Below, piece after piece: positions 1 to 41,148 of a stretch of 41,148 nt of DNA. Numbering within the stretch: the stretch's first letter is position 1; the number at the start of each line of letters is the position of its first letter. This stretch comes from an uncultured Nitrospiraceae bacterium. Lineage in GTDB: Bacteria; Nitrospirota; Thermodesulfovibrionia; Thermodesulfovibrionales; Dissulfurispiraceae. The DNA is taken from assembly GCA_903822005.1 (NCBI GenBank), contig CAIJNL010000022.1:1-41148 (forward strand). Direction: 5' to 3'. The translations under genes and the position numbers were made by a program. Under the pieces are notes generated by a model, which did no database searches, was not told the DNA's origin, and saw nothing but the letters and a program-made list of their open reading frames with translations.

Positions 1-141
1 ACTGATGAAAGCGCTGCCCGGGATGTTTGCGGATTACAATGAGAATGCACCTCACAAAGGGCTCAAGATGCTGTCGCCAAGAGAGTATCGGCGACTTCAA
101 AATAAGTTAGAAGGCTGTCCGGTTTGATAGGGGCAACTCCA
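1..141 (+). mobile_element. IS3-family insertion sequence, right end
   Basis: The first 141 bases hold the end of a transposase gene (2-127) followed by a probable terminal inverted repeat. The last bases, read on the opposite strand, begin TGGAGTTGCCCC, which has the look of an IS3-type tip (TG start). The element ends about 7 bases beyond the stop codon of the neighbouring minus-strand gene. The rest lies outside the window, so the left end and any target duplication cannot be checked. Confidence 0.65.
2..127 (+). CDS. IS3-family transposase OrfB, C-terminal fragment (partial)
   Basis: Only the last 41 residues are in the window. They contain DYNENAPHKGLKMLSPREY, the typical end of the rve/DDE integrase core in IS3-family OrfB proteins (consensus YN..RPH..L...SP.EY/F). 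OrfB joins the DNA strands during transposition. The start and the D,D,E residues lie upstream of the window, so activity cannot be judged. Confidence 0.7.
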   Translation: MMKALPGMFADYNENAPHKGLKMLSPREYRRLQNKLEGCPV

Positions 142-147
142 GATCGG

Positions 148-618
148 TCATAGTTTTTCTTTTATAGCATTAATCCAGGCTTGATATTTTTCCTTTTGAG
201 GATAACCCACCCCTTGAGTTAGGCACCCCCCCTTTTTGTATAAAGCTATTGCCGGGACTGTATTTGCAAACACGTCTCTTACTATTGATTGCAATTCAGA
301 TGCTTGTTTGAACTTTTGACAATCTACCTTATAAATTGGAATTTTGGCGTCAATGTTTTTTTTCAATTCATAAATAAATTCGCTCATCTCCTCCATTCCA
401 GGTCTATTGTTTCTATAGTAAACAACAATACTGACAGGCTCTTTGTTTATTACCTCCCGATAATTATTCTCAAACAATTCCGCATTATAAGATTCCTTTC
501 CAACATAATCTGTTTTCATTTCATAATTAGTATAAAGACCCAAAGAAGCACAACCGGCTGTCAAAAATAGACCCGCCAGCAGCCAGACAGAAAATAATGC
601 CCTACTAAAAGATCTCAT
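148..618 (-). CDS. Putative lipoprotein with a thioredoxin-like C-terminal part
   Basis: The start is placed at 618 because GGAGGG lies 4 bases upstream and the protein then opens with a clear lipoprotein signal: MRSFSR, a hydrophobic stretch, and the lipobox LTAGC at about residue 20-24. A 20-codon upstream extension is open but does not resemble a signal. The mature part has alternating beta/alpha patterns (VSIVVYYRNNRP, KIPIYKVDC, VPAIALYKKG) that recall a thioredoxin fold, including a VPA segment like the cis-Pro loop, but no CxxC pair. It is visibly AT-rich and sits between an IS3 end and tRNA-Leu, so it may be acquired. The thioredoxin-like assignment is an inference; the lipoprotein call is firmer. 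Confidence 0.6.
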   Translation of the reverse strand: MRSFSRALFSVWLLAGLFLTAGCASLGLYTNYEMKTDYVGKESYNAELFENNYREVINKEPVSIVVYYRNNRPGMEEMSEFIYELKKNIDAKIPIYKVDCQKFKQASELQSIVRDVFANTVPAIALYKKGGCLTQGVGYPQKEKYQAWINAIKEKL

Positions 619-793
619 AATACCCTCCGTTGCGCTGACCATGCAATACAACATATATTTGGGACCGTATAGCCTCATCGCCTCAAATCATAGCACAGCC
701 TAATTAAAGTTGCAATAGGAGCACTAAAATGCCGTCTGAAGCAAAAACAACTGCGATTCTACTACAGCAGCCGCCATAGGCAACTGACGGGGG

Positions 794-823
794 TTGACCG
801 CATGAAAAGAAATGCTTTAAAAT
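794..823 (+). promoter_or_regulatory. Promoter of tRNA-Leu
   Basis: TTGACC at 794-799 and TAAAAT at 818-823 are separated by 18 bases. The expected start point is near 830, some 12 bases before the mature tRNA at 842. Confidence 0.55.
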
Positions 824-841
824 TAACACCTTAATACAGGC

Positions 842-928
842 GCCGGTGTGGTGGAACTGGCAGACGCGCCGGACTCAAAATCCGGAGCCCTCCGGGGCGT
901 GAGAGTTCAAGTCTCTCCACCGGCACCA
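842..928 (+). tRNA. tRNA-Leu (anticodon CAA)
   Basis: The 5' acceptor strand GCCGGTG pairs with CACCGGC at 918-924, followed by the discriminator A and an encoded CCA (926-928). The anticodon arm is CCGGA-CTCAAAA-TCCGG, giving anticodon CAA, which reads UUG. There is a long variable arm (GCCCTCCGGGGC) as expected of a class II tRNA, and a perfect T stem (GAGAG/CTCTC). The 3' half of this gene recurs three times downstream in the same direction, so the gene appears to be an integration target that has been rebuilt intact after each insertion. Confidence 0.95.
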
Positions 929-936
929 TTGAGAAT

Positions 937-973
937 AAAAAGGATTTGCAGGGAACTGCCGGTCCTTTTTTAT
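937..973. terminator. Bidirectional intrinsic terminator after tRNA-Leu
   Basis: AAAAAGGA (937-944) pairs with TCCTTTTT (963-970), with an inner GCAG/CTGC stem. T-runs flank both sides, so it can serve the tRNA on the plus strand and the PIN-domain gene, whose stop codon lies at 970-972, on the minus strand. Confidence 0.75.
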
Positions 974-1449
974 TTATTATCCTTTTTGTCTCGATCCCGT
1001 ATCATGGCGGGTAACACCTGATCAACAAATTCCGACGGGCTTACAATCTCGATTTCATATCTTTTGTCGTTTTTTAGTTTAGCAAAATCTTTCTTGTCGC
1101 CAGTAATCAGATAGTCTGCGCCGCAAGCTATCGCTGATGCCAAAACAGGTATATCTTTTTCCGCAATAACATCTGCCATGCGTCTTATTGCCTCTATGGA
1201 GGGAAGCGCGACAATCTCAAGTTTAAGCTTAGGCAGGTATTTGTGATATACAGGGATAGCTGCCGGCATCTTTTTCTTCAGGTTCCGCTCAATCTCCATG
1301 ATGTTATAGCGTCCGGTAGCGGCTGACAGCATGGGCAGATTAAGCGCCAGCAGGTCAAGGATGATCCGCGGAGCGCCTCTGTCCGAAAAAAGCCCGGACA
1401 TCATCACATTTGAATCGAGAAAGATCTTACACCTTTCTTTTGGTGCCAT
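970..1449 (-). CDS. PIN-domain toxin-like nuclease (VapC-type)
   Basis: The protein has the PIN fold signature. An N-terminal strand ends in KIFLDSNVMMSG, with the first acidic residue in LDSN. A middle helix carries MEIERNL. A late block, KDIPVLASAIACGADYLIT then GDKKDF, holds the second and third acidic positions. PIN toxins of type II systems cleave RNA with a metal at these acids. The start at 1449 (MAPKERC) gives a 159-residue protein and a 23-base overlap with the upstream AbrB-type gene. A longer TTG start at 1494 is possible. The pair reads back toward tRNA-Leu and is enclosed by two copies of the tRNA 3' end. The long spacing between motifs resembles the COG1569-like branch more than short VapC. 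Confidence 0.82.
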   Translation of the reverse strand: MAPKERCKIFLDSNVMMSGLFSDRGAPRIILDLLALNLPMLSAATGRYNIMEIERNLKKKMPAAIPVYHKYLPKLKLEIVALPSIEAIRRMADVIAEKDIPVLASAIACGADYLITGDKKDFAKLKNDKRYEIEIVSPSEFVDQVLPAMIRDRDKKDNK

Positions 1450-1717
1450 AGGTCTCTTTATATAGCACTGCCCTTTCCTCTTTGAGTCCGTCAATAAGCT
1501 TTTCTATACTGAGACCCGATGCCTTTACCAGGCGTCCCAACTGCCTGCGCGCCTCATCAAGCTCCAGCCTCTTGGGCGTGATAAAAAGCGAATCACCAAT
1601 CGGGATGATGGATACAACGCTGCCTTCATCCATATTGCCCATTTCCCGCATCTTCTTTGGGATAGTAAGCTGCCCGCGCGCCTTTATCTCTGCAACAGAT
1701 GATTTAGTTGTTCTCAT
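1427..1717 (-). CDS. AbrB/MazE-type antitoxin (SpoVT-AbrB swapped-hairpin domain)
   Basis: Residues 8 to about 50 form a SpoVT/AbrB DNA-binding domain: VAEIKARGQLTIPKKMRE, then GSVVSIIPIGDSLFITPKR. The remaining 45 residues (DEARRQLGRLVKASGLSIEKLIDGLKEER) are a helical tail of the kind that binds and neutralises a PIN toxin. The start is ATG at 1717, with GGAGAGGTG just upstream. The next gene overlaps it and encodes the PIN protein, the usual antitoxin-first order. A perfect palindrome lies 15 bases upstream of the start and is the likely site for self-repression. Confidence 0.88.
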   Translation of the reverse strand: MRTTKSSVAEIKARGQLTIPKKMREMGNMDEGSVVSIIPIGDSLFITPKRLELDEARRQLGRLVKASGLSIEKLIDGLKEERAVLYKETYGTKRKV

Positions 1718-1731
1718 ATGACACCTCTCCT

Positions 1732-1757
1732 CTGATATTCTGATTTCAGAATATCAG
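1732..1757. promoter_or_regulatory. Palindromic operator upstream of the AbrB/PIN pair
   Basis: CTGATATTCTGA (1732-1743) and TCAGAATATCAG (1746-1757) are perfect 12-base inverted arms around a TT. A further half-like copy, GATTTCAGAAAT, follows at 1757-1768. AbrB-type antitoxins normally bind such sites to repress their own operon; binding here is an inference. Confidence 0.65.
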
Positions 1758-1788
1758 ATTTCAGAAATAATTGCAAATTGCGATTATT

Positions 1789-1822
1789 GGCGTGAGAGTT
1801 CTAGTCTCTCCACCGGCACCAT
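1789..1822 (+). repeat. Partial copy of tRNA-Leu 3' end (att-like site B)
   Basis: 34 bases match tRNA-Leu positions 896-929 with one mismatch (A to T at 909/1802, in the T loop). It covers the end of the variable arm, the T arm, the 3' acceptor strand and CCA. It is in the same direction as the tRNA and has no 5' tRNA half, so it is not a functional tRNA. It closes the first cassette (AbrB/PIN). Confidence 0.9.
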
Positions 1823-1862
1823 AAAGAAGATCTGCCCGTGCGTGAATAGAAGCTGAAGTAGA

Positions 1863-1891
1863 TTGCAGATTACCCTGGGATTAATTATACT
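1863..1891 (+). promoter_or_regulatory. Promoter of the pduL-like gene
   Basis: TTGCAG (1863-1868) and TATACT (1886-1891) are separated by exactly 17 bases, upstream of the gene at 1936. It lies inside the cassette, after att-like site B, so the gene brings its own promoter. Confidence 0.6.
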
Positions 1892-1935
1892 AAGACGAGT
1901 AGAATCCCGGCAGAAATGGGAAAGGAGCTGTTAGC

Positions 1936-2547
1936 ATGGAATCTCGTTTAGAAGTGCCCATCAATGCCAGCGTTAGGCACGTTCACCTATCGACAGAGCA
2001 TGTCAGCGCTTTATTCGGATCGGACCATAAGCTCACTATCCATTCGCAGTTGAGCCAACCCGGCCAGTATGCATGCGAAGAGACGGTTACTCTGGTCGGC
2101 CTGAAACATTCGATCCCCAATGTGAGGATACTGGGTCCTGAGCGCAAAGAGACCCAGGTCGAAATTTCGCGCACGGATGAATTCACGCTTGGCATAGACG
2201 CTCCTGTCCGCGCTTCCGGCGAACTCGACGGAACGCCGGGACTCACCCTCGTTGGCCTGTACGGAAAAGTCGAGCTGCAACGGGGCGTGATCCGAGCCCT
2301 GCGACACATTCACATGAGTCCGGAAGACGCAGTTCGATTCGGTGTTCAGGACCGGGACTGGGCCATGGTGCGGGTGGGCGGCGAACGGGGGATCATCTTC
2401 GACGACGTCCTCGTGCGTGTTAGCCCTCTGTTCCGGCTCGACATGCACGTCGACACTGATGAGGCCAACGCTGCAGATCTTCATCCAGGAGCCATGGGCA
2501 CGCTCATCAGTCAGCCCACCCTGGTCAAGCCTGAACCCAACGATTGA
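1936..2547 (+). CDS. pduL: PduL-type phosphate propanoyltransferase (phosphotransacylase)
   Basis: The protein is 203 residues, the normal size for PduL. It has the two histidine-rich metal motifs SVRHVHLS (about residue 13-20) and LRHIHMS (about 122-128), plus MHVDTDEANAA near 172. The conserved SQPGQYACEETVTLVG, NVRILGP and TQVEISRTDEF blocks are present. PduL swaps CoA and phosphate on acyl groups, turning propionyl- or acetyl-CoA into the acyl phosphate, using zinc. There is no visible encapsulation peptide and no shell-protein or aldehyde dehydrogenase gene nearby, so it is probably a cytosolic enzyme rather than part of a microcompartment. AAAGGAG lies 10 bases before the ATG. It is the only gene in its cassette, flanked on both sides by tRNA-Leu 3' copies. 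Confidence 0.93.
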   Translation: MESRLEVPINASVRHVHLSTEHVSALFGSDHKLTIHSQLSQPGQYACEETVTLVGLKHSIPNVRILGPERKETQVEISRTDEFTLGIDAPVRASGELDGTPGLTLVGLYGKVELQRGVIRALRHIHMSPEDAVRFGVQDRDWAMVRVGGERGIIFDDVLVRVSPLFRLDMHVDTDEANAADLHPGAMGTLISQPTLVKPEPND

Positions 2548-2555
2548 TTCACAAA

Positions 2556-2589
2556 GGGTGTGAGAGTTCAAGTCTCTCCACCGACACCA
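2556..2589 (+). repeat. Partial copy of tRNA-Leu 3' end (att-like site C)
   Basis: 34 bases match tRNA-Leu positions 895-928 with two mismatches (898 C to T, 923 G to A). It retains the perfect T arm and ends in CACCA. It starts 8 bases after the pduL stop codon, and a hairpin follows 17 bases later. Confidence 0.9.
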
Positions 2590-2606
2590 ACCATATCAAT
2601 GAGATG

Positions 2607-2634
2607 GGGTTGCATGGTTAATTACCTGCAACCC
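2607..2634 (+). terminator. Hairpin, probable terminator after pduL
   Basis: GGGTTGC (2607-2613) pairs with GCAACCC (2628-2634), with an inner GGT/ACC. TTCTTATT follows, only a weak T-tract. It sits just after att-like site C, much as the tRNA terminator sits just after the real tRNA. Confidence 0.45.
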
Positions 2635-2690
2635 TTCTTATTGGCATTGTAACCGCAATTGTGCCGGACGTAGTTCTTTTTGCTGAAAAA

Positions 2691-3506
2691 TCAGGCAAAC
2701 TTTAACCCTCTACATATCAATTGGTCTATAAAACTATTTTCATCTCCAAATAAAGTGCTAGCATTAATATTCTGTTTATCAAGGAGTCGCAGAACCTTCA
2801 AATGCTCCTTCACGGAAATGTTGAATTCCCAGAGAAACCCATTACAGTTATCCATAATTGCCTCTTCGTGTGGAGCATAAACCCATTTATTAACATTCGC
2901 TTCATAAATATTTTCGCAACAGATAGTATACTCACTTTCTTGTAGAGCATGCCGCTTATCCGTAGCAACATTTGGGCCGCGCCGTCTGATGTGTGGAATA
3001 TTTTGAGCCGTCATTGTTATTTCTTTAGGATAATCCCAAAAGACATATATAGACACAAAGCCTGATTTATTCTTGGTTACATCGGCAAAAGCAAAGTACG
3101 CAGCAACAAGGCGCGATCTTGTCCAGTCTAAAAGTGGTGATGGAAAGCCATGATGCCTAAGACAAGCGATATAACCATAGGCCGGGTATTTTATAGCGCG
3201 ACACTCAGTTGTATTGAGCCAAGTCAAATAATCCGATTGCGTCGGAATATCCCACATACTCCCAGAAAGAGAATTGATCTGTGGCTTGATTTCAGATATC
3301 ACACGGTAATAATTTTGCAGTTCAACTCTACTTTTACCAGCATGACGCTCCAGCGTTGTTACTAAATCCCATCCAGAACATGCCTGACCGCGATATAATA
3401 AGCTTGGCATGTATCCACCGCCGACACCAGCCTCATTTTTAATAGCAATAAGCTTTAAAATCTCGTCTTCAAATTCTTCCCAACTAAACAGGGATTTCCT
3501 GTTCAT
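2691..3506 (-). CDS. FRG-domain protein
   Basis: The protein is 271 residues. It has the FRG-family hallmarks: LLYRGQACSGWDLVTTLER (about residue 37-55), where the YRG triplet names the family, and LRHHGFPSPLLDWTRSRLVA (about 115-134), containing the conserved HHG..SPLLDWT block, followed by aromatic AAYFAF. FRG domains occur in accessory and defence-related islands; their biochemical activity is not settled, so I give no reaction. It is AT-rich compared with the core genes in the window. It lies 3 bases downstream of a 108-residue gene, and the two probably form one transcript. It ends the transcript facing tRNA copy C. Confidence 0.8.
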   Translation of the reverse strand: MNRKSLFSWEEFEDEILKLIAIKNEAGVGGGYMPSLLYRGQACSGWDLVTTLERHAGKSRVELQNYYRVISEIKPQINSLSGSMWDIPTQSDYLTWLNTTECRAIKYPAYGYIACLRHHGFPSPLLDWTRSRLVAAYFAFADVTKNKSGFVSIYVFWDYPKEITMTAQNIPHIRRRGPNVATDKRHALQESEYTICCENIYEANVNKWVYAPHEEAIMDNCNGFLWEFNISVKEHLKVLRLLDKQNINASTLFGDENSFIDQLICRGLKFA

Positions 3507-3509
3507 TTT

Positions 3510-3836
3510 TTATCCAGCCTGATTCTTCTCGGATGCCTTCTCATCTTCCGAGTTTTCCGTGGTCGTAGAGGGCATGTCCGTTTTCGTGTTCGACAATGAA
3601 GGGGTTAGCGCCGTTAAAACACTCAATACGTTTCCGTCCTTGTCTTCCCGTGCTAGGGTCATACTGTGAACTAAAACGACCTCTTGGTTTTTCGTGGTTG
3701 TAATAATATCATCCAACGTTGTCCCCGGCTTCAGTTGTAGCCCCCTTAATGGCTCGACTGAGTTACCGTCCTTTGTCACCTGCCGGACGACGATATATTC
3801 CACGTATTCAGAACCGTCTGTTTTCTCATCTTGCAT
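3510..3836 (-). CDS. Small acidic protein of unknown function, partner of the FRG gene
   Basis: The protein is 108 residues and I do not recognise the family. The N-terminal 70 residues look like a small beta-rich domain (VEYIVVRQVTKDG, PLRGLQLKPGTTLDD, VVLVHSMTLARE). The last 35 are low-complexity and rich in Ser, Thr, Glu and Lys, so probably disordered. There is no signal peptide. The ATG at 3836 has AGGAGG upstream. It directly precedes the FRG gene with a 3-base gap, the layout of a two-gene module such as antitoxin-toxin or adaptor-effector. That role is an inference from layout only. Confidence 0.65.
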   Translation of the reverse strand: MQDEKTDGSEYVEYIVVRQVTKDGNSVEPLRGLQLKPGTTLDDIITTTKNQEVVLVHSMTLAREDKDGNVLSVLTALTPSLSNTKTDMPSTTTENSEDEKASEKNQAG

Positions 3837-3864
3837 TGCTTATGTCCTCCTGAAGGGGCTACGG

Positions 3865-4770
3865 CTAAAACTTTCTTTTAGGTGCCTCGGTATATTTTTC
3901 AACAGAACCACGCATTATATATTCTTGACCCAGTCCTTTTTTGTAACAGGTAGTGATTTCGAAAGTACCAAGAACACGATCAATTTTCAGACTGTTTCGT
4001 GCATCCTTTTCTTCCCATGCACCGGAGATTGAATCATCAGTAATCACTAATTTTTGTGCGTAGACACTTTTATCGCGACGCAGCAACCTATTTGAGTCGA
4101 GATCCAAAATTAAAATGTGCGAAGTCGGAGTTGAAGTGATTTCCTTTCCATTGAGCAATCCAACCATTTTTCCATCGAGCTTCAGATAAACAAGGTCTTG
4201 CAGATCGCTATTTGCATTACGATCCTCAATCGTCAAATATATCAATGCCGTTACGGGCTTTCCGTCAGCCTCTGCACCGAGACCCCTCAGTCTGACACGA
4301 GTGCCATCCAAAAGCCAGTCAGCTTTTCGGTTAAGATCATTCCACCTGCCAGCATTGCGAGATAAGTCTATTTGTTTTGCAGGTCGACCTAAGCTATTCT
4401 CCAGCATGTCAAAGAGTTTGGAAATATCGCGATTTGAGATTGCATTTTCAAAATCATCTATATTTTGCATCATTGCTATGCTGTATCCTGTCTTTGTCTT
4501 CAGCACAGCCGCAATAAAGTCTCTTTCACTATAATTAAATTGCCACTGCTTTATTACGGGGAAATCCCATACTTTGTTCTCACCTGTGAAAGCCGGCCAT
4601 TTTTTTGTAAACCTATCTACAGAATTGATATCTTTCCAGTCGACCTTCGATAACTCTTTTTTTGAAAATGGTAGTTGGAATAATTGATCAAGGGATGCCG
4701 CATCCACATTATAGCCTTGGATCAAGGTGCTGCTAACTATGAACATGACAACTATGCACAAGTTTCTCAT
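3865..4770 (-). CDS. Exported protein of unknown function
   Basis: The start is set at 4770, where GGGAGGT precedes ATG and the protein begins with a signal peptide (MRNLCIVVMFIVSSTLIQG, cleavage probably near VDAA). The upstream 46 codons are open but lack signs of coding. The mature part of about 280 residues has mixed alpha/beta features and no cysteine lipobox, enzyme motif or repeat that I recognise. The C-terminal segment (GAWEEKDARNSL, FEITTCYKKGLGQEY) resembles a small beta-sheet domain. It is 28 bases upstream of the FRG pair on the same strand, so co-transcription is possible. It lies inside the third tRNA-flanked cassette. Confidence 0.6.
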   Translation of the reverse strand: MRNLCIVVMFIVSSTLIQGYNVDAASLDQLFQLPFSKKELSKVDWKDINSVDRFTKKWPAFTGENKVWDFPVIKQWQFNYSERDFIAAVLKTKTGYSIAMMQNIDDFENAISNRDISKLFDMLENSLGRPAKQIDLSRNAGRWNDLNRKADWLLDGTRVRLRGLGAEADGKPVTALIYLTIEDRNANSDLQDLVYLKLDGKMVGLLNGKEITSTPTSHILILDLDSNRLLRRDKSVYAQKLVITDDSISGAWEEKDARNSLKIDRVLGTFEITTCYKKGLGQEYIMRGSVEKYTEAPKRKF

Positions 4771-5188
4771 TGGAATACCTCCCTTTGCGCCAATCATACC
4801 ACTTTGCAACACAACTTTCAAGATGAAGCAGGGAAGCCCCACCAAGGCGGATGCGAATAAAGAGCGCCCACAGAAAAACCTGATTAAACCTGACATTTTA
4901 TTGAGCATTTTTCCGGATAAGATGGATCTGATCGGCAGGGTTAATACTATATTTAGTTCCCTCTGGCTTTGCCTTAAAAAAGTCCTAAAAATGTATAAAA
5001 AATGTCATAAAATGCTGAACCATGTCGGCCACAGTTTTTTGTAACCTTTTTTGTAACCTTCACCCTCATTATAGAGCAATCAGTAGCAACCACAAGCAAC
5101 AATTGACAGAAACGGCAAAGCCTCTGACATTAAAACTAAATTCCTTAATTTCAGGGGCTTATAGAGATTATGCTATTTCTTCTTTTCA
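4771..5188. other. Gene-free end of the third cassette with tandem 12-base repeats
   Basis: I see no supported gene here. An open frame on the plus strand crosses the att-like site but has no coding character. Two perfect adjacent copies of TTTTTTGTAACC lie at 5035-5046 and 5047-5058, about 130 bases before the tRNA copy at 5189. Short direct repeats at this distance from an attachment core can be arm-type sites for a tyrosine recombinase; that reading is an inference. Confidence 0.5.
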
Positions 5189-5256
5189 GGACTCAAAATC
5201 CGGAGCCCTCCGAGGCGTGAGTGTTCAAGTCTCTCCACCGGCACCATTGAGAATAA
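5189..5256 (+). repeat. Long partial copy of tRNA-Leu 3' half (att-like site D)
   Basis: 68 bases match positions 871-938 with two mismatches. The copy begins at the 5' side of the anticodon stem, includes the anticodon loop, variable arm, T arm and CCA, and continues 10 bases past the tRNA (TTGAGAATAA). This is the longest of the copies and the only one sharing flanking sequence with the true gene. It is therefore the best candidate for the outer attR of an original integration, paired with the tRNA itself as attL. Confidence 0.93.
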
Positions 5257-5356
5257 CAACCGCAGCATCATGTCACACGCATTCTGTTCAAAACTGTAAA
5301 CAATCTAAAAAAGGCCACCGAGTCTGCAATTTTGGTTACACTCGCCGCCTCTGGAA

Positions 5357-6298
5357 TTACTGTAATCCCTCTATAACCATTGCCGCAAGCAGCGGAAACA
5401 TAATCTCGTGGTGACCTGTAATGGCAAAAGACTGGCCCTTGTTCATCGTCGGCCTCTTGAGCACATTCTGCCCAGGCCGGTAGTGCTGTATAAAGTCCAT
5501 GTTCACCGTCGTAAAATCTTTCACCTTGTGCCCCAGGTTTCTCGCAACATTCAGCGCCTTTAAGAAGACCTCGGGAAGTATGACGGCTGAGCCGAGATTT
5601 ATGTAAACACCGCCCTCAAGGTCTGCAATAACAGCGGCCAGCAACCTGAAGTCCCTGAGGCTGCCCTCGCCTATGGCCGCGCCGTCTGCCTCTGGATGCA
5701 TATGTATGATGTCCGAGCCGACAGCCACATGCACAGTCGCAGGCAAGTCGAGCCTGAACGCCTCGCTGAAGATGCTCTTGTCTTTGTCCTGGAAGTCTGA
5801 ACTGCTTATAAATTCGCCGATAGCCCTGCCTATGCCTTGACCTTTGCGCACGCCCTCAGTGATGGCCCTGTTCACCATCTGGCCGGTCTCTATGCCCATG
5901 CCAAAATCTCCGGTCCCCAACTCCTTTGCAACGTCCTCAGAGGTGCAGCTCATGAAGGCCATCTCGAAATCATGGATTATAGACGCGCCGTTTGAGGCAA
6001 AAGCGGTGATGACGCCCTTGCGCATAAGGTCTATGATCAGGGGTGAAAGTCCCACTTTTATGGGATGCGCGCCCATGCCCAGGATGACAGGCCGCTTGTT
6101 CCTGTGAGCAGCCACTACTGCGCTCGCCACCGCCTTAATGTCCTTTGCCGCAAGAAAGCCGGGCAGATTGCCCACGAATTCAGCAAAACTCCGGCCCTTT
6201 ACATGCGGTCCGGCAGCCAGGTCTGCTGAAACCTTGCTGAGTCTGTCCTTTGCGGGGTAAGTCCTGATGCCCGAGACATCTATTTCGCGGTATTTCAA
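5357..6298 (-). CDS. Conserved protein, possibly deoxyhypusine-synthase-like fold
   Basis: The protein is about 313 residues if it starts at the TTG at 6298, which has GGAGG 5 bases upstream. Another TTG at 6322 would add 8 residues but has a weak ribosome site. It has Rossmann-like glycine-rich segments (KRPVILGMGAHPIKVGLSP, ASNGASIIHDFE) and a conserved C-terminal core (VAVGSDIIHMHPEADGAAIG, GGVYINLGSAVILPE). The pattern weakly recalls deoxyhypusine synthase, but bacteria lack eIF5A. The lysine and NAD sites cannot be matched with confidence, so the substrate is unknown. There is no signal peptide or membrane segment. It is divergent from rpsT and stands alone on its strand. Confidence 0.6.
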   Translation of the reverse strand: MKYREIDVSGIRTYPAKDRLSKVSADLAAGPHVKGRSFAEFVGNLPGFLAAKDIKAVASAVVAAHRNKRPVILGMGAHPIKVGLSPLIIDLMRKGVITAFASNGASIIHDFEMAFMSCTSEDVAKELGTGDFGMGIETGQMVNRAITEGVRKGQGIGRAIGEFISSSDFQDKDKSIFSEAFRLDLPATVHVAVGSDIIHMHPEADGAAIGEGSLRDFRLLAAVIADLEGGVYINLGSAVILPEVFLKALNVARNLGHKVKDFTTVNMDFIQHYRPGQNVLKRPTMNKGQSFAITGHHEIMFPLLAAMVIEGLQ

Positions 6299-6347
6299 TT
6301 CGTCCTCCGTCAGCCATCTCAAAAGTCCCTAAATTTTAGCACAAATA

Positions 6348-6377
6348 TTGATTTTATGGCACCATTTATGCTATTTT
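6348..6377 (+). promoter_or_regulatory. Probable promoter of rpsT
   Basis: TTGATT (6348-6353) and TATTTT (6372-6377) are separated by 18 bases. The expected transcript start is about 30 bases before the TTG start codon. Confidence 0.45.
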
Positions 6378-6413
6378 TACTCTCTACCAAATAAGTTGCA
6401 GGAGGAACATCAA

Positions 6414-6701
6414 TTGGCAAAAGCGGCACCTAAAAAGAACCTTTCGGCACTGAAAAGGGACAGGCAGTCTGTAAAACAGGGCCTGCGCAATCAGTCGAAA
6501 AAGGCAGAGATAAAGACCCTCGAAAAGAAGCTTGAGTCTACACTTCCGTCTACCAGCAGGGAAGAAGTAGACAAGCAGATGAAGTACGCGATCAAGACCA
6601 TCGCAAGCGCGGCCTCAAAAGGCATTATCCACAAGAACACCGCCTCGAGAAAGATTTCGAAGGTCACCAGGCTTTCTAACGCTATAGGCAAAAAGGCCTA
6701 G
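6414..6701 (+). CDS. rpsT: 30S ribosomal protein S20
   Basis: The protein is 95 residues, lysine-rich and helical, with the S20 pattern: AKAAPKKNLSALKRDRQSVK at the N terminus and a C-terminal half with KGIIHKNTASRKISKVTR. S20 binds 16S rRNA early in 30S assembly. The start is TTG at 6414, with AGGAGG 8 bases upstream. An ATG-less start matches what is known for E. coli rpsT, where UUG initiation is tied to feedback control. It is a single-gene transcript with a promoter before it and a strong terminator after it. Confidence 0.95.
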   Translation: MAKAAPKKNLSALKRDRQSVKQGLRNQSKKAEIKTLEKKLESTLPSTSREEVDKQMKYAIKTIASAASKGIIHKNTASRKISKVTRLSNAIGKKA

Positions 6702-6751
6702 TACGTAAATATTCGCCGGCCCTGTTTCATGACAGGGGCCAAAAAGATAGT

Positions 6752-6786
6752 CAGCGCATGGCAGAAATGCCCTGCGCTGTTTTTTT
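6752..6786 (+). terminator. Intrinsic terminator after rpsT
   Basis: CAGCGCA (6752-6758) pairs with TGCGCTG (6773-6779), extended by an inner GGCA/TGCC and followed by seven T residues. A second, imperfect hairpin (GGCCCTGT/ACAGGGGCC) lies just upstream at about 6718-6740. Confidence 0.85.
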
Positions 6787-6808
6787 GCTATTTCGCAGTT
6801 TACTCTGA

Positions 6809-6838
6809 TTGCCTCAGACTTGCCATAGCGGGTATACT
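6809..6838 (+). promoter_or_regulatory. Probable promoter of the hybrid kinase gene
   Basis: TTGCCT (6809-6814) and TATACT (6833-6838) are 18 bases apart, 36 bases before the ATG at 6875. Confidence 0.45.
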
Positions 6839-6874
6839 CTAATATGGTGCACGCCCGGGGGGGGACGCCTGCTC

Positions 6875-9370
6875 ATGAGATGGAAGCATATTATAGTCAT
6901 AACCGTTGTCCTGATCACACTCTGCGTCATCCTCTTTTTTGCGGCCTTCCAGGCGGCCGAAAAGACAGCAATTGATGAACTGAACGCCCGCCAGATATCG
7001 CAGGCCCGCCAGGCTAAAATCGGTATAGAGCAGTATATCCATCACTATGATGTAATACTCGAACTCCTCTCGCGCAATCCTGATATAGCGGCAATGAACG
7101 GGCCCGGCAAAAAGCTGCTCAAACTCATTTTCGGGCAGGGCGGCGGAGACATACGTTCAATGACCAGGGTGGACCGGCACGGCAGGATCATGTTTATCGA
7201 GCCGTATCAACCGGGAGTAACAGGCCGTGATATCTCCTATCAGAAACATGTTCGCCAGATCCTCTCCACCCATGAACCCGCTATCAGCGACATATTCCGC
7301 ACTGTACAGGGGTACGATGCAATCGTCATACATTACCCTATCTTCCACAACGGCACCTTCGACGGCTCGATTGCGATAGTCTTTTCGATCGAAGCCCTGG
7401 CCGACAAGTTCATCAGGAACATAAAGATAGGAGACGAGGGTTATGCATGGATGATAAGCCGCGAAGGCATAGAGCTTTCCTGCCCGGTTCCGGGGCATAC
7501 AGGGAAACCGGTATCCGAAAACGCGGCGACCTCGCCGAGCATTCTCGCCATGGCCGAGAGGATGAAGCGGGGAGAAGAGGGATCAACAACCTATTATTAC
7601 GACTATGTGCGCGGTTCACAGCGTTCGACTTTTAAAAAACTTGCCGTATTTATGCCCATAAAGGTGGGCAATACCTTCTGGTCAATAGTTGTCGCTACTC
7701 CGGAGGCGGAGGTTCTGACCCATATGCGTGCATTCATCAGCCGCATGCTTATGATAGCCGCCCTGTTTGCAGCCGGGCTGATTTTTTCCGGCTACCTGCT
7801 TTCGCGCTCCTGGAGCGAGATCAAGAAAAGGGAGCTCCAGCAGAAATCAGAGGAGAAATTCAGAAAGACTTTTGACAACGCCCCCATAGGAATGATGATC
7901 TCCTCGCTTCCCGACAGCTGCATAATTGAGGTAAACGATGCGTATCTGGCCCGGATAGGCTATGCCCGCAGCGAAGTCATGGGCAGGACTGTCCCGGAAC
8001 TCGGCCTCTGGACGGAACCCCTTGAACTCGACAGGCTGATTGACAATGTAAGGTCCGCAGGCCCTGTCAGAAACTCCGAGGTTGCCCAGAAGAGCAGGGA
8101 TGGCAGCATGCGCACCATGCTGGTTTCAGCAGACATCCTCAGCATGGCTGATGGCAACTGCCTGTTGACCGCATACCAGGACATCACTGAAAAACGGGCG
8201 CTTGAGTTTGAGGCGGTCAAGGCGAACAAGCTGGAATCGATCGGCGTGCTTGCCGGTGGAATAGCGCATGACTTCAATAATCTGCTTACCGGAATCCTCG
8301 CCAATATCTCTCTCATAAAGCTTGACATGAAAGAAGGCAGCCGTGAATATGAGAGGCTCGATGCAGCAGAAAAGGCCTCTTTGCGCGCGCGCGACCTTAC
8401 ACAGCAGCTGCTCACCTTTTCAACAGGAGGGACGCCTGTACGCGGTGTTGTTTCGATATGCAGGCTGGTGCAGGAAACGGCTGCCTTCTCTCTCCACGGC
8501 ACTCATGCGCGCCTTGCGTTTTTCTGCGAAGAAAACTTAAAGCCCGTGCTGGGCGACGCAGGACAGATTTCGCAGGTAATAAATAATCTGGTGATCAATG
8601 CCGCACAGGCAACTGTAGGACGCAGCAGCTGCACTGTAACCCTGAATATCACAAACCGTACAATCATGCCGGACGAAGAAGGCGTCCCTCTTCCCACTGG
8701 AGACTATGTGCAGATAGAAGTGTCAGATCATGGCGCCGGAATCATGCCTGAAGACCTCTCCAGGATATTTGATCCGTACTATACGACCAAAAGGACCGGT
8801 TCCGGGCTCGGCCTTGCCGTCGTTTATTCCATCATCCGTAATCATGACGGCCACATCTCGGTTGATTCACGGCCAGGTGAGGGCACAAGATTCACCATCC
8901 TGCTTCATGCTGCCGATAGAGAACCGGACATTATTTCCACGGAAACGGCCGACATAGTAAGCGGAACCGGAAGGATACTGATCGTGGACGATGATGAATC
9001 TGTAAGAAGCACAGCCGGGGCGATACTCGAAGCATTCGGATATCAGGTCTCGCTGGCTGAAGACGGTATGGATGCACTTAAGCAGTACGCAGCAGCGCTT
9101 GGGCAGTCTCATCCCTTCAGGGGCGTGATTATGGACCTGACGATGCCGGGCGGCATAAGCGGCAGGGAAGCCACCGAACAGATCCTGAACATTGATCCGC
9201 ATGCAGTCATAATTGTATCAAGCGGATACTCTACCGACCCGATTGTGGCTGATTACCGGTCTTTTGGTTTTGCAGGTTCGGTCGTAAAACCTTACCGCGC
9301 TGACGTACTGCTTGCGGCCATTCAGGAATGCCTGGCAAAGCGTGACAAGGAAAGTGCGGCCGGAAGCTGA
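6875..9370 (+). CDS. Membrane hybrid sensor histidine kinase (Cache-PAS-HisKA-HATPase-REC)
   Basis: The protein is 831 residues. Transmembrane helix 1 is at about residue 6-28. A periplasmic double-Cache-like sensor follows (about 30-290, with RDISYQKHVRQ and GYAWMISREG). Transmembrane helix 2 is near 300-320. A PAS domain (FDNAPIGMMI to ITEKRALE) comes next, then HisKA with the phospho-acceptor in GGIAHDFNNLL and HATPase_c with N box NNLVINAAQA, DHGAGI and GSGLGLAVV. A C-terminal receiver has IVDDDESV and the acceptor Asp in VIMDLTMPGG. Signal sensed at the Cache/PAS part would drive phosphorylation passed to its own receiver. No partner regulator with a DNA-binding output is adjacent. The start at 6875 is preferred because it begins just before helix 1; a G-run lies about 10 bases upstream. 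Confidence 0.9.
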   Translation: MRWKHIIVITVVLITLCVILFFAAFQAAEKTAIDELNARQISQARQAKIGIEQYIHHYDVILELLSRNPDIAAMNGPGKKLLKLIFGQGGGDIRSMTRVDRHGRIMFIEPYQPGVTGRDISYQKHVRQILSTHEPAISDIFRTVQGYDAIVIHYPIFHNGTFDGSIAIVFSIEALADKFIRNIKIGDEGYAWMISREGIELSCPVPGHTGKPVSENAATSPSILAMAERMKRGEEGSTTYYYDYVRGSQRSTFKKLAVFMPIKVGNTFWSIVVATPEAEVLTHMRAFISRMLMIAALFAAGLIFSGYLLSRSWSEIKKRELQQKSEEKFRKTFDNAPIGMMISSLPDSCIIEVNDAYLARIGYARSEVMGRTVPELGLWTEPLELDRLIDNVRSAGPVRNSEVAQKSRDGSMRTMLVSADILSMADGNCLLTAYQDITEKRALEFEAVKANKLESIGVLAGGIAHDFNNLLTGILANISLIKLDMKEGSREYERLDAAEKASLRARDLTQQLLTFSTGGTPVRGVVSICRLVQETAAFSLHGTHARLAFFCEENLKPVLGDAGQISQVINNLVINAAQATVGRSSCTVTLNITNRTIMPDEEGVPLPTGDYVQIEVSDHGAGIMPEDLSRIFDPYYTTKRTGSGLGLAVVYSIIRNHDGHISVDSRPGEGTRFTILLHAADREPDIISTETADIVSGTGRILIVDDDESVRSTAGAILEAFGYQVSLAEDGMDALKQYAAALGQSHPFRGVIMDLTMPGGISGREATEQILNIDPHAVIIVSSGYSTDPIVADYRSFGFAGSVVKPYRADVLLAAIQECLAKRDKESAAGS

Positions 9371-9426
9371 AGCGCAACCTCAGTAACGGTTCACCCTGAA
9401 TATCTCCATCTTTATTGTTGTGGCAG

Positions 9427-10320
9427 TCACGCCTTAAGCAGTTTGATCAGCAAATCTTCCATTACGTGACTATGCGAAGTCTTAACAGCTATGTCCGCCT
9501 CGTGGAGGAGTGAAAATACCTTTTCGAGCCTCTTCTTGTCCAGGCCCGGTATTTTGCCTCTTGAACCGCCGCTGGAGTATTGCCAGTTGAGCGCGCCAAG
9601 AAGCATCACCGGTTCCATTGTCCGCTCAAGATTTTCGAATATGCGGAAGACCTGTCCTGCATCTTTTCTGGCCAGGGCATTGATGAGGTCAAAGGCCCCG
9701 TATTCTGCACCGGCATAAATAACTCCGCGCACCTCATCAACATCTACCACCCGCCCAGTCTCGCTCTGCGCGAATTTTTCTATCTCGGAATGTAGCATGC
9801 CAAGATCAGTGCCCGCAAAGGTGATGATATAATCGATGGCGGCAGGGGTGAATTTAATGCCTTTTTTTGAAGCCCTCTCGCTGATCCAGGCAGGAATCTC
9901 CTTCTCGGCAACGCTGAGCGCTATGGACCTGACACTTTTCATCATCGGGGGATCGAATATGTCCGGCGAAGCACCTTCAAAAAGCATTACCAGCAGAGCG
10001 GAATCAGACGGATGCTTCAGGTATTCACCAAACTTCTGGGCCTCTTTTTTTGTCCATTTCTGTACATTCCTCAGCACAACCGTTTTTTTGGAAGAGAGAA
10101 ACGGTACAGTGTTAAGAATGTCCATGATCTTTTCAGCCGGCAGCTTTTCGTCTGCTGCAGCCAGGTCTATGATCTCGAGATTGAAGAGTGACGGGTCCTG
10201 AAAGTGCCCCTTCAGGACCGTCAGCGCCTCGTAGAGCAGAAAGCTCTCTGTTGAATAAAGAAGATAGGCAGGCGCAGAAAAACCCTTATCACTTTCCTGC
10301 TGGAACTGTTTTAGGCTCAA
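9427..10320 (-). CDS. holA: DNA polymerase III subunit delta
   Basis: The protein is 297 residues, slightly short for HolA. It follows the family pattern: an N-terminal AAA+-like domain without a Walker A motif (PAYLLYSTESFLLYEALTVL, PFLSSKKTVVLRNVQKW), then a lid and a C-terminal helical collar with GTDLGMLHSEIEKF and MLLGALNWQY. Delta opens the beta sliding clamp in the clamp loader. The start is TTG at 10320, inside the end of lptE (32-base overlap). The order leuS-lptE-holA is conserved in many Gram-negative bacteria and supports both calls. Confidence 0.9.
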   Translation of the reverse strand: MSLKQFQQESDKGFSAPAYLLYSTESFLLYEALTVLKGHFQDPSLFNLEIIDLAAADEKLPAEKIMDILNTVPFLSSKKTVVLRNVQKWTKKEAQKFGEYLKHPSDSALLVMLFEGASPDIFDPPMMKSVRSIALSVAEKEIPAWISERASKKGIKFTPAAIDYIITFAGTDLGMLHSEIEKFAQSETGRVVDVDEVRGVIYAGAEYGAFDLINALARKDAGQVFRIFENLERTMEPVMLLGALNWQYSSGGSRGKIPGLDKKRLEKVFSLLHEADIAVKTSHSHVMEDLLIKLLKA

Positions 10321-10882
10321 TCTTCTGTTCGCCTTTCTTTTCTATTTCGGCTGTGTTTAGCGCAGGCAGTTTGTATATGATACGTTGCACAACTTCCTGA
10401 CTCAGGTCTTTTATGGCAGTTTCGGTTGCAATCTCTTTTTCGGCAAGCACGCTGGTGAGCAACCCACTAGATCTGAAATATGTAAGGTAGGGATTCGCAA
10501 TGTCGCCCAGGCCCTGTCTCGCCTTGGTCTGTGTATCGGTAACAATGAAATTGCCGACGATCACAATCTGATACTCCACGGCCTGCAGGTTCCTTTCAGC
10601 TACAGGGTATATGACGAATTTGATTATTGTTCCCGATATCCTGTATCTTGCTGAACTGCGAATGTCCACCCCGTATTCCATAAAGGTCTGGGCCAGCAGC
10701 CTGTTCATCCTGTCCTGCAATTTGGGTTCCGCGGTCGTATTCCCGATTTCACCGATCGCAACCGCATCAAAAGGCAGATTGGCCTTTCCCTGGAGTGTGT
10801 AACCGCAACCTGTTGCCATAACGGCAATCAATAAAGAGATAATCAGCGAAATCCTCACGTGACTAATCCTCCCCGCGTTCAT
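10289..10882 (-). CDS. lptE: LPS-assembly lipoprotein LptE
   Basis: The protein is 197 residues with a lipoprotein signal ending in the lipobox VMATGC (Cys at about 26), followed by GYTLQGK, the usual LptE opening. The core ([38 protein letters not shown]) matches the LptE/RlpB fold. LptE plugs LptD in the outer membrane and helps deliver lipopolysaccharide to the surface, so this gene is good evidence for an LPS-bearing outer membrane. Its ATG overlaps the leuS stop codon and its end overlaps holA, so translation is probably coupled. The lysine- and glutamate-rich C-terminal tail of about 20 residues is likely disordered. Confidence 0.9.
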
Positions 10883-13413
10883 TTAATTACAATATTAACC
10901 AGTTTGCCCTGAACTACTACGACCTTTACCAGGTCCCTGCCAGCCAGGATTTCCATGATCTTCGGATCATCAAGAGCAAGTTTTTTCGCATCTTCATCCG
11001 ACATGCCCGCAGGCGCCGAAAGTTTTGCCCGGAGTTTGCCGTTGACCTGGACAACAAGCTCTATCTCATCCTCTTTTGCCAGGGCCTCATCACAGACCGG
11101 CCATGGCTGGTTGAAAATGCCCGGCTCGCATCCGATGTTTATCCACAGCTCCTCACAAATGTGCGGGGCAAAAGGCGCCAGCATAAGAAGCATATTCCTG
11201 ATCGCGGTCATGACAACAGCCCTGTCTTCATCGGAGGCCGGGCTGAAGGATGACAGTTCGTTAATAAGCTCCATCAGCGCCGCTATCGCGGTATTGAAAT
11301 GGTAATCTTTCTCGATGTCATCTGTCACTTTTTTTATGGTCTGGTGTGTCTTCCTTAAAAGTGACGCTGCCTTCGGGTTCTGAACGCCTGAGGAAGCGGT
11401 TTCCGGTATCTGCTGCCCGTCAGAGTATTTACGGACAATATTCCATATCTTGTTCAAAAAACGGTAAGCGCCCTCGACACCTTTGTCGGACCATTCGAGG
11501 TCCCTCTCGGGCGGGGCCGCGAACAGGGAAAAGAGCCTCATGGTGTCAGCCCCATAGCGGTTTATCAGGGCGTCGGGGTCTATAACATTCTTCCTGGACT
11601 TGGACATCTTCTCGACCCGGCCTGTTTCGACGGGTTTATCGCAGATATGGCATTTATTGTCCCTGACCTCTTCAGGCGACAGCCAGCCATGTTCAGCGCA
11701 CTTCTCTGTTTCCTTGCATACCATGCCTTGTGTAAGGAGATTGCTGAAAGGCTCGCTGAACTCAAGGACGCCGAGGTCCCGCATACAGCGCGTGAAAAAA
11801 CGCGAATAAAGAAGATGCAGCACCGCATGTTCTATACCTCCGATATACTGGTCAACAGGCATCCAGTATGCCAGATCGGATTTTTCGAGCGGCGTCTCCT
11901 CTTTTCGCGAACAGTATCTGAGGAAATACCACGATGAGTCTACAAAGGTATCCATGGTGTCCGTCTCTCTGCGGGCCGTGGCGCCGCATACAGGACAGCT
12001 GACCCTGCTGAAAGAGGGCGATTCGGCCAGCGGAGAACTTCCCACCCCTGTGAGTTTGATGTCCTCGGGCAATATGACAGGGAGATCTTTTTCGGGCACT
12101 GGCACGGTCCCGCAAACATCGCAGTAGATCATCGGAATCGGCGTACCCCAGTACCTCTGGCGCGAAATGCCCCAGTCGCGTATTTTGTAATTGATCGTCC
12201 CCTTGCCTATGCCTTTTGATTCGAGATGGCTGTTTATCCGTTTCTTGGCCTCTCCGCTTGTGAGTCCGCTGAACTGGCCCGAGTTGACGAGTATTCCTTC
12301 TTCCTCAAAAGCAACTGTCAGTTCCGTTCCAGCCGGCTTGCCGCAATTGTCTTCGGGTGCAATAACTTCCCTGATGGGCAGGCCGTACTTTTTAGCGAAC
12401 TCGAAGTCCCTCTGGTCATGCGCGGGCACGGACATTATGGCGCCGGTGCCGTACTCCATGAGGACGAAGTTTGCGAGATATATGGGAATCTCTTCTTCGG
12501 TCATCGGGTTGACCGCATACGTGCCGGTGAACAGCCCGAGTTTTTCTTCATAATCGCCGTATTTGGCGGTAAGCGGCGCGATTTTTTCCTTGTCGGGAAC
12601 AAGCTGTGCCGCAAGCGGATGATTGGGCGCAAGACACATAAATGTAGCGCCGAACAGCGTGTCGGGCCTGGTCGTGAATATCCTTATCTTTTCGGGCCGC
12701 CCGGCTATCGGGAAATCGACCTCGGCGCCCTCGCTCCTGCCTATCCAGTTCCGCTGCATGGTAACGACCCGTTCGGGCCAGCCCTTCAGCTCATCACAGC
12801 CCTTCAGCAGCTCTTCGGCATAAGACGTAATCCGGAAGAACCACTGTTCCAGCTGCTTCTGGTCAACCTGGCTGTCGCACCTCCAGCACTGGCCGTCAAT
12901 TACCTGCTCATTCGCGAGCACTGTGGCGCAGGACGGGCACCAGTTTACATAGGACGACTTTTTATAAGCCAGGCCTTTTTTATACATCTTGATGAAAAAC
13001 CACTGGTTCCATTTGTAATATTCGGGGCTGCAGGTGGTGACCTCGCGGTCCCAGTCGTAGCTCAGGCCCATGCGGTTGAGCTGCTTTTTCATGGCCTCTA
13101 TATTTTCATAAGTCCATTTGACCGGATGCACGCCATGCTTGATGGCCGCATTTTCTGCCGGAAGGCCGAAGGCGTCCCAGCCCATCGGGTGCAGCACATT
13201 TACGCCCTGCATTGTCTTGTACCTTGCGATGACATCGCCTATCGCATAGTTGCGCACATGACCCATATGTATTTTCCCGGAGGGATAAGGGAACATCTCC
13301 AGGCAGTAAAATTTTTTCTTGTCAGGATGGCGCCCGCTGCTATGGAGCTTTCTGTCAGCCCAATACCGCTGCCACCTGGGTTCGATTTCGCTAAATTCAT
13401 ATCTTTCTTTCAT
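10879..13413 (-). CDS. leuS: Leucyl-tRNA synthetase
   Basis: The protein is 844 residues, a typical bacterial LeuRS length. The class I signatures are present: HMGH at residues 49-52 (within [15 protein letters not shown]) and KMSKS near residue 611 ([14 protein letters not shown]). The CP1 editing domain includes [12 protein letters not shown] and [13 protein letters not shown] zinc-type cluster (CPSC, CWRC) and a second CxxC set are present. The enzyme charges tRNA-Leu; its substrate tRNA-Leu(CAA) is also in this window. The start is ATG at 13413, with GAGGA 5 bases upstream, preferred over an in-frame GTG at 13425. It heads the leuS-lptE-holA operon. Confidence 0.97.
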
Positions 13414-13431
13414 AAATCCTCGCACTTAAAA

Positions 13432-13461
13432 AGTATAAGAGTTGAAACGTCTAACAGTTAA
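13432..13461 (-). promoter_or_regulatory. Possible promoter of leuS-lptE-holA
   Basis: On the minus strand, TTAACT (13456-13461) and TATACT (13432-13437) are 18 bases apart, about 20 bases before the leuS start. A perfect 7-base hairpin TCCGGTT/AACCGGA (13482-13499) lies upstream, after the ccdA stop. It lacks a T-run, so I do not call it a terminator. Confidence 0.4.
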
Positions 13462-13559
13462 TGAGCAAAGGAGTTAAAGCTTCCGGTTCTTTAACCGGAG
13501 ATAACATAAAACCATAGACTTTCGAATCAATATTATATCCTGAAACGGCCCATATTTGC

Positions 13560-14270
13560 TCACAATTTGATGTCTATATCAGGGAAAAGTCCGGAAAGCC
13601 AGCCGACATTATTGGACAGCAGTATGATACCAAAAGCGATAAGGATGAGGCCGCTTATAATCAGCATCAGCCTGGCAAATTTCCGCAGTTTGGCCGTGTA
13701 ACCCATCAGGACATTTATTGTCAGGGTTGACAGGACAAAGGGGACGGCAAGTCCGAGCGAGTATACCGCGAGCAGAGCGATACCGTGTGCCGCAGAACCT
13801 TGCGTCCCCGCGTATATGAGTATCGTGCCGAGAATGGGCCCGATGCAGGGCGTCCATCCGGCCGCAAACCCCATGCCTATGATGAAAGAACCGAGATAAC
13901 CCGCGGGATGGCTGCTGAAATCGAACCTCCGCTCCCGCTCCAGAAAGTCGAGCCTGATAAATCCGGCTATGAACAGACCGAACATTATTGCGATTATTCC
14001 GCCGCCGATACGAATATAGTCCTGGTATTTCAGGAACAGGCTGCCCAGGAGCGAGGATGATGCGCCCATTGCCATGAAAATAGTGGAAAACCCGAGGACA
14101 AAGGTTATAGTGCCGCCCAGTCCTTTGGTCAGGTTCCTCTTTTGCTGCAGTTCCTCGAACGACAGCCCGCTGATCAATGATGCATAGGCAGGTATGAGCG
14201 GCAGCACGCATGGCGATAAAAAGGAGAGAAGGCCCGCAAGAAAGGCAAGGGTAAAAGACACTTCATTCAT
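13560..14270 (-). CDS. ccdA: Cytochrome c biogenesis protein CcdA (DsbD-like membrane reductant carrier)
   Basis: The protein is 236 residues with six predicted membrane segments. The two family cysteines sit in LSPCVLPLIPAY (about residue 20-31) and GWTPCIGP (about 139-146). CcdA carries electrons from cytosolic thioredoxin across the membrane to periplasmic thiols, for cytochrome c maturation or disulfide control. The start at 14270 is chosen because AAGGA lies just upstream; a 12-codon extension is possible. It overlaps nothing but follows the moaB-like gene by 10 bases, so it probably belongs to the same transcript. No dedicated periplasmic thioredoxin is encoded next to it. Confidence 0.93.
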   Translation of the reverse strand: MNEVSFTLAFLAGLLSFLSPCVLPLIPAYASLISGLSFEELQQKRNLTKGLGGTITFVLGFSTIFMAMGASSSLLGSLFLKYQDYIRIGGGIIAIMFGLFIAGFIRLDFLERERRFDFSSHPAGYLGSFIIGMGFAAGWTPCIGPILGTILIYAGTQGSAAHGIALLAVYSLGLAVPFVLSTLTINVLMGYTAKLRKFARLMLIISGLILIAFGIILLSNNVGWLSGLFPDIDIKL

Positions 14271-14280
14271 GCGTAGTCCT

Positions 14281-14760
14281 TCATCGGGCGCAGTCCTGCG
14301 TGTCACCTTTTATTTTGCATATGGCATGAGGGAGAACATCAATAATCACAGCCAGGTTCTCGCGCACTGCCTTTGGGCTTCCGGGCAGGTTGATTATGAG
14401 CGTCTGTTTCCTCACGCCGGCAACAGCGCGCGAAAGCATCGCATTCTTCGTCTTTTTAAGTCCCTCTGCCCTCATGGCTTCGGCAATGCCGGGGATCTCT
14501 CTTTCGATTATCTCCATTGTCGCCTCGGGCGTTACGTCCCTCGGTGAGAGACCGGTTCCGCCGGTTGTAAGAACAAGATCGACCTTGCCCGAATAAAAAA
14601 TGAGGCGTTCCTTTATCAGTTCCTTCTCGTCCGGCAGTATGTCGTAATATTTCACCTCAGCGATTTCAGCCAGCATTTCGGCAATGGCAGGCCCGCTGCT
14701 GTCCTGCCGTTCGCCTTTTGATCCCTTGTCACTCAGGGTGAGGACAGCAATGGTTATCAC
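14281..14760 (-). CDS. Molybdenum cofactor protein of the MoaB/MogA family
   Basis: The protein is 159 residues, the size of MoaB/MogA. It has the molybdopterin-binding motif LVLTTGGTGLSPRDVTPEAT and the later LINLPGSPKAVRENL. Family members adenylylate molybdopterin before molybdenum insertion. The MoaB/MogA split cannot be settled from sequence alone. The ATG overlaps the stop codon of the MOSC gene by 4 bases (ATGA), so the two are translationally coupled. Confidence 0.92.
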   Translation of the reverse strand: MITIAVLTLSDKGSKGERQDSSGPAIAEMLAEIAEVKYYDILPDEKELIKERLIFYSGKVDLVLTTGGTGLSPRDVTPEATMEIIEREIPGIAEAMRAEGLKKTKNAMLSRAVAGVRKQTLIINLPGSPKAVRENLAVIIDVLPHAICKIKGDTQDCAR

Positions 14761-15239
14761 GGCTTCACCATTCCTTTATTTCCGGCCCCTGCCTGAGAGG
14801 AGAAAACCGTTTCTATCGGATCTCCCGTTACGATACGACCACCCTTCAACACTTTGATGAATATCCCCTCTTTGGGCATAACGCAATCGCCTGCCTGATA
14901 AAAGATGGCGCAGCGGGTATGGCACTCCTTGCCGATCTGGCTGATCTCTCCGACGACCTCCCTGCCCAGACTGATTTTCGTGCCGAGGGGCAGCGCCAGA
15001 AGGTCGACCCCTTTAGTCGTAATGTTTTCTGCAAAATCTCCGGGCTTCACATCAAGGCCCAGGCACCGCATCTTGTCAATGCTCTCTACGGCGAGGAGAC
15101 TGACCTGGCGATGCCACTCCGAAGAAGAATGGGCGTCTCCGACTATCCCGTAATTCTCGGTTATCAGCGCTTCATGGAGTGGGGTTTTCCTCTCACCCTT
15201 GTTTTCGCTGATATTAATCGATATTATGCTTCCTGTCAT
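14757..15239 (-). CDS. MOSC-domain protein
   Basis: The protein is 160 residues, starting at ATG 15239 with GGAAGG upstream. A longer frame reaching 15566 is not supported, because its N terminus is antisense to the neighbouring lipoprotein gene. MOSC features are visible: GIVGDAHSSSEWHRQVSLLA, GDFAENITTKGVDLLALPLG and the conserved Cys in IGKECHTRCAIFYQAGDCVM. MOSC domains bind or transfer sulfur near molybdenum cofactor. Coupling to the moaB-like gene supports a role in Mo-cofactor handling. Confidence 0.9.
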   Translation of the reverse strand: MTGSIISINISENKGERKTPLHEALITENYGIVGDAHSSSEWHRQVSLLAVESIDKMRCLGLDVKPGDFAENITTKGVDLLALPLGTKISLGREVVGEISQIGKECHTRCAIFYQAGDCVMPKEGIFIKVLKGGRIVTGDPIETVFSSQAGAGNKGMVKP

Positions 15240-15423
15240 ATTACCGGCCTTCCCATGAAATATTAAGTAATCTACCACATAACAGACAGTTAAATCAGTC
15301 TGCAAAGCGTGGGACACAGTCATGTTCGCCGCGCTTTTCGTGCTTTTTTGCCGCCACGCGGTTCGAATTAACCTGCCTGTGTATGTTAAAGTAAGGCTTA
15401 ACTTGATGAAAAAGGAGATCAGA

Positions 15424-16305
15424 ATGAAAAAATATCTATTGCTTCTGTTATGTCTTTTCCTGCTGGCCGCATGTGGCCAGTCAGGCGGCAAAAAGGGCGA
15501 GGTCGTTGCCAAGGTTGACAGCGAGGTTGTTACAACAGGTGATGTGGAGAGCAAGATCAACAGCATGCCTCCGCCTTACAGGGAATTCTTCAAGCAGCCC
15601 GAGGCCATGTCCGAGCTCATTGACCAGATCGTGAGCGAAGAGCTGCTCTACGTTGCGGCAAAAAAGAAGGGCCTGGACAAGGAAGAGGACTATGTGAAGT
15701 CTGTTGAGGATTTCAAGAGAACAAGCCTTATGACCCGTCTCCTGAAAAAGGAGCTCCCGGCCATGCCTCAGCTGACCGAAAAAGATGTAAAAGATTTTTA
15801 TGAAAGCCATAAGGCAGAGCTGATACAGATAAGCGCGGTCCGCCTGAGCCAGATAGTTGTAAAGACCGAGGCTGAAGCGAAGACGGTTTACGATCGTCTC
15901 CAGAAAGGCGAAGCTTTCGGCAAAGTAGCGTCTGAAGTCTCTATTGACAAGGCGACTGCAAAATCGGGCGGCGACCTCGGCTTCCTTGGAAAGGGACAGC
16001 TTAACCCGGCCTTCGCAAACGCGATCGCCACGCTTAAAAAAGGCCAGGTCGGCCCTTCTCCTGTAGCCATGAATGATGGACTCCATATTATCGTCATCAG
16101 TGATGTTAAAGGCACACCGCTCGATTTCAACAAGATAAAGGGCGCCCTGGCACAGCAGGTAATGGCAACGAAGCAGAAGGAAGTTATTGACAAATATCTC
16201 GAGAGTCTGAAGAAAGACCACAAGGTGGAATTAAAGAAGGAGAATTACTCGAAGGTGAATCTTGAGGCGCCGAAACCGGCTGAAAAGGCTCCCGAAAAGA
16301 AATAA
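15424..16305 (+). CDS. Peptidyl-prolyl isomerase lipoprotein, parvulin type (SurA/PrsA-like)
   Basis: The protein is 293 residues. The signal peptide MKKYLLLLLCLFLLAAC ends in a lipobox with Cys at residue 17. A SurA_N-like helical chaperone region spans about 25-130. A rotamase domain spans about 140-235, including RLSQIVVKTEAEAKTVYDRL, KSGGDLGFLGKGQLNPAF and LHIIVISDVKG. Such proteins help fold exported and outer-membrane proteins in the periplasm. The C-terminal tail is rich in Lys, Pro and Glu. AAGGAG precedes the chosen ATG. It is divergent from the MOSC-moaB-ccdA operon and ends at a strong terminator, so it is monocistronic. Confidence 0.92.
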   Translation: MKKYLLLLLCLFLLAACGQSGGKKGEVVAKVDSEVVTTGDVESKINSMPPPYREFFKQPEAMSELIDQIVSEELLYVAAKKKGLDKEEDYVKSVEDFKRTSLMTRLLKKELPAMPQLTEKDVKDFYESHKAELIQISAVRLSQIVVKTEAEAKTVYDRLQKGEAFGKVASEVSIDKATAKSGGDLGFLGKGQLNPAFANAIATLKKGQVGPSPVAMNDGLHIIVISDVKGTPLDFNKIKGALAQQVMATKQKEVIDKYLESLKKDHKVELKKENYSKVNLEAPKPAEKAPEKK

Positions 16306-16318
16306 CCAATTCAACAAC

Positions 16319-16353
16319 AAAAAAGCGCGGTCGTAATGGCCGCGCTTTTTTTG
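16319..16353. terminator. Intrinsic terminator after the parvulin gene
   Basis: AAAAAAGCGCGG pairs with CCGCGCTTTTTT around the loop TCGTAATGG, followed by more T residues. It is symmetrical enough to act in both directions. Confidence 0.9.
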
Positions 16354-16748
16354 TAACTACATGTTTTCGAAGGCCCTGTTTAGGTAGCAGGCAATAATAA
16401 GCCGCCAACGGCAGCCGTATCTCGGCTTGCTGAATCATTGTTGGTATCCACAGAAAACGCGCAATACAGGAAAACGCTTGTTGCTTTGTTTTGACCTTGA
16501 AGCTCAACGGCGACGCTGCGCTGTCGATCCTGCCGCCATCGACGGCTATTTACTCGGGCACACGATTGAAGGAAAGCGGCAAGGGCAGCTGACTCGATGT
16601 CTCGGTGCGCCCTTCCTTTCGATGCTGATCAGTATTTGCGCTGTGCGTATTTCAGATACTGCGGTAGTTATTGTGTACTGAGCTAATTCAGCGAGACAAG
16701 AGGCGGTTGCCGTTGCCGTCTTTAACACGTTATGCAGCGTGCCCGTAG
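16354..16748. other. 395-base stretch without a recognised gene
   Basis: No frame here has convincing coding character. The longest candidates (16427-16681 plus, 16184-16507 minus) lack ribosome sites and family resemblance. No tRNA, clear hairpin array or IS end is visible. It separates the terminator of the parvulin gene from the mnmE stop codon and could be a decayed insertion. Confidence 0.5.
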
Positions 16749-18146
16749 TTACTTGCCTATACAAAATCCCGCAAATATGCGATCGAGGATATCGTCCGTC
16801 GTGACAGCGCCGACAATCTCCCCGAGACTGTTTAGCGATTCCCTCAGCAAAAGTGCCGTCACTTCGAGCGGTTCATTTTTCACGAGAGTCTCTCTCGCCT
16901 GAAGCATGGAGGCCAGCGCACTATCCAGCAGGCCTTTATGCCTTATATTTGTAACGAGCAGGCCGGCCGCGGCTTCCTGGCCTGCCGGGGCACTGTCTGA
17001 TATAAGCCCGGCAACTATCTTTTCCTTCAGATCGTCAAGTCCGTCTCCTGTTTTCGCCGAGATCTTCACACAGGGATGGCTGTCAAATTCAGACTCGCTG
17101 CAATCGAATTCAGGGTTTATGATATCGCACTTGTTGATCACCAGGATTGTCCTTTTATTCCTCACCTTCTCTATGACATGCCTGTCAGCATGATCAAACG
17201 TTCTCCCTGCATCAAATACGGCAAGCACTATGTCAGCCCCCTCAATAGCGCCGAGGCTCCTCTTCACTCCTTCGGCCTCCGCCAGGTCATGCGCTTCCCT
17301 TATCCCGGCAGTGTCCATGATGCGCACAGGCAGTCCCCGAATATTCAGGCCTTCTTCGATGATGTCTCTCGTGGTGCCGGGAAGCTCGGTGACTATGGCC
17401 CTCTCCTTTTTCAGCAGGGCGTTCATAAGGGACGATTTGCCGACATTGGGCTTTCCTACAATGGCCATGGCCGCGCCATCCCGGTAGAGACGCCCTTCGT
17501 CAAAGCTCTTGCTGAGGACATGGATGCGGTCCTCTACAGCCTTGATGGACGCTGTCATATCATCCCTTTCCGGGACCTCCACCTCATCTTCAGGAAAGTC
17601 GATGTAGGCTTCGACCAACACGCACAATTCGGTCACACTGTTCCTCAATCCTGTTATCTCAGCCGAAAGCCTGCCTTCAAGCTGCTGCAGCGCCACCTTT
17701 TCCGACTGCTCGGTTTTGGCCCTGATGATATCTATCACAGCCTCTGCCTGGGAAAGATCAATCCTGCCGTTCAAAAAAGCCCGGCGGGTAAACTCTCCCG
17801 GCTCAGCAAGCCTCGCTCCCTGGGCCAGAACAAGAAAGAGAATGCGCCGCAGCGGCATCATGCCGCCGTGACAGTTGATCTCTACCACATCTTCGCGGGT
17901 GTATGTGCGAGGGGCCTGCATGAATGTAACAAGGACTTCGTCGACTTTTTCGGAAGTGGATGGGTCCGTGATGAAGCCATGGATGATTTTGCGGGAGCCG
18001 GCGTCAGGGCCGGTTCTGCTGCGAGAAGCATTAAAAATATGCAGGACCATTCTAAAAGAGTCTTTGCCGCTGAGGCGCACAATGCCAATGCCGCCCTCCC
18101 CTTGAGGGGTCGATACCGCCGCTATTGTGTCATCGGGAAAGTTCAT
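16749..18146 (-). CDS. mnmE: tRNA modification GTPase MnmE
   Basis: The protein is 465 residues with all MnmE parts: an N-terminal folate-binding domain (TIAAVSTPQGEGGIGIVRLSG); a helical domain; an inserted G domain with GKPNVGKSS (231-239), ELPGTTRD, DTAG and NKCD; and the C-terminal FCIGK, whose Cys is needed for catalysis. With MnmG it adds the carboxymethylaminomethyl group to U34 of certain tRNAs. It is last in the rpmH-yidD-yidC-mnmE cluster. No clear Shine-Dalgarno lies next to the ATG; the nearest purine run is inside a stable hairpin. Confidence 0.97.
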   Translation of the reverse strand: MNFPDDTIAAVSTPQGEGGIGIVRLSGKDSFRMVLHIFNASRSRTGPDAGSRKIIHGFITDPSTSEKVDEVLVTFMQAPRTYTREDVVEINCHGGMMPLRRILFLVLAQGARLAEPGEFTRRAFLNGRIDLSQAEAVIDIIRAKTEQSEKVALQQLEGRLSAEITGLRNSVTELCVLVEAYIDFPEDEVEVPERDDMTASIKAVEDRIHVLSKSFDEGRLYRDGAAMAIVGKPNVGKSSLMNALLKKERAIVTELPGTTRDIIEEGLNIRGLPVRIMDTAGIREAHDLAEAEGVKRSLGAIEGADIVLAVFDAGRTFDHADRHVIEKVRNKRTILVINKCDIINPEFDCSESEFDSHPCVKISAKTGDGLDDLKEKIVAGLISDSAPAGQEAAAGLLVTNIRHKGLLDSALASMLQARETLVKNEPLEVTALLLRESLNSLGEIVGAVTTDDILDRIFAGFCIGK

Positions 18147-18157
18147 GGAAGGAATTC

Positions 18158-18184
18158 GCCCTGCCTGGTCTTTCCAGGCAGGGC
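18158..18184 (-). promoter_or_regulatory. Stable hairpin in the yidC-mnmE gap
   Basis: GCCCTGCCTGG and CCAGGCAGGGC form a perfect 11-base stem with a 5-base loop, ending 11 bases before the mnmE ATG on the minus strand. There is no T-run after it in the direction of transcription, so it is not a standard terminator. The 3' arm contains the only AGGG-like run available as a ribosome site. Confidence 0.7.
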
Positions 18185-18217
18185 TGTAAAAAATATCAGC
18201 TGCAGGTCACGCGCAGT

Positions 18218-19795
18218 TTACTGCTGCTGCTGCGCTGCGGCAGTCTGCCTGTTAATATAGAACTGCTGTATAATGCTGAGCACGTTGTTGACAAGCCAGA
18301 AAAGAACCAGCCCGGAAGCAAAGCTCAGGAACATGAATGTGAATATTATGGGCATCAGCAGCATTATCTTCTGCTGTTTCGGATCGCCCGCCGACGGCGT
18401 CATCTTCTGCTGTATAAACATTGTTGCGCCCATGAGAAGCGGGAGAGGACCGAGAACAAACGGCAGGCCCAGCATATGTCCGATCAGATTGTCCGGTCCC
18501 GCCAGATCAGTTATCCATAATATGAACGGTGCATGCCTGAGTTCGATGGCTGTCGAGAGAATCGAAAAAAGGGCGAAGAAGAACGGTACCTGGAGCAGCA
18601 TGGGCAGGCACCCGCCTACAGGATTGATCTTATGCTTCTTGTAAAGCTCCATCGTCTCCTGCTGCATCCGCTTCGGGTCATTCTTGTATTTTTCCTTTAT
18701 CTCTGCCATCCTTGGCTGCATGTCCGACATCTTCTTCATGGACCTCTGCCCCTTGTTGATGAGCGGGATAAAAGGTATTCTTGTAACTATCGTCAGAATG
18801 ATGATCGAGTATCCGAAATTGTTTACCATCCCATTGATCCATTTCAGGAACCAGAAGAGGGGACGCGCAAGAATTGAAAAGAAGCCGAAGTCGATGACAT
18901 GTTCCATCCCGGTCTTATAGGGTTCGAGTATATCGTACTCCTTTGGACCGGCGTAGAAAAGATAGGAATTGTCGCCGCTCTTCATTTTAAGGCCGATCAG
19001 GGCATCACTTTCCTTGGACCATGCGCGCGCTTCCTCGATACTGCCCTTTGGCACAATAAAAGCCGCGAAGTATTTGTCTTCCTGGGCTATCCACTTCACA
19101 TTGTCCTTGTAAGACTTTATCGCTTCCTTCACATCCTTGCCGGTAAGAGCGATCCTGTCGGTGTCCTTAAGCAGGATCGGCCCGGAATGGTCGGCATTCT
19201 CCCGGTCGTGAATACCAAAATTTCTGCCGAGTGATACCAAATACGAGTCCGGTCCCCTGACTTCATCCCTGACTGCTACTGAATAATCCGCCTTGCTGAA
19301 GGTGAACGTCCTCTTGATCCTTACGTCTCCTGCCTTATACTCGAAAACAAGGTCTGCGCTCTTCTTTTTGTCATCAAGCTTTATGTCTCCGCCTGTGACA
19401 TCAAAAATTGCCCCTGCAAACTGCAGGCCCTCGTCAGTACCCAGTGCAAGCGCGGGCTGCGCTTCTTCACCCTTAAGGACTATGAGATTCCCCTTGGCGT
19501 CCTTGTAATTTTTCAGTTCAACCTGCCTGACCGAAGCGCCTTTTGAACTTAATATTGCCTTGAATACATCGTTTTCAACTGTGATTGTTTTTGCGACTAC
19601 CGCCTTCACGGTCTCCGGGACCTTCTTTGCTTTGGTATCGCCGGGAACTGCTTTTACTGCGGCGGCTTTCTCGTCTGCCTTTGCAGCCTCCTGCTTTTGA
19701 GGCGTCTGGGGCGGCGTGCTGTCTTTCATGAAATACTGGAAGCCGACCAGTACTGCGATCGAAAGTACTATGGCAATTAATGTCTTTTTATCCAT
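18218..19795 (-). CDS. yidC: Membrane protein insertase YidC
   Basis: The protein is 525 residues, the Gram-negative long form. It has an N-terminal anchor (TLIAIVLSIAVLVGFQYFM), a Lys/Ala-rich linker and a large periplasmic beta domain (about 70-330). The conserved five-helix core follows, with the functional Arg in TIVTRIPFIP, the coiled-coil hairpin MQPRMAEIKEKYKNDPKRMQ and PVGGCLPMLLQVPFFFALF. YidC inserts and folds inner-membrane proteins alone or with SecYEG. The C terminus ends in AAAQQQQ. It follows yidD by 22 bases on the minus strand. Confidence 0.97.
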   Translation of the reverse strand: MDKKTLIAIVLSIAVLVGFQYFMKDSTPPQTPQKQEAAKADEKAAAVKAVPGDTKAKKVPETVKAVVAKTITVENDVFKAILSSKGASVRQVELKNYKDAKGNLIVLKGEEAQPALALGTDEGLQFAGAIFDVTGGDIKLDDKKKSADLVFEYKAGDVRIKRTFTFSKADYSVAVRDEVRGPDSYLVSLGRNFGIHDRENADHSGPILLKDTDRIALTGKDVKEAIKSYKDNVKWIAQEDKYFAAFIVPKGSIEEARAWSKESDALIGLKMKSGDNSYLFYAGPKEYDILEPYKTGMEHVIDFGFFSILARPLFWFLKWINGMVNNFGYSIIILTIVTRIPFIPLINKGQRSMKKMSDMQPRMAEIKEKYKNDPKRMQQETMELYKKHKINPVGGCLPMLLQVPFFFALFSILSTAIELRHAPFILWITDLAGPDNLIGHMLGLPFVLGPLPLLMGATMFIQQKMTPSAGDPKQQKIMLLMPIIFTFMFLSFASGLVLFWLVNNVLSIIQQFYINRQTAAAQQQQ

Positions 19796-19817
19796 ATTTA
19801 ACCCTCTGTCCTCACTG

Positions 19818-20027
19818 TTATCTTACCGGATCATATCCGCCCGCATGAAAAGGATGGCATTTCAAGATTCTCTTTGCGGTGAGAAACCCGCCTTTGATGG
19901 ATCCATATCTGGTGATCGCCTCTATGGCATACTCAGAGCATGAGGGAACAAACCTGCAGCACAATGGCATGAGAGGCGAGATGATGTATCTGTAAAGCTT
20001 GATTGATGCTATCAGGATTGTCTTCAC
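19818..20027 (-). CDS. yidD: Membrane protein insertion efficiency factor YidD
   Basis: The protein is 69 residues with the family signature: [30 protein letters not shown], and the [11 protein letters not shown] ending, with the conserved cysteines. YidD is a small membrane-associated helper in the YidC pathway. The start is GTG at 20027. The gene begins only 14 bases after the rpmH stop codon, leaving no room for rnpA, which normally lies between them. Confidence 0.95.
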
Positions 20028-20041
20028 TTCTCGCCGGATTA

Positions 20042-20182
20042 TCAGGCGGATAGACGGGTTCTACCCTTTGCCCTTCTGTTCTTGAGTATCCTTCTGCCGC
20101 CACGCGTGCTCATGCGTGTAAGGAAGCCGTGGGTCTTCTTCCTTCGTGCGACGTGAGGATGATAAGTTGTATAAGCTGCCAT
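20042..20182 (-). CDS. rpmH: 50S ribosomal protein L34
   Basis: The protein is 46 residues, too short for most gene finders. Its core [20 protein letters not shown] then [14 protein letters not shown] is the classic L34 sequence. The N terminus ([12 protein letters not shown]) is longer and less basic than the usual MKRTYQPS. The ATG at 20182 has GGAGG 5 bases upstream, and a near-consensus promoter lies just before it. The gene is first in the rpmH-yidD-yidC-mnmE cluster. Confidence 0.93.
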
Positions 20183-20216
20183 TTCTACCTCCGAAACAAT
20201 AATTTCCAGAAACAGG

Positions 20217-20246
20217 ATTATAATAGTTAGCTGCGGGCAAAGTCAA
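20217..20246 (-). promoter_or_regulatory. Promoter of rpmH-yidD-yidC-mnmE
   Basis: On the minus strand, TTGACT (20241-20246) and a perfect TATAAT (20217-20222) are 18 bases apart, with the start about 28 bases before the rpmH ATG. Confidence 0.75.
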
Positions 20247-20400
20247 TCCGTAAAAGGCAATGGCACGGCTCCTTTACTCAAATTCACCACTATTCATTCC
20301 ACATGCACTTTAGAAGTTGCAAACCGTTATCTGCAGGACCGCAGCCATTTCCTGTTGTCCGCCGACTCAGGTAATATGCTCATCGGGGCCCCAAACATAT

Positions 20401-20429
20401 TTGACAATACTGCCAATTTAAGGTATTGT
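20401..20429 (+). promoter_or_regulatory. Promoter of pilB
   Basis: A perfect TTGACA (20401-20406) is followed by 17 bases and TATTGT (20424-20429). The expected transcript start falls at or next to the pilB ATG (20435), so the mRNA may be leaderless or nearly so. Confidence 0.6.
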
Positions 20430-20434
20430 AAACT

Positions 20435-22336
20435 ATGGGAATTGTGGGTGCATCAACGCTAGGTGACCTTTTACTTCAGTCTAAACTGATCACCGAAGAA
20501 CAGCTCCTTGAAGCACTGGCTATACATAAGCGAGAGCGTGAGAAACTCAGCAGCGTCCTCCTGAAACTGAAGTTTGTCAGCGAGGAAAGCCTGACAATGA
20601 TGCTGAGCAGGCAGTACGGTGTACCGCCCGTCAATGTGGGGGCCACTGCGATTGACAAATCGGCAATAAAGCTTATCCCCTACGAAACAGCAAAAAGATA
20701 CCAGATAATCCCTCTTTCATACAGTAACGGAGAGCTCAAGATTGCAATAGCCGACCCTTCAAATAATTTCGCCATTGATCATATCAGGTTCCTTACAAGC
20801 ATGAAGCTGCGTCTTTATGTCGCGGCCGAGTCGGCGATAATAAACGCCATCGAAAAAAACTATTCCCTTAAAGACAAGACCGAAATGATGCGGCGTCCGC
20901 CAATGACGCGCCCACAAGGAGAACATACTGCTTCCCCTGTTTTATCCCGGACGGCCCCGCCAGTAGAAGAAGAAAAAAGTGCCCTCACTGACGAGCGGGC
21001 GTTCATCCAGGAGATGAACTATGTAACTGATGAAGAAAAACCCTCTGATCTGGACTTTGCCGAAGAAAAGGGTTTTATGGAAGAAGACCTGTCAAAGGTC
21101 ATAGGCAGCGCACTCGAAGAGATTACGGTAATAGAGGAAGAAGAGGACGCGCTCGGAAGGGTCGATGTCGACGCTCCCATCATAAAGCTTGTGAATAATA
21201 TTATGTACAATGCCATGAAATCGAGGGCAAGCGATATTCATATCGAGCCGTCCGAAGAAATGCTTCGCGTGCGTTATCGCGTTGACGGCGTACTGCACCC
21301 CGGACTCAGACTGCCGACAAAGATCAAGAACGCAATAATATCGAGGGTCAAGATCATGGCCCATCTGGATATATCCGAGAGAAGGCTGCCGCAGGACGGC
21401 AGAATCAAACTTAAATTCGGAAAGAAGAAAGAGGTCGACTTCCGGGTATCTACGCTGCCTACCCTTTACGGCGAAAAGGTGGTCCTGAGAATTCTTGACA
21501 AGTCCAGCCTCCAGCTTGACCTGTCAAAACTGGGTTTTGACGAGAAGCCGCTGAATGATTTTCTTGAGGCGCTCGAAAAACCCTACGGCATGATACTGGT
21601 AACCGGCCCGACCGGCAGCGGTAAAACTACCACGCTTTATTCCGCCCTTGGTCGGCTTAACAAGACCGCGGTAAATATTATGACGGCCGAGGACCCGGTT
21701 GAATACAACTTCTTCGGCATTAATCAGGTGCAGATGAAGGAAGAGATCGGCCTGACCTTTGCTACGGCCCTCAGGTCATTTTTGAGACAGGACCCCGATA
21801 TCGTGATGGTCGGTGAAATACGCGATTTTGAGACGGCGGAGATCGCGGTCAAGGCGGCCCTTACAGGCCATCTTGTCCTGAGCACCCTGCATACGAACGA
21901 TGCGCCCAGTACCGTTACAAGACTTGTAAACATGGGCATCGAACCTTTTCTGGTCTCCTCATCCGTAATACTGATAGCTGCCCAGAGACTCGCGAGGAAG
22001 ATATGTCCCAACTGCAAGGAAGAGCAGAAGGTCTCGGATGCGGCATTGCTCAAGGTAGGAGTGCCCCAGGATAAAATCGGCAAGTTTGTATGCTATCGCG
22101 GCGCCGGCTGCGCCAACTGCAACAATACCGGTTACAGGGGCAGGCTGGCCCTGTACGAAGTAATGCCCATACGGGATGAGCTGAAGGAGCTCGTCCTGCA
22201 GGGCGCCTCGGGCATGGACATCAAGCGGGAAGCACTAAAGCATGGTATGGCGACCCTGCGCATGAGCGGAATCAACAAGGTAATGGAAGGCGCAACATCG
22301 CTCGACGAGATCATGCGAGTGACATTCGAAGATTGA
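20435..22336 (+). CDS. pilB: Type IV pilus extension ATPase PilB (GspE family)
   Basis: The protein is 633 residues. It has an MshEN-type N-terminal domain (about 5-145, LGDLLLQSKLITEEQLLEAL). A Glu/Pro-rich linker of about 90 residues is longer than in most PilB proteins. The motor core carries Walker A GPTGSGKTTT (391-400), Asp box ITAEDPVEY-like MTAEDPVEY, Walker B DPDIVMVGEIRD (about 453-464), His box TGHLVLSTLHTN and a zinc site with CPNC and CANC pairs near 517-557. The enzyme powers pilin polymerisation. It is closer to PilB than to the secretion GspE by context: a PilJ-like receptor follows, and a chemosensory operon converges on it. Confidence 0.93.
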   Translation: MGIVGASTLGDLLLQSKLITEEQLLEALAIHKREREKLSSVLLKLKFVSEESLTMMLSRQYGVPPVNVGATAIDKSAIKLIPYETAKRYQIIPLSYSNGELKIAIADPSNNFAIDHIRFLTSMKLRLYVAAESAIINAIEKNYSLKDKTEMMRRPPMTRPQGEHTASPVLSRTAPPVEEEKSALTDERAFIQEMNYVTDEEKPSDLDFAEEKGFMEEDLSKVIGSALEEITVIEEEEDALGRVDVDAPIIKLVNNIMYNAMKSRASDIHIEPSEEMLRVRYRVDGVLHPGLRLPTKIKNAIISRVKIMAHLDISERRLPQDGRIKLKFGKKKEVDFRVSTLPTLYGEKVVLRILDKSSLQLDLSKLGFDEKPLNDFLEALEKPYGMILVTGPTGSGKTTTLYSALGRLNKTAVNIMTAEDPVEYNFFGINQVQMKEEIGLTFATALRSFLRQDPDIVMVGEIRDFETAEIAVKAALTGHLVLSTLHTNDAPSTVTRLVNMGIEPFLVSSSVILIAAQRLARKICPNCKEEQKVSDAALLKVGVPQDKIGKFVCYRGAGCANCNNTGYRGRLALYEVMPIRDELKELVLQGASGMDIKREALKHGMATLRMSGINKVMEGATSLDEIMRVTFED

Positions 22337-22365
22337 AAAACATCATCGTCCCCGTCTCCTTGCCG

Positions 22366-22394
22366 TTGACAAACAGGCATGTTTATTGTACTAT
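22366..22394 (+). promoter_or_regulatory. Promoter of the chemoreceptor gene
   Basis: A perfect TTGACA (22366-22371), 17 bases, then TACTAT (22389-22394). It gives the receptor gene its own transcript, separate from pilB, with a leader of about 60 bases. Confidence 0.65.
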
Positions 22395-22459
22395 GGGACA
22401 TTGAATTGCTGGATATTTTCTTTTCCCCCTATTAAATTTATGCAATCACGGGAGAGCAC

Positions 22460-23839
22460 ATGGAGAAACAAAGCCTAAACCAACGATATCTTACAATTAC
22501 CGTCACGTCCTGCATTGTTACGGCAATACTTATTGCCGGTACTCTGGCGATCGGAGGATATAACGTCCTCAAAGCCGATATCGGAACCGCCGACCTTATA
22601 GACTTTGCGCCCTCCCTTGTATTTCTCGGCATGGGCCTCACCCTGGTTGCAGTCCTTAACCTTATATGGTTTCGCAATAGCGTAGTCAAGCCGCTGAAAT
22701 CGATAGAAACCGTCATAGGCAACGTCAAAAGAGGCAACTACAACGACAGGATAAGGATCACCTCAAAAGATGAGTTCAGCGACATTGCCGACACTTTCAA
22801 CGAGACGATGGACAGGCTGGCGTCGCTTATTCAGACAGATGATGAGAGAAAAGGCATGCAGGGAGACATTATACGCTTCCTCAACATACTCAGCGCCGCG
22901 TCAGAGGGTGACCTTTCCCAGAAGGCCGAGGTGACACCAGACGTATTCGGATCTCTTGCTGATGCCTTCAATTTGATGGCTGAGGGACTTGCCGAGCTGA
23001 TCAGGGAGGTCCACAGGTCGGCAAGTGAAGCGAACACCCGAAGCTCTGCCCTGGTGCAGATCATCAGCAAGCTGGAGGACGGCGCCGTGCTCCAGAAGAC
23101 CGAAGTCAAGACAGCCTCGGATGCGGTCCATTTTTCGGCTGAATCCGCAACCCAGATCGCTGAAAAAACCAAGATGGCGCAGCATATTTCTGAAGATGCC
23201 TTTGTCGCAATCAATAAGGGCGGCAAGATAGTCGCGGATTCGATAAACGGCATGCAGCTCATCCGCGTAACAGTCCAGGCAATAAACAAGAGGATGAAGC
23301 TGCTCTCCGAAAAACTGATGGAAATCGGCATTATATCTCAGTTAATTTCGGAAATCGCCAACAGGACGAACCTGCTGGCCCTTAATGCCTCCATTGAGGC
23401 TGCCCGTGCCGGCGACCAGGGCAAGGGCTTTGTTATCATCGCAGATGAAATCCGGGGCCTCGCGGAAAGGTCGGCCAAGTCGACCAAACAGATATCGGAC
23501 ATCATCAGCGCAATTCAGTCTGAAGCCTCGAGCGTTACCAAGCATCTCGAAGAAGAGACAAACTATGTCGAGATGGAGACAAACATGGCGAGCGATACCG
23601 GCACCATCTTCAGACAGATAGAGACGCTCATTAAAAACATCGGCGCGGTCACGGCCGAAATCGATGCGGCCACGACCGAACAGCGCGGCCTTACAGACAA
23701 GGTATCCTTCTCGATGGAAGAAGTTCAGAGGATCTCTCAGGAAGTTCTGAGCATAGTGCACGACCTGACTGAAATATCGAAGTCCCTGTCGGACACTTCA
23801 AACTTCCTGATAACTTCTACGGCAAGGTTCAAATTCTAG
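22460..23839 (+). CDS. Methyl-accepting chemotaxis protein, PilJ-like, without a sensory ectodomain
   Basis: The protein is 459 residues. Membrane helices are at about 11-31 and 50-70, leaving a periplasmic loop of only about 18 residues. A HAMP domain follows (about 71-123) and a second HAMP-like segment (about 138-190, [15 protein letters not shown]). A signalling coiled coil carries the hairpin-tip consensus [20 protein letters not shown] through [15 protein letters not shown] (about 297-338). The tip binds CheW-like and CheA-like proteins. The small loop means ligand is unlikely to be read outside the cell directly. It lies between pilB and the convergent ChpA-like operon, so it probably feeds that pathway. 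The C terminus lacks a CheR-docking pentapeptide. Confidence 0.92.
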
Positions 23840-23857
23840 GCATCCACCTGAAACAAC

Positions 23858-23896
23858 AAAAAGAACATCTCTTCACCGGAGGAGATGTTCTTTTTT
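23858..23896. terminator. Bidirectional terminator between the receptor and kinase genes
   Basis: AAAAAGAACATCTC (23858-23871) pairs perfectly with GAGATGTTCTTTTT (23882-23895), with T-runs on both strands. It serves the two convergent transcripts. Confidence 0.9.
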
Positions 23897-23940
23897 ATTG
23901 GACTGAAAGGCTATCAGCGCGGCCGGTCAGTTATTTATTG

Positions 23941-26235
23941 TCAAACAGTCTGCAGCAACGCATACTTCCTGAGTGCGTCTTCCATAGTGCGTTCATCAAA
24001 GGGTTTCACCATGTATTCGTCCGCGCCCAGCTCGAGGGCTTTTTCCTTGTGCTTGCCGGTACTGCGCGATGTAAGGACTATTATCGGTATATGCCGGAGC
24101 TTATCTATTGACCTTATCCTGCTGACCAGTTCATAGCCGTGCATGATCGGCATTTCAAGGTCAACCACAACAAGTTCCACTTCATTCTCTTCCAGCTCCT
24201 TCAGCGCTTCACTGCCGTTTGCCGCAGTATAGACCCTGAGGTTTCTCGCCAGGAAGAAGGCGGTGAGATATTTTCTGACGCTCAATGAGTCGTCCACAAT
24301 GAGCACTCGTCTCCCCTCAAAGCTTTCTGCCTCCGAAGGCGCTATCGTAAGGGTCCTTGTCTCTTCTTCGAATATCTTCAGCGGATTCAGGACGAGCCGC
24401 ACCTTGCCGTCTCCGGATATGGTAATGCCTGAATAGATCGAAAGTCCGTCAAGAAAACGGTTGATCGGCTTGATGATCGCCTCTTCCTGGGCAAATACAT
24501 CATCCACTATCAGACCGACCTTCTTGTTCGAAACACTGCAGATAATTACAAATCCGTCTTTCCGCTCAGTCCTGCCGTTGCCGGTCACATGAAACACATC
24601 GGAGAGTCTTTTTGCGTATATGGTCGCCCCGCGATAATTCACCATATTCCCGACCCGTTCCAGGCCTTCCACTTCCACTTTCTCGGCCATGGGTTCATAC
24701 TGTACCACCTCTTCAATCAGGCTTGTGGGCATCACAAACTCCATGGAGGCATAATTAAAGACAATTACATTGGTGATGGCCATCGATGAAGGCACCCTGA
24801 TCCTGAACGTGGTCCCTTTGCCGGCCTCAGTGCTTAATTCGACAGTGCCGTTGATGTTGGCTATCTGATTGCGTACGGCATTCATGCCAACGCCCCTGCC
24901 TGAAGTCATGTCGGTCTGGGCCGCGGTCGAGAAACCGTGCAGGAAGATAAGTGACAATATCTCCTCGCGCGAAAGCCTTACATCCGGCCCTACCAGCCCG
25001 CGTCTGACGGCCTCGTCTATGATCCTGCCGGTGTCAATACCGGCGCCGTCGTCCGCCAGTTCGATAACGATGTTAATGCCCTCTCGCCTGGCTGACAGCG
25101 AGATGGTGCCCTCTTTCTTCTTGCCCTTGCCCGCCCTGTCCTCGCTGTTTTCAATCCCGTGCCCGACAGAGTTTCTGATCATATGCATGAGGGGGTCGAA
25201 AAGGTTTTCGAAAATGACCCTGTCGATTTTTGTACTCTGTCCCGAGATCTGGAACTCTATCTTTTTTCCGGCCTCCCTGGCCATTTCCTTGACAGGCCGC
25301 ACAAACCTCTGGAAGAGCCTTCCTATGTCCATCATCCTCGAATCCGACAGGTCGGACCTGAGATTCTTGACTACCCTGTCGAGGGACTTGATGTCGTCCT
25401 GAAAGGTCTCATAGAAGCCCATCAGCTCTTTCATGGCCTCGGTGATGTCCTCGGTCAGCTCCTGCACCTTTCTCGAGAAGATATTCTGTTCGTCATACCG
25501 GTCGAACTCGAGCTCGCCGAATTCCGAAAACAGGGGATCGACATACTTTGTATTATCATTTATTGAATAGGAGTGGCGTTCAGCAAACCTGTTGACCTCT
25601 TCAAGCAGCCGTCTGCCGGCAAAGAGCACTTCTTCAGAAAGGTCTCCGGCATTTTTGGTCTTCTTGAGCATATGGTTCTTCAGGATCGTCACTTCGCCGA
25701 TCAGATTGAACATCTCCTCGATCTTGCGCAGTTCGAGTCTGATGAAATTGCCGAAAGAATACTCCATGTCTTCTTTTTTCGGCTCAACAACCTCTTCAGC
25801 CCTGAAAGGAACGCCGGCCGGTTCCCTGGCTCCTCCAGATGAAGCCAGCAACGCCGCTATCCGTTCGGAGTATTTGCCCTCCAAACTTTCATTCTCTTCC
25901 CCGCCGGCGGATATGTCCCTGAGTATATTTGCTATGGAATCAAGCATCAGGAGGAGGAGTTCCGTTGCGTCTTTGGATACAGGCAGGCTCTCATTCCTGA
26001 AGGCCTCGAAGATATCTTCCATGCTGTGGGCAATGCGGCTGGTAACGGTAAGCTTGACTATGGCAGCAGCGCCCTTAAGTGTGTGCGCGGCCCTGAAGAG
26101 CTCCTCAAGTATTGCATTCTTGTCCGCGGCTTCCGCGCTCTCGAGCTGGGGAAGCCCGCAGCCAATCACATTAAGATAATCCTCAGCCTCGGCCAGGAAA
26201 TACTCGAGCAATTCCGATTTTTCAATTTTTGCCAT
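23941..26235 (-). CDS. ChpA/PilL-like hybrid chemotaxis kinase (CheA with C-terminal receiver)
   Basis: The protein is 764 residues. An N-terminal Hpt domain has the phospho-acceptor His51 in AAHTLKGAAA. Dimerisation helices cover about 170-310. An HATPase domain has MHMIRNSVGHGIE, ADDGAGID and GRGVGMNAV. The usual RNA/SVDHGIE N box reads VGHG here, a D-to-G change. A CheW-like regulatory domain follows (about 490-620). A C-terminal receiver has LIVDDSLSVRK and the acceptor Asp in VVVDLEMPIMHGY. It would phosphorylate its own receiver and the stand-alone receivers encoded upstream. It overlaps the CheW-like gene by 14 bases and is last in the operon. Confidence 0.93.
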   Translation of the reverse strand: MAKIEKSELLEYFLAEAEDYLNVIGCGLPQLESAEAADKNAILEELFRAAHTLKGAAAIVKLTVTSRIAHSMEDIFEAFRNESLPVSKDATELLLLMLDSIANILRDISAGGEENESLEGKYSERIAALLASSGGAREPAGVPFRAEEVVEPKKEDMEYSFGNFIRLELRKIEEMFNLIGEVTILKNHMLKKTKNAGDLSEEVLFAGRRLLEEVNRFAERHSYSINDNTKYVDPLFSEFGELEFDRYDEQNIFSRKVQELTEDITEAMKELMGFYETFQDDIKSLDRVVKNLRSDLSDSRMMDIGRLFQRFVRPVKEMAREAGKKIEFQISGQSTKIDRVIFENLFDPLMHMIRNSVGHGIENSEDRAGKGKKKEGTISLSARREGINIVIELADDGAGIDTGRIIDEAVRRGLVGPDVRLSREEILSLIFLHGFSTAAQTDMTSGRGVGMNAVRNQIANINGTVELSTEAGKGTTFRIRVPSSMAITNVIVFNYASMEFVMPTSLIEEVVQYEPMAEKVEVEGLERVGNMVNYRGATIYAKRLSDVFHVTGNGRTERKDGFVIICSVSNKKVGLIVDDVFAQEEAIIKPINRFLDGLSIYSGITISGDGKVRLVLNPLKIFEEETRTLTIAPSEAESFEGRRVLIVDDSLSVRKYLTAFFLARNLRVYTAANGSEALKELEENEVELVVVDLEMPIMHGYELVSRIRSIDKLRHIPIIVLTSRSTGKHKEKALELGADEYMVKPFDERTMEDALRKYALLQTV

Positions 26236-26632
26236 ATCCCATATTCTTTATGCGGTAGGTCTCGAAAAAGCTCTTCGTATCGATCAGGTCATCCACCAGT
26301 ATGTCGTCGTCAAACGTGACGAAAAAGGGTGATGTCTCGGAAAGAAAACCTATGTTTTCATTCTCAACCCCTATGACCAGAAGTTTGGGATTTGCAAAAG
26401 ACGGCTTTTCAACCGGGTAAATCTTGGAAAGGTCTATAGCGGGAATGATCTTGCCGCGCAGCGGCAAGGCGCCGTATATATAGTCGGGCGCTCCCGGAAT
26501 GGGAAAGATCCTGGAGATGTCTACGATCTCGCGCACCTCATCCGCTGCAAGCAGAAATTCTCTTTCTCCCACACCGAAAACACAAAACGTCTTTTGATTT
26601 GGCGCGCCCTGCGGCGCCTGGTCTTCTTTCAT
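26222..26632 (-). CDS. CheW/PilI-like adaptor
   Basis: The protein is 136 residues, a single CheW domain: FCVFGVGEREFLLAADEVRE, then ISRIFPIPGAPDYIYGALPL, RGKIIPAIDLSKIY and LLVIGVENENIGFL. It would link the receptor tip to the kinase. The order receiver-CheW-CheA and the overlaps with both neighbours (4 bases upstream, 14 downstream) show a tightly coupled operon. The first 14 residues (MKEDQAPQGAPNQK) are probably disordered. Confidence 0.9.
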   Translation of the reverse strand: MKEDQAPQGAPNQKTFCVFGVGEREFLLAADEVREIVDISRIFPIPGAPDYIYGALPLRGKIIPAIDLSKIYPVEKPSFANPKLLVIGVENENIGFLSETSPFFVTFDDDILVDDLIDTKSFFETYRIKNMGYGKN

Positions 26633-26994
26633 GGTTCGAGAAATTTGCTCATGGCCATAAGCAGTTCGGATGGTTCATACGGTTTTGTGAGATAGAAATC
26701 CGCGCCCTGCTGCTTGCCCCAGACCCTGTCGCTCTCCTCTTTCTTGGATGTGACCATTATGACCGGAATATGTTTAAACTGGTCTTCCTTTTTTATCCAC
26801 CGGCACAACTGGAAGCCGTTTTTTTTGGGCATCACCACATCAAGGATAATCATATCAAAGGGCTCGCTCTTGATCTTCTGCTCGGCCTCTTCTCCGTCCT
26901 TGGCAAGAACAAGATGATGCCCCTTGTCTGCCAGTATGGACTCCATAAACTTGATGTCCGTATTGCTGTCTTCAGCAATAAGAATCCGGGCCAT
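26629..26994 (-). CDS. Stand-alone response regulator, PilG/PilH-like
   Basis: The protein is 121 residues, a receiver domain only. The acidic pocket is in ILIAEDSN, the acceptor is Asp52 in MIILDVVMPKKNG, the conserved Thr is in VIMVTSKKEE and the Lys is in FYLTKPYEP. There is no output domain, as with PilG, PilH and CheY. It is likely to be phosphorylated by the ChpA-like kinase. PilG versus PilH cannot be decided. It overlaps the CheW-like gene (ATGA) and directly follows the REC-PATAN gene, sharing one base with it. Confidence 0.92.
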   Translation of the reverse strand: MARILIAEDSNTDIKFMESILADKGHHLVLAKDGEEAEQKIKSEPFDMIILDVVMPKKNGFQLCRWIKKEDQFKHIPVIMVTSKKEESDRVWGKQQGADFYLTKPYEPSELLMAMSKFLEP

Positions 26995-28583
26995 TACAAT
27001 CCTCCTTTATCCGCTACAACGCCGGCCTTGTGGAGCCTGCTTAATATTCTTGTGACCTCAGTCATGCCGAGATCGCTGTGGCTGCCGATATCAGATACGC
27101 TTCTTTTCCCGTCAACAGCCGAAAACATCTCTGTTTCTGACGCGTTCATCCCGATGCCGCGCGCAATGGTATCGCTGATAGTCCTGACAAGTATGCTGGA
27201 AACAGTAATCCCGTAAGCCTCATCAGCCCTTTCGCCCTTGCTTCTCAGTGCCTCAAGGACCAGGGCCGTTACATTGCTGCGGTGGTTCAGTTCAAGCATG
27301 GCCTTGGGCACCACCATCTCTTCGAAAAAGAACCCACCCTCTTTAAACTCACCAACCATTAAAACAGCATCCAGCATGCTCTCCCGTGTACGGTCCCCCA
27401 CTTCATTCAGAGGTCCCTTTTTTATAATCGCGATCCTTTTCGATGTCAGGGTCTTGCCCTGTCTGCTCGTGAGGGCAAATACCACAGCCCCTTTTGCAAA
27501 ATATATCTCCGCGCTCCCGGAGCTGGAATACGCAAAAAACTTGCCGGTCATTCTCTGGGCATCTATAAGCCTGAGTATCTCCGTACCCGAAACAGCCTGC
27601 AGATTACCTGAAAGCAGTATCGAGGAATCCTTGATAAGTCCGTATTTCCTCAGGATATCGTCCATGTTTTGTTCGATCAGGTCCGGCAGCTCATCGGTAA
27701 AATAACGGCGCATGACAGCGTCAAGGGTTTCTTCAATGGCCCCAACAGGCTGAAAACCTGAAGGCTGTTCCATACTGCTGCCAAAGGTCTGCATCGCCTT
27801 TAGTTCGCGGGCAGGCTCAAAATCATATGTCCCGGGGAAAGCGAAAGTATCGCCGGAAACGCTTTCATTGTCGGCATTTTGCAATTGTGCAAAGGCCTCG
27901 TGCGCCTGGGCAAATGGATCATCTGGCAGTGCAAAAGGATCAGGCGGCTGTTCAAAAGCGGCACCCGGCTTGGCATACAAATCAACAGGCTGCGCCTGGG
28001 TCAGCTCAGCTTCATCGAATTTGAAAGACTCGATGTGGTCTTCAACGGGTTCCGGCCCGGCAGGGACAATTTCTGATACTGGTTTTACCGGTGCATCAGG
28101 CATACCATAGACAGATTGCTGCTGACTTTCGTGCCCTCCATATAACGTCTCTGGCCCAGATGTAACAGGCGGGGGCGGTTTTGGCAGCGTCACCTCTCCG
28201 GACTGAAGCTTCTGCGCGTAGATAAGCGCGTTTACTTTTTCGACGAGGATCTCGGACTTGAAGGGTTTAATGAAATAATCGATTACCCCGAATTTTTCGG
28301 CAAACTTTTTTCCCACATCTTCGCCTTTGCCCGTAATCAGGATTATCGGTATATCTTTGAGAAGTTCGTTATCGCGGGCGGCCTCGCAAAACTGGTAGCC
28401 GCTGATTCTGGGCATGATAAAATCGACAAGTATGACGGAAGGCCTGACCTCTTCACATATCCGAAGACCTTCTTCTCCGTCTTCGGCTGTATAAACCTTA
28501 TAGCCTTCCTCTTCGAGGGCCAGCTCAGCCAGTTTTCTGACGATCGGGCTGTCATCAATGACGACAATCTTTTCTTTTGCCAT
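26994..28583 (-). CDS. Response regulator with PATAN/DUF4388 output domain
   Basis: The protein is 529 residues. A receiver spans 1-120 (acceptor Asp54 in VILVDFIMPRISGY, Lys in YFIKPFKSE). A long Pro/Ala/Gln/Asp-rich linker spans about 130-290 with a repeated unit (DPFALPDDPFAQAHEAFAQ). A PATAN/DUF4388 domain follows (about 320-430, LLSGNLQAVSGTEILRLI, GKFFAYSSSGSAEIYFAKGA). A C-terminal helical/winged-helix-like part ends with VTRILSRLHKAGVVADKGG. In cyanobacteria, PATAN response regulators bind type IV pilus motor proteins and set the direction of movement. With pilB nearby, a similar role is a reasonable inference. It is first in the four-gene operon. The ATG has GGAGAGGG upstream. Confidence 0.85.
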   Translation of the reverse strand: MAKEKIVVIDDSPIVRKLAELALEEEGYKVYTAEDGEEGLRICEEVRPSVILVDFIMPRISGYQFCEAARDNELLKDIPIILITGKGEDVGKKFAEKFGVIDYFIKPFKSEILVEKVNALIYAQKLQSGEVTLPKPPPPVTSGPETLYGGHESQQQSVYGMPDAPVKPVSEIVPAGPEPVEDHIESFKFDEAELTQAQPVDLYAKPGAAFEQPPDPFALPDDPFAQAHEAFAQLQNADNESVSGDTFAFPGTYDFEPARELKAMQTFGSSMEQPSGFQPVGAIEETLDAVMRRYFTDELPDLIEQNMDDILRKYGLIKDSSILLSGNLQAVSGTEILRLIDAQRMTGKFFAYSSSGSAEIYFAKGAVVFALTSRQGKTLTSKRIAIIKKGPLNEVGDRTRESMLDAVLMVGEFKEGGFFFEEMVVPKAMLELNHRSNVTALVLEALRSKGERADEAYGITVSSILVRTISDTIARGIGMNASETEMFSAVDGKRSVSDIGSHSDLGMTEVTRILSRLHKAGVVADKGGL

Positions 28584-28661
28584 CTTCCCTCTCCTCGCAG
28601 TAGCTCTTACTTGAACAATCCGCTATGCAGCCTCAAAAAATGCTTTACTTCCAGTATCATA

Positions 28662-28691
28662 AATATATCACTGATACGAATTGCTTGTCAA
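28662..28691 (-). promoter_or_regulatory. Promoter of the chemosensory operon
   Basis: On the minus strand, a perfect TTGACA (28686-28691) and TATATT (28662-28667) are 18 bases apart, about 80 bases before the start codon at 28583. Confidence 0.6.
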
Positions 28692-28715
28692 TTTAAGATC
28701 AACCGGGATGGGAAA

Positions 28716-29354
28716 TTATCTGCCCTTAATTTTAACTTCCTCCATATCCGGAAGCCCTTTTCGAAAGGCGGTCACATTCGCTTTTATGTCCCCGCAGCTG
28801 ATGGCGGCACAGACGGCAATCCCGTCACATCCGGTCATGAAGACATCCTTCGTATTCCCGGCCGTTATCCCGCCTATTGCGATCACGGGTATGGACACCG
28901 CGGCCTTGATCTCTCTTATGGCGTCAGCGCCTGTGGTCTCGGGGACATCTTTTGTGGCAGTCGGATAGATGGCTCCAAAGCCGATATAATCAGCCCCACC
29001 CTTCATTGCCTCCACGGCTTCAGCCACAGTATGAGTTGAAACGCCGATTATTGCGTTCCCCATTATTTTTCTTGCCACGGCAAGGGGAAGATCATCCTGC
29101 CCCACATGCAACCCGTCCGCTTCTACTGCCAGGGCCAGGTCCGCAAAATCGTTTACGATGAAGGCCGCGTCAAAACGCCGGCAGAGGTCCCTGAGCCTAA
29201 GGGCGTCGTGGTAGAGCTGCCGCCTGACCCCATCCTTTCTCCGGAACTGTACGCACCTGATACCGGCCTGAAGCGCGGCCTCGAGTATCTTCTCGACCCT
29301 GTCGACATCCCTGTCGTCAGGCGTAATAAAACATATGCGGCTAAGACTTTTCAT
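28716..29354 (-). CDS. thiE: Thiamine-phosphate synthase
   Basis: The protein is 212 residues. It shows the ThiE TIM-barrel landmarks: [59 protein letters not shown] and the phosphate-binding [11 protein letters not shown]. The enzyme joins hydroxymethylpyrimidine diphosphate and thiazole phosphate to give thiamine phosphate. The start at ATG 29354 gives a normal-length protein and a 14-base overlap with the end of accC. The longer upstream frame is antisense-like noise over accC. It is the last gene of efp-accB-accC-thiE, an unusual partner for that operon. Confidence 0.93.
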
Positions 29355-30735
29355 CCGCGGTCGCAGCCTTGGCATTACCGTTGCCGTTTTTGGCCTGCGC
29401 CATCTTCTCGATAAAGTCTGTATTGAAGGTGCCTTTAAGAAAATCGGGATTGTTGAGTATCTTTTTATGCAGAGGGATAGTCGTCTTGATGCCCTCAATC
29501 CTGTATTCGTCGAGCGCCCTCTTCATGCGCGCTATGGCCTCTGCCCTTGTATCTGCATGCACTATAAGCTTGGCTATAAGCGAGTCATAGTTCGGCGGGA
29601 CCATCCAGCCGTTAAAGGCGGCGCTGTCCACACGCACTCCGGGCCCTCCCGGCTGAATCAGAAGGGTGATCCTTCCGGGGGACGGCATGAAGGTCTCCGG
29701 GTCTTCAGCGTTTATGCGGCATTCGATGGCATGCCCGGCTGTCTTTATCTGGCTCTGCTTGTATGAGAGCGGCATACCGGCCGCGATCCTTATCTGCTCC
29801 TTTATTATGTCGACCCCTGTTATCTCCTCGGTTATCGGATGCTCCACCTGCACACGGGTATTCACTTCCATAAAATAGATGTTCTGGTCCTGATCGACTA
29901 TGAATTCGATGGTGCCGGCGTTCTTGTATTTCATTGCCTTGGCGGCCCTTACCGCATAATCGCCTATCTTCTTCCTGAACTTTTCGGTCGCTATTGTAGA
30001 GGGCGCTTCTTCGATCAGCTTCTGGTGCCTTCTCTGGATTGAACAGTCTCTCTCTCCGAGATGGATTACGTTGCCCTTGCCGTCCGCGATGATCTGCACT
30101 TCAACGTGGCGGATGGAAGTGAGAAATTTTTCGACATAGAGCTCTCCGTTTCCGAAGGCCGCAAGCGCCTCCCTCTGTGCCATGTTGAAGGCCTGCTGCA
30201 ACTCCTCTTCCGCGCGCACAACCCGCATGCCTTTACCGCCGCCGCCGGCCGAAGCCTTGAAGAGCACCGGGAACCCGATCTTTTTCGCTGTTTTTATGGC
30301 GGCCTCTTCCGACGAAAGAGGCCCGTCACTGCCGGGCACAACCGGAATGCCTTTGCGCTTCATGACCTGGCGGGCCTTTGACTTGTCTCCGCCTATCCTT
30401 ATATTGTCTGCCGAAGGGCCGATGAAAGTGATATTCGATGTGGCGCAGGCCTCGGCAAAATGCGGGTTCTCCGAAAGAAACCCGTAGCCGGGATGGATCG
30501 CTTCAGAATCCGTGACATCTGCAGCGCTAAGAATCGCAGGTATATTAAGATAGCTGAGAGTGGAATTGGCGGGACCGATGCAGATGGCCTCATCAGCGAG
30601 CTGCACATGCAGCGCCTCTCTTTCGATGTCGGAAAAAACGGCCACTGTCCTGATGCCGAGTTCCTTGCAGGCCCTGATCACCCTTATGGCGATCTCTCCC
30701 CTGTTTGCTATTAGGATCTTCTTGAATAGACTCAT
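29341..30735 (-). CDS. accC: Acetyl-CoA carboxylase, biotin carboxylase subunit
   Basis: The protein is 464 residues. It begins with [20 protein letters not shown], has the ATP-grasp glycine loop [11 protein letters not shown], the biotin carboxylase signature [11 protein letters not shown] and [10 protein letters not shown]. It carboxylates the biotin on AccB using ATP and bicarbonate, the first step of fatty acid synthesis. It follows accB by 4 bases. The C-terminal tail ([15 protein letters not shown]) is a short disordered extension, and thiE starts inside it. Confidence 0.97.
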
Positions 30736-30739
30736 AGTG

Positions 30740-31192
30740 CTACGCCTCTGTATCTATAAGGAAGAGCGGCTCGCCATACTCTACAGGATGGGCGTTTTCG
30801 ACCAGTATCCTTGCGACAACACCGTCCACGTCGCTTTCTATCTCGTTCATCAGCTTCATCGCCTCGAGTATGCAGAGCACCTGGCCTTTTCTGACCCTTG
30901 TGCCTATATCGACAAAGGGCTGGGCCTCGGGCGAAGGCGAACGATAGAAAGTGCCGACGATGGGAGAGGGGACCGTGAAGAGTTTTTTGTCCGGCACTGC
31001 CGGCGCCTGGACTCCCTGCGGTTCTTCCCTGGCAGCCTTTCTCTCGACCATCACCTGTTGAGGCATATCGTGATGCCCGAAATACTTCTCTCTTTTGATC
31101 TTGATCTTGACACCCTCTTTTTCGAGCTGGATCTCGGTTATATCGGTGTCTTTAAGCAGACCTATCAGTTCCTTCAAGTCTTCATTTTCCAT
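30740..31192 (-). CDS. accB: Acetyl-CoA carboxylase, biotin carboxyl carrier protein
   Basis: The protein is 150 residues. An N-terminal helical segment is followed by an Ala/Pro/Gln-rich linker and a biotinyl domain with [15 protein letters not shown] and the biotin-accepting Lys in [12 protein letters not shown]. It carries carboxybiotin between AccC and the carboxyltransferase. Its order efp-accB-accC is widely conserved. Confidence 0.96.
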
Positions 31193-31206
31193 TAAATTCC
31201 CCCTGG

Positions 31207-31264
31207 AGCTGTCCCTGACTGCTGCATCCTTCCCGCATTGAAATTTCAGGGGACGCGGACAGCT
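31207..31264 (-). promoter_or_regulatory. Long-range hairpin in the efp-accB gap
   Basis: AGCTGTCC (31207-31214) pairs perfectly with GGACAGCT (31257-31264), and inner CCTGA/TCAGG-type segments can extend the stem. It fills most of the 82-base gap before accB. It lacks a T-run after it in the direction of transcription, so it may be a processing or attenuation element rather than a terminator. Confidence 0.4.
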
Positions 31265-31274
31265 TATTTCTTTA

Positions 31275-31835
31275 TTATTTCACCTTCTCCATATATTCGC
31301 ACGTCCTTGTGTCTATCCTGAGAACATCGCCGACCATTATATGAAACGGCACCTTGACCACAGCGCCTGTTTCGAGCTTGGCCGGCTTATTGCTGCCTGA
31401 AGCTGTGTCGCCCTTGAAAGCGGGCTCTGTATCCACAACCGCAAGCTCAACGAACATCGGCGGTTCTACGCTTAGCGGCTGCTCCTTGTAATAAAGCATC
31501 GAGACGACCATGTTCTCCTTTATGAATTTCTTTGTATCTCCGAGCTGATCGGCCGAAAGCACAACCTGCTCAAAGGTCTCCGTATCCATAAAGTGGAAAA
31601 ACCCATCCTGCTCATAGAGATACTGCATATTCCTGTCGTCAAGCTGCGGCTGATCAAATTTCTCGCCCGACCTGAATGTGTCTTCAAGCACATTGCCTGT
31701 CTTGAGACTCTTCAGTTTAGTCCTTATCACAGCTCCGCCCCTGCCCATTTTCACATGCTGAAACTCAACTATCTCGCAAGGCTCGCCCTTGTACTCTATT
31801 TTTGCTCCTTTTCTGAAATCTGCTGTGCTAAGCAA
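31275..31835 (-). CDS. efp: Elongation factor P
   Basis: The protein is 186 residues from the TTG at 31835, which has AGGAGG 5 bases upstream; the longer frame has no such site. It has the three EF-P barrels: [20 protein letters not shown]; then [17 protein letters not shown]; and the C-terminal signature [24 protein letters not shown] (split here by position, about residues 142-165). EF-P relieves ribosomes stalled at polyproline. The tip of the first-domain loop reads VKMGRGGAV, so the modified position is Arg32 rather than the more usual Lys. Confidence 0.96.
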
Positions 31836-31920
31836 TCTTACCTCCTGATAAGTCTGGTTAATGAGTTTATTATCAGATACATTTATTGATAGATAATGGC
31901 ATACGAAAAACAGGTATATG

Positions 31921-31950
31921 AGTATATGAGCGGACAACGACATTAGTCAA
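31921..31950 (-). promoter_or_regulatory. Promoter of efp-accB-accC-thiE
   Basis: On the minus strand, TTGACT (31945-31950) and TATACT (31921-31926) are 18 bases apart, giving a leader of about 80 bases before the efp TTG. Confidence 0.65.
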
Positions 31951-31985
31951 TATGCTCATGCCTGTTTTTATGCCTGTTTAATCAG

Positions 31986-33059
31986 TCACCTGCCTGTAAT
32001 TTCGATTCGTCTCCCCAGCGAGGTCAGAATTATGCCCCTGCCTTCGACAAGCACGAGGTCTTCGATCCTGACACCTCCAACACCGGGCAGATAGATGCCG
32101 GGTTCGATGCTGAAGACCATACCTTCCGCAAGCGGCCTGTTTGCGGTCCGGGATATCCTCGGGGCTTCATGCACGTCAAGCCCTATTCCATGACCGGTGC
32201 CATGACCGAAAAAGTCTCCAAATCCGGCATCGGCGATAAACTTCCTGGCAGCGGCATCTACCTCTGACGACCCCCTGCCTGCAGACACTGCCTGCACGGC
32301 CTTTTCACGAGCACGGTTGACGATATTATATATCTTTTTCTTTTGTTCGAGGTCCGGACCGGCCATCAGAAGCGTCCTCGTCATGTCGGAGTAATATCCG
32401 TCGGCCTCACCGCCCCAGTCGATAATAACAAAATCGCCCTTCCCGATCTTCTTGCCGGTCTGTCCCGCATGGGGCATCGATGAGTGCTTTCCGGACGCAA
32501 CTATTATATCAAAAGCAGCATGCCTGCATCCCCTCTTTTTAAGCTCTTCTTCCAGCCTCAGGCCTACCGCCCTTTCGGTCACGCCCGCCCTGATAAAGGG
32601 CTTTGTTGCGAGAAAAGCTTCCTCGGCCCGCCTGATCGCCTCGCGGATGCTGCTGAGTTCCTGCGCATCCTTCACCATCCTCAAGTCTTCGACAAGCCCC
32701 TTCTGCGCGCTAAGCCTGACCGGCAGCCTTTTCAGCTGTTCATAAAATTCATAGGTTGCGCCTGATTCAAACCCGAGCCGGCTGATGCCGAGCTTCCTGA
32801 CCATACTTTTTATGACAGCTATCCTGCCTGCGCTCTCGAGTCCGAGCTCGCAACCCTTCACTTCATTCTCTGCCTGCTCGGTGTACCTGAAATCAGTTAC
32901 AAAATAAGAACCGTCCCTGGTGATGACAACAAAGGCTGAAGATCCGGTGAATCCGGTCAGATAACGTACATTTTTAATATTCGTAACAAGAAGTGCATCG
33001 ATCTTTTTTGAGATGATGACGCGGCGGAGCTTTTCTGCCCTGTTATCAGCGTGAACCAA
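31986..33059 (-). CDS. pepP: Xaa-Pro aminopeptidase (M24B family)
   Basis: The protein is 357 residues, the short PepP/PepQ-like form. An N-terminal creatinase-like domain (LLVTNIKNVRYLTGFTGSSA) is followed by the pita-bread catalytic domain. Its metal ligands are visible: Asp in VIIDWGGEADGYYSDMTRT, His in FGHGTGHGIGLDVHE, Glu in VFSIEPGIYLPG and Glu in GVRIEDLVLV. It removes residues before proline. The start is TTG at 33059, with GGGAGG 7 bases upstream. Its place before efp in the same direction is a common arrangement. Confidence 0.93.
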   Translation of the reverse strand: MVHADNRAEKLRRVIISKKIDALLVTNIKNVRYLTGFTGSSAFVVITRDGSYFVTDFRYTEQAENEVKGCELGLESAGRIAVIKSMVRKLGISRLGFESGATYEFYEQLKRLPVRLSAQKGLVEDLRMVKDAQELSSIREAIRRAEEAFLATKPFIRAGVTERAVGLRLEEELKKRGCRHAAFDIIVASGKHSSMPHAGQTGKKIGKGDFVIIDWGGEADGYYSDMTRTLLMAGPDLEQKKKIYNIVNRAREKAVQAVSAGRGSSEVDAAARKFIADAGFGDFFGHGTGHGIGLDVHEAPRISRTANRPLAEGMVFSIEPGIYLPGVGGVRIEDLVLVEGRGIILTSLGRRIEITGR

Positions 33060-33080
33060 GAATGTCCTCCCTGATGATGA

Positions 33081-33530
33081 TCAGTGTTTCCCGGTCCCGG
33101 CTTGCCAGCCCCGCCCTGTCGATTCGGCCGCAGAGGCCTTTTTGATGCCTTCCAGCAATTTATTTAGCCGCTCAACCGCCCGCCTGCCCTTGCTGTTCAC
33201 GATACTGTCCTCTATCTCTTTCATGTAACGAATGGCAAACCTGTCTGCCGGGGCCATCTCAAGCACCTGCGCAAATTCCTGTCTGGCCTCGGCAAACCTG
33301 CCGTCTCTGAGATGCCATCGGCCAAGGGTGAGCCTGGCCGAGATAAAGGAGGGGTTTTTCGAAATACCGGAGGTCAGCACGGACATCGCTTCGTCTGTTT
33401 CGCCCCGCTTCCGGAGTTCTTCGGCAAGAGTCAGGAAAAGCTTCGAGTCAGGATTGTCCCTGACCATGTCCTTGAGTTTTTCTATATAGAAATCTGCGTT
33501 GATATTGAAAACCGGATTCCGCTGTGCCAA
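33081..33530 (-). CDS. TPR-repeat protein
   Basis: The protein is 149 residues with at least two tetratricopeptide repeats: the helical pair LFLTLAEELRKRGETDEAMS, and PSFISARLTLGRWHLRDGRF then AEARQEFAQVLEMAPAD. No signal peptide or membrane segment is visible. It would act as a protein-binding scaffold; the partner is unknown. The start is a TTG directly abutting the coaBC stop codon. The C-terminal 35 residues are basic and probably disordered. Confidence 0.8.
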   Translation of the reverse strand: MAQRNPVFNINADFYIEKLKDMVRDNPDSKLFLTLAEELRKRGETDEAMSVLTSGISKNPSFISARLTLGRWHLRDGRFAEARQEFAQVLEMAPADRFAIRYMKEIEDSIVNSKGRRAVERLNKLLEGIKKASAAESTGRGWQAGTGKH

Positions 33531-34712
33531 TTATCCACCCCTCTTCAGGCTGGTTATGCGGTCGAGGATCGCGGCAGCCACTTCCTCTTTCGGCATACAG
33601 GGCAGGGCTGTTTCGCCATGTCCGTCAATCATTGTCACTTCGTTTGTTTCGCTGTCAAAGCCGGCGCCTTCTTTCGTGACATCGTTAAAAATAAACATGT
33701 CCGCTTTTTTATCCGACATCTTCTTTTTTGCCCGCGCAATATTATGCCCGGTCTCCGCAGAGAAGCCTACCGTAAAAGGCCGTTTCGCAAGCCTGGATGT
33801 TTCGAGGAGGATGTCGGGGTTCAGCCTGAGCTTCAGGGATGGTATTGCCGATTTTTCCGCCTTCTCAGGCAGTGTCGCCTCGGGTGCAAAGTCTGCTACC
33901 GCGGCGCACATGATAAACAGCGAAGAGTCCCCGATCCTTTGCATCACCGCCTGCTGCATTTCAGATGCGGTCTCGACCCTGACCGTCTCGACTCCGTCCG
34001 GTACGTTGACGGCAGACGGCCCGGTGATGAGTGTGACTGCCGCGCCCCTCCGTCTGGCCGCCTTTGCAAGCGCGTATCCCATCTTGCCGGAGGATCTGTT
34101 CGAGATATAGCGCACAGGATCAATATATTCCCTTGTCGGCCCTGCGGTTACAAGCACCTGCTCTCCGGCAAGGTCCTGCGGAGTAAATACCTTCCGGGCA
34201 GCCTCGATGATTGTTTCTATGCCTGCCATCCGGCCCTGTCCCTCTTCGCCGCAGGCGAGCGGCCCAGTTTCGGGACCGACCGTAATAACACCTGTCGAAG
34301 CAAGCTGCTGCATGTTTTTTTGTACCATAGGGTTTTGCCACATCCGCCAGTTCATTGCCGGAGCTATAATCACAGGGCCGGTAAAAGCAAGCAGTGCGGC
34401 GTTAAGCAGGTTATCGGCTATGCCGCAGGCATATTTCCCGATGGTGTTGGCTGTGGCAGGGGCTATGATGAAGAGATCGGCATTGCGGGGCCTGTCGATA
34501 TGGGCCATTCTTGTTTCGAACATGTCCCAGACAACCGGTCCGGGACTTGCCGCTATTTCTATGGACATGGTGGTGACAAAATGCTTTGAAGCCCCGGTCA
34601 TTATTACGCTTACAGAGGCGCCTTCGTTCTTCAGACCCTTGATCAGGTCAATGGCCTTGTAAGCGGCAACGCTGCCTGTTATGCCGAGGAGTATTGACTT
34701 GCCTTTTAGCAC
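33531..34712 (-). CDS. coaBC: Bifunctional phosphopantothenoylcysteine decarboxylase/synthetase
   Basis: The protein is 393 residues. The CoaC half binds FMN (KSILLGITGSVAAYKAIDLI, IIAPATANTIGKYACGIADN) and has the decarboxylase motif IIAPAMNWRMWQNP. The CoaB half has VLVTAGPTREYIDPVRYISN, SSGKMGYALA and FNDVTKEGAGFDSETNEVT. Together they convert phosphopantothenate and cysteine to phosphopantetheine in CoA synthesis. The order gmk-rpoZ-coaBC is widespread. Confidence 0.97.
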   Translation of the reverse strand: MLKGKSILLGITGSVAAYKAIDLIKGLKNEGASVSVIMTGASKHFVTTMSIEIAASPGPVVWDMFETRMAHIDRPRNADLFIIAPATANTIGKYACGIADNLLNAALLAFTGPVIIAPAMNWRMWQNPMVQKNMQQLASTGVITVGPETGPLACGEEGQGRMAGIETIIEAARKVFTPQDLAGEQVLVTAGPTREYIDPVRYISNRSSGKMGYALAKAARRRGAAVTLITGPSAVNVPDGVETVRVETASEMQQAVMQRIGDSSLFIMCAAVADFAPEATLPEKAEKSAIPSLKLRLNPDILLETSRLAKRPFTVGFSAETGHNIARAKKKMSDKKADMFIFNDVTKEGAGFDSETNEVTMIDGHGETALPCMPKEEVAAAILDRITSLKRGG

Positions 34713-34728
34713 GATTAATCCCTTGCCG

Positions 34729-34746
34729 GTACGCAGGCGTGCGTAC
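34729..34746. other. Small perfect hairpin between rpoZ and coaBC
   Basis: GTACGCA and TGCGTAC form a 7-base stem with loop GGCG, in the 52-base gap between rpoZ and coaBC. There is no T-run. It could be a partial processing or attenuation site within the operon. Confidence 0.4.
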
Positions 34747-34764
34747 GATGACGATCAGGCCCTT

Positions 34765-35151
34765 TTACGACTCGTAATTCTCGTCGTTCTCGTTAAAGAG
34801 TTCCTCAAGCACCCTCTCGGTATTCTCTCTCTCGTGGAGATAGGTCTTGAGGTCTTTTTCGAGCTCGGATATATCTGTTATGGACTTTCTCTTGTCTTCG
34901 ATGAGCTTCCTGAAGTCGATCTTTTCGGCCTTCTCGAGCGCCGCGGCCGCCTTTTCGCCGATCAGAAACTTGATATCGCCGGATATGGTTTCAAGAAGGG
35001 CCGTTGTGCTGATCATTTTTGACTTCTTGGCTATGCGGGGCTGGGCGCCCAGCGCAAGTTCCCGTGACCTCTGTGAGGCTATTACTGCCAGACGGTATTT
35101 GCTCTCTATCTTCTTTTTGTCGTATTCGATCGGAAGTGATATTATGTCCAA
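34765..35151 (-). CDS. rpoZ: RNA polymerase omega subunit, long form
   Basis: The protein is 128 residues. The first 60 carry the omega signature: SKYRLAVIASQRSRELALGA then KKSKMISTTALLETISG. Omega helps fold and hold the beta' subunit. The remaining 60 residues (KAEKIDFRKLIEDKRKSITD to the acidic FNENDENYES end) are a charged helical extension beyond the usual 70-90 residues. The start is TTG at 35151, with AAGGAGGAG upstream, 1 base after the gmk stop codon. Placement between gmk and coaBC is typical. Confidence 0.92.
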   Translation of the reverse strand: MDIISLPIEYDKKKIESKYRLAVIASQRSRELALGAQPRIAKKSKMISTTALLETISGDIKFLIGEKAAAALEKAEKIDFRKLIEDKRKSITDISELEKDLKTYLHERENTERVLEELFNENDENYES

Positions 35152-35152
35152 T

Positions 35153-35776
35153 TTACTCCTCCTTCAAAAAATGTTCCCTGATCCAGTCGTGATCCATGTT
35201 GTTGATACTGTTGCATTCGGCTGTTATAATGGCCGAAAAAGCCGCAAATGCCTCCTCAAGGAGGTCGTTTACTATAACATAATCGTAATATTTATACTCA
35301 TTTATCTCTTCCCGCGCCTTTTTTAGCCTTCTCGCTATGACCTCCAGCGAGTCGCTTCTGCGGTCAAAGAGCCTTTTTTCAAGGACTTCCATCGAGGGCG
35401 GCAGTATAAAGGTCAGTATGCTCTCGGGGTAGTGCTCCCGTATCTTCCGCGCGCCCTGCACGTCAATATCCAGTATAACATCATTCCCCCGGCCTATGAT
35501 GGCCTCAATACGGCTTTTTGACGTGCCATAAAAGTTGCCATGCACCTCTGCCCATTCGATAAATTCGCCGTCATCTATCATTGCCCGGAACTCATCCTGG
35601 TCTATGAAACTGTAATGCCGGTCAGGTATCTCGCCGGGCCTGGGCTGCCTCGTTGTATAAGAAACAGAGCTGAACAGGCTCGGCAGGGCCTCTATAGCCT
35701 TGTTGCATAAGGTGGTCTTGCCCGTGCCTGAAGGCGCAGAGACCACAAATATCCCGCCTCTACTTTTCCGTATCAC
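35153..35776 (-). CDS. gmk: Guanylate kinase
   Basis: The protein is 207 residues from the GTG at 35776, which has GGGGAG upstream; a longer open frame reads through the remA end. It has the P-loop [13 protein letters not shown], the GMP-binding [20 protein letters not shown], and later [16 protein letters not shown] and [20 protein letters not shown]. It makes GDP from GMP. It overlaps remA by 17 bases. The order yicC-remA-gmk-rpoZ-coaBC is well conserved. Confidence 0.96.
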
Positions 35777-36029
35777 CTGGCTCCCCTGCCCCTGCCAATG
35801 GATTTGTGACCCTCTGGGCAACCGTCTCGACCGCCAGGGCTGACAGTACGACATGATCGCTGTCGGTAACGAGAATCGACCTGGTTTTCCTGCCCTCGGT
35901 CGCGTCTATCAGCTTTCCCCGCCCCTTGGCTTCTTCGCGCATCTTTTTGATAGGCAATGAGCCCGGACCTACTACGGCAATCACCCTTCTTGCGGAAACA
36001 ACATTCCCAAAGCCGATATTGACGAGCAT
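35760..36029 (-). CDS. remA: RemA/DUF370-type regulatory protein
   Basis: The protein is 89 residues. The conserved core is [40 protein letters not shown], then [20 protein letters not shown]. In Bacillus, RemA is a DNA-binding matrix and osmolyte regulator. Outside Firmicutes the protein is linked with yicC and gmk as here, but its job is unproven. ATG at 36029 with GAGGAGG upstream. Confidence 0.92.
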
Positions 36030-36053
36030 ATTACCCTCCTCCTCAACCAGCGC

Positions 36054-36902
36054 CTACTGGATATTCTGGACCTGTTCCCTCAGCCTCTCGACCTCGGCCT
36101 TTATATCCAGGGCAAGATTGATAATTGCGATATCGTCCACCTTTGAAGATATCGTATTTGCCTCGCGGTTCATCTCCTGGCAGAGAAAATCGAGCCTTCT
36201 GCCTATGGAAGCGCCCGAGGACAGGAACGAGCTGAATTGGCTGATATGGCTGCCAAGCCTCGCTATCTCTTCCGAGATGTCGCCTTTCTGGGCTATGAAC
36301 GCAATCTCCTGCGCCATCCTTGTTTCGTCAGGCAGCCCGTTGGTCATCAGTTCCGATACCCTTTTCTGGAGCCTGTCCCTGTATACCGGGAGAAAATTCT
36401 TCGCGGCTGCGCCGATCTCCAGATGGCTCTTGTCGACCTTGTCCAGTCTCTGCCTGAGTTCCTGTTCAAGTGCCAGGCCTTCGGCATTGCGCATCTCCTC
36501 GACCTTGGAGACGGCCTCGTTCAATGCTTCGAATATGGATTCCGGGTTGGCATCCGGCTCTTCGCTCATCAGCACTTCACGGCTTCCCGCAAAAAAGCTG
36601 ATGTCGAGTTTACCGGGCAGCGCAAGCTCTTTCTGGAGGACCGAAAAGGCATTATACATCTCGCGTGCGAGTTCTGCGTCTACCTTAATCTTTTTCTGGC
36701 GCCTGTCTGCCTGGGAAATCGTAACGTCTACCTTGCCGCGCTCAAACGCGTCCTTGATCTGCTTCCTGACGGTCAGATCATGCTCCATCAGATACGAAGG
36801 CATCTTGACCGATACATCCAGATATTTATGGTTCAGGGTACGCACCTCGACCTTGAACCCTTCCCTCTCGGCAGCGCCGTATCCAGTCATGCTTTTAATC
36901 AA
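36054..36902 (-). CDS. yicC: YicC-family endoribonuclease
   Basis: The protein is 282 residues. It opens with IKSMTGYGAAEREGFKVEVR, has NHKYLDVSVKMPSYL, and ends with the C-terminal signature SIGRRLDFLCQEMNREANTI then SSKVDDIAIINLALDIKAEV. YicC proteins have been shown to act in RNA turnover. The start is TTG at 36902, with GGGGG 7 bases upstream, four residues before MTGYG as in relatives. It overlaps the DUF167 gene by 8 bases. Confidence 0.95.
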   Translation of the reverse strand: MIKSMTGYGAAEREGFKVEVRTLNHKYLDVSVKMPSYLMEHDLTVRKQIKDAFERGKVDVTISQADRRQKKIKVDAELAREMYNAFSVLQKELALPGKLDISFFAGSREVLMSEEPDANPESIFEALNEAVSKVEEMRNAEGLALEQELRQRLDKVDKSHLEIGAAAKNFLPVYRDRLQKRVSELMTNGLPDETRMAQEIAFIAQKGDISEEIARLGSHISQFSSFLSSGASIGRRLDFLCQEMNREANTISSKVDDIAIINLALDIKAEVERLREQVQNIQ

Positions 36903-37161
36903 TCTGCAACCCCCTGAGTTTGATCAGCTTGTGGCGCGACGTCTCACCCTTCATGATTATCACATCGCTCTTTCTGATATTGAATTTTTTCGCAAGCAGT
37001 TCGACAAGCATCTCATTGGCGGCCCCGTCCACCGGCGGAGCTGTCAGCTTGACCCTGATGGTCCTGTCGACTGCACCAACAATCTCATTCCTCGAAGAGC
37101 GCGGATCCACCTTCACTTCTATGATAATGCCGTCTTTGGCCTTACTATAAGGAAGATCCAT
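36895..37161 (-). CDS. DUF167/YggU-family protein
   Basis: The protein is 88 residues from ATG 37161, which has AGAGG upstream. The family core is IIIEVKVDPRSSRNEIVGAV, KLTAPPVDGAANEMLVELLA and IIMKGETSRHKLIKL. The function is unknown, though a small compact fold is known for the family. Both ends overlap neighbours (17 bases with the PAP2 gene, 8 with yicC), so it is translationally coupled. Confidence 0.92.
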   Translation of the reverse strand: MDLPYSKAKDGIIIEVKVDPRSSRNEIVGAVDRTIRVKLTAPPVDGAANEMLVELLAKKFNIRKSDVIIMKGETSRHKLIKLRGLQID

Positions 37162-38020
37162 TGCCTCTGCCCTTCCCGCGATTATAATATAACTCACCCA
37201 GCACCAATGTGACAACGCACAGTATTAGGCCGCCTATCACATCCACCACATAATGATACCTGCAAAATACGGTTGCGCATACCAGCAGGAGTATTGGCAG
37301 TATAAGGATAAACCCGGCCCTGCGGGCATACCTGAGGGCGAGGAAAAGTGACGCAAGCGAGATGCCGGTATGGCCGCTCGGGAACGCGTCGCGCTTCACA
37401 CCCTCCAGCATGTTAAGTATGTCCTGGATCGTCTTTGATACCATGAAGCCGTCTGCATCAACAGTCTGGAGATGTTCGATAGTGTACCTCGGACCGAGCG
37501 CGGGAAAGAGCATATAACCTACAAAAGAGAAATAGAAACAGAGGAGTATCAGGAATACATATTTATCGAAGGCCTCATGCTTACCCTGCACCTTGAGCAG
37601 AACACCAACACCTATCGGCACGACATAGTAGGTGCAATAGGCGAGCTGCAGTATATCGATCAGGAGCGGCGAAGAAATGCCTTCGAGATATACGGTCGGG
37701 TAACAGCCGAAGATCAGATAGTCCAGCCGGATGAGCAGATAATCAATGTCCTGCGGATTGATACTGTGTACGACCAGGCCCATACTGTCAAAGATTATCA
37801 GCACGCTCAGGACCGGGAAAACAATGTCTCTGGTAACAGTGAGAAATGCGTTCCTCTGACTGATGCGGACCAGAAGCATCTGTATGAAGATAATCATTGA
37901 ATACAGTGCGAGCAGATATCCGGCAGATTCGATCCTGCGGAAGAAAATGAGGGTGATTACGATCAGCACCAAACTGAAGAATACGGTAAGCGTATCTGCC
38001 GGCTTCATGGACTTCATCAT
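37145..38020 (-). CDS. PAP2-superfamily membrane phosphatase or phosphotransferase
   Basis: The protein is 291 residues with about seven to eight predicted membrane helices. The PAP2 motifs are FPSGHTGISLASLFLALRYA (about 215-234) and RYHYVVDVIGGLIL (about 253-266), containing the catalytic histidines. YMLFPALGPRYTIEH precedes them and resembles the inositol-phosphoryl-transfer branch (AUR1-like) more than simple phosphatases. The likely substrates are phosphorylated lipids; the exact one is unknown. Its ATG overlaps the end of the YacP-like gene (4 bases). Confidence 0.88.
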   Translation of the reverse strand: MMKSMKPADTLTVFFSLVLIVITLIFFRRIESAGYLLALYSMIIFIQMLLVRISQRNAFLTVTRDIVFPVLSVLIIFDSMGLVVHSINPQDIDYLLIRLDYLIFGCYPTVYLEGISSPLLIDILQLAYCTYYVVPIGVGVLLKVQGKHEAFDKYVFLILLCFYFSFVGYMLFPALGPRYTIEHLQTVDADGFMVSKTIQDILNMLEGVKRDAFPSGHTGISLASLFLALRYARRAGFILILPILLLVCATVFCRYHYVVDVIGGLILCVVTLVLGELYYNRGKGRGNGSSL

Positions 38021-38529
38021 AATTTGCTCAATGCCCTCCTCAGGGCTTTCACTTTTTTCGAAGGCTTGTAAGGATTGCCTTTGTGGTCCCGGTCTTCATC
38101 CTGATCGTCTTCGTCTTCACTGTTTTCGCTGACAACAGAGACATCTTCGGCGCCTGCATTGCATGCCCTCGAAATAATGCCCATGAATTTATCAGGCACT
38201 ACTGGAACCGATCCAGAAGACCATGCATGGTTGACTATGTCCCTGTCGGCGGTTACCACAAGCCATTCCCTGTGCTCCCGGGAGATCATCTTTTTTATCA
38301 CATCGTCCGCCTTTTCACCAAGCCGGGTATATATTACTGTTATATCTTCCTTATAAGAGACCTGCTGGGTTGCCATTCCGTTTCTGTATCCGTCAAAGAC
38401 AACTGTGATGTCATGCTCCCGGCCCTTTCGGTATTCGGCGAGCTGCGACAACAGTTCATCGCGGGCCTTTTCCATGTCCCTGTGGAAAATGCCGGTCACA
38501 TTGTAGCCGTCTATTATAATGTGCGAAAT
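38017..38529 (-). CDS. YacP-like NYN-domain ribonuclease, probable ATT start
   Basis: The protein is about 170 residues. The NYN (PIN-like) fold begins SHIIIDGYNVTGIF, with the catalytic Asp in DGYN, then VFDGYR and VIYTRLGEKADDVIKKMISR and VVTADRDIVNHA. YacP/Rae1 relatives cleave RNA at ribosomes. An ATG, GTG or TTG start in frame would have to be the GTG at 38499, which would remove the DGYN strand. The upstream frame is open without any standard start, but GGAGG (38536-38540) sits 6 bases before an ATT at 38527-38529, and TATAAT (38548-38553) lies just upstream. I therefore place the start at ATT. The C terminus is highly acidic (ENSEDEDDQDEDRD) then basic. Confidence 0.75.
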   Translation of the reverse strand: MSHIIIDGYNVTGIFHRDMEKARDELLSQLAEYRKGREHDITVVFDGYRNGMATQQVSYKEDITVIYTRLGEKADDVIKKMISREHREWLVVTADRDIVNHAWSSGSVPVVPDKFMGIISRACNAGAEDVSVVSENSEDEDDQDEDRDHKGNPYKPSKKVKALRRALSKL

Positions 38530-38617
38530 GGCAGACCTCCGGCATCTATTATAACGGGTATGATAGGGGGAAGACAGCAGGACAAAACGTTTACTAATTT
38601 AACAAATCAAGCAATTT

Positions 38618-39037
38618 CTAATTTTGGCTATTGATAGGGGGCATGGGTGCTGCCAACTTTATTTCAAATTCAGTTATCGTTTTTTCAGGTTCTTCATCAA
38701 TCTTTATATACACCTTGTAGACTCCAGCAACCTGTATCTGAAAAGGAATCAACCCAAGGTGCATCATCAGTTTTGTTCCTTTAACATCTTTTGGCGCCGT
38801 TGTCTTTATCGGACCCAGTTGATTCTTGTCCGGTGTCTCGAGCCTGAAAGTTACATCATTAAATGAGCCTGTGGAGATATCCCATTTAGATACTATATAT
38901 ATTCCCGGCATCATAAAAGGGACTATTGGCACGACCACGTCTGTCCCGTAGACTCCGATAAAGGTTGTCTTGCCGCTAATTTCCTGCCGCACATCATCAC
39001 AGACAAAACAGTCTATAAGTTTTGACTTCTTTATCAT
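38618..39037 (-). CDS. DUF6941-like small protein, third gene of a toxin-antitoxin-type operon
   Basis: The protein is 139 residues and looks like an all-beta domain: IDCFVCDDVRQEISGKTTFI then GVYGTDVVVPIVPFMMPGIY, and later FQIQVAGVYKVYIKIDEEP. The opening CDDVRQEISGK..FIGVY pattern matches what I recall of the DUF6941 family, of unknown role. There is no signal peptide. Its ATG overlaps the stop codon of the XRE gene by 4 bases, so the two are coupled. Confidence 0.6.
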   Translation of the reverse strand: MIKKSKLIDCFVCDDVRQEISGKTTFIGVYGTDVVVPIVPFMMPGIYIVSKWDISTGSFNDVTFRLETPDKNQLGPIKTTAPKDVKGTKLMMHLGLIPFQIQVAGVYKVYIKIDEEPEKTITEFEIKLAAPMPPINSQN

Positions 39038-39528
39038 GGCAAAAGCTCCTTATAATCAATATTGAAAACTTCAGCTATTTTTTTGTATGTATCAATATCT
39101 GCGGTATACCCAGCTCTTTCAACACGTGAAAGATTAGATTGTTTAATGCCGGTTAGCCCGGAAAGCGTTTTCTGATCCATGCTGTTTATCAGCCGGTAAT
39201 ACTTCACTTTGTTAAGCTTACCAGTCAAAACATCCTGACGAAGCTCGGCGTGCAATTCTTCCTGCGCCTGCTGAAATGCCTTTTTGCCGGCATCGGTCGC
39301 AGTATACTTTGTTATGAGATCGTCTATATCTGTTAGATCGTCACAGTGATAGGTAAAGCCATCAGCCGGCAAGAAGAAAACAATGAGGCACGGAGCAACT
39401 CTTTTACAGCTGTGCGATAAAATTGATAATTGCACTACACCAGTCGTTCCGGCGGTATGACTGCCATAGGCAATTATCGGCGATACAGTTGGCTGAGGAA
39501 TAATAAATCTATTATTAGCAGCGTCCAT
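39034..39528 (-). CDS. XRE-family regulator, likely antitoxin
   Basis: The protein is 164 residues. The C-terminal 55 form a helix-turn-helix of the Cro/CI type (KYYRLINSMDQKTLSGLTGI, KQSNLSRVERAGYTADIDTY, ending IAEVFNIDYKELLP). A helical stretch precedes it (AGKKAFQQAQEELHAELRQD), typical of HigA-like antitoxins. The first 60 residues match nothing I recognise and could be a real extra domain or an over-long start; no better start with a ribosome site was found. It lies 1 base after the RelE-like gene, as in higBA order. Confidence 0.7.
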   Translation of the reverse strand: MDAANNRFIIPQPTVSPIIAYGSHTAGTTGVVQLSILSHSCKRVAPCLIVFFLPADGFTYHCDDLTDIDDLITKYTATDAGKKAFQQAQEELHAELRQDVLTGKLNKVKYYRLINSMDQKTLSGLTGIKQSNLSRVERAGYTADIDTYKKIAEVFNIDYKELLP

Positions 39529-39529
39529 G

Positions 39530-39904
39530 CTAGTTCAAGCTCCCGGACCCTTTGAAATACTTTAGATACACAGATTTTATCCTCTCAATATGAGGAGCAT
39601 CTTCGGTGAAGGCTATTTTTCTGCTAATTATTTCACAAATAATAATCAGCCCTGCCTTTTCATCAACAAAGTAAAAAATCCGAAAATCACGAAATTCGCT
39701 GCACTTGAGACTGCGAACATCCATACCCTGCTTCTTCAAAAAAATTACTTCTTTAGCCTCGACAGTTACATCGCTAAATTGATGCGGGAAAGGATCTGCT
39801 TCAAGCATTTTCAGCCTTACTAAAATCTTGTAGCCTAAAGCTTCATCGTCCCGCATTATGTACGCAAGGGCTTCCTCCGCAGACTGTTCAAACTTAACTT
39901 TCAT
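39530..39904 (-). CDS. RelE/HigB-like toxin
   Basis: The protein is 124 residues. The pattern fits a RelE/ParE-fold toxin: FEQSAEEALAYIMRDDEALG, a long helix with KILVRLKMLEADPFP, then the strand block MDVRSLKCSEFRDFRIFYFV DEKAGLIIICEI (positions about 60-93) and a charged end. RelE-fold toxins cut mRNA on the ribosome or poison gyrase; which applies is unknown. ATG at 39904 follows a near-consensus promoter. It is first in the three-gene operon. Confidence 0.72.
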   Translation of the reverse strand: MKVKFEQSAEEALAYIMRDDEALGYKILVRLKMLEADPFPHQFSDVTVEAKEVIFLKKQGMDVRSLKCSEFRDFRIFYFVDEKAGLIIICEIISRKIAFTEDAPHIERIKSVYLKYFKGSGSLN

Positions 39905-39916
39905 GCGGATACCTAA

Positions 39917-39944
39917 AATATATCACATCTGATAAGATTGTCAA
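39917..39944 (-). promoter_or_regulatory. Promoter of the RelE-like/XRE/DUF6941-like operon
   Basis: On the minus strand, a perfect TTGACA (39939-39944) and TATATT (39917-39922) are 16 bases apart, very close to the ATG at 39904. Confidence 0.65.
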
Positions 39945-39964
39945 GATATAATTTCTCAAGCAGC

Positions 39965-40015
39965 ACATATTGTCTTCATAACATATTGATATACAAGATA
40001 TTGTGCAATATATGT
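39965..40015. promoter_or_regulatory. Cluster of ACATATTG-type repeats, possible operator
   Basis: ACATATTG occurs at 39965-39972 and 39981-39988 (16-base period), and ATATTG-TG-CAATAT forms an inverted pair at 39998-40011, followed by TATGT. The cluster lies just upstream of the toxin operon promoter and could bind the XRE protein. That is an inference. Confidence 0.4.
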
Positions 40016-40338
40016 CACGCCATGAACAGATAGCCGCATATATCATGAAGGAGAGCACATCGATGCAATGGATTTACGCATGAGACAATTTTACTCTATT
40101 GCATGAGAAATTTGAAGCTAAATTTTTTTATTTCACAACCAGCTGTATTTATTAATTGCGGCAGTTTTGGTTCCATATCTTCAATTTGCGCTTTATCTAT
40201 GTGAAAAATCATAGTCAATTTATTGCTGTCTATCGTCTATTATCAAGGGTATGAGAGGAAGATGACAATAGTTTATATGCCCAACCTGATCAGTTACAAT
40301 TCAGATGTGACTGGAAATGCCGAGAGGGAGGAGCTGTC
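40016..40338. other. AT-rich gap without a supported gene
   Basis: There is no convincing gene. A 38-codon minus-strand frame (40096-40212, MIFHIDKAQIEDMEPKLPQL...) exists without a ribosome site and may be the tail of a lost gene. No RelE/HigB frame is visible upstream of the HigA-type gene that follows. Confidence 0.4.
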
Positions 40339-40629
40339 ATGTCTATGCATAATCCCGCCCATCCGGGTGAGGTTTTAAAAGGTTTATTTATTGAGCCCTT
40401 AGGGCTTTCGATTACTGATGCCGCAGAGCGTTTGGGGGTTGCCCGGAAGACTGTGTCCAAAATAGTAAATGGGCATGGCGCCGTTACCGCTGAAATGGCC
40501 TTGAGGCTGGAGATTGGCTTTGGCTCAACAGCGCAGACCTGGTTGAATATGCAGGCGGCCTATGACCTATGGCATATCAAAGACCTGCGTAAGTCCTTGC
40601 GGGGGCTCGCTGAGGCATGTTGGGGCTGA
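40339..40629 (+). CDS. HigA/VapI-type antitoxin-like XRE regulator
   Basis: The protein is 96 residues. It is a classic HigA-type helix-turn-helix: [71 protein letters not shown]. The start ATG at 40339 has GGGAGGAG upstream. HigA proteins neutralise HigB toxins encoded directly before them, but no such frame is found in the preceding 430 bases. It is therefore an orphan regulator here or the remains of a pair. Confidence 0.85.
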
Positions 40630-40707
40630 AGCTTAGGCGGGATTTTGCGGTCAGGCACTACTTTTAATAGAAGCGGCCCTGACAATCATATTTAGCAACC
40701 ATTTCCA

Positions 40708-41008
40708 TCATGGCTCATGTGCTTTTTCAAGGTCTGTTTTTTTCGGTCCACGTGCGCCAGCTAGTTTCTGCGCTTTGTAGTCTAACTCATAAAGGTAATT
40801 AAGAAGATCTTCACATATCTCGATTGCAAGCTTTAATTCCTCCACTGTCGGGGCAGCCAACTCATGTGCAGCTTCATTCCCAATAAACCGCAAACTATGT
40901 AGGTTAGATACAATATTTTTAGGCAGTGGGATGTTGACCATATTATCTATCTTTGCTTCAAGATTACTACCCCTTATTCCCTTATTCGCACATATGCCTT
41001 CAAGTAGC
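40708..41008 (-). pseudogene. DUF4145-family gene truncated by an IS21-type element
   Basis: The open frame runs through 40708-41008 without a stop and ends exactly at the IS boundary. The visible part (LLEGICANKGIRGSNLEAKI, NIVSNLHSLRFIGNEAAHEL, PTVEELKLAIEICEDLLNYL) is the C-terminal half of a DUF4145 domain, whose family members are about 200 residues and begin well upstream of R.ALEGIC. An internal ATG at 40941 would give only 77 residues and lacks a ribosome site, so I treat the gene as interrupted. DUF4145 proteins are common in accessory and restriction-related regions; their function is unclear. Confidence 0.75.
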
Positions 41009-41148
41009 TGTTACGTCCCAGCCACTCGGTACCGATTTTAGGGGGGCAAATCCCACCTAACCGGTACCAGTTCTAAGGTATCCAATCCCACCAAAACGAG
41101 ACCAGTTTATCAGGGTTTAATCCCAGGCAAACGAGACCACCTGTAAGA
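41009..41148. mobile_element. IS21-family insertion sequence, one end with multiple terminal repeats
   Basis: The element begins TGTTACGTCCCAGCC at 41009. It then shows imperfect copies of a unit of about 35 bases: GGTACCGATTTTA...AATCCCACC, GGTACCAGTTCTA...AATCCCACC, GAGACCAGTTTAT...AATCCCAGG, and a further GAGACCA start. A 5'-TG tip followed by repeated internal sites is the typical terminal structure of IS21-family elements, where they bind the IstA transposase. The istAB genes lie beyond the window. Confidence 0.75.

What the first reader, a model, noticed from the sequence alone, without database searches (positions are those of the whole stretch)
38618..39944. Three-gene toxin-antitoxin operon with a DUF6941-like third component
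RelE-like toxin, XRE protein and a small beta-rich protein are tightly packed (1-base gap, 4-base overlap) behind one promoter and an operator-like repeat cluster. Toxin-antitoxin-chaperone systems (HigBA plus a SecB-like protein) have a third gene of the same size. A DUF6941-like protein in that position may be a new type of third partner. The XRE protein also has about 60 unexplained N-terminal residues.
Basis: inference. Interest (0 to 1): 0.6.

Follow-up and report, generated by a model that had tools for sequence, protein, structure and literature searches.

The report
Toxin–antitoxin operon with swapped helper gene
A bacterial toxin–antitoxin operon carries, where its relatives carry a SecB-type helper (chaperone) gene, a small all-beta protein of unknown function (DUF6941); the same protein family also sits in a second type of toxin–antitoxin operon, so it may be a previously unrecognised class of antitoxin helper.

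Summary
The three genes are real, packed as described, and the operon recurs elsewhere. The first protein has a confident RelE/HigB toxin model (it matches, among others, the M. tuberculosis TAC toxin HigB1). The second is an antitoxin-type protein with a C-terminal HTH and an extra N-terminal stretch. The third is a true DUF6941 member, modelled as an all-beta Ig-like sandwich. Homologous pairs in public genomes always have a third gene: 13 of 17 have a SecB-type chaperone (toxin–antitoxin–chaperone, TAC), 4 of 17 (the window plus three, two phyla) have DUF6941 instead, none is bare. The antitoxin N terminus changes with the partner. Separately, DUF6941 is the third gene of nine HicAB operons; four of those HicBs carry 49–63-residue C-terminal tails, where 26 HicBs without a third gene have 0–12. 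Best reading: DUF6941 is a non-SecB replacement for the TAC chaperone that binds an 'addiction' extension of the antitoxin. Architecture and partner swap are shown by sequence; toxicity, binding and chaperone activity are inferred. It is not a TAC member, as SecB is absent. No paper held mentions DUF6941. New variant of a known kind.

The parts
39530..39904 (-). HigB/RelE-type toxin, 124 aa
   Evidence: Model pLDDT 91.6, pTM 0.85; top PDB matches are RelE-superfamily toxins; Z 10.6 to M. tuberculosis HigB1, 105 residues aligned, rmsd 3.1; profile match to ParE_toxin-positive proteins, hhalign probability 97.5, E 6e-12
39034..39528 (-). XRE antitoxin-type protein, 164 aa
   Evidence: HTH_3 31.7 bits over cut-off 23; homologous antitoxins in 16 other loci with the same toxin family
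39334..39528 (-). partner-specific N-terminal extension of the antitoxin (about residues 1-65), candidate addiction tag
   Evidence: SecB-type relatives instead have a conserved motif of the kind E-K-I-x-Y-x-P...F-x-W-x-M-P; the DUF6941-type proteins lack it; boundary approximate, function inferred
39040..39210 (-). HTH domain of the antitoxin (about residues 107-163)
   Evidence: Pfam HTH_3 and relatives
38618..39037 (-). DUF6941 third gene, 139 aa, all-beta
   Evidence: PF22091 43.8 bits, cut-off 27; model pLDDT 92.5, pTM 0.81, strands only; Ig-like sandwiches in PDB
39046..39051 (-). Shine-Dalgarno sequence AAGGAG of the third gene
   Evidence: Sequence read
39917..39944 (-). promoter-like site TTGACA-16-TATATT
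   Evidence: 11 of 12 consensus matches; not tested experimentally
38545..38576 (.). left copy of a 32-nt direct repeat bracketing the module (at the 5' end of yacP)
   Evidence: 81% identical to the right copy
40236..40267 (.). right copy of the 32-nt direct repeat

Best explanation
This is a tripartite type II toxin-antitoxin operon that works like a toxin-antitoxin-chaperone (TAC) system, but with a DUF6941 beta-sandwich protein in place of the SecB chaperone. Proposed working: the HigB/RelE-type toxin cuts mRNA on the ribosome. The XRE protein binds the toxin and represses its own promoter through its C-terminal HTH. Its N-terminal extension keeps it from folding stably, or marks it for degradation, until the co-made DUF6941 protein binds that extension. 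When DUF6941 is limiting or is drawn away, for instance by stress or by a phage protein as in CmdTAC and HigBAC, the antitoxin is lost and the toxin acts. Shown here: gene order, conservation of the triad, toxin fold, DUF6941 identity and fold class, exchange of SecB for DUF6941 in the same operon family, matching change of the antitoxin N terminus, and a parallel pattern in HicAB operons. Inferred: toxicity, DUF6941-antitoxin binding, stabilisation, trigger.
For: Every homologous toxin-XRE pair found has a third gene directly downstream: 13 SecB and 4 DUF6941, none bare. Toxins and XREs fall into a SecB group and a DUF6941 group, each one side of a branch (supports: toxin 98 and 83; XRE 97 and 97), and the DUF6941 proteins of these operons group together (89), so the three genes move as a unit and one exchange of partner suffices. 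DUF6941 is also the third gene of HicAB operons: DUF6941-HicA-HicB in five, HicA-HicB-DUF6941 in four. About 0.26 HicA neighbours were expected among about 82 loci from HicA counts in 22 genomes; 9 were seen (indicative only, since loci are related). In HicB relatives, 26 without a third partner have 0-12 residues after the RHH and the four HicA-HicB-DUF6941 ones have 49-63, as in known TACs where a C-terminal ChAD tail confers SecB dependence, HicB included (PMC5105189, PMC6377645). Toxin fold.
Against: No experiment or complex model shows that DUF6941 touches the antitoxin. Most DUF6941 genes examined (69 of 83, a non-random sample) are not beside a TA pair, so the family has other roles. 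The N-terminal extensions of the four DUF6941-type antitoxins are poorly conserved among themselves. The five HicB proteins of the DUF6941-HicA-HicB type belong to another HicB group, and their tails were not compared with two-gene relatives. Sequence alone does not show toxicity.
Confidence: 0.57

Rival explanations
1. DUF6941 is a co-antitoxin: it binds and blocks the toxin itself, while the XRE protein serves mainly as repressor, as in three-gene systems with separate regulator and antitoxin (HipBST, PaaR-PaaA-ParE).
For: Tight co-translation with the pair and strict linkage fit equally well; DUF6941 comes with two unrelated toxin families.
Against: In the same operon family the place is held by SecB, whose known TAC role is antitoxin stabilisation (PMC5105189). 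The part that changes with the partner is on the antitoxin, and HicB tails are longer where DUF6941 follows.
Confidence: 0.15
2. DUF6941 is a ligand-sensing module: its Ig-like sandwich binds a small molecule, lipid or sugar and makes antitoxin stability depend on that signal.
For: Foldseek and VIA-align neighbours include UNC119 and PDE6D (lipid-binding) and the Wzt sugar-binding domain.
Against: These matches are weak (TM about 0.45, Z 8-10) and the fold is very common; no pocket was analysed. It is also compatible with the main explanation.
Confidence: 0.13
3. The third gene is a passenger: DUF6941 happens to lie behind the pair and has no part in toxin control.
For: Most DUF6941 genes are elsewhere in genomes.
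Against: The order and the overlapping or near-overlapping genes are kept at 24-37% identity across two phyla, no bare pairs exist (17 of 17), SecB takes the same place, and DUF6941 joined HicAB repeatedly.
Confidence: 0.06
4. The operon is degenerate or non-toxic in this genome: a repressor and an inactive RelE-fold protein.
For: Not excluded by sequence; some HigB homologues are not toxic (M. tuberculosis HigB2 and HigB3, PMC9098466).
Against: All three frames are intact, with a ribosome-binding sequence at the third gene and a near-consensus promoter; R75 is invariant in the 14-member toxin alignment and R95 is kept in most members, aligned with the RelE-type YR..Y arginine and terminal basic residues.
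Confidence: 0.09

Closest known systems
TAC systems (toxin-antitoxin-chaperone: M. tuberculosis HigB1-HigA1-SecB-like, HigBAC, CmdTAC)
   Same: Gene order toxin, antitoxin, third gene; HigB-type toxin (Z 10.6 to HigB1); HTH antitoxin with an extra segment outside the HTH; third gene of about 130-140 aa; homologous operons carry SecB.
   Different: Third protein is DUF6941, all-beta Ig-like, not SecB; the antitoxin's extra segment is N-terminal, whereas the ChADs in the papers read are C-terminal (PMC5105189, PMC6377645).
Two-gene HigBA and HicAB type II systems
   Same: Toxin folds and antitoxin DNA-binding domains.
   Different: No third gene and short antitoxin tails (HicB 0-12 residues after the RHH).
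DUF6941 (PF22091) stand-alone proteins
   Same: Same family.
   Different: Most are single genes, for example upstream of a tRNA-synthetase-like gene in many genomes of family f29, not in TA operons.
Other three-gene TA systems (HipBST, PaaR-PaaA-ParE, omega-epsilon-zeta)
   Same: Toxin control shared among three genes (general knowledge; HipBST in PMC9325769).
   Different: Their third genes are regulators or split toxin/antitoxin parts, not DUF6941; homology was not tested here.

Membership tests
TAC (toxin-antitoxin-chaperone) | Adjacent toxin and antitoxin genes of a type II family | tested here: met
   HigB/RelE fold and HTH antitoxin
TAC (toxin-antitoxin-chaperone) | Third gene encodes a SecB-family chaperone | tested here: not met
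   Third gene is PF22091 DUF6941, with no SecB hit even at E<=1; the model has strands only, whereas SecB has a four-stranded sheet and a long C-terminal helix (PMC6377645)
TAC (toxin-antitoxin-chaperone) | Antitoxin carries an extension that confers chaperone dependence | tested here: inconclusive
   An N-terminal extension is present and differs from the SecB-type one; dependence not tested
TAC (toxin-antitoxin-chaperone) | Third protein stabilises the antitoxin and is needed for toxin control | not testable with these tools
   Needs expression assays
RelE/ParE/HigB toxin superfamily | RelE (BECR) fold | tested here: met
RelE/ParE/HigB toxin superfamily | Sequence relationship to curated families | tested here: inconclusive
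   ParE_toxin 13.7 bits under cut-off 23; linked only by profile-profile comparison with proteins over the cut-off, probability 97.5
RelE/ParE/HigB toxin superfamily | Toxic, ribosome-dependent mRNA cleavage | not testable with these tools
   Basic residues R75 (invariant) and R95 (most members) seen in alignments only
DUF6941 (PF22091) | Score above the Pfam gathering threshold | tested here: met
   43.8 bits over 27; the three related operons 52.4, 51.8 and 62.2 bits

The most novel reading that the evidence does not exclude
DUF6941 is a second, SecB-unrelated class of dedicated antitoxin chaperone that was recruited separately into HigBA-like and HicAB operons, each time together with an addiction extension on the antitoxin. 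'Chaperone addiction' would then be a general, convergent design rather than a property of SecB, and stand-alone DUF6941 proteins might be small general chaperones or sensors.
Probability: 0.45. Interest if true: 0.85.

Novelty: new variant of a known kind. Interest (0 to 1): 0.7.

Why it matters
All chaperone-dependent toxin-antitoxin systems in the papers read use SecB relatives, and SecB-type helpers have been shown to act as phage sensors (CmdTAC, HigBAC). A naturally swapped helper of another fold, in two unrelated TA families, would show that dependence of an antitoxin on a dedicated helper evolved more than once, would give a function to a family of unknown function, and offers a clean test: exchange the antitoxin's terminal segment and see whether the required partner changes.

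Tried and rejected
Sequence search of PDB with toxin profiles: no RelE hit, only chance matches, so structure was used instead. PADLOC and NCBIfam: only generic HTH or sub-threshold matches. Viral contigs with the DUF6941-type profile: none confirmed; with the XRE profile: nine generic HTH genes, none with this toxin or DUF6941 beside it; the toxin profile could not be scanned. Phages: none for DUF6941; plasmids: one weak partial Rhizobium match for DUF6941, none for XRE. A SecB fold was not among the listed structural neighbours of DUF6941; absence from such a list is not proof. Idea that DUF6941 is always a TA protein: rejected, as 27 further per-genus loci had no TA neighbour of the kinds searched. 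Weak toxin-profile hits in Desulfobacterota proved to be ordinary ParE_toxin proteins. Complex prediction was not possible with the single-chain tool.

Full report
WHAT IS THERE. Three minus-strand genes form one operon: toxin 39530-39904, XRE protein 39034-39528, DUF6941 protein 38618-39037. A promoter-like site with 11 of 12 consensus matches lies 12 bases before the toxin start, and the third gene has its own AAGGAG ribosome-binding sequence. The repeat cluster upstream is weak. The window is one whole contig (C22) of a draft genome; its relatives in the named collection are Nitrospirota.

IDENTITY OF THE PARTS. The third protein passes the Pfam cut-off for DUF6941 (43.8 over 27 bits). Its model (22 sequences, pLDDT 92.5, pTM 0.81) consists of strands only and resembles common Ig-like sandwiches: UNC119 and PDE6D, the Wzt sugar-binding domain, RhoGDI, complement domains (TM about 0.45; Z 8-10). 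This fixes a fold class, not a function. The first protein misses all Pfam cut-offs, but its model (14 sequences, pLDDT 91.6, pTM 0.85) matches RelE-superfamily toxins throughout. By VIA-align it is Z 11.8 to a S. pneumoniae toxin-antitoxin toxin (6af4) and 10.6 to M. tuberculosis HigB1, the TAC toxin, over 105 residues. Profile-profile comparison with four proteins that do pass the ParE_toxin cut-off gives probability 97.5 and E 6e-12, with the YR..Y arginine (R75) aligned. The XRE protein has its HTH at the C-terminal end (residues 109-162), so about 105 residues precede it.

THE TRIAD IN OTHER GENOMES. A search of 395 genomes of the same phylum with the antitoxin profile gave ten clear homologues (over 150 bits; the next best, at 36 bits or less, are ordinary HTH proteins). 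In eight the third gene is SecB-like (PF02556, 41.7 over 26 bits in the one tested by Pfam; the others by alignment, and local profile). In two, the window and G034, it is DUF6941. A scan of about 85,000 species and a local profile search added five SecB-type loci (one in Deferribacteres) and a DUF6941-type locus in a Desulfobacteraceae genome (L073). A DUF6941 search of 247 genomes of that phylum added a fourth (L096), and a toxin search of the same genomes found no other close homologue. In total: 13 SecB, 4 DUF6941, 0 without a third gene. A few loci are truncated or have a broken antitoxin frame (L042/L069, L066, L074), but their third gene is readable. Trees of toxin and of antitoxin each separate the SecB and the DUF6941 types by a single branch, and the DUF6941 proteins of these operons group together (support 89). 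The three genes thus travel as a unit and one exchange of partner is enough to explain the pattern. These are quick trees with long branches.

THE ANTITOXIN CHANGES WITH THE PARTNER. SecB-type antitoxins share an N-terminal motif of the kind E-K-I-x-Y-x-P...F-x-W-x-M-P, followed by a helical-looking charged segment. The DUF6941-type antitoxins lack it and have other, variable N termini. In published TACs a C-terminal extension (ChAD) of the antitoxin confers SecB dependence and can be exchanged between systems, and an artificially N-terminal ChAD also works on model proteins (PMC5105189, PMC6377645). Here the candidate extension is natural and N-terminal in both types.

A SECOND, INDEPENDENT LINE: HicAB. 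Among DUF6941 loci read, five have the order DUF6941-HicA-HicB (L011, L015, L020, L021, L022; HicB passes PF15919 in all five, HicA hits PF07927 at 18-27 bits). Four have HicA-HicB-DUF6941 (L102, L104, L125, L127; HicB passes PF05534 in the three scanned; L102's HicA was not hit by Pfam and rests on a local profile that included it). One has HicB-DUF6941 (L099). These nine HicAB operons lie in eight genomes, since G047 has one of each order. In all, 14 of 83 DUF6941 genes examined are TA-linked; the sample is not random. In the Desulfobacteraceae-phylum draw it is 5 of 10 over the cut-off. From HicA counts in 22 genomes (about 4.8 each) about 0.26 HicA neighbours would be expected among about 82 loci; nine were seen, though related loci are not independent. 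HicB relatives give a control: 26 HicBs without a third partner end 0-12 residues after the RHH, the four followed by DUF6941 run on for 49-63 residues, and two others with long tails (80 and 85) each have a different unknown gene directly downstream. Long antitoxin tails thus go with a third gene in this set.

MECHANISM. The best-supported reading is a TAC-like system in which DUF6941 replaces SecB as the dedicated antitoxin helper. Shown: genes, homology, fold classes, strict linkage, exchange of partner, matching change in the antitoxin, repetition in HicAB. Inferred: toxicity (by fold and conserved basic residues), antitoxin instability, DUF6941 binding the extension, and release by stress or phage. 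The phage link is by analogy only: CmdC and the HigBAC chaperone are drawn away by phage capsid and tail proteins (PMC11618068; PMC11980606 citing a 2024 study).

MEMBERSHIP AND NOVELTY. It is not filed as a TAC, since the SecB component was tested and is absent; it probably works like one. No held paper mentions DUF6941 or PF22091, and searches for TA systems with other third partners listed none with it. The library lacks most subscription journals, so absence is not proof.

LIMITS. No complex prediction was possible. Only two phyla were searched in depth. The counts rest partly on profiles built from members of the set.

Noticed in passing
38545-38576 and 40236-40267: A 32-nt direct repeat, 81% identical, brackets the triad and its upstream region; the left copy lies at the 5' end of yacP. 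A genome of the same genus (G001, L172) has yacP without the triad, which suggests insertion at the yacP start.
   Followed up: partly
40339-40629 +: A HigA/VapI-like HTH antitoxin gene (HTH_3 40.4 bits) without a recognisable HigB toxin beside it.
   Followed up: no
40708-40941 -: A short DUF4145 fragment (31.8 bits), probably a truncated gene.
   Followed up: no
41049-41139: Three copies of a 21-nt repeat at 35-base spacing at the contig end, nature unknown.
   Followed up: no
L189:1073-1366 (-) and L192:575-1285 (-): Two other HicB antitoxins with 80-85-residue tails are each followed directly by a gene of no known family (97 and 236 aa): candidate further third-partner families.
   Followed up: partly
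L005, L006, L008, L009, L010: In one family (f15) DUF6941 lies beside a conserved ~192-aa Cys-containing protein (FDCG..CAP..CC); the two members scanned have no Pfam match.
   Followed up: no
L003, L036-L042, L065-L072, L075: SecB-type TAC operons of Nitrospirota and Deferribacteres have a conserved N-terminal antitoxin motif, a candidate natural N-terminal ChAD, while the ChADs in the papers read are C-terminal.
   Followed up: partly
L073:1795-2460 +: A Panacea (SocA-like) antitoxin-domain gene (PF13274, 43 bits) lies upstream of the Desulfobacteraceae triad, hinting at a TA-rich region.
   Followed up: no
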